From Lactobacillus sp. ESL0700 (GTDB lineage Bacteria; Bacillota; Bacilli; Lactobacillales; Lactobacillaceae): a stretch of 64,000 nucleotides of DNA. Positions 1 to 64,000 of this stretch are shown in pieces. The translations under genes were made by a program, and so were the position numbers. Numbering within the stretch: position 1 is the stretch's first letter; every line of letters starts with the position of its first letter. The stretch lies in the NCBI RefSeq assembly GCF_029392095.1, contig NZ_CP113930.1, forward strand, positions 1,240,001 to 1,304,000. Direction: 5' to 3'. A model generated the notes under the pieces. That model was not told where the DNA came from. It ran no database searches and worked only from the letters and a program-made list of their open reading frames with translations.

Positions 1-228
1 TGGCGTTAACGGCGGCATTTCGTCAACAACTAATAGCAGATCCTTTAACTTGCCTTGAAACTGGCTGTTCTCAGTTAGGCCAACCACAAAGCCCTGCAAT
101 TTACGCGGGCCAAACGGTACAAACACCCGTGAGCCAATTTCGACATTACCAACTTCATCAGGAATATGATATTCAAAAATCCGATCCGTCTGCTTAGCTG
201 CAATATCTACAATTACTTGCGCAATCAT
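1..228 (-). CDS. priA: Primosomal protein N' (PriA), N-terminal part, cut by the window edge
   Basis: PriA is the replication-restart helicase that reloads the replisome at stalled forks. Only the first 76 residues are in the window; the gene continues beyond position 1. The visible part starts MIAQVIVDIA and contains the stretch with DRIFEYHIP and GSRVFVPFG, typical of the N-terminal 3'-DNA-end-binding domain of PriA. The ATG at 228 follows an AAGGTGATTAA ribosome site. The helicase and zinc-binding parts cannot be seen. It lies downstream of rpoZ on the same strand, the usual Firmicute order gmk-rpoZ-priA, but a strong terminator-like hairpin separates it from rpoZ. Confidence 0.88.
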   Translation of the reverse strand, partial: MIAQVIVDIAAKQTDRIFEYHIPDEVGNVEIGSRVFVPFGPRKLQGFVVGLTENSQFQGKLKDLLLVVDEMPPLTP

Positions 229-240
229 TTAATCACCTTG

Positions 241-277
241 AAAAAAATGACCTCCATCACTTGCGGATGAAGGTCAT
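241..277 (-). terminator. Terminator-like hairpin between rpoZ and priA
   Basis: Read on the minus strand, ATGACCTTCATC and GATGGAGGTCAT form a 12-bp stem (one G-U pair) around a 7-base loop, followed directly by seven T residues. It should end most gmk-rpoZ transcripts before priA, or let a fraction through. Confidence 0.8.
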
Positions 278-291
278 GAAATTTAACCAAC

Positions 292-510
292 TTATTGATT
301 AACCTCGCGATGTTCGGGATCAACGGTAACTTTACCGGCTTCGATTTCTTCCAGTGCCTTACCGACAGGCTTTAGCGACTTGTAGCTCTTCAATGCTTCT
401 GGATCGCCAGCCTCTAATTCGTGTGCTCTCTTAGCAGCAAGCACTGATAACGAATAACGCGAATCAACACGTGCTAATAATTTGTCAATTGATGGATATG
501 TAACTCTCAT
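292..510 (-). CDS. rpoZ: RNA polymerase omega subunit
   Basis: This 72-residue protein is the small subunit that helps assemble and stabilise RNA polymerase by clamping the beta' chain. It starts [12 protein letters not shown] and carries the core omega pattern with [16 protein letters not shown], the helix that contacts beta'. Length is normal for Firmicutes. The start has a GGGAGGA ribosome site 6-7 bases upstream. The gene follows gmk after 2 bases and so is translated from the same message. A strong hairpin downstream closes the unit. Confidence 0.93.
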
Positions 511-512
511 AA

Positions 513-1127
513 TTAGTCCTCCCTGACCATTTTCCGGTAAGTATCAATTACCCGTTTGACGCTAACGTGCTCGGCATCAACAATTGCCTTAATATGATGG
601 ACGGCATTTGCCACCTGATCATTAACAACTGCATAATCATAATCTTGCATTACCAAAATTTCTTCTCTGGCCTGCTTGATGCGTCCCATAATGACGTCTT
701 CTGATTCCGTGCCGCGGTTCTCCAAGCGCTCGTGCAAAGTGTGTAAGTCTGGTGGGGTTAAGAAAATAAAAACTCCATCCGGCATTTGTTCACGCACTTT
801 TTGCGCCCCGTTAACGTCAATCTCTAACAACACATCTTTACCTTGCTCCAGCATCTTTTTCACTGGTGCAAGCGGCGTACCATAATAATGGTTCACATAT
901 CTATTATATTCTAGAAGTTCGCCATGGTTAATAGCTTGCTTAAAACGTTCTTCAGAAACGAAAAAATAATCTTTACCATTAACTTCGCCAGGCCGCGGCT
1001 TACGCGTCGTCATTGACACTGAATATTCAAACGGAAAAACTTTATTCTTAACTATTGCACTTTTAACGGTTCCTTTGCCAACTCCTGAAGGACCCGAAAG
1101 GACAAGTAACAAACCTTTATCTGCCAT
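513..1127 (-). CDS. gmk: Guanylate kinase
   Basis: The enzyme phosphorylates GMP to GDP with ATP in the cytoplasm, feeding GTP, dGTP and (p)ppGpp pools. The P-loop [10 protein letters not shown] lies at residues 11-20. The GMP-binding region with [19 protein letters not shown] follows at about 41-59, and the lid at about 135-150. The length of 204 residues is standard. The ATG at 1127 has a GGGGAG site 6 bases upstream. It is the first gene of gmk-rpoZ and is divergent from the SOS-type gene at 1297. Confidence 0.97.
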
Positions 1128-1224
1128 GCCATACTCCCCTATAAAAAGCTATTAAGTCTATTTAAAACTAAATGTAACAGTTTTTCAAGTTAATAAGTTT
1201 TTTGAGCAAATTTACACCAAACAC

Positions 1225-1275
1225 TTGTTTTCGTAAACAGATGTTCGTATAATATGTTTATCAAACAAATGTTCG
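1225..1275 (+). promoter_or_regulatory. Promoter with two LexA (SOS) box-like sites
   Basis: A -35 TTGTTT (1225-1230), a 17-base spacer and a perfect -10 TATAAT (1248-1253) are visible. Two near-matches to the Gram-positive LexA box CGAAC-N4-GTTCG surround the -10: TAAACAGATGTTCG at 1234-1247 fills the spacer and CAAACAAATGTTCG at 1262-1275 lies just downstream. Centres are 28 bp apart. This is the layout expected for a gene repressed by LexA. Binding itself is inferred. Confidence 0.7.
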
Positions 1276-1296
1276 CTACTTTCAAGGGGTGCTTTA

Positions 1297-1572
1297 ATGA
1301 AAAACTCGCTTAAGAAAATTTACCATTACCTATTTACTTATGATGATGACAGACTAAGCATTTATAACCAAGCTTATCGTCATATCTTAACTGCCCTAAA
1401 CTTTGCTCTGCTTCACCGTGATTTTGTCATGATTACCTACCCAAATGACACAAGTGAAATCGGTCAGATTGTTAAGCGTGTATCGGCTGGACGTTTTATC
1501 TTACGTTCTAATGACCGCAAAATATTAAAAATAATTGACGTCAGCAATATTTTTCGGATTGATTTAGCTTAA
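1297..1572 (+). CDS. YolD-like small protein, probably SOS-induced
   Basis: This is a 91-residue soluble protein. Residues about 34-90 show the pattern of the YolD family: a hydrophobic helix, then a strand with FVMITYPND, then GQIVKRVSAGRFILRSNDRK and a final DVSNIFRIDL. YolD-like proteins are SOS-regulated partners often encoded beside Y-family DNA polymerases (UvrX/UmuC type) and have been compared to UmuD. No polymerase gene is adjacent here, so it would be an orphan. The ribosome site is AAGGGG, 8 bases before the ATG. The two LexA-like boxes at the promoter support damage induction. Family assignment is by pattern only. Confidence 0.6.
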   Translation: MKNSLKKIYHYLFTYDDDRLSIYNQAYRHILTALNFALLHRDFVMITYPNDTSEIGQIVKRVSAGRFILRSNDRKILKIIDVSNIFRIDLA

Positions 1573-1582
1573 TAAAAACAAC

Positions 1583-1618
1583 AAAAAGCTCGAGAACTAA
1601 AAATTCTCGAGCTTTTTT
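1583..1618. terminator. Bidirectional terminator
   Basis: AAAAAGCTCGAGAA and TTCTCGAGCTTTTTT form a near-perfect stem around a short A-rich loop. T runs exist on both strands, so it serves both the gene ending at 1572 (+) and the ASCH gene ending at 1621 (-). Confidence 0.9.
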
Positions 1619-1620
1619 GA

Positions 1621-2061
1621 TTATGAAATTTTGGCAAACACTTCACAGACAACTAGTGTCTCGTCATTAAAGGTCCAGCCTTCTTCTTTACATTCTTTAG
1701 TAAAGAAATCAACATGTGCCTGATGCCAATATGCATACGTGCGGTCACCCTCACCCTCATGATAAGCATGCTCTTGCGATACCTGCTTAAAGGGCATTAC
1801 CTCACAAACCTTATTTTGCACGACACAAATCGGCTTATCAGAGCCATCTAGAATAATGCAGTACTTACCAACTTGCGCCAGACTATCCTCTGGTACATAG
1901 ATACTAGTTGTCGCCGTCTTTATTCCGCAATTAACTAAATCGGCTAATTCATCAGCCATTTCTTTAGTATCACCAAAGGCAAATGCCTCATCCAATTCAT
2001 TAGGATCAATTGCTCTTTCAATACAAAAATTACGCCAATACTGTTCTATTTGTGCATTCAT
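1621..2061 (-). CDS. ASCH domain protein
   Basis: A 146-residue cytoplasmic protein with the ASCH fold, a PUA-like beta-barrel thought to bind RNA or nucleotides. Visible hallmarks are the N-terminal helix region, GIKTATTSIY (the conserved G-K-T/S segment) around residues 46-55, a central barrel with GKYCIILDG and PICVVQNKVCEVMPF, and the C-terminal region with EGEGDRTYAYWHQAHVDFF, in which E-G and W are typical. The exact role is not known. The start codon overlaps the recN stop in an ATGA arrangement, so the two are translationally coupled; ASCH is the last gene before a terminator. Confidence 0.85.
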   Translation of the reverse strand: MNAQIEQYWRNFCIERAIDPNELDEAFAFGDTKEMADELADLVNCGIKTATTSIYVPEDSLAQVGKYCIILDGSDKPICVVQNKVCEVMPFKQVSQEHAYHEGEGDRTYAYWHQAHVDFFTKECKEEGWTFNDETLVVCEVFAKIS

Positions 2062-3743
2062 TTTTTCTTTTTAAAACTCTCCATCAAATCTTCGGCATTC
2101 TGTTTAGCAGCTTCCGTTACGTTGCTGCCGGCCATCATTTCCGCAATCGCAGTAATTGTTTCTTCTTGCGTCAACGGCCCAATCTGCGTGTAAGTAGCAC
2201 CATCCTTAACTTGTTTAGCCACCAAGTACTTTTGGTCACCTGCGGCGGCCACTTGCGGCGAGTGCGTGATCGCAATGACCTGTTTACTTTCACCAATTGA
2301 GTGCATCTTGGCACCAATTGCGGCCGACACGCGACCAGAAACACCGGTATCAATTTCATCAAAAATCATGGTGCCAACCGGTTCTACCCGACTAAAAATC
2401 GCTTTTAATGCCAAAATTAGCCGCGATTGCTCACCACCAGAAACAATCTTAACTAGCGGCATCAAATCCTCGCCGGGATTTGGCGCAATCAAAAAGACAA
2501 TTTCATCAGTACCCTTGCTGGTAAAAGTCGTCGTACTTGAAAAATCAATCGCAAACCGCGCTTTTGCCATATAAAGATCGGCCAATTCCTGCTTGATTTT
2601 TTCCTCAAGATTACGAGCAACCTGCTCGCGCGTATCATGCAGTCCTCGTGCTTCTTGCGTCAGCTTTTCTTCAATTTCGGCAACCTGCTTCTGCAATTCT
2701 TCTTCGTCAAGGCCACCAGTTTCATATTGCCCTAATTCCTTTTGCACTTTTGTATAAAAAGCAAAAACATCTTCAAGGTCTGGACCATACTTTTTCTTCA
2801 GTGAATTCAAGGTATCTAGCCGGCTAGAAACATACTGGTAACGTTCCTCATCAAAGTCCATTTCATCCAAGACATTCGACAGTTCTCCGCGGGCATCACT
2901 TAACGCATAGACCCCATCGTCAATTGTCTTGGCAATATCCTTAAACTTGGAACCATATTCACTCAACTCATTGGCAGCATTTTGCGCGTCGCCAATTAAG
3001 GTTTCAATACCGTGCTCGTCATCATCATATAATTGCATCAAATAATTGGCAGTATCGACAATTTTTTGATAATTGTTCAGCTCGTTAAATTCTTCTTCAA
3101 GCTGCTCATCTTCATGGACATCTGTCAGGTTAGCTGCAGCCAGTTCATCATTTTGAAATTTTAAAATGTCCTGCTTTTGTGCTAATTCCTGCGCGTCTTT
3201 ACGCAGATGGTTGAGCCGCGAAGTTAAAGTTTGCCACTTTGCAAAATCCTTTTGATAACTTGCTAGAGCCGTCTTAAAACTTGCCGGCGCGTAATTATCC
3301 ACTAAATCAATCTGCCGATCCTGATCCATTAGTATCTGCTGGTCATTTTGACCATGAATATCAACTAGATAATTGCCTAACTCACGCAAGACATTAATTG
3401 TCGTCAACTGACCGTTAATGCGCACCACGTTGCGACCTTTGACAGCCAGTTCACGACTAATTATCAGCTGACCATCAGAATCTGGCAGACCATACTTTTC
3501 ACATAATTCGGTGATTTCATTAGTACCCTGATTAACCTCAAATAATCCAGTGACAACGGCCTTTTTTTCACCGCTGCGCACCATTTCTTTTTGACCGCGC
3601 CCACCCATCAAGAGTGACACGGCATCAATAATAATTGATTTTCCGGCACCAGTTTCACCAATCAGCACCGTCATATTTTCTTGAAAGCGAACCTTCAGCG
3701 CCTTGATAATGGCAAAGTTCTTAATATCCAGCTCAACTAACAT
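2058..3743 (-). CDS. recN: DNA repair protein RecN
   Basis: RecN is an SMC-like ATPase that acts early in double-strand-break repair. The 561-residue protein has a Walker A motif GETGAGKS at residues 29-36, a long coiled-coil centre (about 155-370, rich in E, L, Q and K), and near the C-terminus the ABC signature SGGEQSRL with Walker B MIFDEIDTGVSG. Length is normal. It lies 9 bases after tlyA, the common Firmicute order ispA-tlyA-(argR)-recN; no argR is present between them here. No LexA box was seen directly upstream. Confidence 0.96.
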   Translation of the reverse strand: MLVELDIKNFAIIKALKVRFQENMTVLIGETGAGKSIIIDAVSLLMGGRGQKEMVRSGEKKAVVTGLFEVNQGTNEITELCEKYGLPDSDGQLIISRELAVKGRNVVRINGQLTTINVLRELGNYLVDIHGQNDQQILMDQDRQIDLVDNYAPASFKTALASYQKDFAKWQTLTSRLNHLRKDAQELAQKQDILKFQNDELAAANLTDVHEDEQLEEEFNELNNYQKIVDTANYLMQLYDDDEHGIETLIGDAQNAANELSEYGSKFKDIAKTIDDGVYALSDARGELSNVLDEMDFDEERYQYVSSRLDTLNSLKKKYGPDLEDVFAFYTKVQKELGQYETGGLDEEELQKQVAEIEEKLTQEARGLHDTREQVARNLEEKIKQELADLYMAKARFAIDFSSTTTFTSKGTDEIVFLIAPNPGEDLMPLVKIVSGGEQSRLILALKAIFSRVEPVGTMIFDEIDTGVSGRVSAAIGAKMHSIGESKQVIAITHSPQVAAAGDQKYLVAKQVKDGATYTQIGPLTQEETITAIAEMMAGSNVTEAAKQNAEDLMESFKKKK

Positions 3744-3752
3744 TTTTAACTC

Positions 3753-4565
3753 CTAAAGTTCATGAACTGCCCGTTCTACAACCTCTTCTGGCGTACCTGA
3801 CCACAATTTTTGGCCGCCATTATGTTCTTCTTTTTGTAAATGAATCAAAAATTCAATGTTGCCCTTGCCGCCCTTAATTGGCGAATAATCAACATCAAGA
3901 ACATTGAAGCCAACCTTCAGCGCCTGCTCAATTGTGTGTTCAATCACGGCACAATGAACCGCGTGATCATGCACAATACCGTGCTTGCCCACATTTTCTG
4001 GGCCAGCTTCAAACTGCGGCTTAATCAGACAGACGGCATCACAACCATCTTTTAAAATTTCAAACATCGGCGGCATAATCAAATCCAGCGAAATAAAGGA
4101 AACATCCGTCATGGCAAAGTCGGGCAGGCCTTGGGTAAAATCTGCCGGCTTACTATAACGAAAATTTTGCTTTTCCATGACAACAACACGGTCATCGTCG
4201 CGCAGTTGCCACGCCAGTTGGTTATAACCAACATCGAGGGCATAAACCATTTTGGCACCATTCTGCAATGCGACATCGGTAAAACCACCAGTTGAGGCAC
4301 CAATGTCCAAACAAATTTTATTATTTAAATCAATTTGAAAAGACTTCAGAGCTTTTTCTAATTTGAAGCCGCCACGTGAGACGTATTTTTTGCCATCATC
4401 TTTAATGTAAAATTTTTCATCTTCGGGAAAACTCGTGCCGCTCTTGTCAATACGCTGGTGATTATGATCGGATACTAGTCCAGCCATAATTGCGCGCTGC
4501 GCCTGCGTTCTTGAATGAAAAAGGCCCTGCTCTGCCAATAAAATATCTGCTCTTTTTTTCGTCAT
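3753..4565 (-). CDS. tlyA: TlyA-family rRNA 2'-O-methyltransferase
   Basis: TlyA proteins methylate ribose 2'-OH groups of cytidines in 16S and/or 23S rRNA; the older label is hemolysin A. The N-terminal 60 residues form an S4 RNA-binding domain (RADILLAEQGLFHSRTQAQR). The FtsJ/RrmJ-like methyltransferase follows, with the SAM-binding motif DIGASTGGF at 87-95, TDVSFISLD around 150 and CLIKPQFEAG around 180, giving the K-D-K elements of the catalytic set. The length of 270 residues is typical. It sits directly after ispA (1 base) and before recN. Confidence 0.93.
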   Translation of the reverse strand: MTKKRADILLAEQGLFHSRTQAQRAIMAGLVSDHNHQRIDKSGTSFPEDEKFYIKDDGKKYVSRGGFKLEKALKSFQIDLNNKICLDIGASTGGFTDVALQNGAKMVYALDVGYNQLAWQLRDDDRVVVMEKQNFRYSKPADFTQGLPDFAMTDVSFISLDLIMPPMFEILKDGCDAVCLIKPQFEAGPENVGKHGIVHDHAVHCAVIEHTIEQALKVGFNVLDVDYSPIKGGKGNIEFLIHLQKEEHNGGQKLWSGTPEEVVERAVHEL

Positions 4566-5432
4566 TTACAGCACCTTTTGGTATAAATCAAGAAAGCCAG
4601 CTAATACACTGCCATTCAAACCAGCTAAACTGTCTTGGGCATGCTTAATCAGGCTAGTTAACTCCTGACGACTCTGCTCAATTCCCAGTAAAGTCAAAGT
4701 GTTATTCTTACCTTCTTCTTGATCCTTATGAGTTGCCTTGCCGGCTTCCTCACTCGTTTCTACAACATCAACCAAATCATCATAAATTTGGTATGAACGA
4801 CCAAAGTCATGTGCAAATGCCATCAGTTTGGCTTTCTTATCAGGATCAGCTCCAGCGTAGGTTGCCGCCATCTCGACGCAAGCAAGGATGAGACAACCAG
4901 TCTTTAACCATTCCATTCGATTGATAAACTGAGCATCGTCAGCCACGCTAGCATTGTTGGTCGAATCAATGTCGAGATATTGACCGCCAACCATCCCGTT
5001 AGGGCCAACTGCCTGAGTAATGATTTTAACTAAGTCAGCAGAATGGCTGCCTGAGGCAATCCATTCTATTCCCATTGGTAACAATGCATCCCCAGCTAAA
5101 ATTGCTTCGGCTTCGCCCCACCTTTTATGGCTTGTCAACTTACCCCGACGATAATCATCATTATCCATCGCTGGTAAATCATCATGAATTAATGAATAGG
5201 TGTGAATTAGTTCAATCCCGCAAGCAATGCGAACTTCTTGTTCACTAATCGGCTTGTCTAATGCAGCTAAAGTTGCTAGAAACAGTAGCGGGCGTAATCT
5301 CTTACCACCAGCCATTACTGAATAAGCCATAATTTGGCTAATCTTTTGATCATCAACTTCACTTGCTAAATGCTTTGTTAAATATTCATCAACAATTGGT
5401 GTCCATTTAGTTCTAAATTCTTTAAAAGTCAT
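4566..5432 (-). CDS. ispA: Farnesyl/geranylgeranyl diphosphate synthase family polyprenyl synthetase
   Basis: A short-chain trans-prenyltransferase that condenses isopentenyl diphosphate units to make C15 (possibly C20) diphosphate for undecaprenyl and quinone lipids. The first aspartate-rich motif is in HDDLPAMDNDD (about residue 85) and the second in YDDLVDVV (about 225). Also visible are GKRLRPLL near residue 45 and GGQYLDI near 155. The start is placed at ATG 5432 (288 residues), immediately after the xseB stop; a longer reading to 5456 would overlap xseB without benefit. The xseA-xseB-ispA-tlyA order is conserved in Firmicutes. Confidence 0.94.
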   Translation of the reverse strand: MTFKEFRTKWTPIVDEYLTKHLASEVDDQKISQIMAYSVMAGGKRLRPLLFLATLAALDKPISEQEVRIACGIELIHTYSLIHDDLPAMDNDDYRRGKLTSHKRWGEAEAILAGDALLPMGIEWIASGSHSADLVKIITQAVGPNGMVGGQYLDIDSTNNASVADDAQFINRMEWLKTGCLILACVEMAATYAGADPDKKAKLMAFAHDFGRSYQIYDDLVDVVETSEEAGKATHKDQEEGKNNTLTLLGIEQSRQELTSLIKHAQDSLAGLNGSVLAGFLDLYQKVL

Positions 5433-5433
5433 A

Positions 5434-5676
5434 TTATTCCTCTGGTGCTGCCGCATTATTTGGATCTAACTGGTGCTCTGTTCCATCACTATCAATTAAT
5501 TTAGCCACAGTTTCTTCAGCTGCCGTCAATTTTTGGTTCAAATCTCGGCTCAACTTGACTCCTGCTTGGAACTCCTTTAAAGCATCTTCTAGTGGCACAT
5601 TGCCGTTTTCCAAGTTTGCTACAATCTTTTGTAATTCTGTTAATTGCTCTTCAAAATTATTCTTCTTTGTTGCCAT
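5434..5676 (-). CDS. xseB: Exodeoxyribonuclease VII small subunit
   Basis: XseB binds several copies to XseA to form the single-strand exonuclease ExoVII, used in mismatch and damage repair. The 80-residue protein is mostly helical with the family pattern FEEQLTELQKIVANLENGNVPLEDALKEF (residues 8-36), followed by an acidic tail. It overlaps the end of xseA by 20 bases and directly precedes ispA, so expression is coupled. Confidence 0.95.
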   Translation of the reverse strand: MATKKNNFEEQLTELQKIVANLENGNVPLEDALKEFQAGVKLSRDLNQKLTAAEETVAKLIDSDGTEHQLDPNNAAAPEE

Positions 5677-7024
5677 CGTTTGTTCTCCTAACTGACTTTA
5701 CAATTGCCTTGGCATTACCATCTTTAAAGTGGAGGTTAATTTCATCTTTTGCTTTAAGCTGCGTGACCGAACTCACAGTTTTCCCCTGATTATCAGTCGC
5801 ATATGCAAAACCGCGATTTAATGTTTGCAGGGGACTATAATCGTTTAACTGCTGGCCAATTTGTCCTAATTGGTGCCGCTTTTCTCTTAGCATATTAGTC
5901 ATATTAGCCTGCAATTTTTGATAATAAAAATCTTCTTGCTGCAACATCTGCCTAATTTGACCAGTTAGATTAGTCCCAAGCAATGCTTGCTTAGACAGCT
6001 GGTAACGCTGACGAGAACGCTCTAATTGGTGCTGCATATTATTGATTAACCGCTCACGTAGCATATCCAATGTTTGTGCTTGCTCATCGTATAAACGCGT
6101 TGGCTCACGCATGATCATCGAATTATTAATCCGATTAAGAGCATCACGACGCACCCGAATTATATTCTGCATGCTTGACAACAAACTACTCTGTAATTGA
6201 TGAATATTAGCTAATTCATCCGGCAAATTTGGTGTCGCATATTCCGCAGCTGCTGTCGGCGTCGCTGCCCGGCTGTCAGCGACTAAATCGCACAGCGTCG
6301 TGTCAGTTTCATGGCCAACTGAAGAAATTACAGGCATCGACATCGCATAAACTTGCCGCACAACCGCTTCTTCATTAAACGGCCACAAATCTTCAAGCGA
6401 CCCGCCACCACGACCAATGATCATGACGTCATATTTATCACCATACGACGAAATTTGCTTCATCGCTGCTACAAGCGAGGCAGCGGCGCGGTCACCTTGA
6501 ACTTGTGCTGGAAATAAATCAACTTCTGCGTGAGGAAAACGCCGATTAACAGTTACCAAAATATCGTGAATGACGGCACCCGAAGCACTCGTAATTACCG
6601 CAATATGATCGGGAAAATGTGGCAATGGGCGTTTATGCTCTTGCGCAAACAAGCCTTCCTTAGCTAATTTAGCTTGCAGTTGCTGCAGCTGCTCATAAAG
6701 CGCACCTAATCCAGCTGGCTCCATTGATTCAGCATAAAACTGATACGACCCTTGAGGCCCATAGACACTAACATAACCGGTCACAAAGACCTTCATGCCC
6801 TCTTCCGGTCGAAATTTAACTTTATCAAAATAAGACCGAAACATGACCACATTAATTTTTGACTTTTCATCTTTTAACGAAAAATATTGGTGTGAATTAC
6901 GCCGAAAGCGAAAATTTGACAATTCACCCTGCAAAAAGACTTTGTGCAAATAAGGATCATTTTTAAATTTTTGCGTAATGTAATAATTCAAATCCGTAAC
7001 GGTAAGATATTTATTATCTGCCAT
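5657..7024 (-). CDS. xseA: Exodeoxyribonuclease VII large subunit
   Basis: Catalytic subunit of ExoVII, degrading single-stranded DNA from both ends to oligonucleotides. The 455-residue protein has an N-terminal OB-fold (about 5-100, with LQGELSNFRF and HQYFSLKDE), the catalytic core with ITSASGAVIHDI around 145 and IIGRGGGSLEDLWPFNEE around 200, and SSVGHETDTTLCDLVADSRAATPTAAAE around 235-262, then a long coiled coil. Length is normal. The start overlaps the folD stop by 11 bases. Confidence 0.96.
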   Translation of the reverse strand: MADNKYLTVTDLNYYITQKFKNDPYLHKVFLQGELSNFRFRRNSHQYFSLKDEKSKINVVMFRSYFDKVKFRPEEGMKVFVTGYVSVYGPQGSYQFYAESMEPAGLGALYEQLQQLQAKLAKEGLFAQEHKRPLPHFPDHIAVITSASGAVIHDILVTVNRRFPHAEVDLFPAQVQGDRAAASLVAAMKQISSYGDKYDVMIIGRGGGSLEDLWPFNEEAVVRQVYAMSMPVISSVGHETDTTLCDLVADSRAATPTAAAEYATPNLPDELANIHQLQSSLLSSMQNIIRVRRDALNRINNSMIMREPTRLYDEQAQTLDMLRERLINNMQHQLERSRQRYQLSKQALLGTNLTGQIRQMLQQEDFYYQKLQANMTNMLREKRHQLGQIGQQLNDYSPLQTLNRGFAYATDNQGKTVSSVTQLKAKDEINLHFKDGNAKAIVKSVRRTNDGNKEE

Positions 7025-7862
7025 GATTTCTCCTTGTTAGCTTAACCACTTGCTCCATCAGTGATTCAACTGTTAGCGGGCCAATGCCGCCAGGAACCGG
7101 GGTAATATAACTTGCCTTGGGTGCAACCTCGTCAAAATTAACATCACCGACAGTTCGACCATTAACCCGATTAATCCCGACGTCGATAACAACGGCGTCT
7201 TGCTTAATCATCTCAGCTGTTACCAAACCGGCATGCCCAGCCGCTGATACTAAAATATCTGCCCTCTTAGTATATTCGGAAAGGTTCTTAGTCTTCAAGT
7301 GCAAAATGGAAACTGTTGCATCTTGTTCCAGCATTAAAGCAGCCAACGGCTTACCAACAATGCTGCTGCGACCAATGATTACGACATTTTTACCCTGTAA
7401 ATTAATTTGGTAATGCTTTAACAATGCCAAAATACCGTGAGCAGTTGCCGGTTCAACAAAATGATCGCCGCGCCACAAGCGCCCGACGTTGCTCGGCGTC
7501 AAACAATCAACGTCCTTGTCAGGACTAATATGTTCCAAAGCCTCATTTAAATCAATTTGCTCAGGCACTGGCAACTGAATCATAATGCCGTTAATTTGTG
7601 GATTAACATTTAACTGGTCAATCAATGCTAATAAATCTGCTTGGCTTTCGTCAGCTGGCAATTGATAAACTTTCTGCGCAATTCCAATTTCTTGTGCACG
7701 TCTTTTTTTCGTTCGCAAGTAAATTTTGCTGCCTGGATCATCACCAATATTAATTACGCAAAATAATGGCTCAATTCCTTGCTCTTTTAATGCACTAACC
7801 TGCTGCTGCAATTTACCTGCCAGCAAGTTAGCCAAGCCTTTACCGTCCAGAATCTGCCCCAT
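7014..7862 (-). CDS. folD: Methylenetetrahydrofolate dehydrogenase / cyclohydrolase
   Basis: Bifunctional enzyme that oxidises 5,10-methylene-THF to 5,10-methenyl-THF with NADP and hydrolyses it to 10-formyl-THF for purine and fMet-tRNA synthesis. Visible are the catalytic Y-x-x-x-K region (IYLRTKKRRAQEIG), the signature PVPEQIDLNEAL, the nucleotide site VVIIGRSSIVGKPLA, and the C-terminal ITPVPGGIGPLTV. The start is placed at ATG 7862 (MGQILDG), preceded by AAAAGGAATT; an upstream Met 12 codons earlier lies in the hairpin region and is unlikely. It is the first gene of folD-xseAB-ispA-tlyA-recN. Confidence 0.95.
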   Translation of the reverse strand: MGQILDGKGLANLLAGKLQQQVSALKEQGIEPLFCVINIGDDPGSKIYLRTKKRRAQEIGIAQKVYQLPADESQADLLALIDQLNVNPQINGIMIQLPVPEQIDLNEALEHISPDKDVDCLTPSNVGRLWRGDHFVEPATAHGILALLKHYQINLQGKNVVIIGRSSIVGKPLAALMLEQDATVSILHLKTKNLSEYTKRADILVSAAGHAGLVTAEMIKQDAVVIDVGINRVNGRTVGDVNFDEVAPKASYITPVPGGIGPLTVESLMEQVVKLTRRNHGR

Positions 7863-7869
7863 CAATAAT

Positions 7870-7906
7870 TCCTTTTCTATAAAAATAGCCGGCTTCACAG
7901 CCGACT
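7870..7906 (-). terminator. Terminator-like hairpin between nusB and folD
   Basis: On the minus strand AATAGTCGGCT and AGCCGGCTATT form an 11-bp stem (one G-U) with a 4-base loop, followed by TTTTTATAG. It separates the efp-asp23-nusB unit from folD, although folD may also receive read-through. Confidence 0.75.
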
Positions 7907-7911
7907 ATTAG

Positions 7912-8310
7912 TTATTTTTCAACAAAATTTGCCAAAACGCCATTAATAAATGGTTTAGTCTTTGGATCGGCAAACTCATCACATAAATTTAAAGCCTCAT
8001 TTACTGCTGCCTTAGGCTCAATTTCATCACTATACTTAATTTCGTATAAGGCAACTTCCAGAATAGCAAGGGTAATTTGATTAATTCGGTTAATCCGCCA
8101 GTTCTTCTTTAAGTGACTAGCAAGCTCACCCTTCAACTCATCCCGTTTAGTAATTACGCCTTCAATTAGAGTTTTCGAATAAGCAGAAAGTTCTTTTAAA
8201 TCAAGCGCTATAACAGTTTTAGCTTCAACATCTGCCGGCAGCATTTTAATATCTTGATTAGCCAAATAAACCGCCTGCATCGCAACTCTACGACTCTCGT
8301 GTTGATTCAT
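7912..8310 (-). CDS. nusB: Transcription antitermination factor NusB
   Basis: NusB binds boxA RNA with S10 (NusE) and supports processive rRNA transcription and rRNA folding. The protein is all-helical; MNQHESRRVAMQAVYLANQD at the N-terminus and INQITLAILEVALYEIKY with EPKAAVNEALNLCDEFADPKTKPFINGVLANF at the C-terminus match the family. The start is placed at ATG 8310 (132 residues), the usual NusB N-terminus, which overlaps the Asp23 gene by 23 bases. Longer in-frame starts would run deeper into that gene. Confidence 0.94.
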   Translation of the reverse strand: MNQHESRRVAMQAVYLANQDIKMLPADVEAKTVIALDLKELSAYSKTLIEGVITKRDELKGELASHLKKNWRINRINQITLAILEVALYEIKYSDEIEPKAAVNEALNLCDEFADPKTKPFINGVLANFVEK

Positions 8311-8746
8311 TTTTACTCTTTTCATCAATGTCGGGAAACAGCTTTGAAGTTTCACTGTTATCCTTGTCCTCATCCTCTGGGAAGACTAATCCGGTCACGT
8401 GAACGTTAATTTCTTTAAAGGTTAAGTCGGTCATTTGCTTAACTTGCTCAAGTAAACTGCTTTGCAAAGTCATTGCAACCTTAGGAACATAACTGCCTGC
8501 TTCAACGTTAATATAAACTTCAGCAATCAAGTTATGATCATCGTCAAGACCCACTGTAACACCTTTACTGCGATCCTCGCGTCCTAAAACTCGGTTAATC
8601 CCAGATCTGACACTGCCGCGCATTCCGGCAACACCGTCAACTTTTTCGGCAGCAATGCCCATGATAACTTCAATAACACTAGGATCAATTTCGATTTCTT
8701 CACCGTTATTTTTATCGTCTAAGACAATTTTTGAACTATCTGCCAT
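8288..8746 (-). CDS. Asp23/Gls24 family envelope stress response protein
   Basis: A member of the Asp23 family, small proteins linked to cell-envelope and alkaline stress; this position (between efp and nusB) is that of B. subtilis yqhY. The 152-residue protein shows the family block IEIDPSVIEVIMGIAAEKVDGVAGMRGS at about 18-45, then VAMTLQSSLLEQVKQMTDL and FKEINVHVTGLVFPED, ending in a charged low-complexity tail. In this genomic position the gene is often called yqhY and has been tied to fatty acid synthesis control in Bacillus. It overlaps nusB and follows efp by 18 bases. Confidence 0.9.
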   Translation of the reverse strand: MADSSKIVLDDKNNGEEIEIDPSVIEVIMGIAAEKVDGVAGMRGSVRSGINRVLGREDRSKGVTVGLDDDHNLIAEVYINVEAGSYVPKVAMTLQSSLLEQVKQMTDLTFKEINVHVTGLVFPEDEDKDNSETSKLFPDIDEKSKNESTRES

Positions 8747-8764
8747 TTTGTTTACCTCGAAAAA

Positions 8765-9334
8765 CTACTTATTTGCGCGAGATACGTATGTACCATCAGC
8801 TGTATTAATAGTTAATACATCGCCTTCGTTGATGAAGAACGGTACGTTAACTACCAATCCAGTTTCCATAGTTGCTGGCTTACCACCACCGGAAGAAGTA
8901 TCACCTTTGATATTAGGTTCTGTTTTAGCAACTGCTAAGTCAACAGTATTAGGAAGTTGAATTCCCAAAGTCTTGCCATCGTGCATAATAACACTAACAT
9001 CCATGTTTTCCTTAAGGTAATTAGCTTCATCCTTAACTTGTTCGTTAGCAATAGCTAATTGGTCATAAGTGGTTGTGTCCATGAAAACATAACTTGAACC
9101 ATCATTGTACAAGTATTGCATAGCCTTGGTTTCAATTTCTGCAGTTTCTACCTTAGCAGTTGAACGGAAAGTGTTTTCCTGAACTGCACCTGTAGTCAAG
9201 CTCTTAAGCTTTGAACGAACAAAAGCACTACCCTTACCTGGCTTTACGTGTTGGAATTCAACAATCCGCCATAAGTCATTGTTAAATTGAATGGTTAAGC
9301 CATTCTTAAATTCGTTAACTGAAATCATTGTCAT
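8765..9334 (-). CDS. efp: Elongation factor P
   Basis: EF-P binds between the P and E sites and speeds peptide-bond formation at polyproline stretches. The 189-residue protein has the three-barrel layout. The tip loop KPGKGSAF places the modifiable lysine at residue 34. [18 protein letters not shown] near the C-terminus matches the OB domains. The first ATG (9334) is preferred because GAGGT lies 7 bases upstream; a second ATG two codons later is possible. No EF-P modification genes (epmA/B or ymfI-like) are in the window. Confidence 0.95.
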
Positions 9335-9404
9335 ATTTAGTACCTCATCTCCATAATATATCTTACCAATTTGCGCATAATTTTACTATTAATAATATTT
9401 AAAT

Positions 9405-10514
9405 TTACAAAGAAATTAATTCGTCTTTAGGTAGAGTAGATAAGGTTTCCGGCGTTTGATCATGAACCAAAATATCGTCCTCAATCCTTACGCCACCCTT
9501 ATTTGGTAAATAAATCCCCGGCTCAACGGTGTGAACCATGTTGTTAACCAGCTCCTGTTTACCAAATGGCAAAGCAGGCTGACACAATTCATGAATTTCT
9601 AAGCCAATACCATGACCGATGCCATGACCAAAATATTCACCATAGCCTTGCTCTTTAATATAATCGCGAGCCGCTTTGTCAACATCACGACCATGATTAC
9701 CAGCAACTGCCGCAGCAATCCCACGTCTTTGCGCTTCGTGCACAATATCATAAATCTTGTGCATTTCACGGTCGACCTTGCCAACAGAAACAGTCCGTGT
9801 AATATCAGCTGCATAGCCATGATAGAAAGCGCCAAAGTCAATCACTACCATGTCGCCGTCAGCAATCATCTTGTCGCTGGCAACGCCATGAGCCCAAGCT
9901 GAACGAACACCAGAAGCGATAATCGTATCAAAACTTGGACCATCGCCACCATTAACCTTAAACAGATAATCAAGTTTGGCACCAATATTACGTTCAATTG
10001 CGCCAGGCTTAACTAATGGCAAAATCCCATTAAAACTGTCCATTGAAATGTTGATTGCCTGCCGCAAAGCTGCAAGTTCTAATTCATCTTTCACATTGCG
10101 AACACGTTCAACGAGTTCTTCACAAATAACAAATTCAATTTCTGGATTTAACTTTTGCAAATTAGCGAATTCAACCGCCGAAACAAACTCGCCTTCAATC
10201 AAAACCTTTTTGAGATTAGCTTGCCCTAACTGCTTGCTAATTTCTGCGTCTTGATCGCTGCGCTTCATAATTACCGTTAATTCACCAGGAGCTTGCGCCT
10301 TAATTTGATCAGCAAATCTGGAGTCCGATAATAAAATGCGGTCTCCTTGAGCTGTCAAAATCAGCTGCGCTTCTTCACCAGTAAAGTTGGTTAGATAGCG
10401 ATAGTTAGCCTGATTAAAGATTAGCAAACCATCAGCGTTCTGCTCCTTAATCAGCTTTGTAACTTCAGCAATTCGTCTATTTAAAAGTGTTAATAATTGG
10501 TCTTGTTCGTCCAT
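9405..10514 (-). CDS. pepP: Xaa-Pro aminopeptidase family (M24B) peptidase
   Basis: A cytoplasmic metallopeptidase that removes an N-terminal residue next to proline, useful to a peptide-scavenging lactobacillus. The N-terminal creatinase-like domain covers about residues 1-130. The M24 catalytic domain has the five metal ligands in VVIDFGAFYHGYAADITRT, GHGIGHGIGLEIHE, HTVEPGIY and VRIEDDI. The start is placed at ATG 10514 (MDEQDQLL); the upstream GTG reading lies within the AAGAGGTG ribosome site. About 369 residues, normal. It precedes efp, a widespread pairing. Confidence 0.92.
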   Translation of the reverse strand: MDEQDQLLTLLNRRIAEVTKLIKEQNADGLLIFNQANYRYLTNFTGEEAQLILTAQGDRILLSDSRFADQIKAQAPGELTVIMKRSDQDAEISKQLGQANLKKVLIEGEFVSAVEFANLQKLNPEIEFVICEELVERVRNVKDELELAALRQAINISMDSFNGILPLVKPGAIERNIGAKLDYLFKVNGGDGPSFDTIIASGVRSAWAHGVASDKMIADGDMVVIDFGAFYHGYAADITRTVSVGKVDREMHKIYDIVHEAQRRGIAAAVAGNHGRDVDKAARDYIKEQGYGEYFGHGIGHGIGLEIHELCQPALPFGKQELVNNMVHTVEPGIYLPNKGGVRIEDDILVHDQTPETLSTLPKDELISL

Positions 10515-10618
10515 TGCGTGCACCTCTTACGGAAAAAATACTTAATTCTATTCTACCGCTAAAAACGCACGCTTGACTATCCTATTTAAATATTAAATAA
10601 AATTAAATTAAAAACGCA

Positions 10619-10656
10619 TAAAAAAGACGAGAAGCGCGTGCTTTTCGTCTTTTTCT
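10619..10656. terminator. Terminator after rpmA
   Basis: AAAAAGACGAGAAGC and GCTTTTCGTCTTTTT form a long stem with a 4-base loop and T runs on either strand. On the minus strand it ends the rplU-rpmA message. Confidence 0.88.
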
Positions 10657-10667
10657 TAAGAACTAAA

Positions 10668-10961
10668 TTACTTAGCTTCTTCTTCGACTGGAATAACAGA
10701 AACTTGCTTTCTGTATTTGTCCAACCGTTCAAACTTAACAACACCGTTTACTAATGCAAACAATGTATCGTCTCCACCTTTACCAACGTTTTGGCCTGGG
10801 TGAATGTGTGTACCACGTTGACGGTAAATAATAGTACCTGCGTGGATAGTTTGACCATCAGCAGCCTTAGCGCCTAAACGACGACCAGCTGAGTCACGAC
10901 CGTTAGCAGTAGAACCTCCACCCTTGTGGTGGGCAAATAATTTAAGACCTAAAATATTCAT
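10668..10961 (-). CDS. rpmA: 50S ribosomal protein L27
   Basis: L27 reaches into the peptidyl transferase centre with its N-terminal tail. The 97-residue protein has the core with [17 protein letters not shown] and [23 protein letters not shown]. It carries the Firmicute-type N-terminal extension [18 protein letters not shown]; in relatives the part ending at F-A is removed by the protease Prp before ribosome assembly. The prp gene usually found between rplU and rpmA is absent here: only 17 bases separate the two genes. Confidence 0.97.
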
Positions 10962-10978
10962 ATCATTTCACCTCTGAA

Positions 10979-11290
10979 TTAAGCTTCAATTTTTTCAACT
11001 GTAACCTTAGTATAAGGTTGACGGTGACCATATTTTGAATGTGAGTGCTTCTTAGGCTTGTACTTGAAAGTAACAACTTTCTTTTCCTTGCCTTGCTTTT
11101 CAACTTTAGCAGTTACTTTAGCACCCTTAACTAATGGGCTACCGATTTTAACATCTTTACCATCAGAAACAAGAATGACTTCATCAAAGGTAACTTCTTT
11201 GCCTTCTTCTACATCAAGCTTTTCTACAAAAATAGCGTCGCCTTCAGCAACTTTGTATTGCTTACCACCGGTTTTAATAATTGCGTACAT
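10979..11290 (-). CDS. rplU: 50S ribosomal protein L21
   Basis: A 103-residue 23S rRNA-binding protein. [18 protein letters not shown] at the N-terminus, the middle [14 protein letters not shown] and the C-terminal [26 protein letters not shown] are diagnostic. The ATG is preceded by GGAGGTGCAGTA. It is the first gene of rplU-rpmA, with an L21-leader-type RNA upstream. Confidence 0.98.
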
Positions 11291-11299
11291 TACTGCACC

Positions 11300-11405
11300 T
11301 CCAAAAAATACTTAGACTCGCCAATCGGGGTGCTTTTTTAAAAAGACTTCTTACCTCGAAATGTGCGGTTGCAGATGTGGAGGTCTCCACAAATACAACT
11401 ACTTT
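11300..11405 (-). ncRNA. Ribosomal protein L21 leader (cis-regulatory RNA)
   Basis: The 5' untranslated region of rplU contains, on the minus strand, GGAGACCTCC, CTGCAACCGCACATTTCGAG, then a T/A stretch (TCTTTTTAAAAAA) before the ribosome site. Firmicute rplU messages commonly carry such an L21 leader, thought to let L21 control its own operon. The match is from memory of the motif; a covariance-model search (Rfam L21_leader) would settle it. Confidence 0.6.
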
Positions 11406-11518
11406 ATGATACTCCCCTTAAGAGAAGTTGGCAATAAAAAATTCTTGATTATTAATAACTTATCGCCTGTTAATCTGGAATTAAGCAGCACTTTCACATT
11501 GAAAATTACTGTCTAAAT

Positions 11519-12358
11519 TTAAATTTGCCACTTGCCGCCATGCACCTTGGCAATATTTTCAGTAACAATAAACGCTTCGCCGTCAATTGCTCGGACTCTA
11601 GCAACTAGTTGACCATATTCATTGGGATCAACCACGATTACTAGCTGCTGCTTATCTTCATCGCTATAACCACCAACGACATTGTACACAGTCAGACCAT
11701 CATAATCCTGCTGCAGCATTTCTTTAATCTGCTCAAGATTTTCATTACTCATAATGGTTACCTGATACTTTTTGTCTAAGCCAGTTTCGGTATAGCGCAT
11801 TGTTAGCGTAGTAATAATTTGCGAAAAAGCCGCCAGCAAGACTGCCTCGATGCCATCGACAAAGACATTTAACAGAATAATTGACATATCAAGGATTAGC
11901 AAAGTTAAAGTTGGGTCAAGATAAAAATATTTTTTGAAAATTAATGGTGGAATTGTAGTCCCACCAGCAGACGCGTTAATTCGATAAAGCATCGAAACGC
12001 CGATGCCCATTAAGACACCGCCATAAATAACGGCCAGCATGTTATTTGGTGTTAGTTTAAAGCTCGGTGTTATTGCCATTAAAACTGGTAATAACAGACT
12101 GCCCAAAGCCGCCTTTTTTAACGTTTCTTTGCCTAAAAAGATTGTTGCTAAAATTAGCAAAAGCGCGTTTACAACCAGAACCGTTACCGAGCGATTAATA
12201 CCCCAAACAGCATCAACTAATATTGCAATTCCCGTGGAACCACCGGCTGCGATATTAATTGGCGCATAAAAGAAGTTAATTGCAATCGTGATTATTTCCA
12301 GCCCCGCTAAGAAAAATAACCAATATTGCCACGTATGTGTTTGTTTATTAATTGTCAT
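11519..12358 (-). CDS. YitT family membrane protein (DUF2179 domain)
   Basis: A 279-residue membrane protein of unknown biochemical role. About five hydrophobic segments fill residues 15-185, including GLEIITIAINFFYAPINIAAGG and GIGVSMLYRINASAGGTTIPPLIF; the G-G-S/T-G motifs are typical of YitT. The soluble C-terminal DUF2179 domain (about 195-279) contains KKYQVTIMSN, GLTVYNVVGGYS and LVIVVDPNEYGQL. Monocistronic by spacing. Lactobacilli usually have several paralogues. Confidence 0.88.
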   Translation of the reverse strand: MTINKQTHTWQYWLFFLAGLEIITIAINFFYAPINIAAGGSTGIAILVDAVWGINRSVTVLVVNALLLILATIFLGKETLKKAALGSLLLPVLMAITPSFKLTPNNMLAVIYGGVLMGIGVSMLYRINASAGGTTIPPLIFKKYFYLDPTLTLLILDMSIILLNVFVDGIEAVLLAAFSQIITTLTMRYTETGLDKKYQVTIMSNENLEQIKEMLQQDYDGLTVYNVVGGYSDEDKQQLVIVVDPNEYGQLVARVRAIDGEAFIVTENIAKVHGGKWQI

Positions 12359-12466
12359 CTCATCTTCCTTCCAAAATTAAAATCATTACTTCCTATTATA
12401 ATAAGAAAACAAGATTCTATTCAAGAAATAAGCAAAAACAACAATAAATTAAAAAAACTTTAATTA

Positions 12467-12844
12467 TCAATCCTTTCTTTTATCATTTGCTCTTGATGGC
12501 ATTATCAAGAGCTCTATACCAAAGTCTAAAAGAATCAAGCCAATAACTACATCTTGTACTGCGTACATGTTAAATAGCGCTATAATCACCATAATACAAC
12601 CCAAAATTTGTTTCCATTTTTGTTCACGAGTTATCTTGACCTTTTCAACAGTCTGTATATTGTCAGTCCTTTTAGAAAAAGAAGCAATAAAAAGCAAGAT
12701 TCCAAAAACACTAAAGATTATTAAAAAGATATAACGAACCTTTATTTCTGCTTTTGAACAGAAAAAACCAATAAGACCAATAATAATTTGTACAAGTGCA
12801 AAAAGTCGCTCTGCCGTCGTAGTGCTCAACTTATTTTCAAACAT
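12467..12844 (-). CDS. Small four-helix membrane protein of unknown function
   Basis: A 125-residue protein with four predicted membrane segments at about 14-29, 36-54, 77-93 and 97-116, the middle loop (55-76) being positively charged, and a short basic tail. No family was recognised. The ATG is preceded by AAAGGAGGTAAACTTTT, a good ribosome site. Base composition is more AT-rich than neighbouring core genes. It stands alone between the YitT gene and a terminator. Confidence 0.7.
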   Translation of the reverse strand: MFENKLSTTTAERLFALVQIIIGLIGFFCSKAEIKVRYIFLIIFSVFGILLFIASFSKRTDNIQTVEKVKITREQKWKQILGCIMVIIALFNMYAVQDVVIGLILLDFGIELLIMPSRANDKRKD

Positions 12845-12921
12845 AAAAGTTTACCTCCTTTCACTCATAATCATACATAATATCATGTGGCTATAATTAT
12901 CACAATTTAATCATTTTAACT

Positions 12922-12953
12922 AAAAAAGCCCAGAGCAACTTACTCCGAGCTTT
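12922..12953 (-). terminator. Terminator of the DUF2325-like gene
   Basis: On the minus strand AAAGCTCGGAG and CTCTGGGCTTT pair over 11 bp with G-U pairs and are followed by a T run. Confidence 0.75.
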
Positions 12954-12962
12954 TAACGTTAA

Positions 12963-14291
12963 TTATTCTGTTTCATACTTAATAGTTTGGTTGCCCTCGT
13001 ATGCTGGCAAACCTTTTGCAGCACGATATAATGCCCGCTCAAAAGCCTGATAGCCTTTACTTGAGCTGACCGCAAATTTAACATTATACTTGCTGGCAAA
13101 TTCACGAATATTCCACGTACTGTCATGGGCCGCAAATGCTGTCACCAAAATCACAATATCCAAATCCTTAATTTGATTTTCCATGACCTTTTTCTTGCCC
13201 TGAAAAGCATCTATGGGAATCGGAATTCCGTGATAACGATTGACAATGCCTTCGAGCATTGCCTCATTTTGATTATCACCAATGGCAATGCCAACACGCT
13301 GATAATGCAAATCCATGTCTAGCTTGGTAATGGCAACCTCATCTTGAACTGCCTTAACCTTTTTCTTTTTAGTTGTAGGTTTTGACTTTGGTTGGTCGAC
13401 TTGATAAATCCACCGCAGCTGAATGGCATCCGCTGGATTTTTCTTCAAGCGGACATCCCCGTCATACCATGCAAGATCCACAATTGAGCCATCAACTAGC
13501 TGAACATTACCCTCTTGGAACTGGCTTGAATCAATCGGAAGCAAGACTGACTTGCCCCGAATCCGCAGCTTTTGTCCTTTAATATTGCGACTAACTGACA
13601 AGTGACCAGTCCGGCCCTGCACAACTGCGTATTTAAAAGTTGAAATTTTATCAACTTCGGTTGCCGACAGCTTACGAAAACCGACAACCCGCAAAATTGT
13701 TGCTTCATAATTAGGATTGTTTTCTTCAGGAACTGCCTCGACAATATCGCCGCTCTTTAAATTAAGAGAATGGATTTGCGATTCTTTCAGGGTATAAACG
13801 CGCTGATTATTGCCATTAATCAGGTCGCAGCCGCTAAGAAGCCGAATTACTGTATAGCGCTTGCCCTTACGATAATCTCGTATAGGCTTCTCCTTAGGCT
13901 GCATTGCCTGCTCGAAGATTTTCTTATTAATTACATCTTTAGTCGTGTTTGAAGCTTGGATTGCTTGTTCTAATTGACTTAGGGTTTTGCCATAACTAGC
14001 GCCAATATTAGGTGTAAAGGTCAACCGATGAATTGCCGATAATGCCGTATTTTTAGCGGCAGGATCGCCAGGAGTGGTAATTAAATCAGCTAACCCCGTC
14101 AACAGTAAATTTACTTGCTTGGCATCGGCCTTAACGTCAGTATCGCGAGTTTTTACAGTTGCTTCGGGCGCAGCGCCATTATCAGCCATCCCCAGTATCA
14201 TCTTAATTGCAGCCAACCCGTTGCGCAGACTTTTATCATCGCCCGCGGTTTGGTTTAAAATTCTTTTTAAATTATTTCGGTAATCAAACAT
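12963..14291 (-). CDS. Uncharacterised protein with C-terminal DUF2325-like domain
   Basis: A 442-residue soluble protein with no signal peptide or membrane segment. The N-terminal third is helical and rich in Ala and Leu. The middle (about 140-290) looks like beta-rich SH3/barrel material, with segments such as GDIVEAVPEENN and GDVRLKKNP. A basic linker (KPTTKKKKVK, about 305-320) precedes a C-terminal domain of about 110 residues with VGIAIGDNQN, LDIVILVTAFAAHDSTWNI and KFAVSSSKGYQAFERAL. That pattern (D-x-V-I-x-x-T, H, then a Ser/Leu-rich helix start) resembles DUF2325 of Firmicutes. The function is unknown; regulation or nucleic-acid contact is only a guess. Confidence 0.6.
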   Translation of the reverse strand: MFDYRNNLKRILNQTAGDDKSLRNGLAAIKMILGMADNGAAPEATVKTRDTDVKADAKQVNLLLTGLADLITTPGDPAAKNTALSAIHRLTFTPNIGASYGKTLSQLEQAIQASNTTKDVINKKIFEQAMQPKEKPIRDYRKGKRYTVIRLLSGCDLINGNNQRVYTLKESQIHSLNLKSGDIVEAVPEENNPNYEATILRVVGFRKLSATEVDKISTFKYAVVQGRTGHLSVSRNIKGQKLRIRGKSVLLPIDSSQFQEGNVQLVDGSIVDLAWYDGDVRLKKNPADAIQLRWIYQVDQPKSKPTTKKKKVKAVQDEVAITKLDMDLHYQRVGIAIGDNQNEAMLEGIVNRYHGIPIPIDAFQGKKKVMENQIKDLDIVILVTAFAAHDSTWNIREFASKYNVKFAVSSSKGYQAFERALYRAAKGLPAYEGNQTIKYETE

Positions 14292-14337
14292 TTTTTCTCA
14301 ACTTTTCTAATCTGATTATTCTAGTATATATCAAATG

Positions 14338-14366
14338 AAAAAAGCCCGGCAACAGCCAGACTTCAA
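14338..14366 (-). terminator. Terminator of the DUF2207 gene
   Basis: On the minus strand AGTCTGGC and GCCGGGCT form an 8-bp stem with a 4-base loop, followed by TTTTTTCA. Confidence 0.75.
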
Positions 14367-14377
14367 ACTCATATTTT

Positions 14378-16159
14378 TTAAAAGGCACCGCCGCCGGAGC
14401 CGCCGCCAAAGCCACCAGATGAACCACCGGAAAAGCCACCACTGGCACCTGTACTCGAGGACCCAGACGAAATTCCACTGGTAAAGCTAGAATTAAAACT
14501 TGCCGCGAAACTATTTTTCCCGCTCAAATAAAATGGTGCGTAATAATAGAACCCATCATTTGCAAATTCTTCTTTGCTAAATTCAATTTTCAGTTGTTTA
14601 ACAACCTTGTCTGCGAGGTCAAAAGCCACGGCATACGGCAAAATGTCTTCCCAAAGAATCAAATCGCCAACAGCCCGCATTTTGAAATTGCCAATATCAG
14701 ACAACATCTTTTTAAAGCCGCGAACTTGTTCTGCCTCTCGAGCACCTTCTTTTGTATACAGTGAAATTTGATTTTTCGCACGGAAATATGCGGCAATGCC
14801 AAGCAAAATGATAATCGTCTCGCCAATTGCAAGCTGCATCTTATACTGACCGAAGATTCCCCATGAAAAGAGTACTAAAATAAAGCTGATCGCAAGCAAG
14901 AACAAAATTGAGCCCAGAGTAAATGAGCGTTTATCATACAGGTCAGACTCAAGATAACCTTGATCTTCAAGCCCGGTGAATTGCGCATCGGCCCAGTCAT
15001 CGAACTTGTTTCCCAATTTTTTGCTATGATACTGGCGCAGCTCACGTGTCGTAAATGATTGCCCGTCGCCAAGATCATTAAACAAGAACTGCAGTAATGG
15101 ACTAGCAGTTAAAATTTCTGGGTCTTGCAATGTAATCCGATAATATACTTTATGATGCACTAGATAGTCGTCCAGTTTAACCTTTTTTTGCACCGCTAAC
15201 TGCATTAGGTAAGCAGTAAAAGCTCGACTATCGGGCTTACGACCGCTGTCCAGAATTTGGGCGGCAATTGGCGTAACTGCAGGAAGACTATAGTTATGCC
15301 TTAATTGCGACATTTTAGCAGGCTTAGTTCCTTGCTTTTTAACAAATATACCCTGCAAAATTGCACCGATACCAGTTAGCAGTGCAACTGCAATCATTAC
15401 GGCGTTAATAATTCGATCGCGTTTGCGCTCTTGGTTAGCCTTCGCAGCCAAAGCCGCTTCCTGCTTAATTACCGCCTGGCGGTGATTTTTATCAATCACA
15501 TTTTTGTTTAGCGGCGTAACTGTTAATGGGAAAATCGTGTGGACTTCAACGCCAGTATCACCGTCTAAATCTTCAACGTGCATTACAATTTTACCTTGAT
15601 TGGGCAAAACCTTAATTTCACCGTTTAACGGTCCGTGCGCCCAAGCCCGTAATTTTTTAACTTTGCCAGGGAAAATCACACTTGCCTGCACGTGATCTAA
15701 GTCTGTATCCCAGCCATTCCCAATAATCATAAAGTTAAGCTCAGCAGTATCGCGATAATTGGTAACGGCATTCGTTATCTGATAATGGTAAGTTACCGTC
15801 AGCCTATCGTCCTCACTAACGGCATGGTAAACTTTAAAACGATAACCTTCGTCATTATGCTCTATTGAAAAATCGCGAACGGTTTGCTCAGGTTCATTGT
15901 TATCTTTAACAGTGACACTAACGTCCTTAACCGCTTGTTTTTTACCCAGATTTTGCTGGTAATAGACGCCATGCATGTCATCGTTAAAATCGTACCTAAT
16001 CTGCCGCGTCATTGTTAGTGAGCCGTCGGCGTTAACTTTTGCCGTAACATTAACGTATTCAATATCGTATTCATCATCAGCATGAACATTTTGACTAACA
16101 GTCAAGCCAAGTAATACTACACTTAGCAAAACAAAAAGTCGCACTAGTTTACGTTTCAT
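14378..16159 (-). CDS. DUF2207 domain membrane protein with Gly/Ser-rich tail
   Basis: A 593-residue protein. Residues 1-27 look like a signal peptide ending after VHA. An extracellular DUF2207 domain (about 30-235) follows, with MTRQIRYDFNDDMHGVYY. A membrane segment lies at about 250-270, a cytoplasmic domain at 290-405, and paired membrane segments at about 410-455. After another soluble stretch the protein ends in a short repeat of Gly and Ser ending GGGSGGGAF. Such proteins often sit beside lemA, but lemA is not here. The role is unknown, probably envelope-related. Confidence 0.85.
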   Translation of the reverse strand: MKRKLVRLFVLLSVVLLGLTVSQNVHADDEYDIEYVNVTAKVNADGSLTMTRQIRYDFNDDMHGVYYQQNLGKKQAVKDVSVTVKDNNEPEQTVRDFSIEHNDEGYRFKVYHAVSEDDRLTVTYHYQITNAVTNYRDTAELNFMIIGNGWDTDLDHVQASVIFPGKVKKLRAWAHGPLNGEIKVLPNQGKIVMHVEDLDGDTGVEVHTIFPLTVTPLNKNVIDKNHRQAVIKQEAALAAKANQERKRDRIINAVMIAVALLTGIGAILQGIFVKKQGTKPAKMSQLRHNYSLPAVTPIAAQILDSGRKPDSRAFTAYLMQLAVQKKVKLDDYLVHHKVYYRITLQDPEILTASPLLQFLFNDLGDGQSFTTRELRQYHSKKLGNKFDDWADAQFTGLEDQGYLESDLYDKRSFTLGSILFLLAISFILVLFSWGIFGQYKMQLAIGETIIILLGIAAYFRAKNQISLYTKEGAREAEQVRGFKKMLSDIGNFKMRAVGDLILWEDILPYAVAFDLADKVVKQLKIEFSKEEFANDGFYYYAPFYLSGKNSFAASFNSSFTSGISSGSSSTGASGGFSGGSSGGFGGGSGGGAF

Positions 16160-16277
16160 TAGTTTCTCCCATAAATTTATTTGTCTTAATTATACCAAAA
16201 TTCAGCCACTTCAATGACTAATTTTTGCCGTCATTCTGCGGTTTATGCACTTATTTGAAAATAAATAAAACTTTTTG

Positions 16278-16306
16278 TTGCAATTAGGAAAACTTTTCTC
16301 TATAAT
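16278..16306 (+). promoter_or_regulatory. Promoter of tRNA-Arg
   Basis: TTGCAA (16278-16283), a 17-base spacer and a perfect TATAAT (16301-16306) lie 37 bases before the mature tRNA. Confidence 0.8.
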
Positions 16307-16342
16307 AGTTAATGTTCTGTGAAGGACAAACAAACATACAAT

Positions 16343-16416
16343 GGTCTGGTAGCTCAGCTGGATAGAGCAACGGTCTTCTAAACCGTGGGTCGTGGGTTCG
16401 AATCTCACCCGGATCA
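16343..16416 (+). tRNA. tRNA-Arg (anticodon TCT)
   Basis: A full cloverleaf can be drawn: acceptor GGTCTGG/CCGGATC with discriminator A, D stem GCTC/GAGC, anticodon stem ACGGT/ACCGT with loop CTTCTAA (anticodon TCT, reading AGA/AGG), a 5-base variable loop, and T stem GTGGG/CTCAC with TTCGAAT. The length is 74; CCA is not encoded. A promoter is upstream and a terminator directly downstream, so it is a single-gene unit. It borders an AT-rich accessory segment. Confidence 0.97.
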
Positions 16417-16424
16417 TTAAAAAG

Positions 16425-16475
16425 AAAAAAGCAGTTAAGATTTTGATGCAAAGATCTTAACTGCTTTTTTCTTTT
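16425..16475 (+). terminator. Terminator of tRNA-Arg
   Basis: AAGCAGTTAAGAT and ATCTTAACTGCTT form a 13-bp stem followed by TTTTCTTTT. Confidence 0.92.
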
Positions 16476-16478
16476 GTA

Positions 16479-16940
16479 AAATTATATTAACATTGCATTA
16501 ATATTGTGGTAAGGAAAGTGCAGTGGCACGTTATCAAATAATTTAGACGTTTTTTCTGCCAGTTACAATGAATTTAGATATGAGAGAAAATTTCAATCCT
16601 TTACTTATCTTCTTCAACAAACTTATTAATAATTATTGACGCCTAGTAGCTAATTATCTAATATAAATTTATAATAAATGTGTCTTATAGCGCTTCCCGT
16701 TTAGTATTATAAGGTACTCAGTACAAATAATAATCTGAAGAAATGCTTACAAATCTCTCTGTAGCAATTGTTATGGAGAATTGAAAAAGGAGAAAATACT
16801 CTAATAATCTAACGATTTCAACTTTCCCACTGTGGCTAAATTGGCAAGATGTGATCACCTTTCAACAGTCAATCACTTGATTACCTCATTAGTTACATCA
16901 TAACTCCAAATTTTAGGCAAAAAATCCTTTAATATTCGGA
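16479..16940. other. AT-rich stretch without a recognisable gene
   Basis: About 460 bases after tRNA-Arg hold no ORF with a ribosome site, no clear hairpin and no repeat that I could find. In six frames I saw no convincing integrase or transposase remnant. A decayed accessory segment at a tRNA gene is possible but not shown. Confidence 0.5.
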
Positions 16941-16947
16941 CATATAA

Positions 16948-16977
16948 TTGAATTTTGAAAACTAATTAGACTATACA
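16948..16977 (+). promoter_or_regulatory. Probable promoter of the 17.0-18.9 kb gene group
   Basis: TTGAAT (16948-16953), an 18-base spacer and TATACA (16972-16977), followed about 50 bases later by TAGGAGGTTTAAATATG at the first gene. Confidence 0.45.
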
Positions 16978-17031
16978 CCTAAATTAATAATCCTTGCATT
17001 AGATTTTATTATCCCTTTAGGAGGTTTAAAT

Positions 17032-17763
17032 ATGAAAAAGAAAGATAATAGCGACAGTGAAAATGTTTCTAATATATCACCAACAAATGAGAATAAAAAA
17101 AGAAATAGCGATGCTACTAATTTGCCTTGGTATAAAAAGACTTGGGGCAAAACAATAATTATTCTAATTCTAGTATTTATTCTAGGTAAGCAAATTTTAG
17201 GATTAGGATCCTTTTTATTCCTTGTTGGTATTGTTGCTTTAACTAAAAGCATTACTTCTTTAATCAAGAAAAAGAAAACTAGAATTAATCCACTAATCAC
17301 ACTTATCATTGGAGTAATTCTCTTACCTATTGGTGGTAATTTGATGCCCGATAATACCAATAGCAATGCTCAATCTGCCAAAGTTCAAAAAGTAAAGCAT
17401 AAAGAAAAGAAAAATCAAACAAAAAAAGCTAAAAAGCATAGTAAAGCCCAAAAACATAAAAATATTAAAAAAGTACCTACTCATGTTGTGACCAAGCCTA
17501 AACATAATAAGCAACACAAAACTAAGAATAATTCTAGCAATAATAGTCAACAAGTTGCTTCTGACCAAAATAATCAAGGAGAAAATAATTTAGTACCTCA
17601 AAAAGGTTACGTTTTTATAGCCCCAGATCACGGTAAAAGATACCACTTTAATCCAGGATGTCGTGGTTTAAGAAATGCTGACAACATTACTAAAATAACC
17701 CTTGCTGAAGCTAAAGCTCAAGGCTACACACAGTGTCAAATTGACAGTGATATCCCAGAATAA
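17032..17763 (+). CDS. Membrane protein with C-terminal Ada-like Cys/His module
   Basis: A 243-residue protein of unknown function. A charged N-terminus carries the motif LPWYKKTW at about 31-38. Three hydrophobic segments lie at about 40-56, 57-73 and 84-100. A very basic Lys/His/Asn/Gln-rich linker (about 115-190) follows. The last 40 residues contain HGKRYHFNPGCRGL and LAEAKAQGYTQCQ, the pattern seen at the ends of many secreted or membrane proteins (YH-x3-C ... A-x2-GY-x2-C), resembling the metal-binding Ada N-terminal fold. The second cysteine of the usual C-x-x-C pair is absent. AT-rich compared with core genes. First gene of the accessory pocket. Confidence 0.65.
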   Translation: MKKKDNSDSENVSNISPTNENKKRNSDATNLPWYKKTWGKTIIILILVFILGKQILGLGSFLFLVGIVALTKSITSLIKKKKTRINPLITLIIGVILLPIGGNLMPDNTNSNAQSAKVQKVKHKEKKNQTKKAKKHSKAQKHKNIKKVPTHVVTKPKHNKQHKTKNNSSNNSQQVASDQNNQGENNLVPQKGYVFIAPDHGKRYHFNPGCRGLRNADNITKITLAEAKAQGYTQCQIDSDIPE

Positions 17764-17791
17764 TTAAGTTTTATAGAGAAGAAAGTAAAAA

Positions 17792-18679
17792 ATGAAAAAT
17801 TCAAAAGTAACAAAACCATGGTATAAAAAGTTCTGGGTCTGGCTACTAATTTTTTCCTGCTGGTATGTATTATTTGATGCTTCAACAAGCATTTGGGAGA
17901 AAATTGTAATTTGTGTTTGTATCATATTGCTTATTATGGGAAATACAAATAGTACAGACAAAGATCAAACCAAAAGTGGCAAAACCGCTACACAGTCTAA
18001 CGACATTGCTCTAACACAAGATAAACCAAAAGTAGATGATATTGTTACAAACTCCAATACTGATACTCATCAAATCACTAAAGTAAGTTTCTTAGGTAAA
18101 ATCAAAGAAAAAAGAGAACAAAAACGTATTGAAAAAGCTAAAAAAGCTGAAGAGTTAAGAATTCAACAGCAACAAGCTGAAGAAGCACGTCAACGTGACA
18201 TTGCTATCTGGCAAAATGAAGATTTAACACAATACGCTTGTAAAGTTAATGGCCTAATTTTACGAAAAAACGAGTTCTGTTATTTGTCAGTAGATGAAAA
18301 TATAATTTGGAGTGAAGATCGTGTTCGTTCTAAACGTACTAATTACAGTGGCCCTACCGCAACTATTCACATTGCAAAAGGATTGAATTACCGCTTAGGT
18401 TCGATTTCAGCTAAAACTGAAAAGTACAGTGAGATCACACCTATCTTTAATGGTGGCTTATATCTAACTAATAAGAGAATTTTTTTAGTTAATAATCAGG
18501 GTACTAAGGCATTAGTCTTATCAGGAATAGTAAGTGTAACTCCTTATAGTGATGGAACTGAACTTTTCCGCCAATCTGGTAAACGTATTTTGCTAACTGG
18601 GTTTTCGGATGCTGCTAAATTCAATATCTATTTGCAAAGAATTTTAAACGACAATTTAGTTGAAAATTATGAAGAATAA
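17792..18679 (+). CDS. Membrane-anchored protein with bacterial PH/GRAM-like C-terminal domain
   Basis: A 295-residue protein of unknown function. It begins with a motif shared with the preceding gene (KPWYKKFW, residues 8-15), then two hydrophobic segments (about 13-31 and 37-50). A low-complexity linker and a charged helix rich in K, E, R and Q (about 100-140) come next. The C-terminal domain (about 150-285) includes GGLYLTNKRIFLVNNQG and ALVLSGIVSVTPYSDG, the strand pattern of bacterial PH or GRAM-like domains. It follows the 17032 gene by 28 bases and is probably co-transcribed with it. Confidence 0.65.
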   Translation: MKNSKVTKPWYKKFWVWLLIFSCWYVLFDASTSIWEKIVICVCIILLIMGNTNSTDKDQTKSGKTATQSNDIALTQDKPKVDDIVTNSNTDTHQITKVSFLGKIKEKREQKRIEKAKKAEELRIQQQQAEEARQRDIAIWQNEDLTQYACKVNGLILRKNEFCYLSVDENIIWSEDRVRSKRTNYSGPTATIHIAKGLNYRLGSISAKTEKYSEITPIFNGGLYLTNKRIFLVNNQGTKALVLSGIVSVTPYSDGTELFRQSGKRILLTGFSDAAKFNIYLQRILNDNLVENYEE

Positions 18680-18726
18680 AAAAAGTCAATATGTTCAAGC
18701 ACAATTTCATATAGGAGGTCAACACA

Positions 18727-18972
18727 ATGGAAATTACTTCAAGCCCAACAAATTTACTATTGCTAGGTATATTAGCAATCATAACCCTAGCTCTTAGTCT
18801 GTACCTCTTGTACCCTCTTTATGATTTTTGTCAAAAACGGCGGCACCAGCAAGAGGCTAAATACAAAGCATTAAGAATCTGGCTCAGCAGCTTGGGCGGC
18901 GTCCTTGTTCTGCTATATTCACTCAACCTGATGCAGACAGTCTATATAATCATTGTTCATCACTATTACTAA
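18727..18972 (+). CDS. Small two-helix membrane protein of unknown function
   Basis: An 81-residue protein with membrane segments at about 8-29 and 52-73, separated by a basic loop (CQKRRHQQEAKYKALRIW) that should face the cytoplasm. The ribosome site ATAGGAGGTCAACACA is strong. No family was recognised. It lies between the PH-like gene and the SAP-domain gene and may be transcribed with both. Confidence 0.65.
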   Translation: MEITSSPTNLLLLGILAIITLALSLYLLYPLYDFCQKRRHQQEAKYKALRIWLSSLGGVLVLLYSLNLMQTVYIIIVHHYY

Positions 18973-18986
18973 TAGAAATAATATCC

Positions 18987-19622
18987 ATGAGCCAACTTAC
19001 ACTAACTGAATTTAAGCAAAAATACTTTTATAAGACCGAGCTTCAAGACCTGTGCAGGCAATACGGCCTACCAACTTCTGGAACCAAGGCCGAACTCAAT
19101 TCATACTTAGAAGCGTTCTTGTCCGGTATTCCTAAAAACCAAATTAGACCTGCTCGAAAAAAGCAGAATATCTGGCAACTTGCAGCTGATGAAATTAATT
19201 TGACAACGCCAATTGTCGATTCAGGATTTTCTTTTAATAATGCTAGTCGGCAATTTTTTGCGGAATACTTTCATGTTGACCATTTTTCCTTTAAGAAAGA
19301 AATGGCAATTATCAAGCGGGCAGCTGAAGCTCGCCACGACACGCAAATGACTGTTGATGACTTAATTACTCAGTATCAGGATTTGACGTCAACTAAGCAG
19401 CACCAGCAACTCGTTAGCCAAACAGCTGAAGAAAACACTTATCAGTGGAACAACTTTGTTCGTGCTTTTTGTCAGGATACAGTTAGTCAAGAGTTTGCTA
19501 GTAAGCTTAAAGTTGCCGCTATTCTATGGCAGCATGTTAAAACTTCAACTAAACCAAAAGAATTTACGCCTGACTTAGTTGAAATTTACGCCGCAGAAAT
19601 TAATCAATTTAGAAAAAAATAA
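18987..19622 (+). CDS. SAP domain-containing protein
   Basis: A 211-residue soluble protein. The first 45 residues (TLTEFKQKYFYKTELQDLCRQYGLPTSGTKAELNSYL) fit a SAP helix-extension-helix module, usually a DNA-binding element; L-x-x-L-C-x-x-Y-G-L-P-x-x-G-x-K-x-E-L is the hallmark. The remainder is helical and unassigned (FFAEYFHVDHFSFKKEMAIIKRAAEARH in the middle). The ribosome site is weak, so translation may depend on the gene before it, 14 bases upstream. Similar standalone SAP proteins occur in lactobacilli, role unknown. Confidence 0.7.
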   Translation: MSQLTLTEFKQKYFYKTELQDLCRQYGLPTSGTKAELNSYLEAFLSGIPKNQIRPARKKQNIWQLAADEINLTTPIVDSGFSFNNASRQFFAEYFHVDHFSFKKEMAIIKRAAEARHDTQMTVDDLITQYQDLTSTKQHQQLVSQTAEENTYQWNNFVRAFCQDTVSQEFASKLKVAAILWQHVKTSTKPKEFTPDLVEIYAAEINQFRKK

Positions 19623-19656
19623 ACAGGAACTTCTCAGTGCATCGAGAGGTTCCTGT
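19622..19656. terminator. Terminator between the convergent SAP gene and serine hydrolase gene
   Basis: AACAGGAAC...TTCTC and GAGAGGTTCCTGTT form a long stem followed by ATTTTTATTTT on the plus strand; on the minus strand the flank is less T-rich. Confidence 0.8.
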
Positions 19657-19661
19657 TATTT

Positions 19662-21020
19662 TTATTTTCTAAAAATCGTTGGCTTGCCCAGCGCTGGTTC
19701 AGTCATGATTTCCAAGCCATTCGCCGTGAAATCAAGCGGCAATAAAGTATCATAAATTTTAATCTCAACAAATTTATCGCCCTTACTATTAGCAATAATT
19801 GGGAATGACCACGGTCCAATTGCGGCCATTAAATTGCCAGCTTGCTCACTAATCGTGACAATTCCATAACCAGGATTGCGATAGTCGCCTAATAATTCTG
19901 GCTTAGCTTTAACTGGTTGCGGATTCTCACCCTCGGCCTCACTAAACTTGCGCTGCTTAGTTGCCAATCTCTGAGCCATGAAGTCCGACGAAGTTTTAAT
20001 CCAATCATGCTGCTCAAGGCCTGCAAAGGTATCAATTGTTTGGTATGCAAGAGCAAAAATCGCATCGGTTGAGTCCAAGTTCATTGTCGAAACAAATGCC
20101 AAGTCAAGTTCCGGAATAAAGCCCAAGAATGAGCAATAGCCAACATACGAACCGCTGTGGAACAGGTATTTATAACCATGATAATCTTCCATCATCATGC
20201 CCAAACCATAATTAGAGAAGTGGGCACCGCCGTATGCTCGGTCAACCGTCATAATTGATTGTGGCTCGTAGCGCTGCATGGTAATGCCAGTACCAGTTTG
20301 GGCAGTCTTTAATTGGAATTTGCCCCACTCAAGCAGGTCAGAAATGCTGGCAAGCATACTGCTAGCACCGCCAACTTTCCCCGGCGCAATAAACGGGACT
20401 TCACGCAAGTTGCCATGATCTAGCAGGTATGGCTTGGCAATGCGACTGCGCTCACATTCATGGTGATTAATAAAAGTATTATTTAACTTCAGCGGTTTTA
20501 ACAAATTTTCACGAATATAAGAGCCATAATCCTTGTTAATTACCTGCTCCATTACATAAGTTGCTACCGCAAAAATCAAATTACTGTACTGCATCTTAAC
20601 GCGCAATTCGTGATTGGGCTCCAAATGACCAATTGCTTCGGCTTTTTGCGCTAGCGTCAAGTCCTGCTTGTTCCAGTTAGTAAATCGCATCCAATCGTGA
20701 GCCGGCAACCCGCTCTGGTGGCTTAGGGCATCCCGCCACGTCAAATGTTCAGCCACATACGGATCAACCATGTTAAATCCCGGCCAATACTTTTTAAGTG
20801 GCTCATCTAAATCAATTTTACCTTCATCGGCCAACTTGCAAATTGCCGTTGCTAAAAAAGTCTTCGAAATTGAAGCCAGCGGATACAATGTGTCCTGCTC
20901 AGCATCACCGTAGACATGGCTATAAGTTTCTCCCTGATAATAAATTCCCAAACCTAGGCTGGGCAAGTGAAAGCTCTGCCGGATTTTTTCGGCATAATGA
21001 TCGATTTCTTGGGTTTTCAT
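19662..21020 (-). CDS. Beta-lactamase-fold serine hydrolase
   Basis: A 452-residue class C beta-lactamase/PBP-like serine hydrolase. No signal peptide is visible, so it is probably cytoplasmic. The S-x-x-K motif lies in YPLASISKTFLA (Ser50, Lys53) and the Y-x-N element in QYSNLIFA. A third motif appears around HSGSYVGYCS (H-S-G in place of K-T-G). The last 90 residues form a beta-rich C-terminal domain (LLGDYRNPGYGIVTI). Related lactobacillus proteins act on esters or small peptides; the substrate cannot be told. The start has AAGGAGGACTTAGTTC before the ATG. Confidence 0.87.
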   Translation of the reverse strand: MKTQEIDHYAEKIRQSFHLPSLGLGIYYQGETYSHVYGDAEQDTLYPLASISKTFLATAICKLADEGKIDLDEPLKKYWPGFNMVDPYVAEHLTWRDALSHQSGLPAHDWMRFTNWNKQDLTLAQKAEAIGHLEPNHELRVKMQYSNLIFAVATYVMEQVINKDYGSYIRENLLKPLKLNNTFINHHECERSRIAKPYLLDHGNLREVPFIAPGKVGGASSMLASISDLLEWGKFQLKTAQTGTGITMQRYEPQSIMTVDRAYGGAHFSNYGLGMMMEDYHGYKYLFHSGSYVGYCSFLGFIPELDLAFVSTMNLDSTDAIFALAYQTIDTFAGLEQHDWIKTSSDFMAQRLATKQRKFSEAEGENPQPVKAKPELLGDYRNPGYGIVTISEQAGNLMAAIGPWSFPIIANSKGDKFVEIKIYDTLLPLDFTANGLEIMTEPALGKPTIFRK

Positions 21021-21173
21021 GAACTAAGTCCTCCTTATATCTGTTCAAATTATAGCATTTATTATCATGGCTAAATTAAAATTTTCATAAAATCTCATTT
21101 TTACTATCTAGCATCAGTTATTTATTAAAATCTAGATGTTATTAAGCAAATTTCACTTTTTTACCAATTTTGC

Positions 21174-21202
21174 TTGCCTTTTTAAAAATACTTTAGTATC
21201 AT
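21174..21202 (+). promoter_or_regulatory. Promoter of the attenuator-controlled PfoR-like gene
   Basis: TTGCCT (21174-21179), a 17-base spacer and TATCAT (21197-21202). Transcription would start near 21209, about 23 bases before the leader peptide start. Confidence 0.55.
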
Positions 21203-21231
21203 ATTGATTAAATATTTATGAGAGGTGAGTC

Positions 21232-21306
21232 ATGATGACGACAATTAAACAAATGAATCAACCACAAGTTAAATATTATTTTCGGTACTTTCACAATTTG
21301 ATCTGA
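21232..21306 (+). CDS. Leader peptide (24 residues) of a transcription attenuator
   Basis: A short ORF with a good ribosome site (GAGAGGTGAG, about 5 bases before the first of two adjacent ATGs). The peptide starts MMTTIKQMNQ and its second half is rich in aromatic residues, with YYFRYFHN at residues 15-22 (three Tyr and two Phe in six codons), then a stop. It has no sign of being a functional protein. Its end overlaps the first of a set of mutually exclusive hairpins, as in ribosome-mediated attenuation. The likely sensed state is charging of tRNA-Tyr and/or tRNA-Phe; this is inference. Confidence 0.7.
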   Translation: MMTTIKQMNQPQVKYYFRYFHNLI

Positions 21307-21429
21307 GTGCCGAATTTGTCATTACATTTAGACACACAGGTCAAGTAATTTTGATGACTGTGTGTCCTAGTTAAGTACTTTCTTCTCAAAAAGAAGCTCG
21401 CACAGTTGTCGTCCTGTGTGAGTTTTTTT
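21281..21429 (+). promoter_or_regulatory. Transcription attenuator with alternative hairpins and intrinsic terminator
   Basis: Hairpin 1: TTCGGTAC (21281-21288, within the Tyr/Phe codons) with GTGCCGAA (21307-21314). Segment A GACACACAG (21331-21339) pairs perfectly with B CTGTGTGTC (21358-21366). Segment C CTCGCACAG (21397-21405) pairs with D CTGTGTGAG (21414-21422), followed by TTTTTTTA: an intrinsic terminator. B can instead pair with C over about 7 bp, which would break the terminator. The PfoR-like gene starts 18 bases after the T run. Confidence 0.72.
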
Positions 21430-21446
21430 ATTTAGGAGAATTTTCA

Positions 21447-22484
21447 ATGAAAACTGTTAAACAAATTGTTTTAGATACCTTGAATGGCTTATCAACAGGA
21501 ATTGTCGTCGCGCTAATTCCTGGAGCCTTAGTCAACCAACTAGTCAAGGCCCTTGTCCCCACTTGGCCCGGGCTCAGTTTTATCCTTGCGTTAACAGCAT
21601 TTGCGGCCGGACTCTTACCCGCAATCAGCGCCGTTTGCGTTGGTATGACGGGAAAATTGACGCCAATTCAAACGTCTTCCTTGGCCTTAGCTGCAACTGC
21701 TGGTGGCGGTAATTTCGTCATGACTAATGGCAAAATCGCCGTTAACGGTAGCGGCGACGTCATTAACACGGCGATTACAATCATGATTGGCTACGGCTTG
21801 ATTTTACTTTTAGGTAAAAAACTCAAGGCATACACAATTTTGTTAGTACCCCTGCTAGTTTTAGTCATCGCTGGTGGTATCGGATGCCTAACCAAGATTC
21901 CAGTTGGCCAATTATCGACACTAATTGGTGTCGGCGTCGAGCATCTGACTAACTTGCAGCCAATTCTAATGGGCATCATCATGGGAATCGTGTTTGCCTT
22001 ACTGATTGTTTCTCCAATTTCTTCTGTCGGTATCGCTACTGCCATTAACCTAGTTGGCATTGCTTCTGGCTCCGCCAATCTTGGCATTACAGCTGCTAGC
22101 TTCAGTTTAGCAATTTTCGGTTGGCAAGCTAATTCAATTGGTACCTCAATCGCCCACTTCCTAGGATCACCTAAAATGCAAATGGCCAACTTAATGACTA
22201 ACCCTAAGTTACTGGTACCCGTGTTAATTAACGCTGGAATTGCTGGCGGACTTGGAGCAATCTGCAAAATTGGCGGGACCCCAATGAGTGCTGGCTTTGG
22301 CTTTTCAGGATTAATTGGACCTCTAGCAGCAATGGCCGGTCGTCCTGCAAACGCAGCTAATATTACTCTGATTGTCATTCTTTTTGTAGTCGTACCCATT
22401 GCCTTAGGACTGTTGATGAATTATATTTTCAATCATCAATTACACTACTTCACAAGTAAAGACTTCGAACTTGATTTCAGTTAA
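21447..22484 (+). CDS. PTS_EIIC_2 / PfoR-like integral membrane protein
   Basis: A 345-residue membrane protein with about nine to ten hydrophobic segments throughout. It is rich in Gly/Ala/Ile and has conserved-looking loops with TAGGGNFVMTNGKIAVNGSGDVINTAI, ISPISSVGIATAINLVG and GGTPMSAGFGFSGLIGP. It matches the family once called PfoR or toxin regulator and now placed with PTS EIIC-like permeases. No EIIA or EIIB accompanies it, so phosphotransfer-coupled sugar uptake is doubtful. The Tyr/Phe leader peptide upstream suggests a link to aromatic amino acids or their precursors, which is inference. The ribosome site is TTTAGGAGAATTTTCA; a terminator follows. Confidence 0.82.
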   Translation: MKTVKQIVLDTLNGLSTGIVVALIPGALVNQLVKALVPTWPGLSFILALTAFAAGLLPAISAVCVGMTGKLTPIQTSSLALAATAGGGNFVMTNGKIAVNGSGDVINTAITIMIGYGLILLLGKKLKAYTILLVPLLVLVIAGGIGCLTKIPVGQLSTLIGVGVEHLTNLQPILMGIIMGIVFALLIVSPISSVGIATAINLVGIASGSANLGITAASFSLAIFGWQANSIGTSIAHFLGSPKMQMANLMTNPKLLVPVLINAGIAGGLGAICKIGGTPMSAGFGFSGLIGPLAAMAGRPANAANITLIVILFVVVPIALGLLMNYIFNHQLHYFTSKDFELDFS

Positions 22485-22485
22485 C

Positions 22486-22526
22486 AAATAACCCCTACTT
22501 CGTTACAAAGCAGGGGTTATTTATTT
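22486..22526. terminator. Bidirectional terminator
   Basis: AATAACCCCTACTT and AAGCAGGGGTTATT pair around CGTTAC with T-rich flanks on the plus strand (TATTTTTTC). It separates the PfoR-like gene from the end of mdcG. Confidence 0.85.
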
Positions 22527-22528
22527 TT

Positions 22529-23149
22529 TCAAAATTGCCAGGGGTCACTCACCAATTTAGGTCCTGTTGCTGTCTTCAATAAAATTGTCATTGCTCGCTG
22601 CTGCGCAAATTCTTCTAATGAAAAACCATTTTGACCACTGACAACCTGAATATCAACATGAACTGCTGGATAAATTGCTTGCAGTCGCTCAATTAAAGCG
22701 CGCGCTTCTTGATGCGATAGTGGCCGCATATTGGTCAGGATAACATCAATATCAGAAGTCAAACTAACTACCGGCAGTCCCGTAACCAGCTCAAACTGCA
22801 GGCTGCCACTAACTCCCCAATCATAGTTATCGAGCAGCGGCATGATTTTTTGCAATTTTGTAAAAGCCGGTAATTGGGCCCGCTCTTGCGCTAACTTGGG
22901 TAAATAGGTTAATGCCTGCTGCGGACTGATTAGTTTTCGCCACTTGTTGCGTGGTAAAAAGGATGCAAAGCGTTGATTTTTAGTAAAACCACGAATGCCA
23001 ACCGGAATTTGCGTACCCTGTTTACCGCGCCGCACAATGACATAAGGTGCTTGCGTGAGCACTTTTTGTGCCCAAGACGGTAAGGGCTGCTGAATTAACG
23101 GGGCAACATCTGCCAATTCAATTAAGGTATGTGGCGGAATTAATGCCAT
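22529..23149 (-). CDS. mdcG: Malonate decarboxylase holo-ACP synthase
   Basis: MdcG transfers the 2'-(5''-triphosphoribosyl)-3'-dephospho-CoA prosthetic group onto the acyl carrier subunit MdcC. The 206-residue protein has a nucleotidyltransferase-type acidic motif in SLTSDIDVILTN, preceded by WGVSGSLQFELVTGLP, both typical of MdcG/CitX-like enzymes, and VHVDIQVVSGQNGFSLEEFA near the end. It is the last gene of the mdc operon and overlaps mdcDE by 10 bases. Its partner MdcB, which makes the prosthetic group precursor, is not encoded in this window. Confidence 0.9.
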   Translation of the reverse strand: MALIPPHTLIELADVAPLIQQPLPSWAQKVLTQAPYVIVRRGKQGTQIPVGIRGFTKNQRFASFLPRNKWRKLISPQQALTYLPKLAQERAQLPAFTKLQKIMPLLDNYDWGVSGSLQFELVTGLPVVSLTSDIDVILTNMRPLSHQEARALIERLQAIYPAVHVDIQVVSGQNGFSLEEFAQQRAMTILLKTATGPKLVSDPWQF

Positions 23150-24813
23150 TCTTCAGCCATCAACTTCCGTACCTGATTAGTAGCCTTGCGCCCGCCAGCC
23201 GCGCCATTAACAGCAATTTCATTAGTGTAGCGGAAAGACAGGTCAGTTGGCGCACCTTCTAAACTGGCAAAGGCATCGTCTAAAGCTGCCTTGACCGTTA
23301 ATACTGCTTGCTCATCACGATCATATCCCTTAATCTGCGGAATCAGGCGGTACAAGGCACCTAATTTTTGGTAATTTTCAATATCATAGGCCATCGCCGG
23401 AACATGCTTAGTAGCTTCTTCAACCTCCGCAATCGTCCGCTGCGTTATTCGTGCGCTTGATGCCTTACTCATCGCCTGAACGGTAATCGTCATATCATCT
23501 AATGCCACTAACCGGTTAGATTGCAGCCCGTGTGCCAAAAAGCCACCAGAAACTGCATCCCCAACAATTAACGCCACTACCTTATGACCGCTCTGCCTTG
23601 CCCGCGCGTATGCACTCGCACTAGCAGCTAGAGCCATGTGAATGCCAATTAATTCTTCCTTATAACCATAGGCTTGACTCGGCACATCAACAATCATTAC
23701 AATCGGCGTTTTCTGTGATTTTTCCTTATCTTGAGCAATTAAATCATTGACCACGCTAGCTACCGTAAAGCCTTCTTCAAGGCCAACCTCACCATGACGA
23801 ACTCGCGGAAAACGATTATGGGCATCTGGCACAATTGCAATGTACTCGCGATTATCCTTTTGCGCATGTAGTACCGTGGCTACTTGACTGGTGGCATTTT
23901 TTATACCGGTTAACAATTCAAACCAATTGCGGCCACGAGATTTTGTCCCGGGCTCACTACAAGTTGTTGCAGCAGCCAAATGATGCGGTTTAATTTCAAC
24001 TGCTTGGTACAGCCGATTATAAGTTGGAATATCCAGCGGCTTTTTTAAATCAAGACTATCCAGTAGCGATAAGTAAAAGTCACTGCGCTGATCGCGATGA
24101 CTATCCTTCTTCTTGCAGATCGCCTCATAAATTGCCTGCTTGATTGAATCAACATCATCTGCAGTAACTTCGTCAATAATGCCGGTCTTTTGTCGCTGCT
24201 TGGTTCCCAAAGTATCCCAAATCAGATTTTTATCGGAAGAATCCCACTCACGCACACCGGCTTCTTGCTCAATTACTTCGGGACCATTCAAGCCAATTCG
24301 TGCCTTATCCGTGCCAATAACGTATGACAACAACGCATTAGTAATTGACATACCGCCAAATGAACCAACGCGACCCGGCACCAAACCAATTACTGGAACG
24401 TACTTCTTCAAGGCAACGACCATATTATGAATTTCAGAAATCGAAAGCAAACCATAATTTGCTTCCTGCAGCCGCACGCCACCTGTATCTAAAATCAAAA
24501 TCGGATAAATGGTTTTTCCTGCCTGATTATCAGCTAACGCGTGTTCCAGTGCTGCCACAATTTTGGCACCAGAGACCTCACCAATACCGCCGCCTTGAAA
24601 TGAACCTTCGATTGAAATGACAACTACCTGCTTGCCCTTCATGGTTCCTCTCATAATTACGATGCCGTCATCCGATTCCGGCACAATATTTTGCGGCTCT
24701 AAATGTGGTGAAATTAGGTCATCAAACGGCCCGATTAATTCGCGCTTTGAGCCTTGGTCAAGCAATGCCTCTGCTCTTTGACGAGCATGCAATTCCACAA
24801 AACTATTGTTCAT
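23140..24813 (-). CDS. mdcDE: Malonate decarboxylase, fused beta and gamma subunits
   Basis: A 557-residue carboxyltransferase-like protein that decarboxylates malonyl-S-ACP to acetyl-S-ACP in the biotin-independent enzyme. Residues about 1-285 correspond to MdcD (beta), with VVVISIEGSFQGGGIGEVSGAKI and GRVGSFGGMSITNALLSYV. Residues about 295-557 correspond to MdcE (gamma), with IAIVPDAHNRFPRVRHGEVGLEEG and GDAVSGGFLAHGLQSNRLVALDD. In the well-studied Klebsiella and Pseudomonas systems these are two genes; here one uninterrupted ORF covers both. It overlaps mdcC by 11 bases. Confidence 0.92.
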   Translation of the reverse strand: MNNSFVELHARQRAEALLDQGSKRELIGPFDDLISPHLEPQNIVPESDDGIVIMRGTMKGKQVVVISIEGSFQGGGIGEVSGAKIVAALEHALADNQAGKTIYPILILDTGGVRLQEANYGLLSISEIHNMVVALKKYVPVIGLVPGRVGSFGGMSITNALLSYVIGTDKARIGLNGPEVIEQEAGVREWDSSDKNLIWDTLGTKQRQKTGIIDEVTADDVDSIKQAIYEAICKKKDSHRDQRSDFYLSLLDSLDLKKPLDIPTYNRLYQAVEIKPHHLAAATTCSEPGTKSRGRNWFELLTGIKNATSQVATVLHAQKDNREYIAIVPDAHNRFPRVRHGEVGLEEGFTVASVVNDLIAQDKEKSQKTPIVMIVDVPSQAYGYKEELIGIHMALAASASAYARARQSGHKVVALIVGDAVSGGFLAHGLQSNRLVALDDMTITVQAMSKASSARITQRTIAEVEEATKHVPAMAYDIENYQKLGALYRLIPQIKGYDRDEQAVLTVKAALDDAFASLEGAPTDLSFRYTNEIAVNGAAGGRKATNQVRKLMAEEWH

Positions 24814-25102
24814 CGTTCAATGCCTCCATTGCTTGAGTAAGACGCAAATTTACAACACCCGGTGTAGCGCCATAATCATTAATTTCAAACTTGGCCAACA
24901 GCGGATAACGAGCAAAAAAGCGTTCCAAAACATTCTGCCAAACTTTTTGAAAGCCATCACTGCCAGTGATAATATCAAGCTCCGATTGCTTTGCCGTAGT
25001 TGGACGCATAATTATTTCCAAATCACCGGAAGCAACAACACCAACATGAACAGGCCGTGCAATTGGCTCATGTGCTGCAAAACTAAAATGTAACTTCTCC
25101 AT
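24803..25102 (-). CDS. mdcC: Malonate decarboxylase acyl carrier protein (delta subunit)
   Basis: The 99-residue carrier that holds the substrate as a thioester on a dephospho-CoA-derived arm. VGVVASGDLEIIM contains the serine (Ser26) expected to bear the prosthetic group. DYGATPGVVNLRLTQAMEAL near the end is typical of MdcC. It lies 24 bases after mdcA and overlaps mdcDE, consistent with a fixed-ratio complex. Confidence 0.92.
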   Translation of the reverse strand: MEKLHFSFAAHEPIARPVHVGVVASGDLEIIMRPTTAKQSELDIITGSDGFQKVWQNVLERFFARYPLLAKFEINDYGATPGVVNLRLTQAMEALNDEQ

Positions 25103-25126
25103 AATTTTAATTCTCCTCTATTAAAC

Positions 25127-26770
25127 TTAGCTCCAACTGCGGAACTTAGCTGGTGGTGTGTACAGACCTTTAGACCACTTAACAAGGTCTTCCATATTTT
25201 GCGCCGCTAACAGCGAACGCGTTGCCTGATTTCTTTTCACACCTAAATCCTCAGGAAAAGCCACTATGCCACGCTGACGCAAATCCTTAACTGTTGCTGG
25301 ATTAGAACGCAAGCCAACTGGCGTCACACCAGCAATTGCCTCAATGGCTGCCTGCCGTTCCGCCATACTGTCGGTCTTGTATAAATAGGCAACGCCTTCT
25401 TCGGTAACGATATGCGTTGTGTCCTCGGAATAAATCATGATGGGTACGTTCTTCAGTTTGGCTTCTTTTTGCACCTCAACTGCATCAAGCTGATCGACAA
25501 AAACCGGCTTTTTATTAGCGCCAAAAGTTTCTACCATTTGCACTACCAATTTTTGTCCCTTACCTAACGGATTATCGTCAGGCCGTAAACTTTGCCAAGC
25601 AGGTGTGGAATGTCGCCGTCCTGTTGGGTTCGATCCCATGTTAGGCGCACCGCCAAAGCCGGACAGCCGCCCGTGAGTTACCGTCGAAGAATTACCGTAC
25701 TGGTCAATCTGCAACGTTGACCCGACAAACATATCGAGCGCGTATTGCCCAGCCATTTGGCCATAAGCACGGTTTGAACGCATTGTCCCATCAGGGCCAA
25801 CAAAGAAAACATCTGGCCTGGCAGCAATGTATTTTTCCATTCCAACTTCACCACCAAAAGAGTGAATTGACTCAATCCAGCCCGATTCAATCGCCGGAAT
25901 TAATGTTGGTGTTGGGTTGACCTCCCAGTTAGGAACAATTTTGCCTTTTAACCCCAGCTGCTCACCATAGGTTGGTAGTAACAATTCAATCGCCGCGGTG
26001 TTAAAGCCAACCCCATGGTTAACTGACTGCACGTTGTGCTTTTCATAAATGCCCCGAATAGCCATCATTGCCATTAAAATCTGCAATTCTGTAATGTTTT
26101 GCGGATCACGAGTAAACAGTGGCTCAAGTTGATACGGTTCATCTGCAGGAATAATCACGTCAACCCAATCTCCCGGAATATCAACTCGCGGAACTTGATC
26201 GACAATCTCATTTGCCTGCACAATCACAATCCCGTCATGAAAAGCGGCCGCTTCAACAATTACCGGCGTTTCTTCGGTATTGTAACCTGTGTACAAATTG
26301 CCCACGCGATCAACCTTATCGGCAGCAACCAAAACAACATTGGGGATTAAGTCAATATATAATCTGGCATATAATTCCAAGTATGTATGAATATCGCCAA
26401 CTTGCAAAGTGCCGTCGGCAATCATTTGCGACACCCGCGTACTTTGCGGACCAGCATAAGAAAAATCAATCTTGCTGGCAATCCCATCCTCAAAAATATC
26501 CAAATGTTCAGGCCGAGAAATACTGCTCATAATCATGTGCAAATGGTTGACCTTTTCCGGATCAACATTGGCCAATGTTTTAGATAAAAAGCTGGCCTGC
26601 TTTTGGTTATCGCCTTCTAGCACAACCTTATCGCCGGGATTAATCAGGGCTTCCAAAACAGCTGTCGCATCTTCGGTTTTAGCAAACTTACCATCTAACA
26701 GCCGACTAGCATTAGCCAATTTTTGCTGTTTAGCCTCACGGTGTGTGGCCCAATTTCGTCTTTCACTCAT
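25127..26770 (-). CDS. mdcA: Malonate decarboxylase alpha subunit (malonate:acetyl-ACP transferase)
   Basis: MdcA swaps acetate for malonate on the carrier protein. The ORF is about 547 residues from ATG 26770 (MSERRNWATHREAK), preceded by AAAGAGGTAGTAAAA; an upstream in-frame ATG seven codons earlier includes the ribosome site. Features include GDKVVLEGDNQKQASFLSKTL near residue 50, IPNVVLVAADKVDRVGNLYTGYNTEETP near 165 and FGGAPNMGSNPTGRRHSTPAW near 400. Length matches MdcA. It is the second gene of mdcH-A-C-DE-G. Confidence 0.94.
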   Translation of the reverse strand: MSERRNWATHREAKQQKLANASRLLDGKFAKTEDATAVLEALINPGDKVVLEGDNQKQASFLSKTLANVDPEKVNHLHMIMSSISRPEHLDIFEDGIASKIDFSYAGPQSTRVSQMIADGTLQVGDIHTYLELYARLYIDLIPNVVLVAADKVDRVGNLYTGYNTEETPVIVEAAAFHDGIVIVQANEIVDQVPRVDIPGDWVDVIIPADEPYQLEPLFTRDPQNITELQILMAMMAIRGIYEKHNVQSVNHGVGFNTAAIELLLPTYGEQLGLKGKIVPNWEVNPTPTLIPAIESGWIESIHSFGGEVGMEKYIAARPDVFFVGPDGTMRSNRAYGQMAGQYALDMFVGSTLQIDQYGNSSTVTHGRLSGFGGAPNMGSNPTGRRHSTPAWQSLRPDDNPLGKGQKLVVQMVETFGANKKPVFVDQLDAVEVQKEAKLKNVPIMIYSEDTTHIVTEEGVAYLYKTDSMAERQAAIEAIAGVTPVGLRSNPATVKDLRQRGIVAFPEDLGVKRNQATRSLLAAQNMEDLVKWSKGLYTPPAKFRSWS

Positions 26771-26775
26771 TTTTA

Positions 26776-27684
26776 CTACCTCTTTTTCCATTTATTTAAT
26801 AGGTAAATCGCATCGGCAACGCTTGTTTGATTAAGGCTAATCTGTCGTAAATCGCCAAATGTTTGGTGCAAAATCGTCTTAAATGGCGTACCTGGTGCAA
26901 AGTTGACAATTACTTCCGGCTGATAATCCTGCGCTACATTAATCATGTCTTCAAAATATACTGGGTATATTAAGTTATTAATTAAATCCGTAGCCACAAA
27001 CTCTGCCTGACGAACGCTGCGCCCCGAATAGTTAGTTAAGTAGCGGCAATGCGGTTTAGCAATCGTAATTTGCGCAATTTCCTGCTCTAGTTGTTCAGCT
27101 ACCTTTTGCATCAATGGTGAATGCGACGGCACCGGCACTCTTAATCGTTGTGCTATGACGGCACCGTTTTGCTTGGCTAATTGCAATACCTGGTCAATTG
27201 CCGTCAGCTTGCCTGAAATACAAGTTTGGTTAGCTGCGTTTTGATTTGATAAAAAAACCGGAGTAGCAGAAGAGTTTATCTGCGCCACTAACGGTGCCAG
27301 CTGCCTTCTAGTTAAACCCGCGACAACTCCCATGCCATAGCCACTGGGATACGCGTTCTGCATCAAGCTTGCGCGGTGTTTAACAACTTGAAACAAATCA
27401 TCTTGCTTAATGCTACCAGCTGCATAGGCTGCCGCAAAAGCACCTAAACTATGACCTGCCACTAAATCAGGCTTATTTCCAGCGGCAATTAGCTGATTAA
27501 TCTGGTCAACTTGCACTAACGCAATGCTAACTTGCAATTGAACTGAATCACGATAGCCCTCTGCTGTGTCCACTAATTTTAGCCCCAACAATTGCTCAAC
27601 GTGCTCTTTTAATTCAGGAGTGACGTGAGCCAGCATCCCAGCAAATTGACTACCCTGTCCTGGAAACAACCATAATGCCCGCAA
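26776..27684 (-). CDS. mdcH: Malonate decarboxylase epsilon subunit (malonyl-CoA:ACP transacylase)
   Basis: MdcH primes the complex by charging the MdcC carrier from malonyl-CoA. The 302-residue protein has the transacylase motifs LFPGQGSQFAGM (residues 7-18), AGHSLGAFAAAYAAG with the nucleophile Ser in GHSLG (about 95), and VPSHSPLMQ with the catalytic His (about 190). It appears to start with TTG at 27684: stop codons lie just upstream in frame and the N-terminus fits the family. It is the first gene of the operon; in most described mdc clusters mdcH is last. Confidence 0.9.
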   Translation of the reverse strand: MRALWLFPGQGSQFAGMLAHVTPELKEHVEQLLGLKLVDTAEGYRDSVQLQVSIALVQVDQINQLIAAGNKPDLVAGHSLGAFAAAYAAGSIKQDDLFQVVKHRASLMQNAYPSGYGMGVVAGLTRRQLAPLVAQINSSATPVFLSNQNAANQTCISGKLTAIDQVLQLAKQNGAVIAQRLRVPVPSHSPLMQKVAEQLEQEIAQITIAKPHCRYLTNYSGRSVRQAEFVATDLINNLIYPVYFEDMINVAQDYQPEVIVNFAPGTPFKTILHQTFGDLRQISLNQTSVADAIYLLNKWKKR

Positions 27685-27757
27685 AAGACCATCTTCTTTC
27701 TTTTATCAAATTACCTAAGCCAATTTTAAACTTTATTTTTAACAGAAAAAAGGGTTT

Positions 27758-27771
27758 TATCGCTTGCGATA
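27758..27771 (-). promoter_or_regulatory. Candidate operator upstream of the mdc operon
   Basis: TATCGCTTGCGATA is a 6+6-base inverted repeat with a 2-base centre, 74 bases before mdcH, in the 295-base gap shared with the divergent oppA gene. The rest of the gap is AT-rich with no ORF. No regulator gene is adjacent, so the factor is unknown. Confidence 0.35.
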
Positions 27772-27979
27772 GGTTAACTAGTTTACAATTAATTTTGCTT
27801 TTAGTATTAATATTTTAATATATTATGATTGCCATTAATCTTAATTTCATAAGTATACCAGCACTGGTTTAATTATTAAGAATCCATAAATATTAAAAAT
27901 ATTTAGCAATTATTAATTTAATATGCTAAAATTTATAACAAATTTATTAAAACTAAATTAAATATAGAGGAGCAAAACT

Positions 27980-29746
27980 ATGCGAAAATTTAAAACATTA
28001 AGTTCCCTTGGAATTATAACCACAGCCGCACTCGTTTTGACTGCTTGTGGTAAGAGCAGTGACACCGCAAATGAAAGTAAATCAGTTAGTAAATTACCGG
28101 AATCTACCCCAGTTAAAGCCACTAAACAAGGCGGTACTTTGAAGTTAGCATTAGAAACTGACACCCCGTTTTCTGGTATTTTTTCTAATGAATTATCAAC
28201 CAGTGATATTGATTCCGAGGTTGCCAGCCCCGGTGCAGAAACACTCTTTGATACCGATAATCATTACCGAATTACCGACAAAGGCCCAGCCACTTTAAAA
28301 CTTAACCGCAAGAATAACACGGTTACGATTACAGTGAAAAAAGGCGTTAAATGGTCGGATGGTAAGCAAGTAACGGCCAAGGACTTGGAATATCCTTACG
28401 AAATTATTGCTAATAAGACTTCCAAATCTGAGCGTTATAACAAGAATTTGGAAAACATCTTGGGCTTGAAGGATTATCATGATGGCAAGGCCAGCAGCAT
28501 TTCTGGGATTGAAATGCCTAATGGCGAGAACGGCCGAACCATTATCATTCATTTCTATGAATTAAAGCCCGGTATGTACAACAGTGGTAACCGCTACTTC
28601 TGGGAAACAGCCGAGCCTTACCATTACTTAAAGAATGTTCCGTTTAGCAAATTGGTATCTTCTGACCAAATTAGAAAAAAGCCCCTGTTCTTTGGTCCCT
28701 TCAAGGCTGCCAAAGTTACTCGCGGGCAATCAGTTACATGGACGCCTAATAAGTATTATTGGCGTGGTAAACCAAAGTTAAATAAAATCATTCTTCAAGT
28801 TGTTACCCCTAATTCAGCAACGCAGGCGATTAAGAGCCACAAGTTCGACGTCGCCGACATTATTCCAACGCAATGGATGCAAGTTAAAGATACCAAGAAC
28901 GTCAACTTTATTGCGCAAATCCCGCTGGCTTACCATTATATTGGTTTCAAAGTCGGTAAATGGGACGCCAAGCAGAATAAGAACGTCATGAACAAAAACG
29001 CCAAAATGAATAACAAAGCGCTGCGGCAAGCCATCGGCTACGCAATGAATGTTGACCAGGTCGATAAGCATTACACTCATGGGATTAAGTTCCGCGTGCC
29101 AACGCTAATTCCGGCACAATACGGTGATTATTCGGACCAGACAAATCCGGGCTTTAACTTTAATTTGAAAAAGGCCAACAATATTTTAGATAAGGCGGGC
29201 TTCAAGAAAAAGGGCAAGTGGCGCACACAACCAAATGGTAAGCCGCTAACTATCACCTTCGCCGCAATGAGTGGTGATACCAACCAAGAGCCAATTGTTC
29301 AAAATTATTTGCAGCAATGGCACAAGATTGGTTTGAATGTTAAGTTGGCTGGTGGTCGCTTGACTGAATTTAATTCATTCTATGATAAAATTCAAAACGA
29401 TGATCCGACAATTGACATGTATATGGCTGGCTGGGGACTGCCAAGTGAGCCTTCGCCGCAATCGTATTATAGTGAAACTTCAATCTTAAATTACATGCGT
29501 TATGTAACTCCTGAAAATAATAAGTTATTACGCGAAATCGATTCTCCTAAAGCATTTAACCACAAATACCGGGTACAAAAATTCCACGAATGGCAAAAGT
29601 ACATGGCTGCCCAAGCTTGGGCAATTCCAATTGATAATGCCTATACAATTACTGCCGTTAACTCCGACATTACTGGCTATTCAAAAGAGCCAGCACAATC
29701 AAACAACAATCACCCACTTTGGTATAAAGTTGGTTTTGTTAAATAG
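27980..29746 (+). CDS. oppA: Peptide ABC transporter substrate-binding lipoprotein (OppA family)
   Basis: An extracellular solute-binding protein, family 5, most likely binding oligopeptides for an Opp importer. The signal peptide ends in LVLTACG, with lipidation expected at Cys23. Family features include GTLKLALETDTPF, the TVTITVKKGVKWSDGKQVTAKDLEYPYE signature at about 110-140, and IDMYMAGWGLPSEPSPQSYY near residue 485. The 588-residue length is usual. It is monocistronic with AGAGGAG before the ATG; the permease and ATPases are elsewhere, as is common for extra OppA copies in lactobacilli. Confidence 0.93.
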   Translation: MRKFKTLSSLGIITTAALVLTACGKSSDTANESKSVSKLPESTPVKATKQGGTLKLALETDTPFSGIFSNELSTSDIDSEVASPGAETLFDTDNHYRITDKGPATLKLNRKNNTVTITVKKGVKWSDGKQVTAKDLEYPYEIIANKTSKSERYNKNLENILGLKDYHDGKASSISGIEMPNGENGRTIIIHFYELKPGMYNSGNRYFWETAEPYHYLKNVPFSKLVSSDQIRKKPLFFGPFKAAKVTRGQSVTWTPNKYYWRGKPKLNKIILQVVTPNSATQAIKSHKFDVADIIPTQWMQVKDTKNVNFIAQIPLAYHYIGFKVGKWDAKQNKNVMNKNAKMNNKALRQAIGYAMNVDQVDKHYTHGIKFRVPTLIPAQYGDYSDQTNPGFNFNLKKANNILDKAGFKKKGKWRTQPNGKPLTITFAAMSGDTNQEPIVQNYLQQWHKIGLNVKLAGGRLTEFNSFYDKIQNDDPTIDMYMAGWGLPSEPSPQSYYSETSILNYMRYVTPENNKLLREIDSPKAFNHKYRVQKFHEWQKYMAAQAWAIPIDNAYTITAVNSDITGYSKEPAQSNNNHPLWYKVGFVK

Positions 29747-29782
29747 TCATTTTTAAACCAAACTACTCCTTAATTTTGCATG

Positions 29783-29829
29783 AAAAAAGGTCAACTCTTC
29801 AAATCCGAAAAGTTGGCCTTTTGTCTTTT
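29783..29829. terminator. Terminator between convergent oppA and dehydrogenase gene
   Basis: AAAAGGTCAACT and AAGTTGGCCTTTT pair across a 13-base loop and are followed by GTCTTTTA on the plus strand; the minus-strand flank is also T-rich. Confidence 0.78.
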
Positions 29830-30790
29830 ATTCAATAACGTTTAATTTTTCACCGTTTAGATATGCACGCAAGTTGGCAAACACAATTTGTAAAAGTCGG
29901 TCGCGTGTCTCCCGTGGAGCCCATGCAATATGTGGCGTAATGTAGCAATTCTTGGCTGTCAGCAACGGACTATCTGCCGGAATCGGTTCAGCTTGAGCAA
30001 CATCGACACCAGCTGCAGCAACTTGACCATCATTCAAAGCAGCAGCAAGGTCGGCTTCATTGATTAAACCGCCGCGAGCCGTATTAATAATGACAACACC
30101 AGGCTTCATTTTTTTAATTGAAGCTGCACAAATCATATCGGTTGTTTCTGGAGTTTGCGGCACGTGCAGCGTGATAATATCCGCTTGCTTGTACAGCTCG
30201 TCAAGACTCACCTGCTTAACCCAAGGGCCAGGAACATCTTTAGGACGATGATTATAGAAAATAATGTTCATTCTAAAAGCATGAGCAATCTCAGCAACTC
30301 GTTTAGCAATGGCACCAAAGCCGACTAAACCAATCGTCTTGCCTTGCAGTTCAGATAATGGCTTAGCCCAGAAGGTGAAGTCGGGATTGCTCGTCCACTT
30401 ACCTTCATGAACTAGCTTGTTATGCAAACCAACTTGATTATAAATTTCTAGCAGCAAGGCAAAGGTAAATTGGGCCACGGCATCTGAGCCATAACTTGGG
30501 ACGTTGGTTACCGTGACACCAGCGTTTTTGGCTGCATCAAGGTCAATCACATTGTAGCCCGTGGCCGTCACGCCAATATATTTCAAGTTTGGCGCTGCAT
30601 TAATCACATGCTCATTAAGTGGCGTCTTATTGGTTAACACGATTTCAGCGTCACCAATTCGCTTTAAAATTTCGGCATCATCATCAATCGGAGTCCGATC
30701 ATAAAATTGACAATCGCCAAAATCCTTAAGTGGTGTCCAGTCAAGATCGCCAGGGTTCAAAGCATAACTATCCAAATTTACAATTTTCAT
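29828..30790 (-). CDS. D-isomer-specific 2-hydroxyacid dehydrogenase
   Basis: A 320-residue NAD(P)-dependent enzyme, best compared with glycerate/hydroxypyruvate reductases. The Rossmann motif is in GLVGFGAIAKRVAEIA (about 150-165). The catalytic Arg is in INTARGGLINEADL, the Glu in VDVAQAEPIP, and the His in CYITPHIAWAP. It lacks the regulatory ACT domain of SerA, so serine synthesis is unlikely. It is not the main D-lactate dehydrogenase, whose sequence differs at the N-terminus. Substrate cannot be fixed. Monocistronic. Confidence 0.88.
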   Translation of the reverse strand: MKIVNLDSYALNPGDLDWTPLKDFGDCQFYDRTPIDDDAEILKRIGDAEIVLTNKTPLNEHVINAAPNLKYIGVTATGYNVIDLDAAKNAGVTVTNVPSYGSDAVAQFTFALLLEIYNQVGLHNKLVHEGKWTSNPDFTFWAKPLSELQGKTIGLVGFGAIAKRVAEIAHAFRMNIIFYNHRPKDVPGPWVKQVSLDELYKQADIITLHVPQTPETTDMICAASIKKMKPGVVIINTARGGLINEADLAAALNDGQVAAAGVDVAQAEPIPADSPLLTAKNCYITPHIAWAPRETRDRLLQIVFANLRAYLNGEKLNVIE

Positions 30791-30998
30791 GCTGTTTCCT
30801 CATTTCTATCCGTAAAGAGTTTTAATCAAGACTATTATAGCAATTAATTAGCCAAATTATTATTCAGTTGCTTGTTTTTAACACAATACTTAAATAGTTA
30901 AAATATTGGCGGCACTTTTATTTAAATTCTGCTAAAACTGCTTTGAAATTTAAAATAAGAAAACTTATAATTGTATTTCTTTATATTCATTTTTTAGA

Positions 30999-31004
30999 TA
31001 TAAT
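30999..31004 (+). promoter_or_regulatory. -10 element of the small hydrophobic-ORF locus
   Basis: A perfect TATAAT; the -35 is weak. Transcription would start near 31012, giving a message that begins with ACAGAACAGCTAAAG, part of which is complementary to its own 3' region. Between 30791 and this point I see only AT-rich upstream DNA. Confidence 0.5.
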
Positions 31005-31060
31005 ATTTATTACAGAACAGCTAAAGCTGGTGGCTATTTCTTTCAAAAGAGGTGGTGCTT

Positions 31061-31306
31061 ATGGTGTATTTACACCTAGCGCAAAATCCTAATGAAAGGA
31101 GGTTAGCCCTATACCTTTATGGGTATTGCACTTTTTATCTTGCGTTTAGCAATTATCTTTACAGTGGTAAGCTACTTGTTATCTTCTTTAACGAATGCGA
31201 CAAAGTCCTTAACTACCTGGATTATTGCTTTAGCAAGATTGTTTCTTGTAATCAAACTATTTTTTACGAGAAACAAAAAGTAATCACTTTAGCTTGGGAG
31301 AGCTAG
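31061..31306 (+). CDS. Possible upstream ORF overlapping the hydrophobic ORF (doubtful)
   Basis: An 81-residue reading frame from ATG 31061 with a proper ribosome site (AGAGGTGGTGCTT). It covers the second Shine-Dalgarno sequence (read as NERR) and overlaps the hydrophobic 54-residue ORF in another frame for its whole length. The N-terminal part (MVYLHLAQNPNERRLA) may be a short regulatory frame that couples translation; the Cys/Tyr-rich remainder looks like an out-of-frame shadow. It is listed because the ribosome site is real. Confidence 0.3.
   Translation: MVYLHLAQNPNERRLALYLYGYCTFYLAFSNYLYSGKLLVIFFNECDKVLNYLDYCFSKIVSCNQTIFYEKQKVITLAWES
31119..31283 (+). CDS. 54-residue hydrophobic peptide, candidate type I toxin
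   Basis: The ORF starts MGIALFILRLAIIF, contains two hydrophobic stretches (about 2-24 and 33-49) with a polar centre (SSLTNATKS), and ends in the basic tail FFTRNKK. Small membrane peptides with charged tails are typical of type I toxins. AGGAGG lies 15-16 bases upstream, an unusually long spacing, so translation may need RNA refolding. The 3' end overlaps the terminator of a convergent small RNA gene. It matches neither the Fst/Lpt peptide pattern nor a known holin-like toxin as I remember them. Confidence 0.5.
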   Translation: MGIALFILRLAIIFTVVSYLLSSLTNATKSLTTWIIALARLFLVIKLFFTRNKK

Positions 31307-31389
31307 TGATTACTCCATAATTACTACTTGCCACCACTTTAGCTAGTGGCTTCTGTAAGGAGTTCTATCGTAAGTAGAACTCCGTTTCT
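31272..31389 (-). ncRNA. Candidate antisense RNA, copy 1
   Basis: On the minus strand an extended -10 (TGCTACAAT, complement of 31396-31404) would start an RNA near 31389. It contains the stem GGAGTTCTA/TAGAACTCC, then GCCACTAGCTAAAGTGGTGGC, and ends with the hairpin AGTAATCACT/AGTGATTACT followed by TTTTGTTTC, an intrinsic terminator. The RNA, about 118 bases, is antisense to the 3' end of the hydrophobic-ORF message. Prediction only. Confidence 0.5.
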
Positions 31390-31392
31390 TTT
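31359..31392 (+). terminator. Terminator of the hydrophobic-ORF message (copy 1)
   Basis: GGAGTTCTA and TAGAACTCC form a 9-bp perfect stem followed by GTTTCTTTT. Confidence 0.7.
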
Positions 31393-31422
31393 GTTATTGT
31401 AGCACACATATTTTGAGAATAA

Positions 31423-31542
31423 AACAAAAAGTAATCACTTTAGCTTTGGCGAGTTAATGATTACTTTGTAAACATATTCTTTGCCACCACTTTAGCTAGT
31501 GACTTCTGTAAGGAGTTCTATTCCAAGTAGAACTCCTTTTCT
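31423..31542 (-). ncRNA. Candidate antisense-type RNA, copy 2
   Basis: The second repeat keeps the same elements: extended -10 TGTTACAAT (complement of 31549-31557), stem GGAGTTCTA/TAGAACTCC, the GCCAC/GTGAC-type hairpin and a terminal hairpin AGTAATCA/TGATTACT before TTTTTGTTTT. It has no partner ORF of its own and could act in trans on the copy 1 message. Confidence 0.45.
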
Positions 31543-31546
31543 CTTG
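31512..31546 (+). terminator. Second copy of the same terminator
   Basis: The same 9-bp stem with a different 7-base loop (TTCCAAG), followed by TTTTCTCTT. It serves any transcript reading through the first copy. Confidence 0.65.
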
Positions 31547-31773
31547 TTATTGTAACATATGTATTTTGATATTAGTATATATTTTTTAGGTATACTATAA
31601 TCTGTTATTGTCATATTTTTCGCTTGTAGCTATCTATAAAGAATAGCATCTATCGACTTTAAGACATAATATTCTTAATACAAATTCTTTTTTAAAAATA
31701 ATTGCTAACTCTACAGCCTTTCATCACTTATTGCTATAATTAATTATGATTACTATAAAAAGAAGGTACAAAA

Positions 31774-32142
31774 ATGATTAAGTTTTATGGTTATAAACGT
31801 TGTTCAACCTCGCGCAGTGCCGAAAAGTGGCTGCATGAGCATGATGTTGACGTCGACTTTCAAGATTTAGTAGAGCAGCCACCTAAAAAAGAAGACCTAG
31901 TTAACTGGATGACCGCCCATCAGGACCGCGGATTGCGTTACTTCTTCAACACTCACGGCATGGACTACCGCAAACTGCACTTAAAGGACCAATTACCAGA
32001 CATGACAATTGATAAAGCAGCCGAAATGATGTCCAAGAACGGCAAACTAATCAAACGGCCACTTGTTGTTGATGGCGACAAGCTAACCTGCGGCTTCAAC
32101 GAAGATGTTTACAAAGATACTTGGCTATCAAAGCGAGCTTAA
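31774..32142 (+). CDS. ArsC/Spx-like thioredoxin-fold protein
   Basis: A 122-residue protein of the arsenate reductase-like (YffB/ArsC/Spx) superfamily. Cys10 lies in the loop YKRCSTSRSAEKWL. Then come LVEQPPKKEDLVNWM, YRKLHLKD and IKRPLVVDGDKLTCGFNED, the R-P-(L/I/V)-V segment that is diagnostic. The C-x-x-S form has no second active-site cysteine, and the C-terminus lacks the Spx RNA-polymerase-binding features I would look for, so an ArsC-like reductase of unknown substrate is favoured. Monocistronic; ribosome site AAAGAAGGTACAAAA. Confidence 0.85.
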   Translation: MIKFYGYKRCSTSRSAEKWLHEHDVDVDFQDLVEQPPKKEDLVNWMTAHQDRGLRYFFNTHGMDYRKLHLKDQLPDMTIDKAAEMMSKNGKLIKRPLVVDGDKLTCGFNEDVYKDTWLSKRA

Positions 32143-32215
32143 TGCTCGTTTTTATTTTGCCTATTTTCTATGCCTGCAATAACCTTTATAATAGGAAATA
32201 AAAAAGGAGCACAGT

Positions 32216-34615
32216 ATGAAATACAATCAATATGCATATGTCGAAACCGACTTTAAAACGCAAGTGCAAGAATTACTTAACATTCAATTTTTACCAAAAA
32301 ATTATCAAGAACTAACTTTTAGCGGGTTACTAGCAGAATTGGTCGAAAACGCGCTGGCGGAGGTTAATCCTACCGCAGATTTTGCAAGACAAGCTAAGCT
32401 GAGTGAATTTGCCGTTTCAGAAACACAAACCTTGGCCGACTTTTTAACAGCAAATCCAGAAAGCATCACACTAGATCAATTTTATAACATTGCCTTGCAG
32501 CTTTTGGGCTACCACGTTCACTACGATTATCAGCTGGCTGACCCACTCGGCTTTATGACCAAGCAGGCCCTACCGATAGTTTCTAACATTAACAACAAGG
32601 ATGAGCTAATTCATGCTTTTTACCGGTTGTTAAACACCCGCGCTAAAAACGGTCAACTATTAATTGATGTCATGGCTGGTAAAGGTTACTTTCACGAAAA
32701 ACTCCTTGGTGACCCTGAGAGTATATTTATCTTATTTAACGGCAAAAGCTTGCCAGTATTTGATACCAGCAATGTTATTCGCGAAGTTGTCTATGTGGAA
32801 AGCGACCTCGATACTGATAGCGATGGTCAATCGGACTTATTACAAACGACTATTTTTCGCCCAGTGGAAAGCGAAATGATGAAGGTCCCAGCACTTTATA
32901 CTGCTAGCCCTTACTTTGGCGGCGTTATTGATAACGTTAAACGCAATCACAGTGTCGATGAGAATTTGAGTGATGCAACTGAATGGACTAATCCGCAATA
33001 TGAACCTACAGCTCGAGTAAAAGCCAAAAAGTCTGGCTCTGAAAATCATGCGGCAATGGAAGAAGCTGTCGGCAAATCATCTTACACATTTAACGAGTAC
33101 ATGCTTGCCCGCGGCTTCGCCAGTGTCTTTGCCGGCGGCATCGGAACTCGCGGCTCTGACGGCTTGCGCATTACAGGTTCTCCTGAAGAAACCGAAAGTG
33201 CCAAGGAAATTATCGAGTGGCTGCACGGCGATCGTATTGCTTATACTGATCGCAATCGAACTCATCAAGTTAAGGCTTCATGGTGCAACGGCAATATCGG
33301 CATGACCGGTCGCTCCTACTTGGGCACCCTGCAAATCGCCGTTGCCACAACTGGAGTTAAGGGGCTAAAAACCGTTGTTTCTGAAGCCGCTATCTCCTCA
33401 TGGTACGACTATTACCGTGAACACGGCTTAGTGATCGCCCCCGAGGCCTGCCAAGGTGAAGACATGGACCTGCTTGCCGAGACCTGTCAGTCTAATCTTT
33501 GGGACGCAGGTTCTTATTTGAAGATCAAGCCGAAGTATGATGCCATGCAACAGCGGCTTTTAACTAAAGAAGACCGCACAACAGGACAGTATTCGGACTT
33601 TTGGGAAGCACGCAACTATCGCCACCATACAGACAATATTAAATGCTCTTGGATCAGTGTTCACGGGCTCAATGATTGGAATGTTAAGCCGAAGAATGCT
33701 TACAAAATTTGGCAAAAAATCAAAAACTTGCCGCTGCCAATTAAGCCGCACTTGTTCCTACATCAAGGGCCGCATTACAACATGAATAACCTGGTTTCAA
33801 TTGACTTTACCGACCTGATGAACCTCTGGCTTGTTCATGAGTTGCTCGAAGTTGATAATGGTGCTGAAAAGCAGTGGCCAACCGTCATGATTCAAGATAA
33901 TTTAGAAGCTGACATTTGGCATCAAGAAGCTGATTGGAGTGATGAGTTAGGTCAAGAAATGACTTATTACCCAACTGATGATGGTGAGCTGCAAAAAGAT
34001 GGCAATGGCAAAAAGCAACTAGCATTTGTTGATGTTGGCGGGCAAAAATTTAAACAAGCCCATATTTCTGAGAGTGACTGGCAATATCAATTTATCTGCG
34101 GCAAAGAGCCGTGGGCATCATCAAGCCTGCGCTTTACCACCGATGAATTTATTCATCCCGTGACGATTGTGGGTCGACCCGAAGTTACAGTTCATGTTTC
34201 TTCCAGTTTGAACAAGGGTCAACTCTCAGTTGCCCTAGTTGAGTTAGGTGATCGCAAGCGCCTGACAGCCACGCCTAAATTCCTAATGCCTGGCGGACAA
34301 GAACTCGGCTATCGCTTTGGCACTGATACCCTGCAAGAGTTCATGCCGGACAAGCTAACCCATGCTAAATTAATTACCAAAGCACACATGAACTTGCAGA
34401 ATTACGCTGATATGAAAAAGCCTGCTGCGATTGAAGCTGGACAGTTTTATGACCTGACCTTTAAATTGCAGCCAACTTATTATCGGCTTCCTGTCGGCAG
34501 TCGCCTGTGCCTAATCATCTATTCCACTGACCAAGGCATGACTAAGCGCCCACTTGAAGAAGCAACTTATACAGTTGATCTGGCAAAGACAGCAATTAAA
34601 TTTAGTCAAAAATAA
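32216..34615 (+). CDS. pepX: X-prolyl dipeptidyl aminopeptidase
   Basis: PepX removes X-Pro dipeptides from peptides in the cytoplasm, a key step in casein- or other protein-derived peptide use. The 799-residue protein has an N-terminal helical PepX domain (about 1-160), the S15 alpha/beta-hydrolase core with the nucleophile in [11 protein letters not shown] (about residue 365), later catalytic Asp/His segments ([14 protein letters not shown] and HQGPHYNM), and the C-terminal jelly-roll domain from about 590. No signal peptide. The ribosome site is AAAAAAGGAGCACAGT. A terminator follows. Confidence 0.96.
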
Positions 34616-34617
34616 TC

Positions 34618-34656
34618 AAAAAATCGTTAGAACTTAATAGTTCCAACGATTTTTTA
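34618..34656. terminator. Bidirectional terminator between pepX and treC
   Basis: AAAATCGTTAGAACT and AGTTCCAACGATTTT form a long stem with one mismatch and a TAAT loop, with T/A runs on both sides. Confidence 0.88.
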
Positions 34657-34659
34657 ATT

Positions 34660-36327
34660 TTAAGCAACAATTTTTATTGCCAGTGCTTCATATGGTCTTA
34701 GATGCAAAGAGTGATTAATTTCAACTTCATCTTCTTGATAATTACTAATTAAAACCTGGTAAGTCCGATTGCAGTACTCCTCTGGCACACTGACCACATG
34801 CTCTTGACCATAAAAATTATTAAAGACTAATATTTTTGGTGAATCATCATCCAAATAGCGTTCATAGGCCAGCACACTCTGATCAGATTTCAAGAACATT
34901 TTAATATGGCCATCTGAAATTAAATCTTCATGCTTACGTAACTTAATCAGCTGTTGATAATAATTGAAGATTTCACCCTTCGTCAGTTCTTTTTTGACAT
35001 TAATCTGCGCCTGATTTTTCGGCATTAGCCACGGCTTGACCTTACTAAAGCCAGCATATTTTTGATTATCCCAGTGCATTGGCGTACGCGAATTATCGCG
35101 AGATTTGGCATGGACAATGGCGAAGGCCTCTTGATCTGACATGCCTTGCTTTTTCAAATTATTAAAGGCATTTTTGCTTTCAATATCAACATAACTATTG
35201 ATTGAAGAATAATCAGGATCGGTCATTCCGATTTCTTCCCCCATATAAATGTACGGCGTGCCCCGCATCAGATGAATTGCAGTAGCCAGCATCTCGGCAG
35301 ACTTTGCCCTGTACTTTCCGGGGTCGCCAAATCGGCTCAAGGCCATTGGTTGATCATGATTATTCCAAAACAGAGCATTCCAGCCGCCACCTTGATCCAT
35401 CTCTTCCTGCCATTGAGTTAACAAACTTTTCAGTTTCATAAAATCAAACGGCATCTTGGTCCACTTTTCACCATTTTTGTAATCAACCTTTAAGTGATGA
35501 AAGTTAAACACCATTGATAATTCATGCTCACTAGGCTTGGAATACGCAATCGAATTTTTAATGGTTGTTGAAGACATTTCGCCAACTGTAATGCTATCAG
35601 GATCCTTGCCAAAACTGGCCGCATTCATTTCTTTTAAATACTTATGAACTACTGGCGTATCAGTGTAGAGACTCTTTTCTTCTACAGGGTCAGTTGAATC
35701 AACTAACTTAGCTGCCTTTCCAGTAACATTGATTACGTCAAACCTGAAGCCCTTTACTCCCTTAGAACGCCAAAAGTTGATTACCTTGTAGACTTCCTGT
35801 CTTACTTCAGGATTGTGCCAATCAAGGTCAGCCTGGCTTGGATCATAGAGATGTAAATAATAATAATCGCTATCGCCGAACTTAGCCCAAGCAGGACCGC
35901 CGAATTTACTCTGCCAATTGGTCGGCAAACTGCCATCTTTTTTAGCTTTACGTAAATAGAAAAACTTCTGGTACTTTTCATCGCCTGCCAGAGCCTTTTG
36001 AAACCAGATATTGCTAGTCGAACAATGATTAAAGACCATGTCCAGCATCACATCAACATTAATTTCTTTTAGCTTAGCAACCAGCTCATCAAAGTCCGCC
36101 ATCGTGCCAAAGAGCGGGTCGATCTGATAATAATTCGCAATATCATAGCCATTATCGCGCTGCGGCGAAACAAAAAAGGGATTAAACCAGACCATATCAA
36201 CATTTAACTTTTTGATATAAGGAATTTTTTGAATGATTCCACGAATATCGCCAACACCATCACCATTAGCATCATAGAAAGATTTGGGATAAATCTGATA
36301 GATTATCTTTTTACCTAAATTAACCAT
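34660..36327 (-). CDS. treC: Trehalose-6-phosphate hydrolase (GH13)
   Basis: A cytoplasmic alpha-glucosidase of GH13 that splits trehalose-6-phosphate into glucose and glucose-6-phosphate. The 555-residue protein has DANGDGVGDIRGI near residue 20, MLDMVFNHCS near 98, the nucleophile region FRFDVINVTG near 198, the acid/base VGEMSSTT near 250, and NNHDQP near 325. Sequence alone cannot exclude oligo-1,6-glucosidase activity, but the adjacent treR and trehalose-type PTS favour TreC. It lies 11 bases after treR. Confidence 0.88.
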   Translation of the reverse strand: MVNLGKKIIYQIYPKSFYDANGDGVGDIRGIIQKIPYIKKLNVDMVWFNPFFVSPQRDNGYDIANYYQIDPLFGTMADFDELVAKLKEINVDVMLDMVFNHCSTSNIWFQKALAGDEKYQKFFYLRKAKKDGSLPTNWQSKFGGPAWAKFGDSDYYYLHLYDPSQADLDWHNPEVRQEVYKVINFWRSKGVKGFRFDVINVTGKAAKLVDSTDPVEEKSLYTDTPVVHKYLKEMNAASFGKDPDSITVGEMSSTTIKNSIAYSKPSEHELSMVFNFHHLKVDYKNGEKWTKMPFDFMKLKSLLTQWQEEMDQGGGWNALFWNNHDQPMALSRFGDPGKYRAKSAEMLATAIHLMRGTPYIYMGEEIGMTDPDYSSINSYVDIESKNAFNNLKKQGMSDQEAFAIVHAKSRDNSRTPMHWDNQKYAGFSKVKPWLMPKNQAQINVKKELTKGEIFNYYQQLIKLRKHEDLISDGHIKMFLKSDQSVLAYERYLDDDSPKILVFNNFYGQEHVVSVPEEYCNRTYQVLISNYQEDEVEINHSLHLRPYEALAIKIVA

Positions 36328-36338
36328 ATAATTTCTCC

Positions 36339-37061
36339 TTAAAATCTAATTCTTTGTCTGCGCGCAAAATCAACAAATTTAAATTTACTTGGATCATGAT
36401 AAGACAGTGTCAACTGGAACAAGGTTGCATCACTCAAATAATTATGACTAGCAACCAGTACAGCGGTTTTGTCCTTCAAGCTTAGCTTTCTTTGCAATTC
36501 ATCGTCGACCTTCTCAACCGTAATTGCCTTGGTCGCATACGAAACTTCCAACCCTTTTTCATTTTCTAGGTAGTTATAAATTGAGGTCTGAGCCGCATCT
36601 AGTGGCAACTCGTTAATCGGTGGTGAAAAGAGAAAATCACAATCAAGAATTTCTGCATTGCCATTAATTTTTCGTAATCGCTCAACATAAAACCCAGTTT
36701 GTTGCTTTTCATTAGGAAACTTTTTCTTAAAAAGTTCAGGTAAAGTATGCATCTTCTCTAAAGTTAAAACCTCAGTTTGTGCATCCATGCCTAAAGACTT
36801 ACTTAATTCCGCAAAACTCGAAATACCAGAAATTGGAAAAGAATACTGCTCCAAATTCAAAACAAGAGATCCCTTACCACGTATCTTTTGAATTAAGCCT
36901 AACGAATTTAACCCCTGCAATGCCTTACGCACCGTCTCTCTCGAGGTCCCGTATAACTTAGTTAACTCACTTTCGCTTGGTAAAAAAGAATTAGCTTTAA
37001 ATTGCTCGTGTTTAATTTTGGCTGCAATATCTTGCGCAATAATATCTGATTTCGACTGCAT
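36339..37061 (-). CDS. treR: GntR/HutC-family repressor of the trehalose genes
   Basis: A 240-residue regulator. The N-terminal winged helix (about 5-70) contains LPSESELTKLYGTSRETVRKALQGL; the C-terminal UTRA effector domain (about 90-235) includes YVERLRKINGNAEILDCDFLF. Relatives sense trehalose-6-phosphate. It is transcribed with treC and divergently from treB, whose shared promoter region holds operator-like palindromes. RBS AAAGGAAAACCATA. Confidence 0.88.
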   Translation of the reverse strand: MQSKSDIIAQDIAAKIKHEQFKANSFLPSESELTKLYGTSRETVRKALQGLNSLGLIQKIRGKGSLVLNLEQYSFPISGISSFAELSKSLGMDAQTEVLTLEKMHTLPELFKKKFPNEKQQTGFYVERLRKINGNAEILDCDFLFSPPINELPLDAAQTSIYNYLENEKGLEVSYATKAITVEKVDDELQRKLSLKDKTAVLVASHNYLSDATLFQLTLSYHDPSKFKFVDFARRQRIRF

Positions 37062-37100
37062 TATGGTTTTCCTTTCACTTAATCAGATTAATTATATCTG

Positions 37101-37116
37101 CTTATGTACATACAAG
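37101..37116. promoter_or_regulatory. Operator-like palindrome near treR
   Basis: CTTATGTACATACAAG contains the perfect 10-base palindrome TATGTACATA, 40 bases upstream of the treR start, where a GntR-type repressor could autoregulate. Confidence 0.45.
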
Positions 37117-37168
37117 TAAATAAACTTTGCGAGTTTTGTTACAAATATTATTAAATATTCTATTGCAT

Positions 37169-37182
37169 CTTGTCTAGACAAG
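37169..37182. promoter_or_regulatory. Probable TreR operator of treB
   Basis: CTTGTCTAGACAAG is a perfect 14-base palindrome, 68 bases before the treB start, matching the T-G-T-x-T-A-x-A-C-A style of GntR/HutC-family sites. Confidence 0.65.
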
Positions 37183-37249
37183 TATGATAATAATCATAAA
37201 TCATTTATTAATAAATGCAAATTTATTTAGTTAGAAAGAAGGAAAACTA

Positions 37250-39181
37250 ATGGCAATTAACAAAGAAACTGCTCTATTAGCTCCTGCAAACGGAAAAGTT
37301 GTCGCTCTCAGCAGCATTGATGATCCTGTTTTTAGCAAAGGAACAATGGGACAGGGATTTGGTTTAATACCAACTGATGGTGAAGTTGTTGCACCAGTTT
37401 CCGGAAAGGTTGTGACGGTTGCAGAAACCAAGCATGCAATTGGTTTCAAAACTCCTGATGGCCTTGAAGTGCTGGTTCACATGGGGATTGACACTGTAAC
37501 GCTTAAGGGCCAGCCATTTACAATTAATATTCAAAATGGTACTGAAGTTAAAGCTGGACAAGTAATTGCCCAAATGGATCTTAAAGCCATTAAAACTGCC
37601 AAGTTAGACCCGACAATCATTACAGTTATTACCAATACAAATGATGCAATTGATGGGCTAGATATTACGGAAGGTGACACATCTAGTGGCGCTAAAGTAG
37701 CAACAGCTTACCTTAAAAGTGACACTCAACCCGCATCTAATAAAAAGCTATCGTATGATGAACTAGCTACTTTCATTATAAAAAATGTCGGCGGTCCAGA
37801 GAATATTAACAACGTCATTCACTGTATTACTCGGTTACGGTTCTATCTTAAAGATGAAGCTCAAGCTAATGATGATGTGCTTAAAAATCAACGCGGCATT
37901 CTTGACGTCATGCACGCATCCGGTCAATATCAAGTCGTTATCGGCGATGGCGTTGCCAACCTCTACGATGCCTTAGTCAAGCAGTTACCAGAATTAGATG
38001 ATTCAGCTGCACCGACAGCTACGCAAAATGATGGTAAAAATCCGTTCTCTCGGGCAATCAATAACCTAATCGGCTTTATTACGGGCTCAATGAGTCCTGT
38101 CATTGGAGTTATTGCCGCATCTGGTATTATCAAAGGGATTCTTGCACTGCTAACACTGCCACAACTTGGTTCTCTACTTAACGTTAACAGCGTGCCTTAC
38201 ATTACCATCAGTGCAATGGCCGATTCAGCCTTTTACTTCCTACCAATCTGGGTTGGTTTTAGTGCTGCCAAACGGCTGGGCAGTGATCCGATTATCGCCG
38301 CGGTAATCGGTGGTGTGATCACGATGCCGCAATTAGTCACTTGGGGCAAAGCAGGAAAGGTCATGTTCAATCTTGCGGGATTAAACTTCCAATTTTTGAA
38401 TTATACCTACTCCATCTTCCCGATGATTTTGGCCGCATGGCTAGCTTACAAGTTGGAAAAATGGCTTAAAAAAGTCCTACCAACTTATTTGCAAATGATT
38501 TTCGTGCCTTTAATCACTGTCCTAATTGTTGCCACAATTACCTTGGTTATCACCGGTCCAATCATTCAAGGAATTGCCAATGGGATTGCTGTCTTCATTA
38601 ACTGGTTGGTTTCTGTATCCGGCTGGTTCGGCGGCTTCATTATTGGCGGCTTTTACCAAGTGCTTGTTATCTTTGGCTTCCACTGGGGTGTTGTGCCGCT
38701 GGTTGCCCAACAAATTGCAAGTACTGGCCAAAGTGCGATTAACGCAATTATCTGTTCAACCATGATTTCTCAAGGTGCTGCAGTTTTGGCAGTTGCGATT
38801 AAATCGAAGAAGGCTGACATCAAGGAATTGGGTTTTGCAGCAATGATTAGTGCCTTCTGTGGTGTTACTGAACCTGCTATTTACGGTATTAACCTTAGAT
38901 ATAAGAAGGTCTTCATCTCTGGTTCAATTGGTGCCGCATTTGGTGGTCTAGTTACCGGATTAATGCACGGGACCATGTTTGGCTTCACTGGTGGATTGAT
39001 TGGCTTTTCAAGTTTCTTCAATCCGAAAAATCCTGGTGATTTGAGCAGCTTTTACGCATTCTTGCTTGCTAGTGCTGTTGCCATCGTTGTTGCCTTTGTT
39101 ATCACTTGGTTCTGGGGTTATGACGATAAAATGGTCATGGGCAAAAAAGTTGCTAAGGCAAAACGCCCAGGGACAATTTAA
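37250..39181 (+). CDS. treB: Trehalose PTS transporter, fused EIIA-EIIB-EIIC
   Basis: A 643-residue membrane permease that imports trehalose as trehalose-6-phosphate. Domain order is unusual versus Bacillus TreP (IIBC). IIA comes first (about 1-150), with the phosphorylated His in LEVLVHMGIDTVTLKG (about residue 84). IIB follows (about 165-250), with the phosphorylated Cys in NNVIHCITRLRFYL (about 193). IIC with about ten membrane segments runs from about 270 to 625, including GVTEPAIYGINLRYKK. Lactobacillus acidophilus has a trehalose PTS of this kind beside treR and treC. Substrate rests on that context. Strong site GAAGGAAAACTA. Confidence 0.9.
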   Translation: MAINKETALLAPANGKVVALSSIDDPVFSKGTMGQGFGLIPTDGEVVAPVSGKVVTVAETKHAIGFKTPDGLEVLVHMGIDTVTLKGQPFTINIQNGTEVKAGQVIAQMDLKAIKTAKLDPTIITVITNTNDAIDGLDITEGDTSSGAKVATAYLKSDTQPASNKKLSYDELATFIIKNVGGPENINNVIHCITRLRFYLKDEAQANDDVLKNQRGILDVMHASGQYQVVIGDGVANLYDALVKQLPELDDSAAPTATQNDGKNPFSRAINNLIGFITGSMSPVIGVIAASGIIKGILALLTLPQLGSLLNVNSVPYITISAMADSAFYFLPIWVGFSAAKRLGSDPIIAAVIGGVITMPQLVTWGKAGKVMFNLAGLNFQFLNYTYSIFPMILAAWLAYKLEKWLKKVLPTYLQMIFVPLITVLIVATITLVITGPIIQGIANGIAVFINWLVSVSGWFGGFIIGGFYQVLVIFGFHWGVVPLVAQQIASTGQSAINAIICSTMISQGAAVLAVAIKSKKADIKELGFAAMISAFCGVTEPAIYGINLRYKKVFISGSIGAAFGGLVTGLMHGTMFGFTGGLIGFSSFFNPKNPGDLSSFYAFLLASAVAIVVAFVITWFWGYDDKMVMGKKVAKAKRPGTI

Positions 39182-39213
39182 TTCGCTAAAAAGTTAACTA
39201 TTTTTAATAACAT

Positions 39214-39256
39214 AAAACGGTCAAGAATTTCTTTTGAAGAACTTGACCGTTTTTTA
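39214..39256. terminator. Bidirectional terminator between treB and carB
   Basis: AAAACGGTCAAG and CTTGACCGTTTT form a 12-bp stem with a 16-base inner region; T-runs on both strands. Confidence 0.88.
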
Positions 39257-39287
39257 TTGTTCAAAATTTTACTGGCTGCTTAATTTT

Positions 39288-42200
39288 TTATTTTAGACTA
39301 GTTGTTAAAAATGACCGGTTAGCAAGTGCCGTCAACAATGCGCGTGCCGTATCCAAGCTGGTGATTAGTGGCACATTTTGCTGAATTGCCATCTGCCTGA
39401 TGATAAAGCCATCGGAGTTTTTTGCTAAGTCGTGCCCCATCGTATTGATTACCAAGTCAATCTTGCCGCTGCGCAATTCGGTTAACAAATTGTTGTCTGC
39501 TTGGTCATGAATTTTGCTAAGCAGCGTCACATGAAGATTGTGCTTTTGCAAAAATGCCGCAGTGCCACTGGTTGCAAATATCCGGTAACCAATCTGGACA
39601 AACTTTTGTGCTAAAGGCAAAATCGCTTCTTTATCGCGATCCTCAATGGTCAATAACACATTACCGCTGTCTGGAATCCGCATCCCCGCACCAGCAAAGG
39701 CTTTGTAAAGAGCTTTTGGAAAGCTTAAATCACTTCCCATTACCTCACCAGTCGACTTCATTTCAGGTCCTAAATAACTGTCAACATCTGCTAGCTTACT
39801 GAAAGAAAAGACAGGCGCTTTCACACTGATCAGCTTCGGCTCCGATGCTAAGCCATCGGCGTAACCTTGCTCGCGCAAACTCTGCCCCATAATTACTCGA
39901 GTTGCGACCTGAGCCATTTCAATGCCGGTAATTTTACTTAAAAATGGCACTGTGCGACTAGCTCGTGGATTAACTTCAATGATATAAATTTCATTGTTGC
40001 GCTCAATCAGCTGCAGGTTCATAATCCCGCGGCAATTTAGCTTTAAAGCCAATTGCTTGGTAATTGTCGCAATTTTTTGCTTAATTTCAGGAGTAAAGGT
40101 TTGGGCTGGATAAACAGCCATTGAATCGCCGGAGTGCACACCGGCATGCTCAATATGCTCCATAATGCCGGGAATGAGCACCCGTTCACCATCACAAATA
40201 GCATCAACATCGCATTCGCGCCCATCTAAGTAATCATCGACTAGAATTGGGTGGCTGCTGGCAATATCGACATGGTCGCGTAAATAATCTTCTAGTTCGT
40301 CTTGGCTGTATACAATTGCCATTGCCTTACCACCAAGAACGTAACTCGGCCGCACCAAAACTGGATAGCCTAGTTTGGTCGCCGCTTGAATAACGCCAGC
40401 ATGAGTTGTTGCCGTAATTCCCTGCGGCTGCTTCAGATGCAATTCCTTAACCACTTGGTCAAATAATTCACGATCTTCAGCGCGATTTAAGTCCTTGACG
40501 CTTGTTCCCAGAACCTTGATACCATGTTCTTCCAGGCCAGCCGCAAGATTAATCGACGTTTGCCCGCCGAATTGAATAATGACGCCAACAGGCTGCTCCA
40601 AGTCACAAATGTTAAGCACATCCTCCAGCGTTAGCGGCTCAAAGTATAACTTATCGGAAATCGAAAAGTCGGTTGACACCGTTTCGGGATTCGAATTAAC
40701 AACAATCGCTTCATAGCCCATCTTTTGCAAGGCCTTAACAGAGTGCACGGTTGCGTAATCGAACTCAACCCCCTGACCGATTCTAATTGGGCCGGAACCG
40801 ATAACCAGTACCGACTTTTTATGATCAGGTTGACTCTCATTTTCTGCATCATAAGTTGAATAAAAGTATGGCGTTTGCGAAGCAAATTCTGCTGCGCAGG
40901 TGTCAACCATTTTATAAACCGGAACAAGCCCCTGCTTTTTACGTAATTGTCTGACCTGCTCGGCTGTTTGCTGCCATAAACTAGCAATTGTTTGGTCACT
41001 GAAGCCATATTTCTTTGCCGTTTTAAGCACTGCTAAATCACTTGGATGCGACTTAATCGTCTTTTCCAAATCAACAATGTGGCGCACAATATCCAAAAAG
41101 TAGAAATTGATTTTGGTTAATTCGTGAACATCCTGTATCGAATAGCCGCGACGAAAAGCCTCAGCCAGATAAAACAGGCGGTCATCTTGGGCCTTAACCA
41201 GCTTTTGTTCCAAATCTTCATCGCTTGTCTTGTGTGCTATTTCTGAATAAAAATCCTTCTGATCAATTTCTAGTGATCGGACAGCTTTTTGAAAGGCTTC
41301 TTCAGCCGTGCGCCCAATTGCCATTACTTCACCGGTTGCCTTCATCTGGGTGCTCAACTCGCGATTAGCCTTCGGAAACTTGTCAAACGGCCAACGCGGA
41401 ATTTTACAGACAACGTAATCAAGGGCTGGCTCAAACTCCGCAAAGGTTGTCCCTGTTACCGGATTTTTAATTTCATCTAAAGTCAAACCAACCGCGATTT
41501 TGGCTGCCATTTTGGCAATCGGATAACCCGTGGCCTTCGAAGCCAAAGCCGAAGACCGCGATACCCGCGGATTAACCTCAATCACATCATAATTGAAGCT
41601 GTTCGGGTCAAGCGCCAACTGGACGTTGCAGCCACCCTCAATCTTCAATGCTCGAATTAAGCGCAATGAACAATCACGCAGCAGTTGATATTCCTTGTCT
41701 GATAGCGTTTGCGATGGTGAAAAGACAATCGAATCACCAGTATGAATGCCAACAGGATCAAAATTTTCCATGCAGCAAACAATCATCGCATTATCGGCGT
41801 GATCCCGCATTACTTCAAATTCAATTTCCTTATAACCAGCAATCGAACGCTCTACCAAGCATTCAGTAACCGGTGATAGTTCCAAGCCATTTTTGGCAAC
41901 CCGGGCAAGTTCATCATGGTCATTGCAAATCCCGCCGCCAGTGCCGCCCATAGTAAAGGCAGGACGCACAATGATTGGGTAGCCAATTTCATCCCCAAAA
42001 GCCAATGCTTCTGCGACCGTTTTGACACTTTTTGACGGTGGTACCGGCTCACCCAACTGTTGACACAGCTGCTTAAACTTTTCCCGGTCTTCGGCTTGCT
42101 CAATCGACTCTAATTTGGTGCCTAATAGTTCAATCCCTAGTTCTTTTAAAATGCCACTTTTGGCTAAAGCCAAGGCCATGTTTAAACCAACTTGACCGCC

Positions 42201-42470
42201 CAACGTTGGCAAAATAGCATCGGGATATTCTTGGCGAATAATCCGCGAAACCGCGTCAACGGTCAGCGGCTCAAGATAAACCTTGTCAGCAATTGCGGTA
42301 TCGGTCATAATCGTTGCCGGATTGGAGTTAACCAGCACAACTTCATAACCTTCTTCACGCAAAGCCAGACACGCTTGAGTCCCCGAATAATCAAACTCCG
42401 CTGCTTGCCCAATAATTATCGGGCCAGAGCCGATTACCATAATTTTATGAATATCTTGTCTTTTAGGCAT
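39288..42470 (-). CDS. carB: Carbamoyl-phosphate synthase large subunit
   Basis: CarB makes carbamoyl phosphate from bicarbonate, ATP and ammonia delivered by CarA. The protein of about 1060 residues has the two homologous ATP-grasp halves: [22 protein letters not shown] at the start and [22 protein letters not shown] near 560. [12 protein letters not shown] and [10 protein letters not shown] mark the two nucleotide loops, and a C-terminal MGS-like allosteric domain (about 930-1060) includes [13 protein letters not shown]. The start is ATG 42470 ([11 protein letters not shown]), overlapping the carA stop. Last gene of the pyr operon. Confidence 0.97.
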
Positions 42471-43548
42471 GCTGATTGGCTTCCTTTCCTTGATCAATCA
42501 TTTGCATAAAGTAATCAAAAATTCCTTGCTGATCATGTGGGCCAGGAGTTGCATCCGGATGAAATTGCACCGAAAATGCTGGGTACTTCTTGTGCCGCAA
42601 GCCCTCAATCGTGCCGTCATTAACTTCAACATGGGTCACCATCAGGTCAGTTGCAGCAATCGATTCTGCCTTAACCGCGTAACCGTGATTTTGCGAAGTA
42701 AAACCAATGTTTCCCGTAGCGATTTCACGAACCGGATGATTAAATCCGCGGTGGCCAAACTTCATTTTGAATGTTTCGGCACCATTAGCTAGGGCAAAAA
42801 TCTGGTGTCCCATGCAAATCCCCATCAATGGTAAATGCTGTTCAACTTCCCGCACCATTTTTGCCGCGTCGATCATTTCACTTGGATTACCGGGACCATT
42901 AGAAAGCAGTACGCCATCTGGATGCAGACTCAAAATGCGCTCAGCTGTGGTCGTATATGGCACCACAATACAGTTACAATCGCGCTGTGCCAGTTCGCGC
43001 AAGATACTATTTTTAATACCAAAATCGACGACGACAATGTTGCGCTTAGAACCAGGAACAGGATAGGAACGGGTTGTCGAAACGCGACCAATTGCTCCTT
43101 TGGTTAAATCTTCTTGCTTTAAGTCTTGCGCAATCTGGGCAGCTTCAGCAGTCGAATTGGCAATTTGACCCCGCATCGTCCCGTGCGAGCGCAACTTTTT
43201 AACTAACGCCCGTGTATCAATTCCTTGAATACCGGGAATACTTAGCTTTTTAAGAAAATCCGGCAAAGTCGTCTGCATGCGCCAATTATCAGGATGATGA
43301 GCAACTTGGTGACAAATCACACCCTTAATGCCGGGCTCAAGTGACTCATAATCTGCTAGGGTAATGCCGTAATTGCCAATCAGTGGGTTAGTAAACACCA
43401 AAATCTGGTCGGCATATGACTGGTCAGTGATGGCTTCCTGATAGCCGGTCATTCCCGTGGTGAACACAACTTCACCCTTTGTCTCACTTGCTGCACCGAA
43501 GCCTTCACCTTGATAAACACTGCCATCTTCTAAAATTAGATACTTCAT
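42463..43548 (-). CDS. carA: Carbamoyl-phosphate synthase small subunit (glutaminase)
   Basis: CarA releases ammonia from glutamine and channels it to CarB. The 361-residue protein has the N-terminal CarA domain with [27 protein letters not shown] and a class I amidotransferase domain with the catalytic Cys in [14 protein letters not shown] (about residue 243) and the His/Glu in [16 protein letters not shown]. It is ATGA-coupled to pyrC upstream and overlaps carB downstream. The PyrR-regulated location implies pyrimidine-type control. Confidence 0.97.
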
Positions 43549-44822
43549 TGTTGCTCCTTTGCTTGGTAAACTACTTGGCCGGCAACCATCGTCAACACCG
43601 TTGAGCCGTAAACATTATCTCCAGTGAACGGTGTATTAGAACTTTTTGAGAAATAATTCTGCGTCTGCAGTCTTGTCTTCGCTTGCAAGTCAAAAATGGC
43701 AAGGTCCGCTGGTTCACCAATTGCAATTTTGCCTGCATGTTGCAAGCCGAAAACCATCGCCGGCTTAATTGTTAGCCAAGCTAATAATTGCGTCAAACTA
43801 CAATAACCAGTTTTTACCAGCTGCGTGTATAACTCACTAAAAGCTGTTTCACTTCCGGTGATTCCAAAGGCGGATTTGGCAAAGCCGCCCGCCTTATTCT
43901 CCCGCGTATGTGGCGCATGATCAGTGGCAATCATATCGATTGTCCCATCAAGAAGCCCCGCAATTAACGCTTGGCGATCTTCCTCTGTTCTCAGTGGCGG
44001 ATTCATTTTAAAATTGCTGTCATTCTGGTCAATATCATCTTCTGTTAAGAGCAGGTGATGCGGCGCTGCCTCACACGTAACGTGCACGCCGCGCTTTTTG
44101 GCAATTCTGATTAAATCAACACTAGTTTTAGTTGAAACATGACAAACGTGATAATGCACGCCTGTTTTTGCAGCCAGCAACAAATCGCGGGCAATCTGCG
44201 TGGTTTCCGCAAGTTCAGTAATTGGCCGTAAAGCAAATTCCGTTGCTCTTGAGCCAGCGTTAATCACACCCGAATTAAAAAGTGTATCGTCTTGCGCGTG
44301 CTCGGCGATAATTAGCTGGTTATCTTTTGCCTGCCGCATTGCGCGGAGCATCGTTTGCGCATTCTGGACGCCTTTGCCATCATTACTTAAAGCAATTGCG
44401 CCCGCACTTTTAAGTCCAGCGTAATCAGGTAATGCCTCGCCAACTTCGTCAACCGTAATTGGCCCGTATTGTAAAACATGGACGACGCCATTTTGTTGGT
44501 TATTCGCCACCATCTTTTGCATTAAAGCTGGCGTATTAGGAACCGGCGTTACGTTAGGCATTGCTGCGGTAGTTGTAAAACCGCCACGCGCTGCTGCCAG
44601 CGTTCCCGTATGCACGTCTTCTTTTGCAGTCTGTCCGGGGTCACGATAATGCACATGCATGTCGACCAAGCCGGGACTGACCAATTTTCCCGCGGCATCG
44701 ATGACGTGCTCGGCATTCAAATTCTGACCAATGGCACTAATGCAGCCATTTTCAATTAATAAATCACACGGCGTAATTGTGCCGCCAAAGTAAACCTGAC
44801 CATTTTTAATGACTGTTGCCAT
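43545..44822 (-). CDS. pyrC: Dihydroorotase
   Basis: The zinc enzyme cyclises carbamoyl aspartate to dihydroorotate. The 425-residue protein is of the type I class: metal ligands in GLVDMHVHYRDPGQTAKED (about 53-71), the His-containing segments YHVCHVSTKTSVDLI and CEAAPHHLLLTEDD, and the catalytic Asp in DMIATDHAPHTRENK (about 302). It overlaps pyrB by one base and carA by four. Confidence 0.96.
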   Translation of the reverse strand: MATVIKNGQVYFGGTITPCDLLIENGCISAIGQNLNAEHVIDAAGKLVSPGLVDMHVHYRDPGQTAKEDVHTGTLAAARGGFTTTAAMPNVTPVPNTPALMQKMVANNQQNGVVHVLQYGPITVDEVGEALPDYAGLKSAGAIALSNDGKGVQNAQTMLRAMRQAKDNQLIIAEHAQDDTLFNSGVINAGSRATEFALRPITELAETTQIARDLLLAAKTGVHYHVCHVSTKTSVDLIRIAKKRGVHVTCEAAPHHLLLTEDDIDQNDSNFKMNPPLRTEEDRQALIAGLLDGTIDMIATDHAPHTRENKAGGFAKSAFGITGSETAFSELYTQLVKTGYCSLTQLLAWLTIKPAMVFGLQHAGKIAIGEPADLAIFDLQAKTRLQTQNYFSKSSNTPFTGDNVYGSTVLTMVAGQVVYQAKEQQ

Positions 44823-45778
44823 TATTCTAGCCCTCCTAACTGACGGCCGCGCATTACGGCTTCAATCATTGCCATACGCATAAAGACACCGTTTTGCATT
44901 TGGCGAACAAACATACTCTTGGGGGCCTCAACCAATTTACCAGCCAATTCCACATCGTGATTAATTGGACCTGGATGCATGATAATCGCATCCTTTTTCA
45001 ATTCTTGATAGCGACGCTCATTAATACCAAATTGCTCGTGATACTTCACCGCATCAAACTTGCTTTCATTTGGGTCGCCCGCATGGCGCTCATGCTGCAC
45101 CCGCAATAGCATCATCACGTCAACCTGACTAACCAAATCGTCAAGCGCCGCAAACTGACCATACTTGTCAAATTGCTTGTCGTACCAATATTCCGGACCA
45201 GAAAAGTAAACTTGCGCGCCAAGTCTTGTTAACAATTCCATATCACTTTTGGCGACGCGCGAATTAGTAATATCACCAACGATTGCTACTTTTAAATTTT
45301 TAAAATGGCCAAAATGCTCATGAATTGTCATCATATCAAGCAGGCATTGTGATGGGTGCTGACCACTGCCGTCACCGGCGTTAATGACACCAATTTGCAA
45401 GTGCTGGTCATCCTGTGGGTGAATTAGTTTGTCGTAATATTCATTTTCTGAATGGCGGATAACCTCAAGATCTATCCCCAAAGCAGCCATAATCAGCGAG
45501 GTATCGTACAGCGTCTCGCCCTTTTTAACCGAGCTATGAGCAGGGTCAAAGGGAATGACAGTCAGGCCCAACTTACGTTCAGCCATTTCAAAGCTAGTAT
45601 GGGTTCTGCTCGAATTTTCAAAAAACATGTTGGTCACATAAACTGGCTGGGTTAATTCTGGCCTAGCACCGCCACGCTTAAAATACTCGGCACGGTCAAT
45701 TAACGCCTGCACTTCGTCTGTTTTTAAATTTTCAACGCTAACAAAATGCGGCAAACTAACAAAATTTTTACTTTTCAT
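44822..45778 (-). CDS. pyrB: Aspartate carbamoyltransferase catalytic subunit
   Basis: PyrB joins carbamoyl phosphate and aspartate. The 318-residue protein has the carbamoyl-phosphate loop [20 protein letters not shown] (about 53-72), [17 protein letters not shown] near 140 and [10 protein letters not shown] near 225, and [12 protein letters not shown] near 270. No regulatory chain (PyrI) gene is present, as usual in Firmicutes. It is the first gene after the second PyrR attenuator. Confidence 0.97.
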
Positions 45779-45802
45779 GGTCTAAACCCTTTCTTTAAGA
45801 TA

Positions 45803-45910
45803 CAAAAAACCTGAAGCATTTACTTGCTCCAGGTTAATCAAAAGGGATTTTTGGCTTATTTTTAAATATTCCAAAAGAACTCAAACCCTTCTGACCCTCT
45901 CTGGAGTCAA
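45803..45910 (-). promoter_or_regulatory. PyrR attenuator in the pyrR-pyrB gap
   Basis: On the minus strand the PyrR-binding loop CTCCAGAGAGGGTCAGAAGG (complement of about 45887-45907) is followed by the terminator AACCTGGAGC...GCTTCAGGTT-TTTTG (complement of 45803-45835). UMP-bound PyrR should favour the terminator and shut off pyrB-pyrC-carA-carB. Confidence 0.85.
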
Positions 45911-45938
45911 TTAAATGGTTGAATTAACTAAATTTATA

Positions 45939-46575
<637 letters not shown>

Positions 46576-46629
46576 AAGGGATATTAAGTTAAATATACGA
46601 ACAAATTACATAATTGTCAAATAAAATTC

Positions 46630-47553
46630 TTAATTAAATTGGACTTGACCGACCAAGTCGTTAATATCACTAACGCCCAGCTTAGTTAACATGCTTGGCA
46701 ATTTTTGAATAATATGCGGACAAGCAAGCTCATCGTGAAAATGCGCACTACCGACAGCCACGGCACTAACTCCTGCCAGCATAAATTCAACTACATCTTC
46801 TGCAGTAGTAATGCCGCCCATCCCGATAATTGGCAGGCGCGTTACTTTGAATACCTGATGGACCTGATACAATGCCAGCGGCTTGATACCACTACCTGAA
46901 AGGCCACCAACGTTGTTGCCTAAGAGCGGCTTCCGTGTTTCAAGGTCGATGCGCAATCCCATCACCGTATTAATCAGTGACAAACCATCTGCACCACCAC
47001 TCTCTGCAGCACGTGCAATCTCAGTAATATCGGTCACGTTCGGCGTTAATTTGACATAAATTGGCACCTCAACCGCTTGTTTAATCGCAGCTGTCAGCTG
47101 CTCAACCAATTCTGGATGAACACCAAAAGTCATGCCGCCGCGCGCAACATTAGGACAAGAAAAATTAAGCTCTAGTGCATTAACCATCCCTGACTCCGCC
47201 AATTCTTCAGCTACCTGCACGTAGTCAGCCTCACTGCTGCCACCAACACTAGCAATAATTGGCAAGTCAGGATATTGCTGGTGTAAGTGCGGCAACTTTT
47301 CACTGACAACGCTGGCAACACCTGGGTTAGTTAACCCTACCGAATTTAAAACGCCGTCTTTTAAGACCGCAATTTGCGGCTGCGGATTACCACGCCGCGA
47401 ATGTGGCGTCGTTGTTTTCAACACCAGTGCTCCTAACTCGTTTAAATCAAACTTGTTAGCAGCAGCAACATCGCCAAAACCAAAGGTACCGCTTGCCGGC
47501 ATCACCGGATTTTTCAAGTTAAGACCGGGTAATTTTACACTAAGATTAGTCAT
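46630..47553 (-). CDS. pyrD: Dihydroorotate dehydrogenase, class 1B-like catalytic subunit
   Basis: PyrD oxidises dihydroorotate to orotate on FMN. The protein is about 307 residues from ATG 47553 ([21 protein letters not shown] upstream). [12 protein letters not shown] at the start, [19 protein letters not shown] with the active-site Cys (about 130), and [28 protein letters not shown] near the end fit class 1. The GG-x-x-FG feature is that of PyrDB (1B), which normally needs the PyrK flavin/FeS partner for NAD. No pyrK is in the window. It is first in pyrD-R-B-C-carA-carB and has no PyrR attenuator of its own. Confidence 0.93.
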
Positions 47554-47660
47554 TTTTCCCTCCAAAAATGAATGCTCACAGACATTACAATTATTTTCGC
47601 AGTTTATTTTACACGTTTTTAATTATTTGCCAAGATTTAATTAAAAATCACACATATAAC

Positions 47661-48518
47661 TTATTTCAATTTGACATCCCAAGCAGTTTTCTGCATCTCA
47701 CCATAGAACTTGTGGTACAGCTTCTTAGTTTCCTTCGTTTGGTAACATTTGACAACATGTCGGTAGTCAGGATCGTCCTTTTTGGCCTCTGTCGCACAAA
47801 TATTATTAATGGCTCCAGCTGACTCCTTATTAATCGGTTCCACAAAGATTGTCTCTTTGGGGCCAAGGCCAGCTGGCACGGCAAAGTCATTATTCACAAT
47901 CACCGCATCAACGGAATTGATAATGCGCGCACACTGTTCATCACTGACTTCCTTAATCTTGATATGCTTTGGGTTAGCAGTAACATCTGCAATCGTCTTC
48001 AACTTTTGCCCACTAGTTAAACTAATTAATCCAGCATTCTTTAAAACATGAAGTGCCCGTGACTCGGTTGCGGCATCATTAGGAATTGCAATCGTAGCTC
48101 CTTGCGGTAATTGGCTCAACTTATGATACTTCTTGGAATACAAACGGATCGGTGCAATAATGGTTTTCCCAATTGAAACAATCTTGGCATGATTTGCCTT
48201 TGACCAAACATGCATAAAAGTTGTCGTTTGCGTGGCACTAAGGTCAATATCGCCGTCCCGCAAAGCCTTATTAGGTTGATTGTAATCAGTAAAAACCTTC
48301 AGTTTAAGAATAAGGCCATAATCGCGCTTAGCCTTTTGGGCAATATGCTGCCAGATCACTTGCTGAGAATTACTTTCACCAACGACCCCAATCGTGATTA
48401 CCCGCCCTTTTGATGCATGATTAGAAATTCCGGGGCCAAAACTAAACCAGCCGGCAACTAGCAGCACCAGAGCAATAATTGACCAAGTAATAATATGTTT
48501 CCTTCGCTTCTTACTCAT
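47661..48518 (-). CDS. MetQ/NlpA-like substrate-binding protein with membrane anchor
   Basis: A 285-residue member of the NlpA family, whose best-known members bind methionine for MetNI importers. After a basic start (MSKKRRKH) a hydrophobic segment at about 10-28 should anchor or export it. No lipobox cysteine follows (LVAGWFSFGPG), unlike typical MetQ lipoproteins. The binding domain shows ITIGVVGESNSQQVIW, GDIDLSATQTTTFMHVW, ATIAIPNDAATESRAL and VDAVIVNNDFAVPAGL. Typical MetQ has a Tyr/Phe-rich ligand cleft; the ligand here is unknown. No permease or ATPase gene is adjacent. Ends just before pyrD's promoter side. Confidence 0.83.
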   Translation of the reverse strand: MSKKRRKHIITWSIIALVLLVAGWFSFGPGISNHASKGRVITIGVVGESNSQQVIWQHIAQKAKRDYGLILKLKVFTDYNQPNKALRDGDIDLSATQTTTFMHVWSKANHAKIVSIGKTIIAPIRLYSKKYHKLSQLPQGATIAIPNDAATESRALHVLKNAGLISLTSGQKLKTIADVTANPKHIKIKEVSDEQCARIINSVDAVIVNNDFAVPAGLGPKETIFVEPINKESAGAINNICATEAKKDDPDYRHVVKCYQTKETKKLYHKFYGEMQKTAWDVKLK

Positions 48519-48624
48519 TTTTTAATTCCTTTTCGTAATTCTGCTAAATATATTAAATTTATATTAATTATACCAAACTAAATTAAGAAGATTGCCATTG
48601 CTTAAATTTTTTAACAAAAATTAG

Positions 48625-48653
48625 TTGTCTTTTAGTCAAGATGATGCTACACT
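48625..48653 (+). promoter_or_regulatory. Promoter of pyrFE
   Basis: TTGTCT (48625-48630), a 17-base spacer and TACACT (48648-48653), directly upstream of the PyrR-type leader. Confidence 0.65.
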
Positions 48654-48669
48654 GACTAGCAATGAACTT

Positions 48670-48759
48670 TAAACGGTACAGAGAGACCGCAAGTTAAACA
48701 TGACTAAATACCGAAAAAGTCTATTTTGACGCGCTCTGTGCCGGAATAGACTTTTTTTT
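48670..48759 (+). promoter_or_regulatory. PyrR attenuator of pyrFE
   Basis: The leader has the PyrR loop CGGTACAGAGAGACCGCAAG and a terminator AGTCTATT...AATAGACT-TTTTTTTT (48718-48759). CTCTGTGCCG inside the terminator is complementary to CGGTACAGAG in the binding loop (one G-U), which would form the antiterminator when PyrR is absent. Confidence 0.85.
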
Positions 48760-48769
48760 GGAGGTTGCA

Positions 48770-49477
48770 ATGGAAAAAGCAGTTTTTGTCGCCCTGGACT
48801 ATGCTAACGAGCAGGATGTTGCACAGCTTTTGCCTAAACTTGGCGCTGCACAAGAAACTTACTTAAAAATTGGTATGGAACTTTTTTATCATTCTGGGAG
48901 TACTTTGGTTAAACGACTAAGTAGCGCTGGTTACCACATCTTCTTAGATTTGAAATTGCATGACATTCCCAATACGGTTTACAACGCTGCCAAACAACTG
49001 GCTCAGCTCAATGTCTTTTGTATTACCATCCACGCGCTCGGCGGTAGCAGCATGATTAAAGCAGCCAAGGATGGTTTAATTGCTGGTACGCTGGCTGGAC
49101 AAAGCGTGCCTAAACTGCTAGCTGTTACGGAACTGACTTCAATTTCCGACAAAATTTTAAAAGATGAGCAAAATTGCCGCTTACCAATGAATGAACAAGT
49201 CATTAGTCTTGCACAAACAGCACGAAAAGCTGGCGCCGATGGTGTCATTTGTTCACCTCTAGAAGTTGAAAGTTTGCGAGCAGAAATTGGTCCCGACTTT
49301 CTTTACGTAACGCCGGGAATTAGACCGGCACACAGCAATAACGGTGACCAAAAGCGGGTCGCCACTCCAGCCCAAGCAAAGAAATATGGCGCTAGTGCAA
49401 TCGTTGTCGGCCGACCAATTACCCAAGCTGCTGACCCAGAAGCAGCCTATCAAACAATTAAAAAGGAGTTTAACTAA
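48770..49477 (+). CDS. pyrF: Orotidine 5'-phosphate decarboxylase
   Basis: The last step of UMP synthesis. The protein is about 235 residues from ATG 48770; the upstream TTG at 48758 falls within the GGAGGTTGCA ribosome site and is rejected. The active-site motif is HIFLDLKLHDIPNTV (about 52-66, D-x-K-x-x-D). GADGVICSPLEVESLR and LYVTPGIRP with VVGRPITQAADPEAA complete the barrel. It is followed 2 bases later by pyrE. Confidence 0.96.
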   Translation: MEKAVFVALDYANEQDVAQLLPKLGAAQETYLKIGMELFYHSGSTLVKRLSSAGYHIFLDLKLHDIPNTVYNAAKQLAQLNVFCITIHALGGSSMIKAAKDGLIAGTLAGQSVPKLLAVTELTSISDKILKDEQNCRLPMNEQVISLAQTARKAGADGVICSPLEVESLRAEIGPDFLYVTPGIRPAHSNNGDQKRVATPAQAKKYGASAIVVGRPITQAADPEAAYQTIKKEFN

Positions 49478-49478
49478 G

Positions 49479-50114
49479 ATGCATCAAGAACAAATCATTG
49501 CTAAATTAATCGCAGAAAAAATCATCACAGTTTCGCCAGACAAGCCTTTTACTTATGCAAGTGGCATGCTCTCACCAATCTACACCGATTTACGCCTCAC
49601 GGTTTCTTACCCTGACTTGCGCGACTGGATTGCCAGCGACTTAGCTGACTTAATCAAGACTAAGTACCCAGAAGTAACCATTATCGGTGGTGTTGCAACC
49701 GCTGGAATTCCCCATGCTGCATGGGTGGCTGCTAAACTTGGACTACCAATGATTTATGTTCGTCCTAAACCTAAGGATCACGGCAAGGGCCGCCAAATTG
49801 AAGGCCGCTTTACTGACCAGGACAAGATTGTCTTGATCGATGATCTAATTACCACCGGTGGTTCTGTCTTAAACGCAGTTAAAGCAACGCAAAATGAAGG
49901 CGGCAATGTTATTGGTGTCAGCTCAATTTTCACTTATTATTTGCCAGATGCTAAGCAAAACTTTGCCGCAGCTAACATCGCCTTCAATCCCCTTCTTTCC
50001 TATCCTGAATTACTCAAAAAGGAAAAAGAATTAAATTACATTAGCGCAACTGAATATGACGCGCTCAAAACTTGGCACGAGGACCCGTGGCAATGGGGTA
50101 AAAAATTTAACTAA
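49479..50114 (+). CDS. pyrE: Orotate phosphoribosyltransferase
   Basis: PyrE forms OMP from orotate and PRPP. The protein is 211 residues from ATG 49479 (MHQEQIIAKLIAEK); longer in-frame readings run into pyrF and are not supported. FTYASGMLSPIYTDLRL near residue 26, MIYVRPKPKDHGKGRQIEG near 93 and the PRPP motif IVLIDDLITTGGSVLNA near 118 are diagnostic. Co-transcribed with pyrF under the PyrR attenuator. Confidence 0.97.
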   Translation: MHQEQIIAKLIAEKIITVSPDKPFTYASGMLSPIYTDLRLTVSYPDLRDWIASDLADLIKTKYPEVTIIGGVATAGIPHAAWVAAKLGLPMIYVRPKPKDHGKGRQIEGRFTDQDKIVLIDDLITTGGSVLNAVKATQNEGGNVIGVSSIFTYYLPDAKQNFAAANIAFNPLLSYPELLKKEKELNYISATEYDALKTWHEDPWQWGKKFN

Positions 50115-50131
50115 AACAATTTAACTAAAAC

Positions 50132-50171
50132 AAAAAATGCTTGTTACAGATCACAGTAACAGGCATTTTTA
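50132..50171. terminator. Terminator between convergent pyrE and permease gene
   Basis: AAAAAATGCTTGTTAC and GTAACAGGCATTTTT pair around AGATCACA with flanking A/T runs on both strands. Confidence 0.88.
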
Positions 50172-50187
50172 CTTTTAAAATTAAAAT

Positions 50188-51684
50188 TTAAGCCATTTTT
50201 GCATCATGGTGTTCACGATAAGTGTAATAAATATAAGCAACAACACCAAAGGCAACTGGTCCAATTGCTGTCCAAAACGACGTCATGTAGTCGCCTTCCA
50301 GCATTGGTTCAATACAAGTAAAGATAATTCCGATAGCAACAACCAGCCAGACAACAATCGTTACTGCCCAGACTTTACCTTTACCTTTGATAAAGACAAA
50401 CGGCCGGTCAATGTCCTTCTTCATCTTAAAGAATGGGAAGACCCCAATCAAGAACAAATACGGTACAGATGACGAAACATTCATCATATCCATTAAAATC
50501 GTGTAAAATTGGCCCGCAGCGTTACCACCAAAGGAAATAAACAGGATAATGACACTAATCAGTGCTGCTTGTGCCCACATTGCACGTTCTGGCATATTAT
50601 GCTTGTTCAATTTGACTAATTTTTTAGGTAACAGACGCGCATCACAACCCTCAATGAAGGACTTAATTGGTGAGTAAACCATCAAGAAGGCAGCAGAAAT
50701 TCCGGATAAAACATCAGCTAACCCAGCAAGTCGTGAAAAAATTGTGCCGAGAGTCAACGTTGCAGATTGCGACAAGCCCATACTGTGGCCCATTACAATT
50801 CCTAAGTTGTTGACTAACACATATTCCATATTGGCAATGTTAACGTTTTTGGCACCCAAAACAGCAGCCCAGTTGGTCGAAATCCCACACATGAGAATGT
50901 TAATTACATAGAGCCCAGTCATCAATGCCATTGCACCCATCATTGCCTTAGGGAAGGTCTTCTCAGGCTTATCAACTGAGTCAATAACACCAGCCGAAGT
51001 TTCAAGACCGCCGTAAGCAAACAAGGCATAAACAATAAACGACAAAACAGCAACGGGCGTTTGGAACGCCGGGTTAGGTGACTTAGTAAAGTTCATCGCT
51101 GTAACTGGTTCTGCAAAATGACCATGACTAAAGGCAAAGACTAACATTGATGCTAACATGAACCCAAGCGCAATCAGAATTGCAAAGGCCCCACCAACCT
51201 TGTCGACAGCTGTAATTTTATCAATTCCCTTAGCAGCAAAGAACGTAACAATAATCATGAAGGCTACTTCAAGCACACCTAAAAGTTGGGTCGATGACAA
51301 AAAGCCCAGATGCCATGTTTGCGTCATGTCTTCACCTGAAATTAATGTTGACAGAGCAACAAGGAAGAATTGTGTGGACGAAACTAGCCACACAACCCAG
51401 GCAGCAAGCCAAATGAAGGTACCAACAAATGCAACCTTTTCGTTAGATGACTCTTCAAGCCAAGAAAAAATACCACCCTTGACACCCTTAAAAGATGCGC
51501 CATATTCTGCAAAAATTAATGCAGACGGTAGAAAGAACAGAATTGCCGCAATCACATACCAAATGATACTTGCATAACCCATTTGGTAATACGCAGTCAG
51601 CGAATTACTGAACCCAAAAATGGACGAGAAGATCATTAAAATTAACGTGCCGAGTGTAATTTTTTTCGGCTGTTTATTATCCAT
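50188..51684 (-). CDS. APC-superfamily amino acid permease (glutamate/GABA exchanger-like, YjeM type)
   Basis: A 498-residue membrane protein with about twelve hydrophobic segments. It begins KKITLGTLILMIFSSIFGFSNS, the first helix break of APC transporters, and has FVGTFIWLAAWVVWLVSS and YALFAYGGLETSAGVIDSVDKPEKTFPKA (about 220-248), where G-G-L-E is the substrate/Na-like site region. The overall pattern is closest to YjeM and glutamate:GABA antiporters. No decarboxylase is adjacent, so acid-resistance exchange is not supported by context. Monocistronic. Confidence 0.85.
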   Translation of the reverse strand: MDNKQPKKITLGTLILMIFSSIFGFSNSLTAYYQMGYASIIWYVIAAILFFLPSALIFAEYGASFKGVKGGIFSWLEESSNEKVAFVGTFIWLAAWVVWLVSSTQFFLVALSTLISGEDMTQTWHLGFLSSTQLLGVLEVAFMIIVTFFAAKGIDKITAVDKVGGAFAILIALGFMLASMLVFAFSHGHFAEPVTAMNFTKSPNPAFQTPVAVLSFIVYALFAYGGLETSAGVIDSVDKPEKTFPKAMMGAMALMTGLYVINILMCGISTNWAAVLGAKNVNIANMEYVLVNNLGIVMGHSMGLSQSATLTLGTIFSRLAGLADVLSGISAAFLMVYSPIKSFIEGCDARLLPKKLVKLNKHNMPERAMWAQAALISVIILFISFGGNAAGQFYTILMDMMNVSSSVPYLFLIGVFPFFKMKKDIDRPFVFIKGKGKVWAVTIVVWLVVAIGIIFTCIEPMLEGDYMTSFWTAIGPVAFGVVAYIYYTYREHHDAKMA

Positions 51685-51797
51685 AAATAGTAACTCCTTT
51701 TCAAATAGACCTTACTATTATGGACCTTTTTGGGCAATTATTCAAAATATCTTATTTTACTGTAATTATTTTTTAATTAGGTTTTACGATAACGCTA

Positions 51798-51833
51798 CCA
51801 AAAAAGACAAGGCATCAGCATACCTTGTCTTTA
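51798..51833 (-). terminator. Terminator of the MFS gene side
   Basis: AAAGACAAGG and CCTTGTCTTT form a 10-bp stem around a 10-base loop. The strand reading away from the permease start has TTTTTT on its 3' side. It lies between the MFS gene's stop (51838) and the upstream region of the permease. Confidence 0.8.
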
Positions 51834-51837
51834 AATA

Positions 51838-53013
51838 TTAATGATTATCAATCGCACTATTCAAGCGTTTCCGATAACATAAATAAACAATAATCATGAA
51901 CGGAATCAGCAGCAGTTGAACAGGATAGAAATATTTAATCGGCAGCAGGTCATTTACAAACCCCATAATGATTGGGCCAAATGACATCCCGATATCCAGT
52001 CCCAAATAAAAGGTGCTGCTTGCCAGCCCCTGCTCGTTAATCGGTGCGAGCAACAATGCTGTTGACTGCAAAACGGAATAAATAACGCCGTAGCCAATTG
52101 CCATGCCACAAGCAGCTAATCCCATTTCCCAGTTATTCTTCATCACTGCAAGTAGTACCAAATAAATTGCTGTTGCGGCGGTGCTCAGCCAAAACCAGAC
52201 ACCAAAGCGAACCGTATCAAATAAATTCTTTAAGCCAATTCTAATAACCAATAATACAACGGCATAAATCAAAAAGTACGAGCCAACCGCCACATTCAAA
52301 TGCCGTTCTTCAGCGTAAGTTACCAAGTCTGCTTGAGTAGCAAAATACGGAAAGGCAAATAACGTAGTTAGTAACGCAATCGGCAAATCCTTAACTTCAA
52401 TAATCTTAAAGTGCTTGGCTTTACTTTCTTCTGTCTTTTTCTTAGGCTTAGCATGATTGCCAACAAATTGAATCGTAATGATCATCAAAAAAGAAGATAC
52501 CGCGGAAGCAATTATTGCCAGTCGGTAACCTGTTTTCTGATAAACATTAATCGCTAGAGCTGGCGCTACGGCCATTGCCAGTGCATTCATCAAGCCGTAA
52601 AAGCCCATGGCCTCACCGACATGCTCGCGTGGGACTAAGAATGCCAGCCAAGTGGTCATGCAAACTGTATCTAACACGTACCCAGCACCATTAATTAGCC
52701 GAAACAGTAGCAGCCAGCCACTTTTTGGTGCAAGAACATAGCCAGTTACGCCAATAAAAATTAGCACACCCCCAATTAATGATAGGCGAAACTTCGAAAA
52801 CTTATCCGTCAGATTACCCGCAATTGGCCGCAAAAACATTGCCGCGATGCTCATAATCCCAACAATAATTCCCGCAAACGCACTGCTAGCGCCGAGACTC
52901 TTAGCGTAGCCATTAATTAGCGGGTTAACAAACATCGTGCTAAACATGAAGAAGAACGATGCTGCCATTACCAATATTACATCTTTAGTATAAATCGATT
53001 TATGCTGTGTCAC
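51838..53013 (-). CDS. Major facilitator superfamily transporter
   Basis: A 391-residue protein with about twelve membrane segments and a central basic loop (KPKKKTEESKAKHFK, about 193-207). The MFS loop 2-3 motif appears as RPIAGNLTDKFSKFRLSLIGG (about 62-82). It begins DVILVMAASFFFMFSTMFVNPLINGYAKSLG, as in drug/metabolite efflux members of the DHA type. The substrate cannot be inferred. Monocistronic, with its own terminator; the neighbours are unrelated. Confidence 0.86.
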   Translation of the reverse strand: MTQHKSIYTKDVILVMAASFFFMFSTMFVNPLINGYAKSLGASSAFAGIIVGIMSIAAMFLRPIAGNLTDKFSKFRLSLIGGVLIFIGVTGYVLAPKSGWLLLFRLINGAGYVLDTVCMTTWLAFLVPREHVGEAMGFYGLMNALAMAVAPALAINVYQKTGYRLAIIASAVSSFLMIITIQFVGNHAKPKKKTEESKAKHFKIIEVKDLPIALLTTLFAFPYFATQADLVTYAEERHLNVAVGSYFLIYAVVLLVIRIGLKNLFDTVRFGVWFWLSTAATAIYLVLLAVMKNNWEMGLAACGMAIGYGVIYSVLQSTALLLAPINEQGLASSTFYLGLDIGMSFGPIIMGFVNDLLPIKYFYPVQLLLIPFMIIVYLCYRKRLNSAIDNH

Positions 53014-53101
53014 TTTTTACCTCACAAAATTAATCAATACTACAATTTTACCACTTACAACAAATTAAATTAATGGTTCTATTCTTTTATTTTTTAATTA
53101 A

Positions 53102-53146
53102 TAAAAAAACAGAACTTCTTGAAATTAATCAAGCAGTTCTGTTTAA
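53102..53146 (-). terminator. Terminator of glnA
   Basis: On the minus strand AAACAGAACTGCTTGATT and AATTTCAAGAAGTTCTGTTT pair with one mismatch, followed by TTTTTTA. Confidence 0.87.
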
Positions 53147-53162
53147 TAAATTAATCTTTTAA

Positions 53163-54500
53163 TTAGTAGCCCATATACTTATTTCTTTCCCAGTCAGAAA
53201 CAGTTTGCGTATATTGTGACCATTCCAATTCTTTAGAAGAAATAAAACTGTGTGCCAGGTGCTCACCCAAGGCATCCTGAATTAACTTGTCAGCCTTGAA
53301 TGCCTTGATGGCACTGTGCAAAGTTGCTGGCAATGGTTTAATTCCCAATTCTTCGCGTTTTTCTTCGCTCATTTCAAATACGTTAGAAGTAATTGGCGCC
53401 ATTGGCATTTCTGCCTTCTTAATCCCATCAAGTCCAGCTGCTAGACAAGCTGCAAGCAGAAGATATGGGTTGGCAGTTGGATCAGCGGAACGCATTTCCA
53501 AACGCGTATTAATTTCTTCAGCTGAAGGAATCCGCACCATTGGTGAACGGTTCTTTGAAGCCCAGGAAATATAAACTGGTGCTTCAAAGCCAGGAATCAA
53601 CCGCTTGTATGAGTTAACAGTCGGGTTGCCAACTGCGGTAATTGCGCGAGCATGTGTCAAGATACCATTTAAGAAGTAAAGTGCGGTATCTGACAGGTGG
53701 AATTTATTGTTCTTGTCGTAAAAGGCGTTCTTACCATCTTTGAACAAGGACATATTAGTGTGCATCCCGTTACCAGCTTGACCTTGAAGCGGCTTAGCCA
53801 TAAATGTTGCAAACAAATTGTGCTTTTTAGCAACTTCACGAACAACCATCTTAAAGGTTTGAACACGGTCAGCAGTTGTTAATGCGTCATCGAATCTGAA
53901 GTCGATTTCTTGTTGGCCATCACCAACTTCATGGTGAGCAGCTTCAACTTCAAAGCCAATGCTTTCGAGAGTTTCAACAATATCACGACGGCAACTAGCA
54001 CTTTCATCATTTGAAGTCATATCAAAGTATGAAGCGTGGTCTGGCACTTGCGTGGTCCAATCGCCATGTTCATCTAACTTCAATAAGTGGAATTCAGCTT
54101 CAAAACCAATATCAAAATCAGAAAAGCCCATCGTCCGCATTTGCTCAACAACACGCTTTAAGTTGTTCCGTGGATCACCAGGAAATGGCTTACCATCTGT
54201 TGTATGAACTGAACAAATCAACCGACCAATCTTACCACCTTGGCGGTCAGTCCACGGCAATACTGCCCAAGTTGAGAAATCTGGGTACAAAACCATGTCG
54301 CTTTCTTCCAAGCGAACAAACCCATCGATTGAAGAACCATCAAAACGAATGTCATTACTCAAAACTTTTTCAAGTTGGCTATTTGGCACCTCAACGGCCT
54401 TCAAAGTACCGTTGATGTCCGTAAATGCTAATCGTAAAAAGCGAACGTCATTATCAGCAACGCTCTGTCTAATATCATCTGCTGTAATTGTTTTTGCCAT
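53163..54500 (-). CDS. glnA: Glutamine synthetase, type I (alpha)
   Basis: The enzyme joins ammonia and glutamate with ATP. It is about 445 residues from ATG 54500 ([12 protein letters not shown]), preceded by TTAGGTGAAAA; the longer reading is not needed. [18 protein letters not shown] (about 50-67), [35 protein letters not shown] and [17 protein letters not shown] are type I motifs. RMEMRS-like [21 protein letters not shown] is read as [13 protein letters not shown] near 345. There is no adenylylation-type C-terminus. No glnR lies next to it, unlike most Bacillales and many Lactobacillales. Confidence 0.95.
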
Positions 54501-54663
54501 TTTTTCACCTAATAAAAAATCATACAGTAATTGGTCTGGTCCTAGCAAGATTTCCTCGTTCTGCTCTAAACCTGACTAACACAATAGCAAACTCTTGTCT
54601 GAAAGTCAAAGCGGTCTAGTAGTTTTGGGCCAACCTTTAACGTTTTTTTAATTATTTTAAGAA

Positions 54664-55911
54664 TTATTCGTGAAAAAACAATTCGTTGACCGCATTGGTG
54701 ATTGCAATTTTGACGTGAGCGTATGTCAAACCACCTTGCATGTAAATGGCATAAGGTGGCCGAATCGGACCATCACCAGAAAATTCAATACTTGCACCCT
54801 CAATAAAGGACCCATCAGCCATGATCACTTTATCTTCATAACCCGTATCATTACTTGGAATTGGATCGACAAAGGAATTAACCGGTGAGTTCTCTTGCAG
54901 AGCTTTGGCAAAGCGGATCATTTTATCTTGGTCGTGGAAAATCACGGTTTGAATCAAGTCAGTTCGATCTTCGTTCCATTTTGGCGTTACTTCCTCACCC
55001 ATTTTTTCCAAAATCGCTGAAGAATAAATTGCACCCTTAATTGCATTACCCGTTGTGTTCGGCGCAATAAAGAGACCTTCGAAGTAATCCATGTTGTTAT
55101 TTAAACTGGCACCTTCCTCGCGGCCAATACCACCAGCAGTCAAACGTGCCGCGGTATTTTCGATTAGTTCGTGCTTACCAACAACATAACCACCAATTTT
55201 GGCTAAGCCACCACCAGCATTTTTAATTAATGAGCCAGCCATCAAGTCGGCACCGTATTCGGTAGGTTCATGCTTTTCGGAAAATTCGCCATAGCAATTG
55301 TCAATCATAATGATACTCTTGGGACTAACCTCGCGAATCATTGCAATCATCGGCTTAATCTTGGCTACGGTGAAACTTTGCCGCGTGTCGTAGCCGCGTG
55401 AGCGTTGAATAACAACCATCTTTGGTTGGTGCTCGCTCAGCAATTTGCGCGCAGCGTCGTAATCAACTTCGCCATCCTTTAGATCAACGTGCGAGAATTT
55501 AACGCCGTATGCTTTTAAACTACCACGCCCATCGCCAGCAACACCAATTACTTGTTGCAGGGTGTCATATGGCATTCCCGTTAAGTAGGTTAATTCATCG
55601 CCTGGCAGCAGATTACCCGCCATTGCCGTGGCAATCGTATGTGTACCCGACACAAATTGTGAACGCACCAGCGCATCTTCAGTATGGAAAATCTGCGCGT
55701 AAATGCGGTCTAACTTATCACGGCCCGAATCATCTGAACCATAACCAGTGGTCCCAAGCAAATCGGCTTCTGCTACTGCCTTATCCTTAAATGCCTGCAG
55801 CACTTTGTTCTGATTATACAAAACATTATCATCAATTTTAGCAAGCTGTGGCGCAATTTGAGCGTCAACTTCCTTAACAATTTCTTGTAATTTTTCCGGC
55901 CAATTATTCAT
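54664..55911 (-). CDS. YnbB-type methionine gamma-lyase family PLP protein
   Basis: An aminotransferase-fold protein once called aluminium resistance protein. It is about 415 residues from ATG 55911 (MNNWPEKLQEIVKEV), which overlaps the miaA stop. GTTGYGSDDSGRDKLDRIYA (about 58-77) and QFVSGTHTIATAMAGNLLPGDE (about 88-109) form the cofactor pocket entrance. IIMIDNCYGEF holds the PLP-binding Asp and MAGSLIKNAGGGLAKIGGY the Schiff-base Lys (about 235). The true substrate is unknown. It follows miaA in the conserved order. Confidence 0.9.
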   Translation of the reverse strand: MNNWPEKLQEIVKEVDAQIAPQLAKIDDNVLYNQNKVLQAFKDKAVAEADLLGTTGYGSDDSGRDKLDRIYAQIFHTEDALVRSQFVSGTHTIATAMAGNLLPGDELTYLTGMPYDTLQQVIGVAGDGRGSLKAYGVKFSHVDLKDGEVDYDAARKLLSEHQPKMVVIQRSRGYDTRQSFTVAKIKPMIAMIREVSPKSIIMIDNCYGEFSEKHEPTEYGADLMAGSLIKNAGGGLAKIGGYVVGKHELIENTAARLTAGGIGREEGASLNNNMDYFEGLFIAPNTTGNAIKGAIYSSAILEKMGEEVTPKWNEDRTDLIQTVIFHDQDKMIRFAKALQENSPVNSFVDPIPSNDTGYEDKVIMADGSFIEGASIEFSGDGPIRPPYAIYMQGGLTYAHVKIAITNAVNELFFHE

Positions 55912-56824
55912 GAAGCCATTCCTCAACTTTCTCTTCTATTTCTGTAATACAATTTTGGTCATTTAACGGGTCAAACCAATGACATGGCAATTGATGACGA
56001 AAATACGTTAATTGCCGCTTCGCATACCGCCGCGAAGCTGTCTTTAGCTGCTCAACACAATCGGGCAGACTTTGTTCATCCTTAAAGTATGGGAAAAACT
56101 CTTTATAGCCGATTGCCTGCAAAATTTGGTGTTCACGATCGCGATTTTGGTAAACAAACTCGGCTTCCTCAAGCATCCCTTGGCTCATCATCTGGTCGAC
56201 TCGCAAATTAATCCGGCGATAAATTTCCTGTCGCTCGGAATTTAAACCAATAATTAAATAATCATACCGTGGTTCAATTTTAGATTGCTGCTGGGAAAAT
56301 TTTTGCCCTGTCCGCTCAATTACAGTCAGCGCCCGTAAGGTGCGCCGAGAATTGGCCACGGGAATTTTGCGAGCAGCATCTGTATCGCGCTTATTCAGCT
56401 CTTGCCACAAAGACTCTGGCCCATTTTGATCTAAAAAATCTTGCCACTTAGCAGCAATTGCTGTCTCATGCTCATCTTTTTCACCAAGCTGCATCTGGTT
56501 AAGCAAGGCATTAACATAAAAGCCGGTCCCACCAACTAGTAGCGGTAACTTACCCTTAGCCGCAATTGCATTAATTGCTGATTGGGCCTGTGTGACAAAA
56601 TCCTTTACTGAATAAGGTTCAAAGACCGATTGCGTGTCAACCAAATAATGCTTAACTTGAGCTTGCTCCTCATGTGTTGCCTTTGCCGTTCCAATTGCTA
56701 CTTCGCGATAGACCTGCATCGAATCACCAGAAACAATTTCACCATTCAACTTCTGGGCTAATTTGATAGCTAAACTAGTCTTCCCAATCGCTGTCGGTCC
56801 GACAATTGCTAGTACTTTTTGCAT
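55904..56824 (-). CDS. miaA: tRNA dimethylallyltransferase
   Basis: MiaA adds a dimethylallyl group to A37 of tRNAs reading UNN codons. The 306-residue protein has the P-loop IVGPTAIGKTSLA (7-19), GDSMQVYREVAIGTAKAT (33-50), the tRNA-binding VGGTGFYVNALL (about 97-108), VANSRRTLRALTVIE and ASRRYAKRQLTYFRHQ near 265. Length is normal. The usual hfq neighbour is absent, as in lactobacilli generally. Confidence 0.96.
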   Translation of the reverse strand: MQKVLAIVGPTAIGKTSLAIKLAQKLNGEIVSGDSMQVYREVAIGTAKATHEEQAQVKHYLVDTQSVFEPYSVKDFVTQAQSAINAIAAKGKLPLLVGGTGFYVNALLNQMQLGEKDEHETAIAAKWQDFLDQNGPESLWQELNKRDTDAARKIPVANSRRTLRALTVIERTGQKFSQQQSKIEPRYDYLIIGLNSERQEIYRRINLRVDQMMSQGMLEEAEFVYQNRDREHQILQAIGYKEFFPYFKDEQSLPDCVEQLKTASRRYAKRQLTYFRHQLPCHWFDPLNDQNCITEIEEKVEEWLHE

Positions 56825-56847
56825 CTCGAATATCCTTTTTCGTTATA

Positions 56848-56888
56848 AAAGCAAAAAACACGTTTGCGCAAATGCTCCAAACATGTTC
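56848..56888 (-). terminator. Terminator after the rhodanese-like gene
   Basis: On the minus strand AACATGTTTG and CAAACGTGTT pair (one G-U) around GAGCATTTGCG and are followed by TTTTTGCTTTT. Confidence 0.75.
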
Positions 56889-56894
56889 TCCTAA

Positions 56895-57299
56895 TTAATA
56901 TTTAGATGTTTTTGTGCGACCATTCCACTCATCAAAACCATTTTTGAGCCATTTAATCGAAGTAAAGTGCTTCTTTTGCAAAAATCTAGCGGCTCTTAAA
57001 GTTACGGTTAATGAGTCAGAGTACAAATACACCGGTAAATCGGATCTAAGCTCACCGTATTGGTATTTCAGGGTAGTATAAGGCAAATTGCGCGCACCGT
57101 CGATATGCTTTCTCTTGAATGGTGCTTTTTCACGTAAATCAACGATTTGCGCCTTTCTCATGCCCTGATTAAATTCTTCGTTAGTTAAATCACCGCTACC
57201 AAGACGCTTAGTCTGGAACTTATTCCACAACCAAACTGCAACAAAAGCCAGAATGATAGCTACTAATACAACATCCAAAATAATTAAAAAAGTTGACAT
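56895..57299 (-). CDS. Membrane-anchored rhodanese-like protein lacking the catalytic cysteine
   Basis: A 134-residue protein with an N-terminal membrane segment (about 4-24) and a rhodanese domain (about 45-130). IVDLREKAPFKRKHIDGARNLPY is the CDC25/rhodanese substrate-side motif. At the active-site loop, where rhodaneses have V-Y-x-x-C, this protein has VYLYSDSLTVTLRAA, so the persulfide-forming Cys is replaced and sulfurtransferase activity is unlikely. It is probably a structural or binding member. It sits between yqgQ and miaA, its usual place in Firmicutes. Confidence 0.82.
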   Translation of the reverse strand: MSTFLIILDVVLVAIILAFVAVWLWNKFQTKRLGSGDLTNEEFNQGMRKAQIVDLREKAPFKRKHIDGARNLPYTTLKYQYGELRSDLPVYLYSDSLTVTLRAARFLQKKHFTSIKWLKNGFDEWNGRTKTSKY

Positions 57300-57354
57300 C
57301 GGTTAAACTCTTTTCTAAATAAACTTATAAGAATAATTCTACTACTAAATTATT

Positions 57355-57573
57355 CTAGCTTCTATGCTTTTCTTTTTCTTTGCGTTCTTCATACTCATGT
57401 TCACGCCGCAAAATCATCTTTGCAACCAAATAATCATGCTTGTCAATTAAGCGCGAACGGTTAATATTATCAAGTTCAAGGGCCATCAGCTCAATGTCCC
57501 AAATGCGCTTACCAACGTGCACCAAGACACCATATTTTTCAAGGAGCTGCTGAACATCATACAAGGTCTTCAT
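57355..57573 (-). CDS. yqgQ: YqgQ family protein (DUF910)
   Basis: A 72-residue helical protein of unknown function found almost always between a rhomboid protease and a glucokinase or rhodanese gene. LYDVQQLLEKYGVLVHVGKRIWDIELMALEL (4-34) and DYLVAKMILRREHEYE match the family. The tail is strongly charged. It overlaps the rhomboid stop by one base (TAATG) and is therefore coupled to it. Confidence 0.9.
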   Translation of the reverse strand: MKTLYDVQQLLEKYGVLVHVGKRIWDIELMALELDNINRSRLIDKHDYLVAKMILRREHEYEERKEKEKHRS

Positions 57574-58250
57574 TAGAATCTGATAACCATACCCATTCTA
57601 ACAGTAGCAACTAGATAAACAATTAGAACGCATAAAGCAACTATCCGCCACTTGGTAGAATATTTTTGCAAAGCGCGGTCACCTAAAATAATTGCTAACA
57701 AAAGTCCTGTGATTAAGCCACCAATATGGCCCTGAATGTCAATATTAGTGTCAAACAGGTCAAGAACAATATTAATTACGGCAAGCCAGAGTGCCTGTTT
57801 GCCCAAATAAACAAGAACTGGATTATCGCGATTACGCAAACCAATTGCCGTCATTGCACCCATTAGGCCAAAAAGTGCGGTCGAAGCACCAGCGCTAATT
57901 GCTTGGTCGCTGCCAAGAGCTAAACTCAGCAAGTTGCCGCCAATCCCCGATAACAAATAAACCGCTAAAAAGCGCCAATGACCTAAAATCTGTTCCATGT
58001 AAACACCGAGATAATAAATCATCACGGCGTTTGAAACAATATGCATAATTCCCATATGCAAGAATTGCGCCGTAAACAGGCGCCACCATTGACCACCTGC
58101 GACCACAGCATAGTTGCTCATCGCGCCCATTTTTATTAAAACAGCGGTATTCTGTGAGCCACCCAAGGCAGTTTCCATTAAAAAGACCACAAACAAAACA
58201 ATTAAAATGATCCACGTCATGTAACTATCTTTAAAACTTTGCTTTTGCAT
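57573..58250 (-). CDS. Rhomboid family intramembrane serine protease
   Basis: A 225-residue protease of the plasma membrane with six or seven membrane segments. The catalytic Ser is in ISAGASTALFGLMGA (G-A-S-T, about residue 122) and the catalytic His in IDIQGHIGGLITGLLLA (about 175). WWRLFTAQFLHMGIMHIVSNAVMIY (about 54-78) is the conserved L1/TM2 region. It lacks the long N-terminal extension of B. subtilis YqgP. Located between yqgN and yqgQ. Confidence 0.93.
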   Translation of the reverse strand: MQKQSFKDSYMTWIILIVLFVVFLMETALGGSQNTAVLIKMGAMSNYAVVAGGQWWRLFTAQFLHMGIMHIVSNAVMIYYLGVYMEQILGHWRFLAVYLLSGIGGNLLSLALGSDQAISAGASTALFGLMGAMTAIGLRNRDNPVLVYLGKQALWLAVINIVLDLFDTNIDIQGHIGGLITGLLLAIILGDRALQKYSTKWRIVALCVLIVYLVATVRMGMVIRF

Positions 58251-58268
58251 AATTGCCTCACTAATTTA

Positions 58269-58832
58269 TCAGACTAAATCGGGAGTAATCAGCGTTTGGA
58301 TTGGAATATCCGTCTGCTCAACATCCCACTCAGTCGTATTAAAAATCATTTGTGAATTTGCTAGAGCAACAGTCTTAGCCTGCTCGTGCTTTGCTAAGAA
58401 GCGATCATAATAGCCACCACCAAAGCCCAGTCGCTGGTGCGTATCTTCAGCAAATGCAAGTCCAGGAACAATAATTAAATCCAAATCATTGTTGATCTTG
58501 GCATTTGGATCATTAACTTCCATCACGCCAAACTTAGATGCAGTCAGCTTGGTCATATAGCTATAATACAGAAAATCTTGTGAATGTTCCGGATTATTAT
58601 TGGCTTTGGCTAAGTAGACATCTTTGCCTTGATCCCAGAGTAAAGCAATTAAGCGCGAGGTATCAACTTCATAAGCTAATGAGGAAGTCACACCAATGGT
58701 TTGACTATTTTTAAGTCCATCCCAAGCCATTATTTTTTCTAACAGCTGGTGGTCCTCCTGCTCTTTTTGTTCAGTTGCCGCAAAATCCTGCAAACGACTT
58801 ATTTGTTTCTGCCGTAAATCTTTTTTGTTCAT
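58269..58832 (-). CDS. yqgN: 5-formyltetrahydrofolate cyclo-ligase
   Basis: The enzyme converts 5-formyl-THF back to 5,10-methenyl-THF with ATP. The 187-residue protein has the N-terminal basic substrate/ATP region (MNKKDLRQKQISRL) and IGVTSSLAYEVDTSRLIALLWDQGKDVYLAK in the middle. The signature IIVPGLAFAEDTHQRLGFGGGYYDRFLAKH (about 119-148) contains the phosphate-binding GFGGGYYDR. Co-transcribed with the rhomboid gene. Confidence 0.94.
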   Translation of the reverse strand: MNKKDLRQKQISRLQDFAATEQKEQEDHQLLEKIMAWDGLKNSQTIGVTSSLAYEVDTSRLIALLWDQGKDVYLAKANNNPEHSQDFLYYSYMTKLTASKFGVMEVNDPNAKINNDLDLIIVPGLAFAEDTHQRLGFGGGYYDRFLAKHEQAKTVALANSQMIFNTTEWDVEQTDIPIQTLITPDLV

Positions 58833-58887
58833 AGATTTCTTTCACTACAAAAAATAGCAGGAACACATGCCCCTGCCATATTGTTTA

Positions 58888-59037
58888 TTACTTAGTTTCA
58901 CGATGAAGAGTTGCGTGTCTTTCAACAGGACAATACTTCTTCAAACTTAAACGTTCCGGATGCTTACGCTTGTTTTTCTTAGATAAGTAACTTCTATCGC
59001 CACATTCGGTGCATTCCAAAATGATGTTATCTGCCAT
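58888..59037 (-). CDS. rpmG: 50S ribosomal protein L33
   Basis: A 49-residue protein starting [23 protein letters not shown] and ending TLHRETK. It has the first C-x-x-C pair (Cys9, Cys12) and one further Cys in KKYCPVERH, but the fourth zinc cysteine of C+ type L33 is not there, so a complete zinc ribbon is unlikely. GAAAGAAATG-type spacing with AGGTGGTGAAAGAA upstream gives a good ribosome site. It is probably the start of the yqgN-rhomboid unit or a separate short gene. Lactobacilli usually keep more than one L33. Confidence 0.92.
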
Positions 59038-59121
59038 TTCTTTCACCACCTACAATTTATTATTCTGACTGAATTATGATAGCATTTTTTAAAGACTTTT
59101 ACCAGAGTTATCCTCAAATTT

Positions 59122-61215
59122 CTAATTTTTATGCAATTTAAAGTAATCTTGGACCATTGCCTTAGCCATTTGCAAGGTGTAAGAACCCTCCAAATCTGGG
59201 TCTAATCCCGGAAAGACAACCGCAACTGCTAATTTAGGATTATTCGACGGTGCGTAGCCAACAAAGGTCGCATTAATCAACTCCGGCGGATTCTTCTGGT
59301 TTGGATGATCGGGATCATAGTAGAACGTTTGGGCCGTCCCAGATTTACCTGAAATTGACGGCTTGACGTTCTTCAGCTTGTGAGCAGTTCCCCACGCATT
59401 AGTCCCATGAACAACGCGCCAGAATCCTTGATGGATGACGTTTAGCTCATCAGTCGTCCACGGAATCCGCAGCTGCACATTAGGCTTCTTGTTATAGTCA
59501 ATATAGACTTTTTTACCATTACTTGCTGTGCGACCAACTGATTGCACAACATAGGGCTGCAGGCGGTAGCCGCCATTAGCAATTGTTGAAACATACTGCG
59601 CCAACTGAATCGGCGTGTATGCGTCGTAGTTACCATACGCCAAGTCAAGGACAGACCCAGATAGAATTTGCCCCTGAGTGTTAAACGACTTACCTTGAAT
59701 CCCCGCGGATTCACCGGGTAAATCAACGCCGGTCTTTTGGCCCAAGCCAAACATGTTAAAATTGCGCCGCAACGTGCTAAAAGCAGTATCAGGCATACTA
59801 ATGAATTGCTTAGGCACATATTTAGCATGAACCCAATTCATTGCTAAGTGCATCATGTAAATGTTACTTGATACTTCCAGAGCTGTTTGCGCGTCAAGCG
59901 CACCAAAGGTTCCGACTGGATAAACTGATTTCTTAATCGGAGAACCTGGCAAGTAAATTGGCGTATCAGGCAAAGTGTTATTGGTAGGCGTAATTACCTT
60001 ATTCATCAGGCCGCCGCCGACCATTGCCCCTTTGACAACAGACCCCATAACGTAAGTCTGGTTGATTACACCTAAGGCATTATCAACCGTCTTATTTTTA
60101 TTAGGATCACGGCTAATCCCCGCAACAGCGAGCAAAGCGCCAGTCTGCGGATTCATTGCCACAGCGTACGCACCGTTAGAATAGTGCGCTGCCCCTGAAC
60201 CAATCGCTGCTGCGTAAGTCTGCTTAAGTGCGTTCTGCACTTCTTTTTGGTATTTAGCATCAAGAGTCAATACCAAACTAGCCCCGGCCTGACCTGAATA
60301 AACGGACTTAGTCTGCTCAATATTGCCATCGGACTTAGTCCACACCTTGCTAGTTGACTTAGTTCCCCTTAACAGTGGCTCGTATTCTTCTTCTAGATAT
60401 GATGTCCCTACTCGGTCATTGCGCGAATAACCATTAGTTAAATAATATTGTAAATTATCGCTCGGCAAGCCGGCCTTTTCAGTTGAAACCGAACCAATGA
60501 TACTTTGAATGGACGACCCGTTAGGATATGAACGTTGCCAGTCAGTCCCGATGCCAACTCCCGGTAAACTAGACAGGTGTTCACCAACTTCCGCAATTTC
60601 CTTGTCAGTTAAGCCCTGATTTTTAATATAAATCGTTGACAGCGTATACGCACCCGATATTTTGTTATAAATCAAAGCCGCGGTCTTTTCACGTGTCGTC
60701 AACTTAACATGCTCTTTGCGTACCTGATTATTAATCGCATTATTAATTAATTCTTCGTCTTCGGTATTGCGCACCGCTTTAGGTACCTTGGCGGTTTCCT
60801 TAGCGCTGTTAGTCTTATTACCAAGATAATAATCAATTACCTGCTGCTCTGTCGGCTTTTCATCATTAAGTCGAATGTAATAACTTAAAGCATTGGCAAT
60901 GGAATAAACCTGATCGGCAGTAGTTGAAGCACTTTTGGTATAAGTAATAGCGTTTTGGGCCTTATTGCCGACTAAGACGCGGCCCTTGCTATCATACATA
61001 ACCCCGCGCGGCACCTGACTTGATACCACAGCAGAATTAGACTTCTGCACTTCGGCCTTAAAGCGTGAGCCGTAACCTAACTGCAAATATGCTAATTGCC
61101 CAATCAACGTCGCAAACAGAACAAAAATAATTCCCAAGATAATTTTCATTCTGAGTGGTGTCGATGATTGATTCTTCGCATTAGCAGCTCTGCGATGTTT
61201 TTTAGAATATTTCAC
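59122..61215 (-). CDS. Class B penicillin-binding protein (transpeptidase)
   Basis: A 697-residue monofunctional D,D-transpeptidase that cross-links peptidoglycan. A membrane anchor lies at about 23-46 and a dimerisation/pedestal domain at about 60-330. The transpeptidase domain has the S-x-x-K motif in MGSVVKGAM (about 390), an S-x-N-like SSNIYM (about 450), and KSGTAQ (about 620). The start is GTG at 61215 after GAGAGGTTTGAATTAA. PBP2b-like (division) or PBP2a-like (elongation) cannot be told with certainty; no mreC/mreD or fts genes are adjacent. Confidence 0.92.
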   Translation of the reverse strand: MKYSKKHRRAANAKNQSSTPLRMKIILGIIFVLFATLIGQLAYLQLGYGSRFKAEVQKSNSAVVSSQVPRGVMYDSKGRVLVGNKAQNAITYTKSASTTADQVYSIANALSYYIRLNDEKPTEQQVIDYYLGNKTNSAKETAKVPKAVRNTEDEELINNAINNQVRKEHVKLTTREKTAALIYNKISGAYTLSTIYIKNQGLTDKEIAEVGEHLSSLPGVGIGTDWQRSYPNGSSIQSIIGSVSTEKAGLPSDNLQYYLTNGYSRNDRVGTSYLEEEYEPLLRGTKSTSKVWTKSDGNIEQTKSVYSGQAGASLVLTLDAKYQKEVQNALKQTYAAAIGSGAAHYSNGAYAVAMNPQTGALLAVAGISRDPNKNKTVDNALGVINQTYVMGSVVKGAMVGGGLMNKVITPTNNTLPDTPIYLPGSPIKKSVYPVGTFGALDAQTALEVSSNIYMMHLAMNWVHAKYVPKQFISMPDTAFSTLRRNFNMFGLGQKTGVDLPGESAGIQGKSFNTQGQILSGSVLDLAYGNYDAYTPIQLAQYVSTIANGGYRLQPYVVQSVGRTASNGKKVYIDYNKKPNVQLRIPWTTDELNVIHQGFWRVVHGTNAWGTAHKLKNVKPSISGKSGTAQTFYYDPDHPNQKNPPELINATFVGYAPSNNPKLAVAVVFPGLDPDLEGSYTLQMAKAMVQDYFKLHKN

Positions 61216-61442
61216 TTAATTCAAACCTCTCTAAACTAGAGTTATTTTAACAAAAAGCAGACGCCAATTCTATCACTAGACCATAGCTTTGGCAAAATTT
61301 TAAAAGATTAACCATGAAATTATCGTCTACTTACCTTCAGTAATTTAGTTACCGCTAACATAATTTTATAATTTGCTTCTGTCTTGTTAATCTTTGTAAT
61401 AAAATTAAGATTATAAACCAGTCTAAAAAAGGAGAAAATTTT

Positions 61443-62354
61443 ATGACACTTACATATCAAATCGGCGTTGATGCCGGTGGCACACATACCACAGCGATTG
61501 CATACGACATGCACGGGCAAGAACTTGAACGTGCTGAAGCTGGAGCCGGCCAAGTTAATACTGACTACGATAACGCCATTATTAATATTAGCAAGGCGAT
61601 TAATCAGTTACTTAATCAAATCGATGGCGATTGCCAGCGAATTTTGTGCGGCATGGCAGGGTTATCAGTCATCGGTAACGCACCGCAAGTTGCTGCCGCA
61701 ATTTCTAGTAAAGTTGGTAATTTGCCGACCCGCGCAATTACCGACTCCCTCCTTGCCCTGTACAACGGTCTTGAAGGTGCAGACGGCGGCCTTGTAATTG
61801 CAGGAACTGGCTCCGTCTTTAACGGCTTGCAAAACGGGCATATCATCACCACCGGTGGTTATGGCGCAACACTAGGTGATGAGGGATCAGGTTATGCAAT
61901 TGCCTTATCTGCCTTAAAAGCAGCCTTGCTCAGTTGGGACAAACGCGAAGATAATGCCTTGATTACTATGTTTAACCGCATCTTCGAAGTTGATAACATC
62001 GTTGACGGAACCGCTAAGTTTTACCAAATGACTAATCCAGAAGTTGCCTCAATGGCTGTCGAAGTTGCCAAACTTGCCGATGAAGGCAATGCTAATGCAA
62101 TCGCGGTTATTAAAGAGCAGGCTGAATTACTGGCCCGCGATATTATTATTGGCATGGATCGCTATGAAGCTCCTAAACCAATGAAGGTAGCTTTAACCGG
62201 CTCCGTTTTAGCTAATAATGCAATGCTGCGGGGCTTTTTAGAAGACAAGGTGCATTCAAAATATCCACAAGCTGAATTTTCAATTTCAAATGGTGAAAAT
62301 GCTCGCGGCGTTGTCTTTGACAAGAGTAATGATTACCGTCACTTTACAAATTAG
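61443..62354 (+). CDS. N-acetylglucosamine kinase-like (BadF/BadG family)
   Basis: A 303-residue sugar kinase of the ASKHA fold. IGVDAGGTHTTAIAYD (8-23) is the phosphate-1 motif, ITDSLLALYNG near 100 the sugar-side Asp region, LVIAGTGSVFNGL near 118 the phosphate-2 loop, and GYGATLGDEGSGYAIAL near 137 the conserved loop of GlcNAc kinases. It likely recycles amino sugar from wall turnover. Monocistronic, RBS AAAAAAGGAGAAAATTTT. Other BadF-type substrates (glucosamine) remain possible. Confidence 0.85.
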   Translation: MTLTYQIGVDAGGTHTTAIAYDMHGQELERAEAGAGQVNTDYDNAIINISKAINQLLNQIDGDCQRILCGMAGLSVIGNAPQVAAAISSKVGNLPTRAITDSLLALYNGLEGADGGLVIAGTGSVFNGLQNGHIITTGGYGATLGDEGSGYAIALSALKAALLSWDKREDNALITMFNRIFEVDNIVDGTAKFYQMTNPEVASMAVEVAKLADEGNANAIAVIKEQAELLARDIIIGMDRYEAPKPMKVALTGSVLANNAMLRGFLEDKVHSKYPQAEFSISNGENARGVVFDKSNDYRHFTN

Positions 62355-62370
62355 ACAAATAAATTTTACT

Positions 62371-62408
62371 CAACAAAAAAAGCAGTTCTTACGAACTGCT
62401 TTTTAAGT
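62371..62408. terminator. Bidirectional terminator
   Basis: AAAAAAAGCAGTTC and GAACTGCTTTTT pair with a TTACG-type loop; serves the convergent kinase and greA genes. Confidence 0.87.
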
Positions 62409-62412
62409 GCAA

Positions 62413-62889
62413 TTATTCTTCTACCTTGTTAATGACAATCTCAAACTTGCCACCAGGGGTTGAAATAGTTACTTGGTCACCCTTCTTCTTGCCTAAAATG
62501 GCTTGAGCGATTGGTGAATCGTTAGAAATCTTACCGTTTAGCGGGTCGGATTCATCACTACCAACGATAGTGTATGTTTCTGGATCGTCCTCACCGACTT
62601 CGGTATAAGTAACTGTCTTACCAACAGCTACTTCGTCGGGATTGGTAGCATTAGCATCAACAACGTGAGCATACTTCAGCATTTCTTCAACAACGCTAAT
62701 CCGGTCTTCAAGGTGACTCTGCTCATCCTTAGCAGCATCATACTCAGAGTTTTCAGATAAGTCACCGTATGAACGGGCAACCTTAATTCGCTCGATTACT
62801 TCTGGACGCTTAACAACTTTTAAATTTTTAAGTTCTGCTTCAAGTTTTTCTTTTCCTTCAGCAGTCATTGGATATGATTTTTCAGGCAT
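62413..62889 (-). CDS. greA: Transcript cleavage factor GreA
   Basis: GreA enters the RNA polymerase secondary channel and rescues backtracked complexes. The 158-residue protein has an N-terminal coiled coil (about 8-78) with the acidic tip [18 protein letters not shown] (about 50-67), and a C-terminal FKBP-like domain with [31 protein letters not shown] precedes the ATG. Confidence 0.96.
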
Positions 62890-62962
62890 AAAATGTACTC
62901 CTTAAAGTTAAATTTTCTTTGCAATGGTCTATGATATTAATTTCCCAGCACAAAGTCAACCT

Positions 62963-64000
62963 CTAACGAATTTTTGCGCTAAGTTTATCTTCCAAATCAG
63001 CCATAATCGCATCCATTGCCTTAGTGACAATTTCATCGGTCAAAGTATCTTTTTCGTTCAAGAATGTTAAGTTGTAAGCCAAGCTCTTCTTATCCTTATC
63101 AATATGAGTACCTTGGTAAACGTCAATTACGCGTAAACTGCGCAAGTACTTACCACCATTAGCTTTAATGCTGTCCTCAATTTGTTGGTTAGTAACGTCT
63201 TCGCCAACCAAGATTGACAAATCACGCTCAATTGCAGGGAATTTTGGTGCTGGTGTTGAAACTGTCTTCGGTTCAATAATCATTGGAATAATTTCATCCA
63301 GATTTAATTCGTAACCATAAATTTCTGCACCATTAAGCGCCTTATCAGCCATAGTAATCGTGTGAGCAATCATCCCGATTAAACCAACATACTTACCTTT
63401 AATGTAAATTCCGGCAGTTCTAGTTGGGTGCAAGCCCACTACGACTTCTGCCTTGTATTCAACTTCGCTTAAGTCAATGCCAATTGCCAATAGTAAGTTA
63501 GTTAATTGTCCCTTAACGTAATAGAAGTCAATCTTTTCATCTTCATGTTGCCAGTTAGCAAAGTAAGTATTGCCACTGTAAAGTGCTGCTAAGTGTTCGT
63601 GTTCATTGTAAGTACCACCATCATGGTCATAAACACGACCTTGCTCGTAGAGTGCCAATTGATTTTGTTTGCGCGCCATATTGTAGCTAGCAGCATCAAC
63701 TAACCCAGTCAACAAGTTTTGTCTTAAAGTTGAACGACTTGAGTTCAATGGCATTTGCACTTCAACAACTTCTTTAGGTTCCTTAGTAAAGGCAAGTGCC
63801 TTAACTGGTGAGGTCAAAGAATATGAAATTGCTTCGATCAGGCCTTGACCTTGAGCGACCTTTTTAATCCGTCTTAAAACTGTCTCTTCTTTAGAGTAGC
63901 CACCGTGGGTTTCTGCCAAAACAGGTTGGGTAGACTTGATATTATCATAGCCGTATAACCGACCAACTTCTTCAACCAAGTCTGCAGGAATAGCAATGTC
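62963..64000 (-). CDS. pheT: Phenylalanyl-tRNA synthetase beta subunit, C-terminal part (cut by window edge)
   Basis: PheT forms the alpha2-beta2 enzyme with PheS. The reading frame is open to the window's right edge, so only about 345 C-terminal residues are seen. They begin in the B5 domain end (DLVEEVGRLYGYDNI) and continue through the catalytic-like core (AISYSLTSPVKALAF, MPLNSSRSTLRQNLLTGLVDAASYN) to the C-terminal anticodon-binding FDX-ACB domain (APKFPAIERDLSILVGEDV to the end). The N-terminus and pheS lie outside. Confidence 0.95.
   Translation of the reverse strand, partial: DIAIPADLVEEVGRLYGYDNIKSTQPVLAETHGGYSKEETVLRRIKKVAQGQGLIEAISYSLTSPVKALAFTKEPKEVVEVQMPLNSSRSTLRQNLLTGLVDAASYNMARKQNQLALYEQGRVYDHDGGTYNEHEHLAALYSGNTYFANWQHEDEKIDFYYVKGQLTNLLLAIGIDLSEVEYKAEVVVGLHPTRTAGIYIKGKYVGLIGMIAHTITMADKALNGAEIYGYELNLDEIIPMIIEPKTVSTPAPKFPAIERDLSILVGEDVTNQQIEDSIKANGGKYLRSLRVIDVYQGTHIDKDKKSLAYNLTFLNEKDTLTDEIVTKAMDAIMADLEDKLSAKIR

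Follow-up and report, generated by a model that had tools for sequence, protein, structure and literature searches.

The window considered here is a stretch of 64,000 nucleotides from Lactobacillus sp. ESL0700, and the locus in question lies on the chromosome of this host, a genome of 2.04 Mb. The cassette spans window positions 31000-31404 and consists of an rli28-like leader, a 54-codon hydrophobic ORF and a convergent antisense unit; the neighbouring long ORFs presumably encode a 2-hydroxyacid dehydrogenase and an ArsC-like protein. The predicted toxin mRNA is preceded on the plus strand by the -10 hexamer TATAAT (30999..31004), recognised from the sequence together with a weak -35, and a UAUAAU occupies the same position in the Rfam rli28 consensus. 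The promoter scan of the window, in which promoter-like sites were at chance level (6 found, 5.3 expected), did not list this -10, which has no good -35. The 79 leaders used for comparison were picked with a rule that asked for a TATAAT-like -10, so its presence in them is no independent test.

The leader begins with the 5' strand of a long-distance 5'-3' helix (31011..31034, plus strand), defined by folding and by a covariation swap test. It overlaps GGCTATTTC (31032..31040, plus strand), which the swap test and constrained folding mark as the left strand of a helix covering the Shine-Dalgarno site, GGC being common to both helices. Further downstream on the same strand are the block most conserved among the aligned leaders, GGTGGTGCTTATGGTG (31050..31066), which includes the start of an upstream ORF, and the Shine-Dalgarno sequence AGGAGG (31097-31102) with the right strand of the covering helix, TTAGCC (together 31097..31108; sequence, swap test and folding). 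The ATG at 31119, 16 nt away from AGGAGG, lies at the loop of a start-codon hairpin (31110..31126, plus strand; folds and a swap test at 15 loci) and opens the 54-aa hydrophobic ORF, the predicted toxin (31119..31283, plus strand). The upstream ORF, of 81 codons (31061..31306, plus strand), overlaps the toxin ORF, and its body is not conserved. Next comes hairpin 1 (31279..31314, both strands; sequence and fold), with the arms AGTAATCACT/AGTGATTACT followed by T's on the minus strand, which is a 3' hairpin of the sense RNA and the predicted terminator of the antisense RNA. The 3' strand of the 5'-3' helix (31330..31357, plus strand; same tests as its partner) precedes the predicted intrinsic terminator of the toxin mRNA (31359..31394, plus strand; hairpin 31359-31383), found in a terminator scan that gave 2 terminator-like sites versus 0.4 expected.

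On the minus strand, a predicted antisense (antitoxin) RNA of about 119 nt (copy 1, 31271..31389), whose promoter and terminator were assigned by sequence and fold, is preceded by the extended -10 TGCTACAAT (TGnTACAAT, 31396..31404). A repeat search showed the 3' module to be present twice, at 31271-31421 and 31422-31574, with 94 nt at 87% and 44 nt at 91% identity. The second, leaderless module (31422..31574), a putative extra antitoxin copy, has its own extended -10 on the minus strand, TGTTACAAT (31549..31557), so that each copy carries one (31404-31396 and 31557-31549). Both predicted transcripts fold more stably than shuffled sequences, with z scores of -9.4 for the mRNA (31011-31394) and -5.1 for the antisense stretch (31274-31396). 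A sequence-only reading had already named a plus-strand -10, an ORF, a sense terminator and a minus-strand TGnTACAAT with its own terminator, and all elements it named are found in the sequence where it had placed them. The duplicated module lies within the bounds that this reading gave, and is absent from it. Elsewhere in the window, a ribosomal protein L21 leader (11304-11380, minus strand) and a tRNA-Arg(tct) (16342-16417, plus strand) are ordinary.

The 54-residue peptide

The sequence-only reading had let its claim stand or fall with the conservation of the 54-residue frame, and purifying selection was found: in the clearest pairs pN/pS is 0.11 (the window locus, L001, with L009) and 0.22 (with L010), versus 0.73-2.74 in the other two frames. 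Compared with L008 and L011 the value is 0.60 each on 3 changes, too few to judge, and with L024 the contrast between frames is weak (0.56 versus 0.63 and 0.83). The frame has the same length in five related loci from four genomes (L008, L009, L010, L011 and L024, L011 and L024 belonging to one genome) and encodes 55 aa in the more distant relative L013. Judged by these substitutions, the 54-aa ORF is selected as a protein, giving the locus the conserved small hydrophobic ORF typical of type I systems. That the overlapping 81-residue frame might be conserved instead, an alternative raised in the same reading, was tested and rejected: it has 15 codons in L013, 64 in L024 and 78-82 in L008-L011. 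L012 lies next to the start of the dehydrogenase-like gene that also adjoins the window locus (by eye), and the locus therefore appears syntenic there.

The peptide has a GRAVY of 1.20 and is predicted to form one helix (residues 3-53; pLDDT 85, pTM 0.40). A single-sequence search for protein homologues gave none, no Pfam family matched at E up to 10, and the Hol_Tox profile PF16935 did not match either. Both Pfam and NCBIfam hold Fst models; an assignment to Fst/Lpt was rejected, with no Fst-family match in Pfam and none above cut-off in NCBIfam, and the earlier impression that the peptide does not resemble Fst/Lpt is upheld. Twelve peptides of 52-55 aa from the ESL0700 genome and its relatives align as one set, and the matches of such peptides in Pfam and NCBIfam are all below cut-off. 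Those outside the window's own type (types C, F, G and H) are 8-33% identical to the window peptide, and a common descent with it is at most possible. A profile of the 12 peptides gave 16 matches, 11 of them in Lactobacillus sp. ESL strains, 2 in the ESL0700 genome itself and one in a JGI entry named 'phage-related holin'. As a predicted toxin, the 54-aa class without a Pfam or NCBIfam family appears to be new, and it adds a 52-55-aa predicted toxin class outside the copies of the two databases searched.

A peptide that is small, cationic and hydrophobic, with many variants in one genome, might also be a secreted or signalling, bacteriocin-like product of an antisense-tuned mRNA. This is highly improbable: the neighbouring long ORFs do not look like exporter or immunity genes, and Hol_Tox peptides are carried in the same RNA frame.

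Pairing of the mRNA ends and the proposed switch

The complementarity between the ends of the message that had been noticed earlier, AGCTAAAGCTGGTGGC (31019-31034) with GCCACCACTTTAGCT (31330-31344), is present in the sequence, and folding lengthens the pairing to 23 bp (31011-31034/31330-31357). The metastable 5'-3' closure proposed along with it is now backed by covariation across 41 loci. These, like the 39 aligned leaders, were chosen for diversity from the 79, with L019, L023 and L076 placed by hand; L019 and L076, both without an antisense anchor, are in the 41-locus set. In a swap test the loci's own strands pair at -32.4 kcal/mol versus -25.8 for permuted partners (sd 0.59, 0/5000, 41 loci), the 3' segment of L076 being cut by the alignment. 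Within the ESL0700 genome the values are -26.3 and -19.1 (0/5000, 12 loci), several 5' segments in this test ending at the model match. The test is alignment-free and took the place of a column-wise count, since in the MAFFT alignment A2 the outer pairs of the 5'-3' helix are one column out of register (by eye). Changes on both sides of the helix are exemplified by TACAGAA/TTCTGTA, GTAGAG/CTCTAC, AGCAAAC/GTTTGCT and GCACAGA/TCTGTGC.

The helix covering the Shine-Dalgarno site gives a smaller signal (11/5000 across the family), and that of the window is no better than swapped ones (-11.3 versus a row mean of -13.4). The start-codon hairpin covaries in the 52-55-aa class (15 loci, 1/5000). RNAalifold, applied to the leader alone, returned a weak and different structure.

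When the part of the message covered by the antisense RNA was masked in folding, the outer pairs of the covering helix rose on average from 0.32 to 0.83 over the 41 loci, and those of the window locus from 0.01 to 0.97. Counting changes above 0.1, the helix went up in 32 of the 41 loci and down in none, which means that in silico, releasing the 3' end lengthens the helix that hides the Shine-Dalgarno site, the behaviour that defines a switch of the BsrG/SR4 type in mechanism, not by descent. Masking the 3' helix strand alone suffices (0.84), while masking of the terminator has no effect (0.32), that of hairpin 1 alone gives 0.21 and with the ORF body masked the rise is partial (0.47); the 5'-3' helix itself is below 0.5 in 4 of the 41 loci. 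All these figures come from thermodynamic folding in which a crude mask stands in for the duplexes. Together with the GGC common to both helices, the masking result suggests that the mRNA and its antisense RNA form a switch of the BsrG/SR4 type, in which antitoxin binding extends the covering of the Shine-Dalgarno sequence from 4 to 8 bp (PMC6562991). The structure-gated translation that the sequence-only reading had suspected is likewise backed in silico, by the constrained folding and the start-codon hairpin analysis.

The switch may be envisaged as follows. During transcription the nascent 5' leader would fold with its Shine-Dalgarno site covered, and no toxin would be made. The finished mRNA would close its ends, take GGC from the covering helix and become a long-lived, weakly translatable message. 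The antisense RNA, by pairing with the last ~120 nt, would strip off the 3' strand and hand GGC back to the helix over the Shine-Dalgarno site; the duplex of the two RNAs would be cut by RNase III. Should the supply of antisense RNA fall, the peptide would be made and the membrane damaged. The second module (31422-31574) would serve as a spare antitoxin gene raising the antitoxin dose.

The comparison among loci covered the selection on the ORF, the pairing of the mRNA ends with its covariation, the overlapping Shine-Dalgarno helix and the conserved convergent -10, and it supports the type I toxin-antitoxin layout, with a predicted antisense RNA at the 3' end of the mRNA, that had been read from the sequence. 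The locus is real and probably functional, and it likely represents a type I toxin-antitoxin cassette in which a 54-aa membrane peptide is controlled by an mRNA/antisense switch.

Relation to rli28, RatA and other systems

The leader pattern GTGGTGCTTATGGTG combined with a Shine-Dalgarno site was found in 76 stretches of GTDB species genomes, 74 of them from Lactobacillales going by their titles, L051 and L104 looking like chance matches. Among 39 aligned leaders the block TGGTGCTTATGGT is nearly invariant and ATGGT is invariant (39/39). The upstream ATG is missing in one of the 79 leaders, and the upstream ORF has 2-5 codons in 63 of 78, in most loci reading M-V-stop or MVLNL-stop. No part of the cassette is better conserved than this mini-ORF with its block GTGGTGCTTATGGTG (window 31050-31066). 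A model of the leader matched 42 of 75 genomes of the genus (the own genome included) at E 0.001 or better, and 15 places in the ESL0700 genome. Cassettes also occur on plasmids, where that of L041 matches 353 of 72,556 records and 9 of the 10 listed matches are annotated 'putative holin-like toxin'; in the phage collection the window form was unmatched. Two further regions deserve mention. L153 (G049:C1:1570300-1575300, continuing to 1580402) holds nine weak leader matches that all point the same way, eight of which fall within 4 kb, and is possibly an array of whole cassettes; L152 (G051:C1:651000-654100), with four leader matches spaced at about 490-810 bases along a single strand, is apparently another cassette array.

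An Rfam scan at the gathering threshold missed the locus. The window leader scores 43.4 bits against rli28 (RF01492; E 5.6e-4, full-length match 1-186), for which the cut-off is 45, and the window's scores against RatA (RF01776), 24.9 (copy 1) and 30.0, are far below the cut-off of 49. Ten loci, paralogues and relatives, were scanned: four exceed the rli28 cut-off, the window's own (L172) not among them, two exceed that of RatA, and L015 is above both. Weak matches to the Rfam BsrG model, at 37.5, 23.0 and 19.6 versus a cut-off of 55, came from three loci, none of them the window locus. The claim that the locus is a new kind of type I system is therefore not borne out: the cassette is of a kind already known, its relatives, which occur across Lactobacillaceae, being rli28 and RatA of Rfam together with Hol_Tox peptides. 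What stays novel is the peptide; the RNA frame has diverged from one that is known.

The closest known system is rli28/RatA with a BsrH- or Hol_Tox-like ORF, found on Listeria plasmids and in lactobacilli. On Listeria plasmids rli28 and RatA lie on opposite strands and are both highly expressed, a BsrH-like ORF overlaps rli28, and this ORF with RatA was suggested, not proven, to be a type I system (PMC9484302). The order of leader elements (-10, GGTGGCTA, upstream AUG block, GAAAGGAG Shine-Dalgarno) and a 3'-end antisense RNA from the opposite strand, a predicted one in the window, are common to both; the window differs in scoring below both cut-offs, in carrying a 54-aa peptide without a family and in its doubled antitoxin module. 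With bsrG/SR4, bsrE/SR5 and txpA/RatA of Bacillus subtilis the cassette shares a 3'-overlapping antisense RNA, here a predicted one, a covered Shine-Dalgarno site and a small membrane peptide, and with bsrG/SR4 also the proposed refolding (PMC6562991); unlike in those systems, the window peptide matches no family, and the window is not among the weak BsrG matches. Fst/Lpt (par) resembles it in its small membrane peptide and its convergent toxin and antitoxin genes, which are predicted ones in the window. Fst uses direct repeats shared at the 5' ends, whereas the predicted window antisense RNA complements the 3' third of the mRNA, and the peptide has no Pfam or NCBIfam match above cut-off. As in dinQ/agrA-agrB of E. 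coli, where one toxin is accompanied by two small RNAs with antisense complementarity (PMC3567139), one predicted toxin here faces two predicted RNAs of antisense complementarity; the extra antitoxin of the window, unlike that of dinQ, repeats in tandem the 3' end of the toxin gene itself, and this arrangement recurs in several loci.

Publications on Listeria and L. casei have handled rli28 as an sRNA; here it is read as the mRNA of a toxin cassette. The reverse view, that the conserved element is a regulatory small RNA and the ORF within it incidental, draws on its cataloguing as an sRNA, on its study as such in L. casei Zhang (PMC8249650) and on a leader block that is nearly invariant while the peptides vary widely. 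It sits poorly with the purifying selection on the 54-aa frame, the covarying start-codon hairpin and the Hol_Tox PF16935 ORFs at two other loci of the same genome, and is judged very unlikely. In L. casei Zhang five rli28 copies are expressed, and knockout of one, rli28c, improved growth; the target sequence printed in that paper contains, on its reverse strand, the leader described here (by eye), and the toxin-cassette reading could explain the better growth of the knockout (PMC8249650).

Putative extra antitoxin modules and apparent exchange of cargo

Downstream of the toxin, an extended -10 TGnTAYAAT on the opposite strand was found in 60 of the 73 leader loci long enough (6 of the 79 leaders were too short and left out), with a search pattern that itself demands TGn. 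The looser TGnTAnAAT occurs in 36 of 3158 control windows of 60 nt (1.1%) and in 24 of 574 AT-rich ones (4.2%). In the ESL0700 genome the antisense -10 is present at 12 of the 15 loci, 316-399 nt from the leader start, and was not found at loci 5a, 5b and 8.

Extra leaderless 3' modules follow six of these 15 loci, the Hol_Tox locus having three, and 7 of the 8 extra modules keep the antisense -10; that of locus 1, which is only 48 nt at 79%, lacks it. A survey of 51 further loci, 2 of them too short, revealed an extra module in six, one of which (L046) has a leader; an antisense -10 lies next to four of the five leaderless extra modules, and none next to that of L077. Tandem arrangements of such putative antitoxin modules lacking a leader, with a single additional copy at the window locus and three at the Hol_Tox locus of the genome, appear to be new. 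The predicted pairing energy with the toxin mRNA is -157 kcal/mol for antisense copy 2 of the window, versus -232 for copy 1 and only -32 to -91 for 11 other first-copy antisense RNAs of the genome. With the 54-aa mRNA of a plasmid, copy 2 is predicted to pair at -158 (two controls, -51 and -54). For extra copy 12b the predicted pairing is stronger with an mRNA of the same type, that of locus 4 (-192), than with the mRNA of its own locus (-180). The extra copies may have been selected, or may protect against plasmids.

Signs of decay are also present. In G054 (L012) the leader and most of the toxin are gone, in L011 the sense terminator is missing, and loci 5a, 5b and 8, along with the extra modules of locus 1 and L077, are without an antisense -10; 5b and 8 are cut by unrelated sequence, and 5a runs into 5b. 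The cassette might accordingly be a decaying mobile toxin-antitoxin remnant without present function, its tandem 3' modules being neutral products of slippage. We regard this as unlikely, given that every element is kept in the window copy, the ORF is intact in the five related loci from four genomes (L008-L011 and L024) and 7 of the 8 extra modules of the genome keep their antisense -10. G054 was also considered as a working solitary antitoxin, an idea weakened by the loss of the TG in front of its otherwise intact -10 hexamer.

By eye, the 15 leaders of the ESL0700 genome precede about eight peptide types: the window's type (1), two Hol_Tox forms (1 and 2), an MDTVIAFG-type (3), a 29-aa type (4) and three others (1, 1 and 2). 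Hol_Tox PF16935 matches the peptides of L002 and L161, one of each form, with E values of 2.2e-15 and 1.3e-15. Plasmid NZ_CP113944.1 of Lactobacillus sp. ESL0681, whose source is Frieseomelitta varia (a stingless bee), carries three cassettes, one with the 54-aa peptide and two with Hol_Tox. Between the former and the latter two the promoter region is identical at 28/28 and 28/29 aligned nt and the antisense promoter at 47/47, the leader at 83-85% and the 3' helix strand with the terminator at 76-85%, versus only 47-50% between the Shine-Dalgarno sequence and the stop codon. Although the identical flanks are short, these cassettes are the clearest sign of cargo exchange, and similar exchange has been noted for bsrG loci in Bacillus (PMC6562991). 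With the same leader standing 15 times in one genome before about eight kinds of peptide, cells seem to exchange the toxin while retaining the switch. The 15 leaders with about eight peptide types in one genome, and the single plasmid with both 54-aa and Hol_Tox cargo, seem to be new; among open-licence literature no paper was found that deals with the 54-aa class, describes lactobacilli exchanging such cargo or reports arrays of antitoxin modules without a leader.

Tentatively, and with rather less confidence than the type I assignment, it can be proposed that the heritable unit is the RNA switch rather than the toxin, an rli28/RatA-like chassis spreading on chromosomes and plasmids of lactobacilli, with peptide cargo exchanged by recombination in the shared flanks and leaderless antitoxin modules collected by hosts to buffer dosage and to give immunity to versions of this cassette borne on plasmids. 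With 15 parallel leaders and about eight cargos, this one genome offers a testbed for antisense choice of toxin and for cargo exchange, and suits the question whether extra antitoxin copies protect against plasmid addiction.

The 29-aa peptide (VSGYEVATIV...), for which no Pfam match was found, follows the leader in L163, L164, L169 and L171 of the ESL0700 genome. A standard start codon is absent at the usual place in L164 and L171. L167 and L164 (loci 8 and 5b) are cut right after the toxin by a sequence resembling the end of an insertion element (by eye). In L163 and L169 the stop codon of the upstream ORF overlaps the GTG start of the toxin, which suggests that these toxins are translationally coupled to it.
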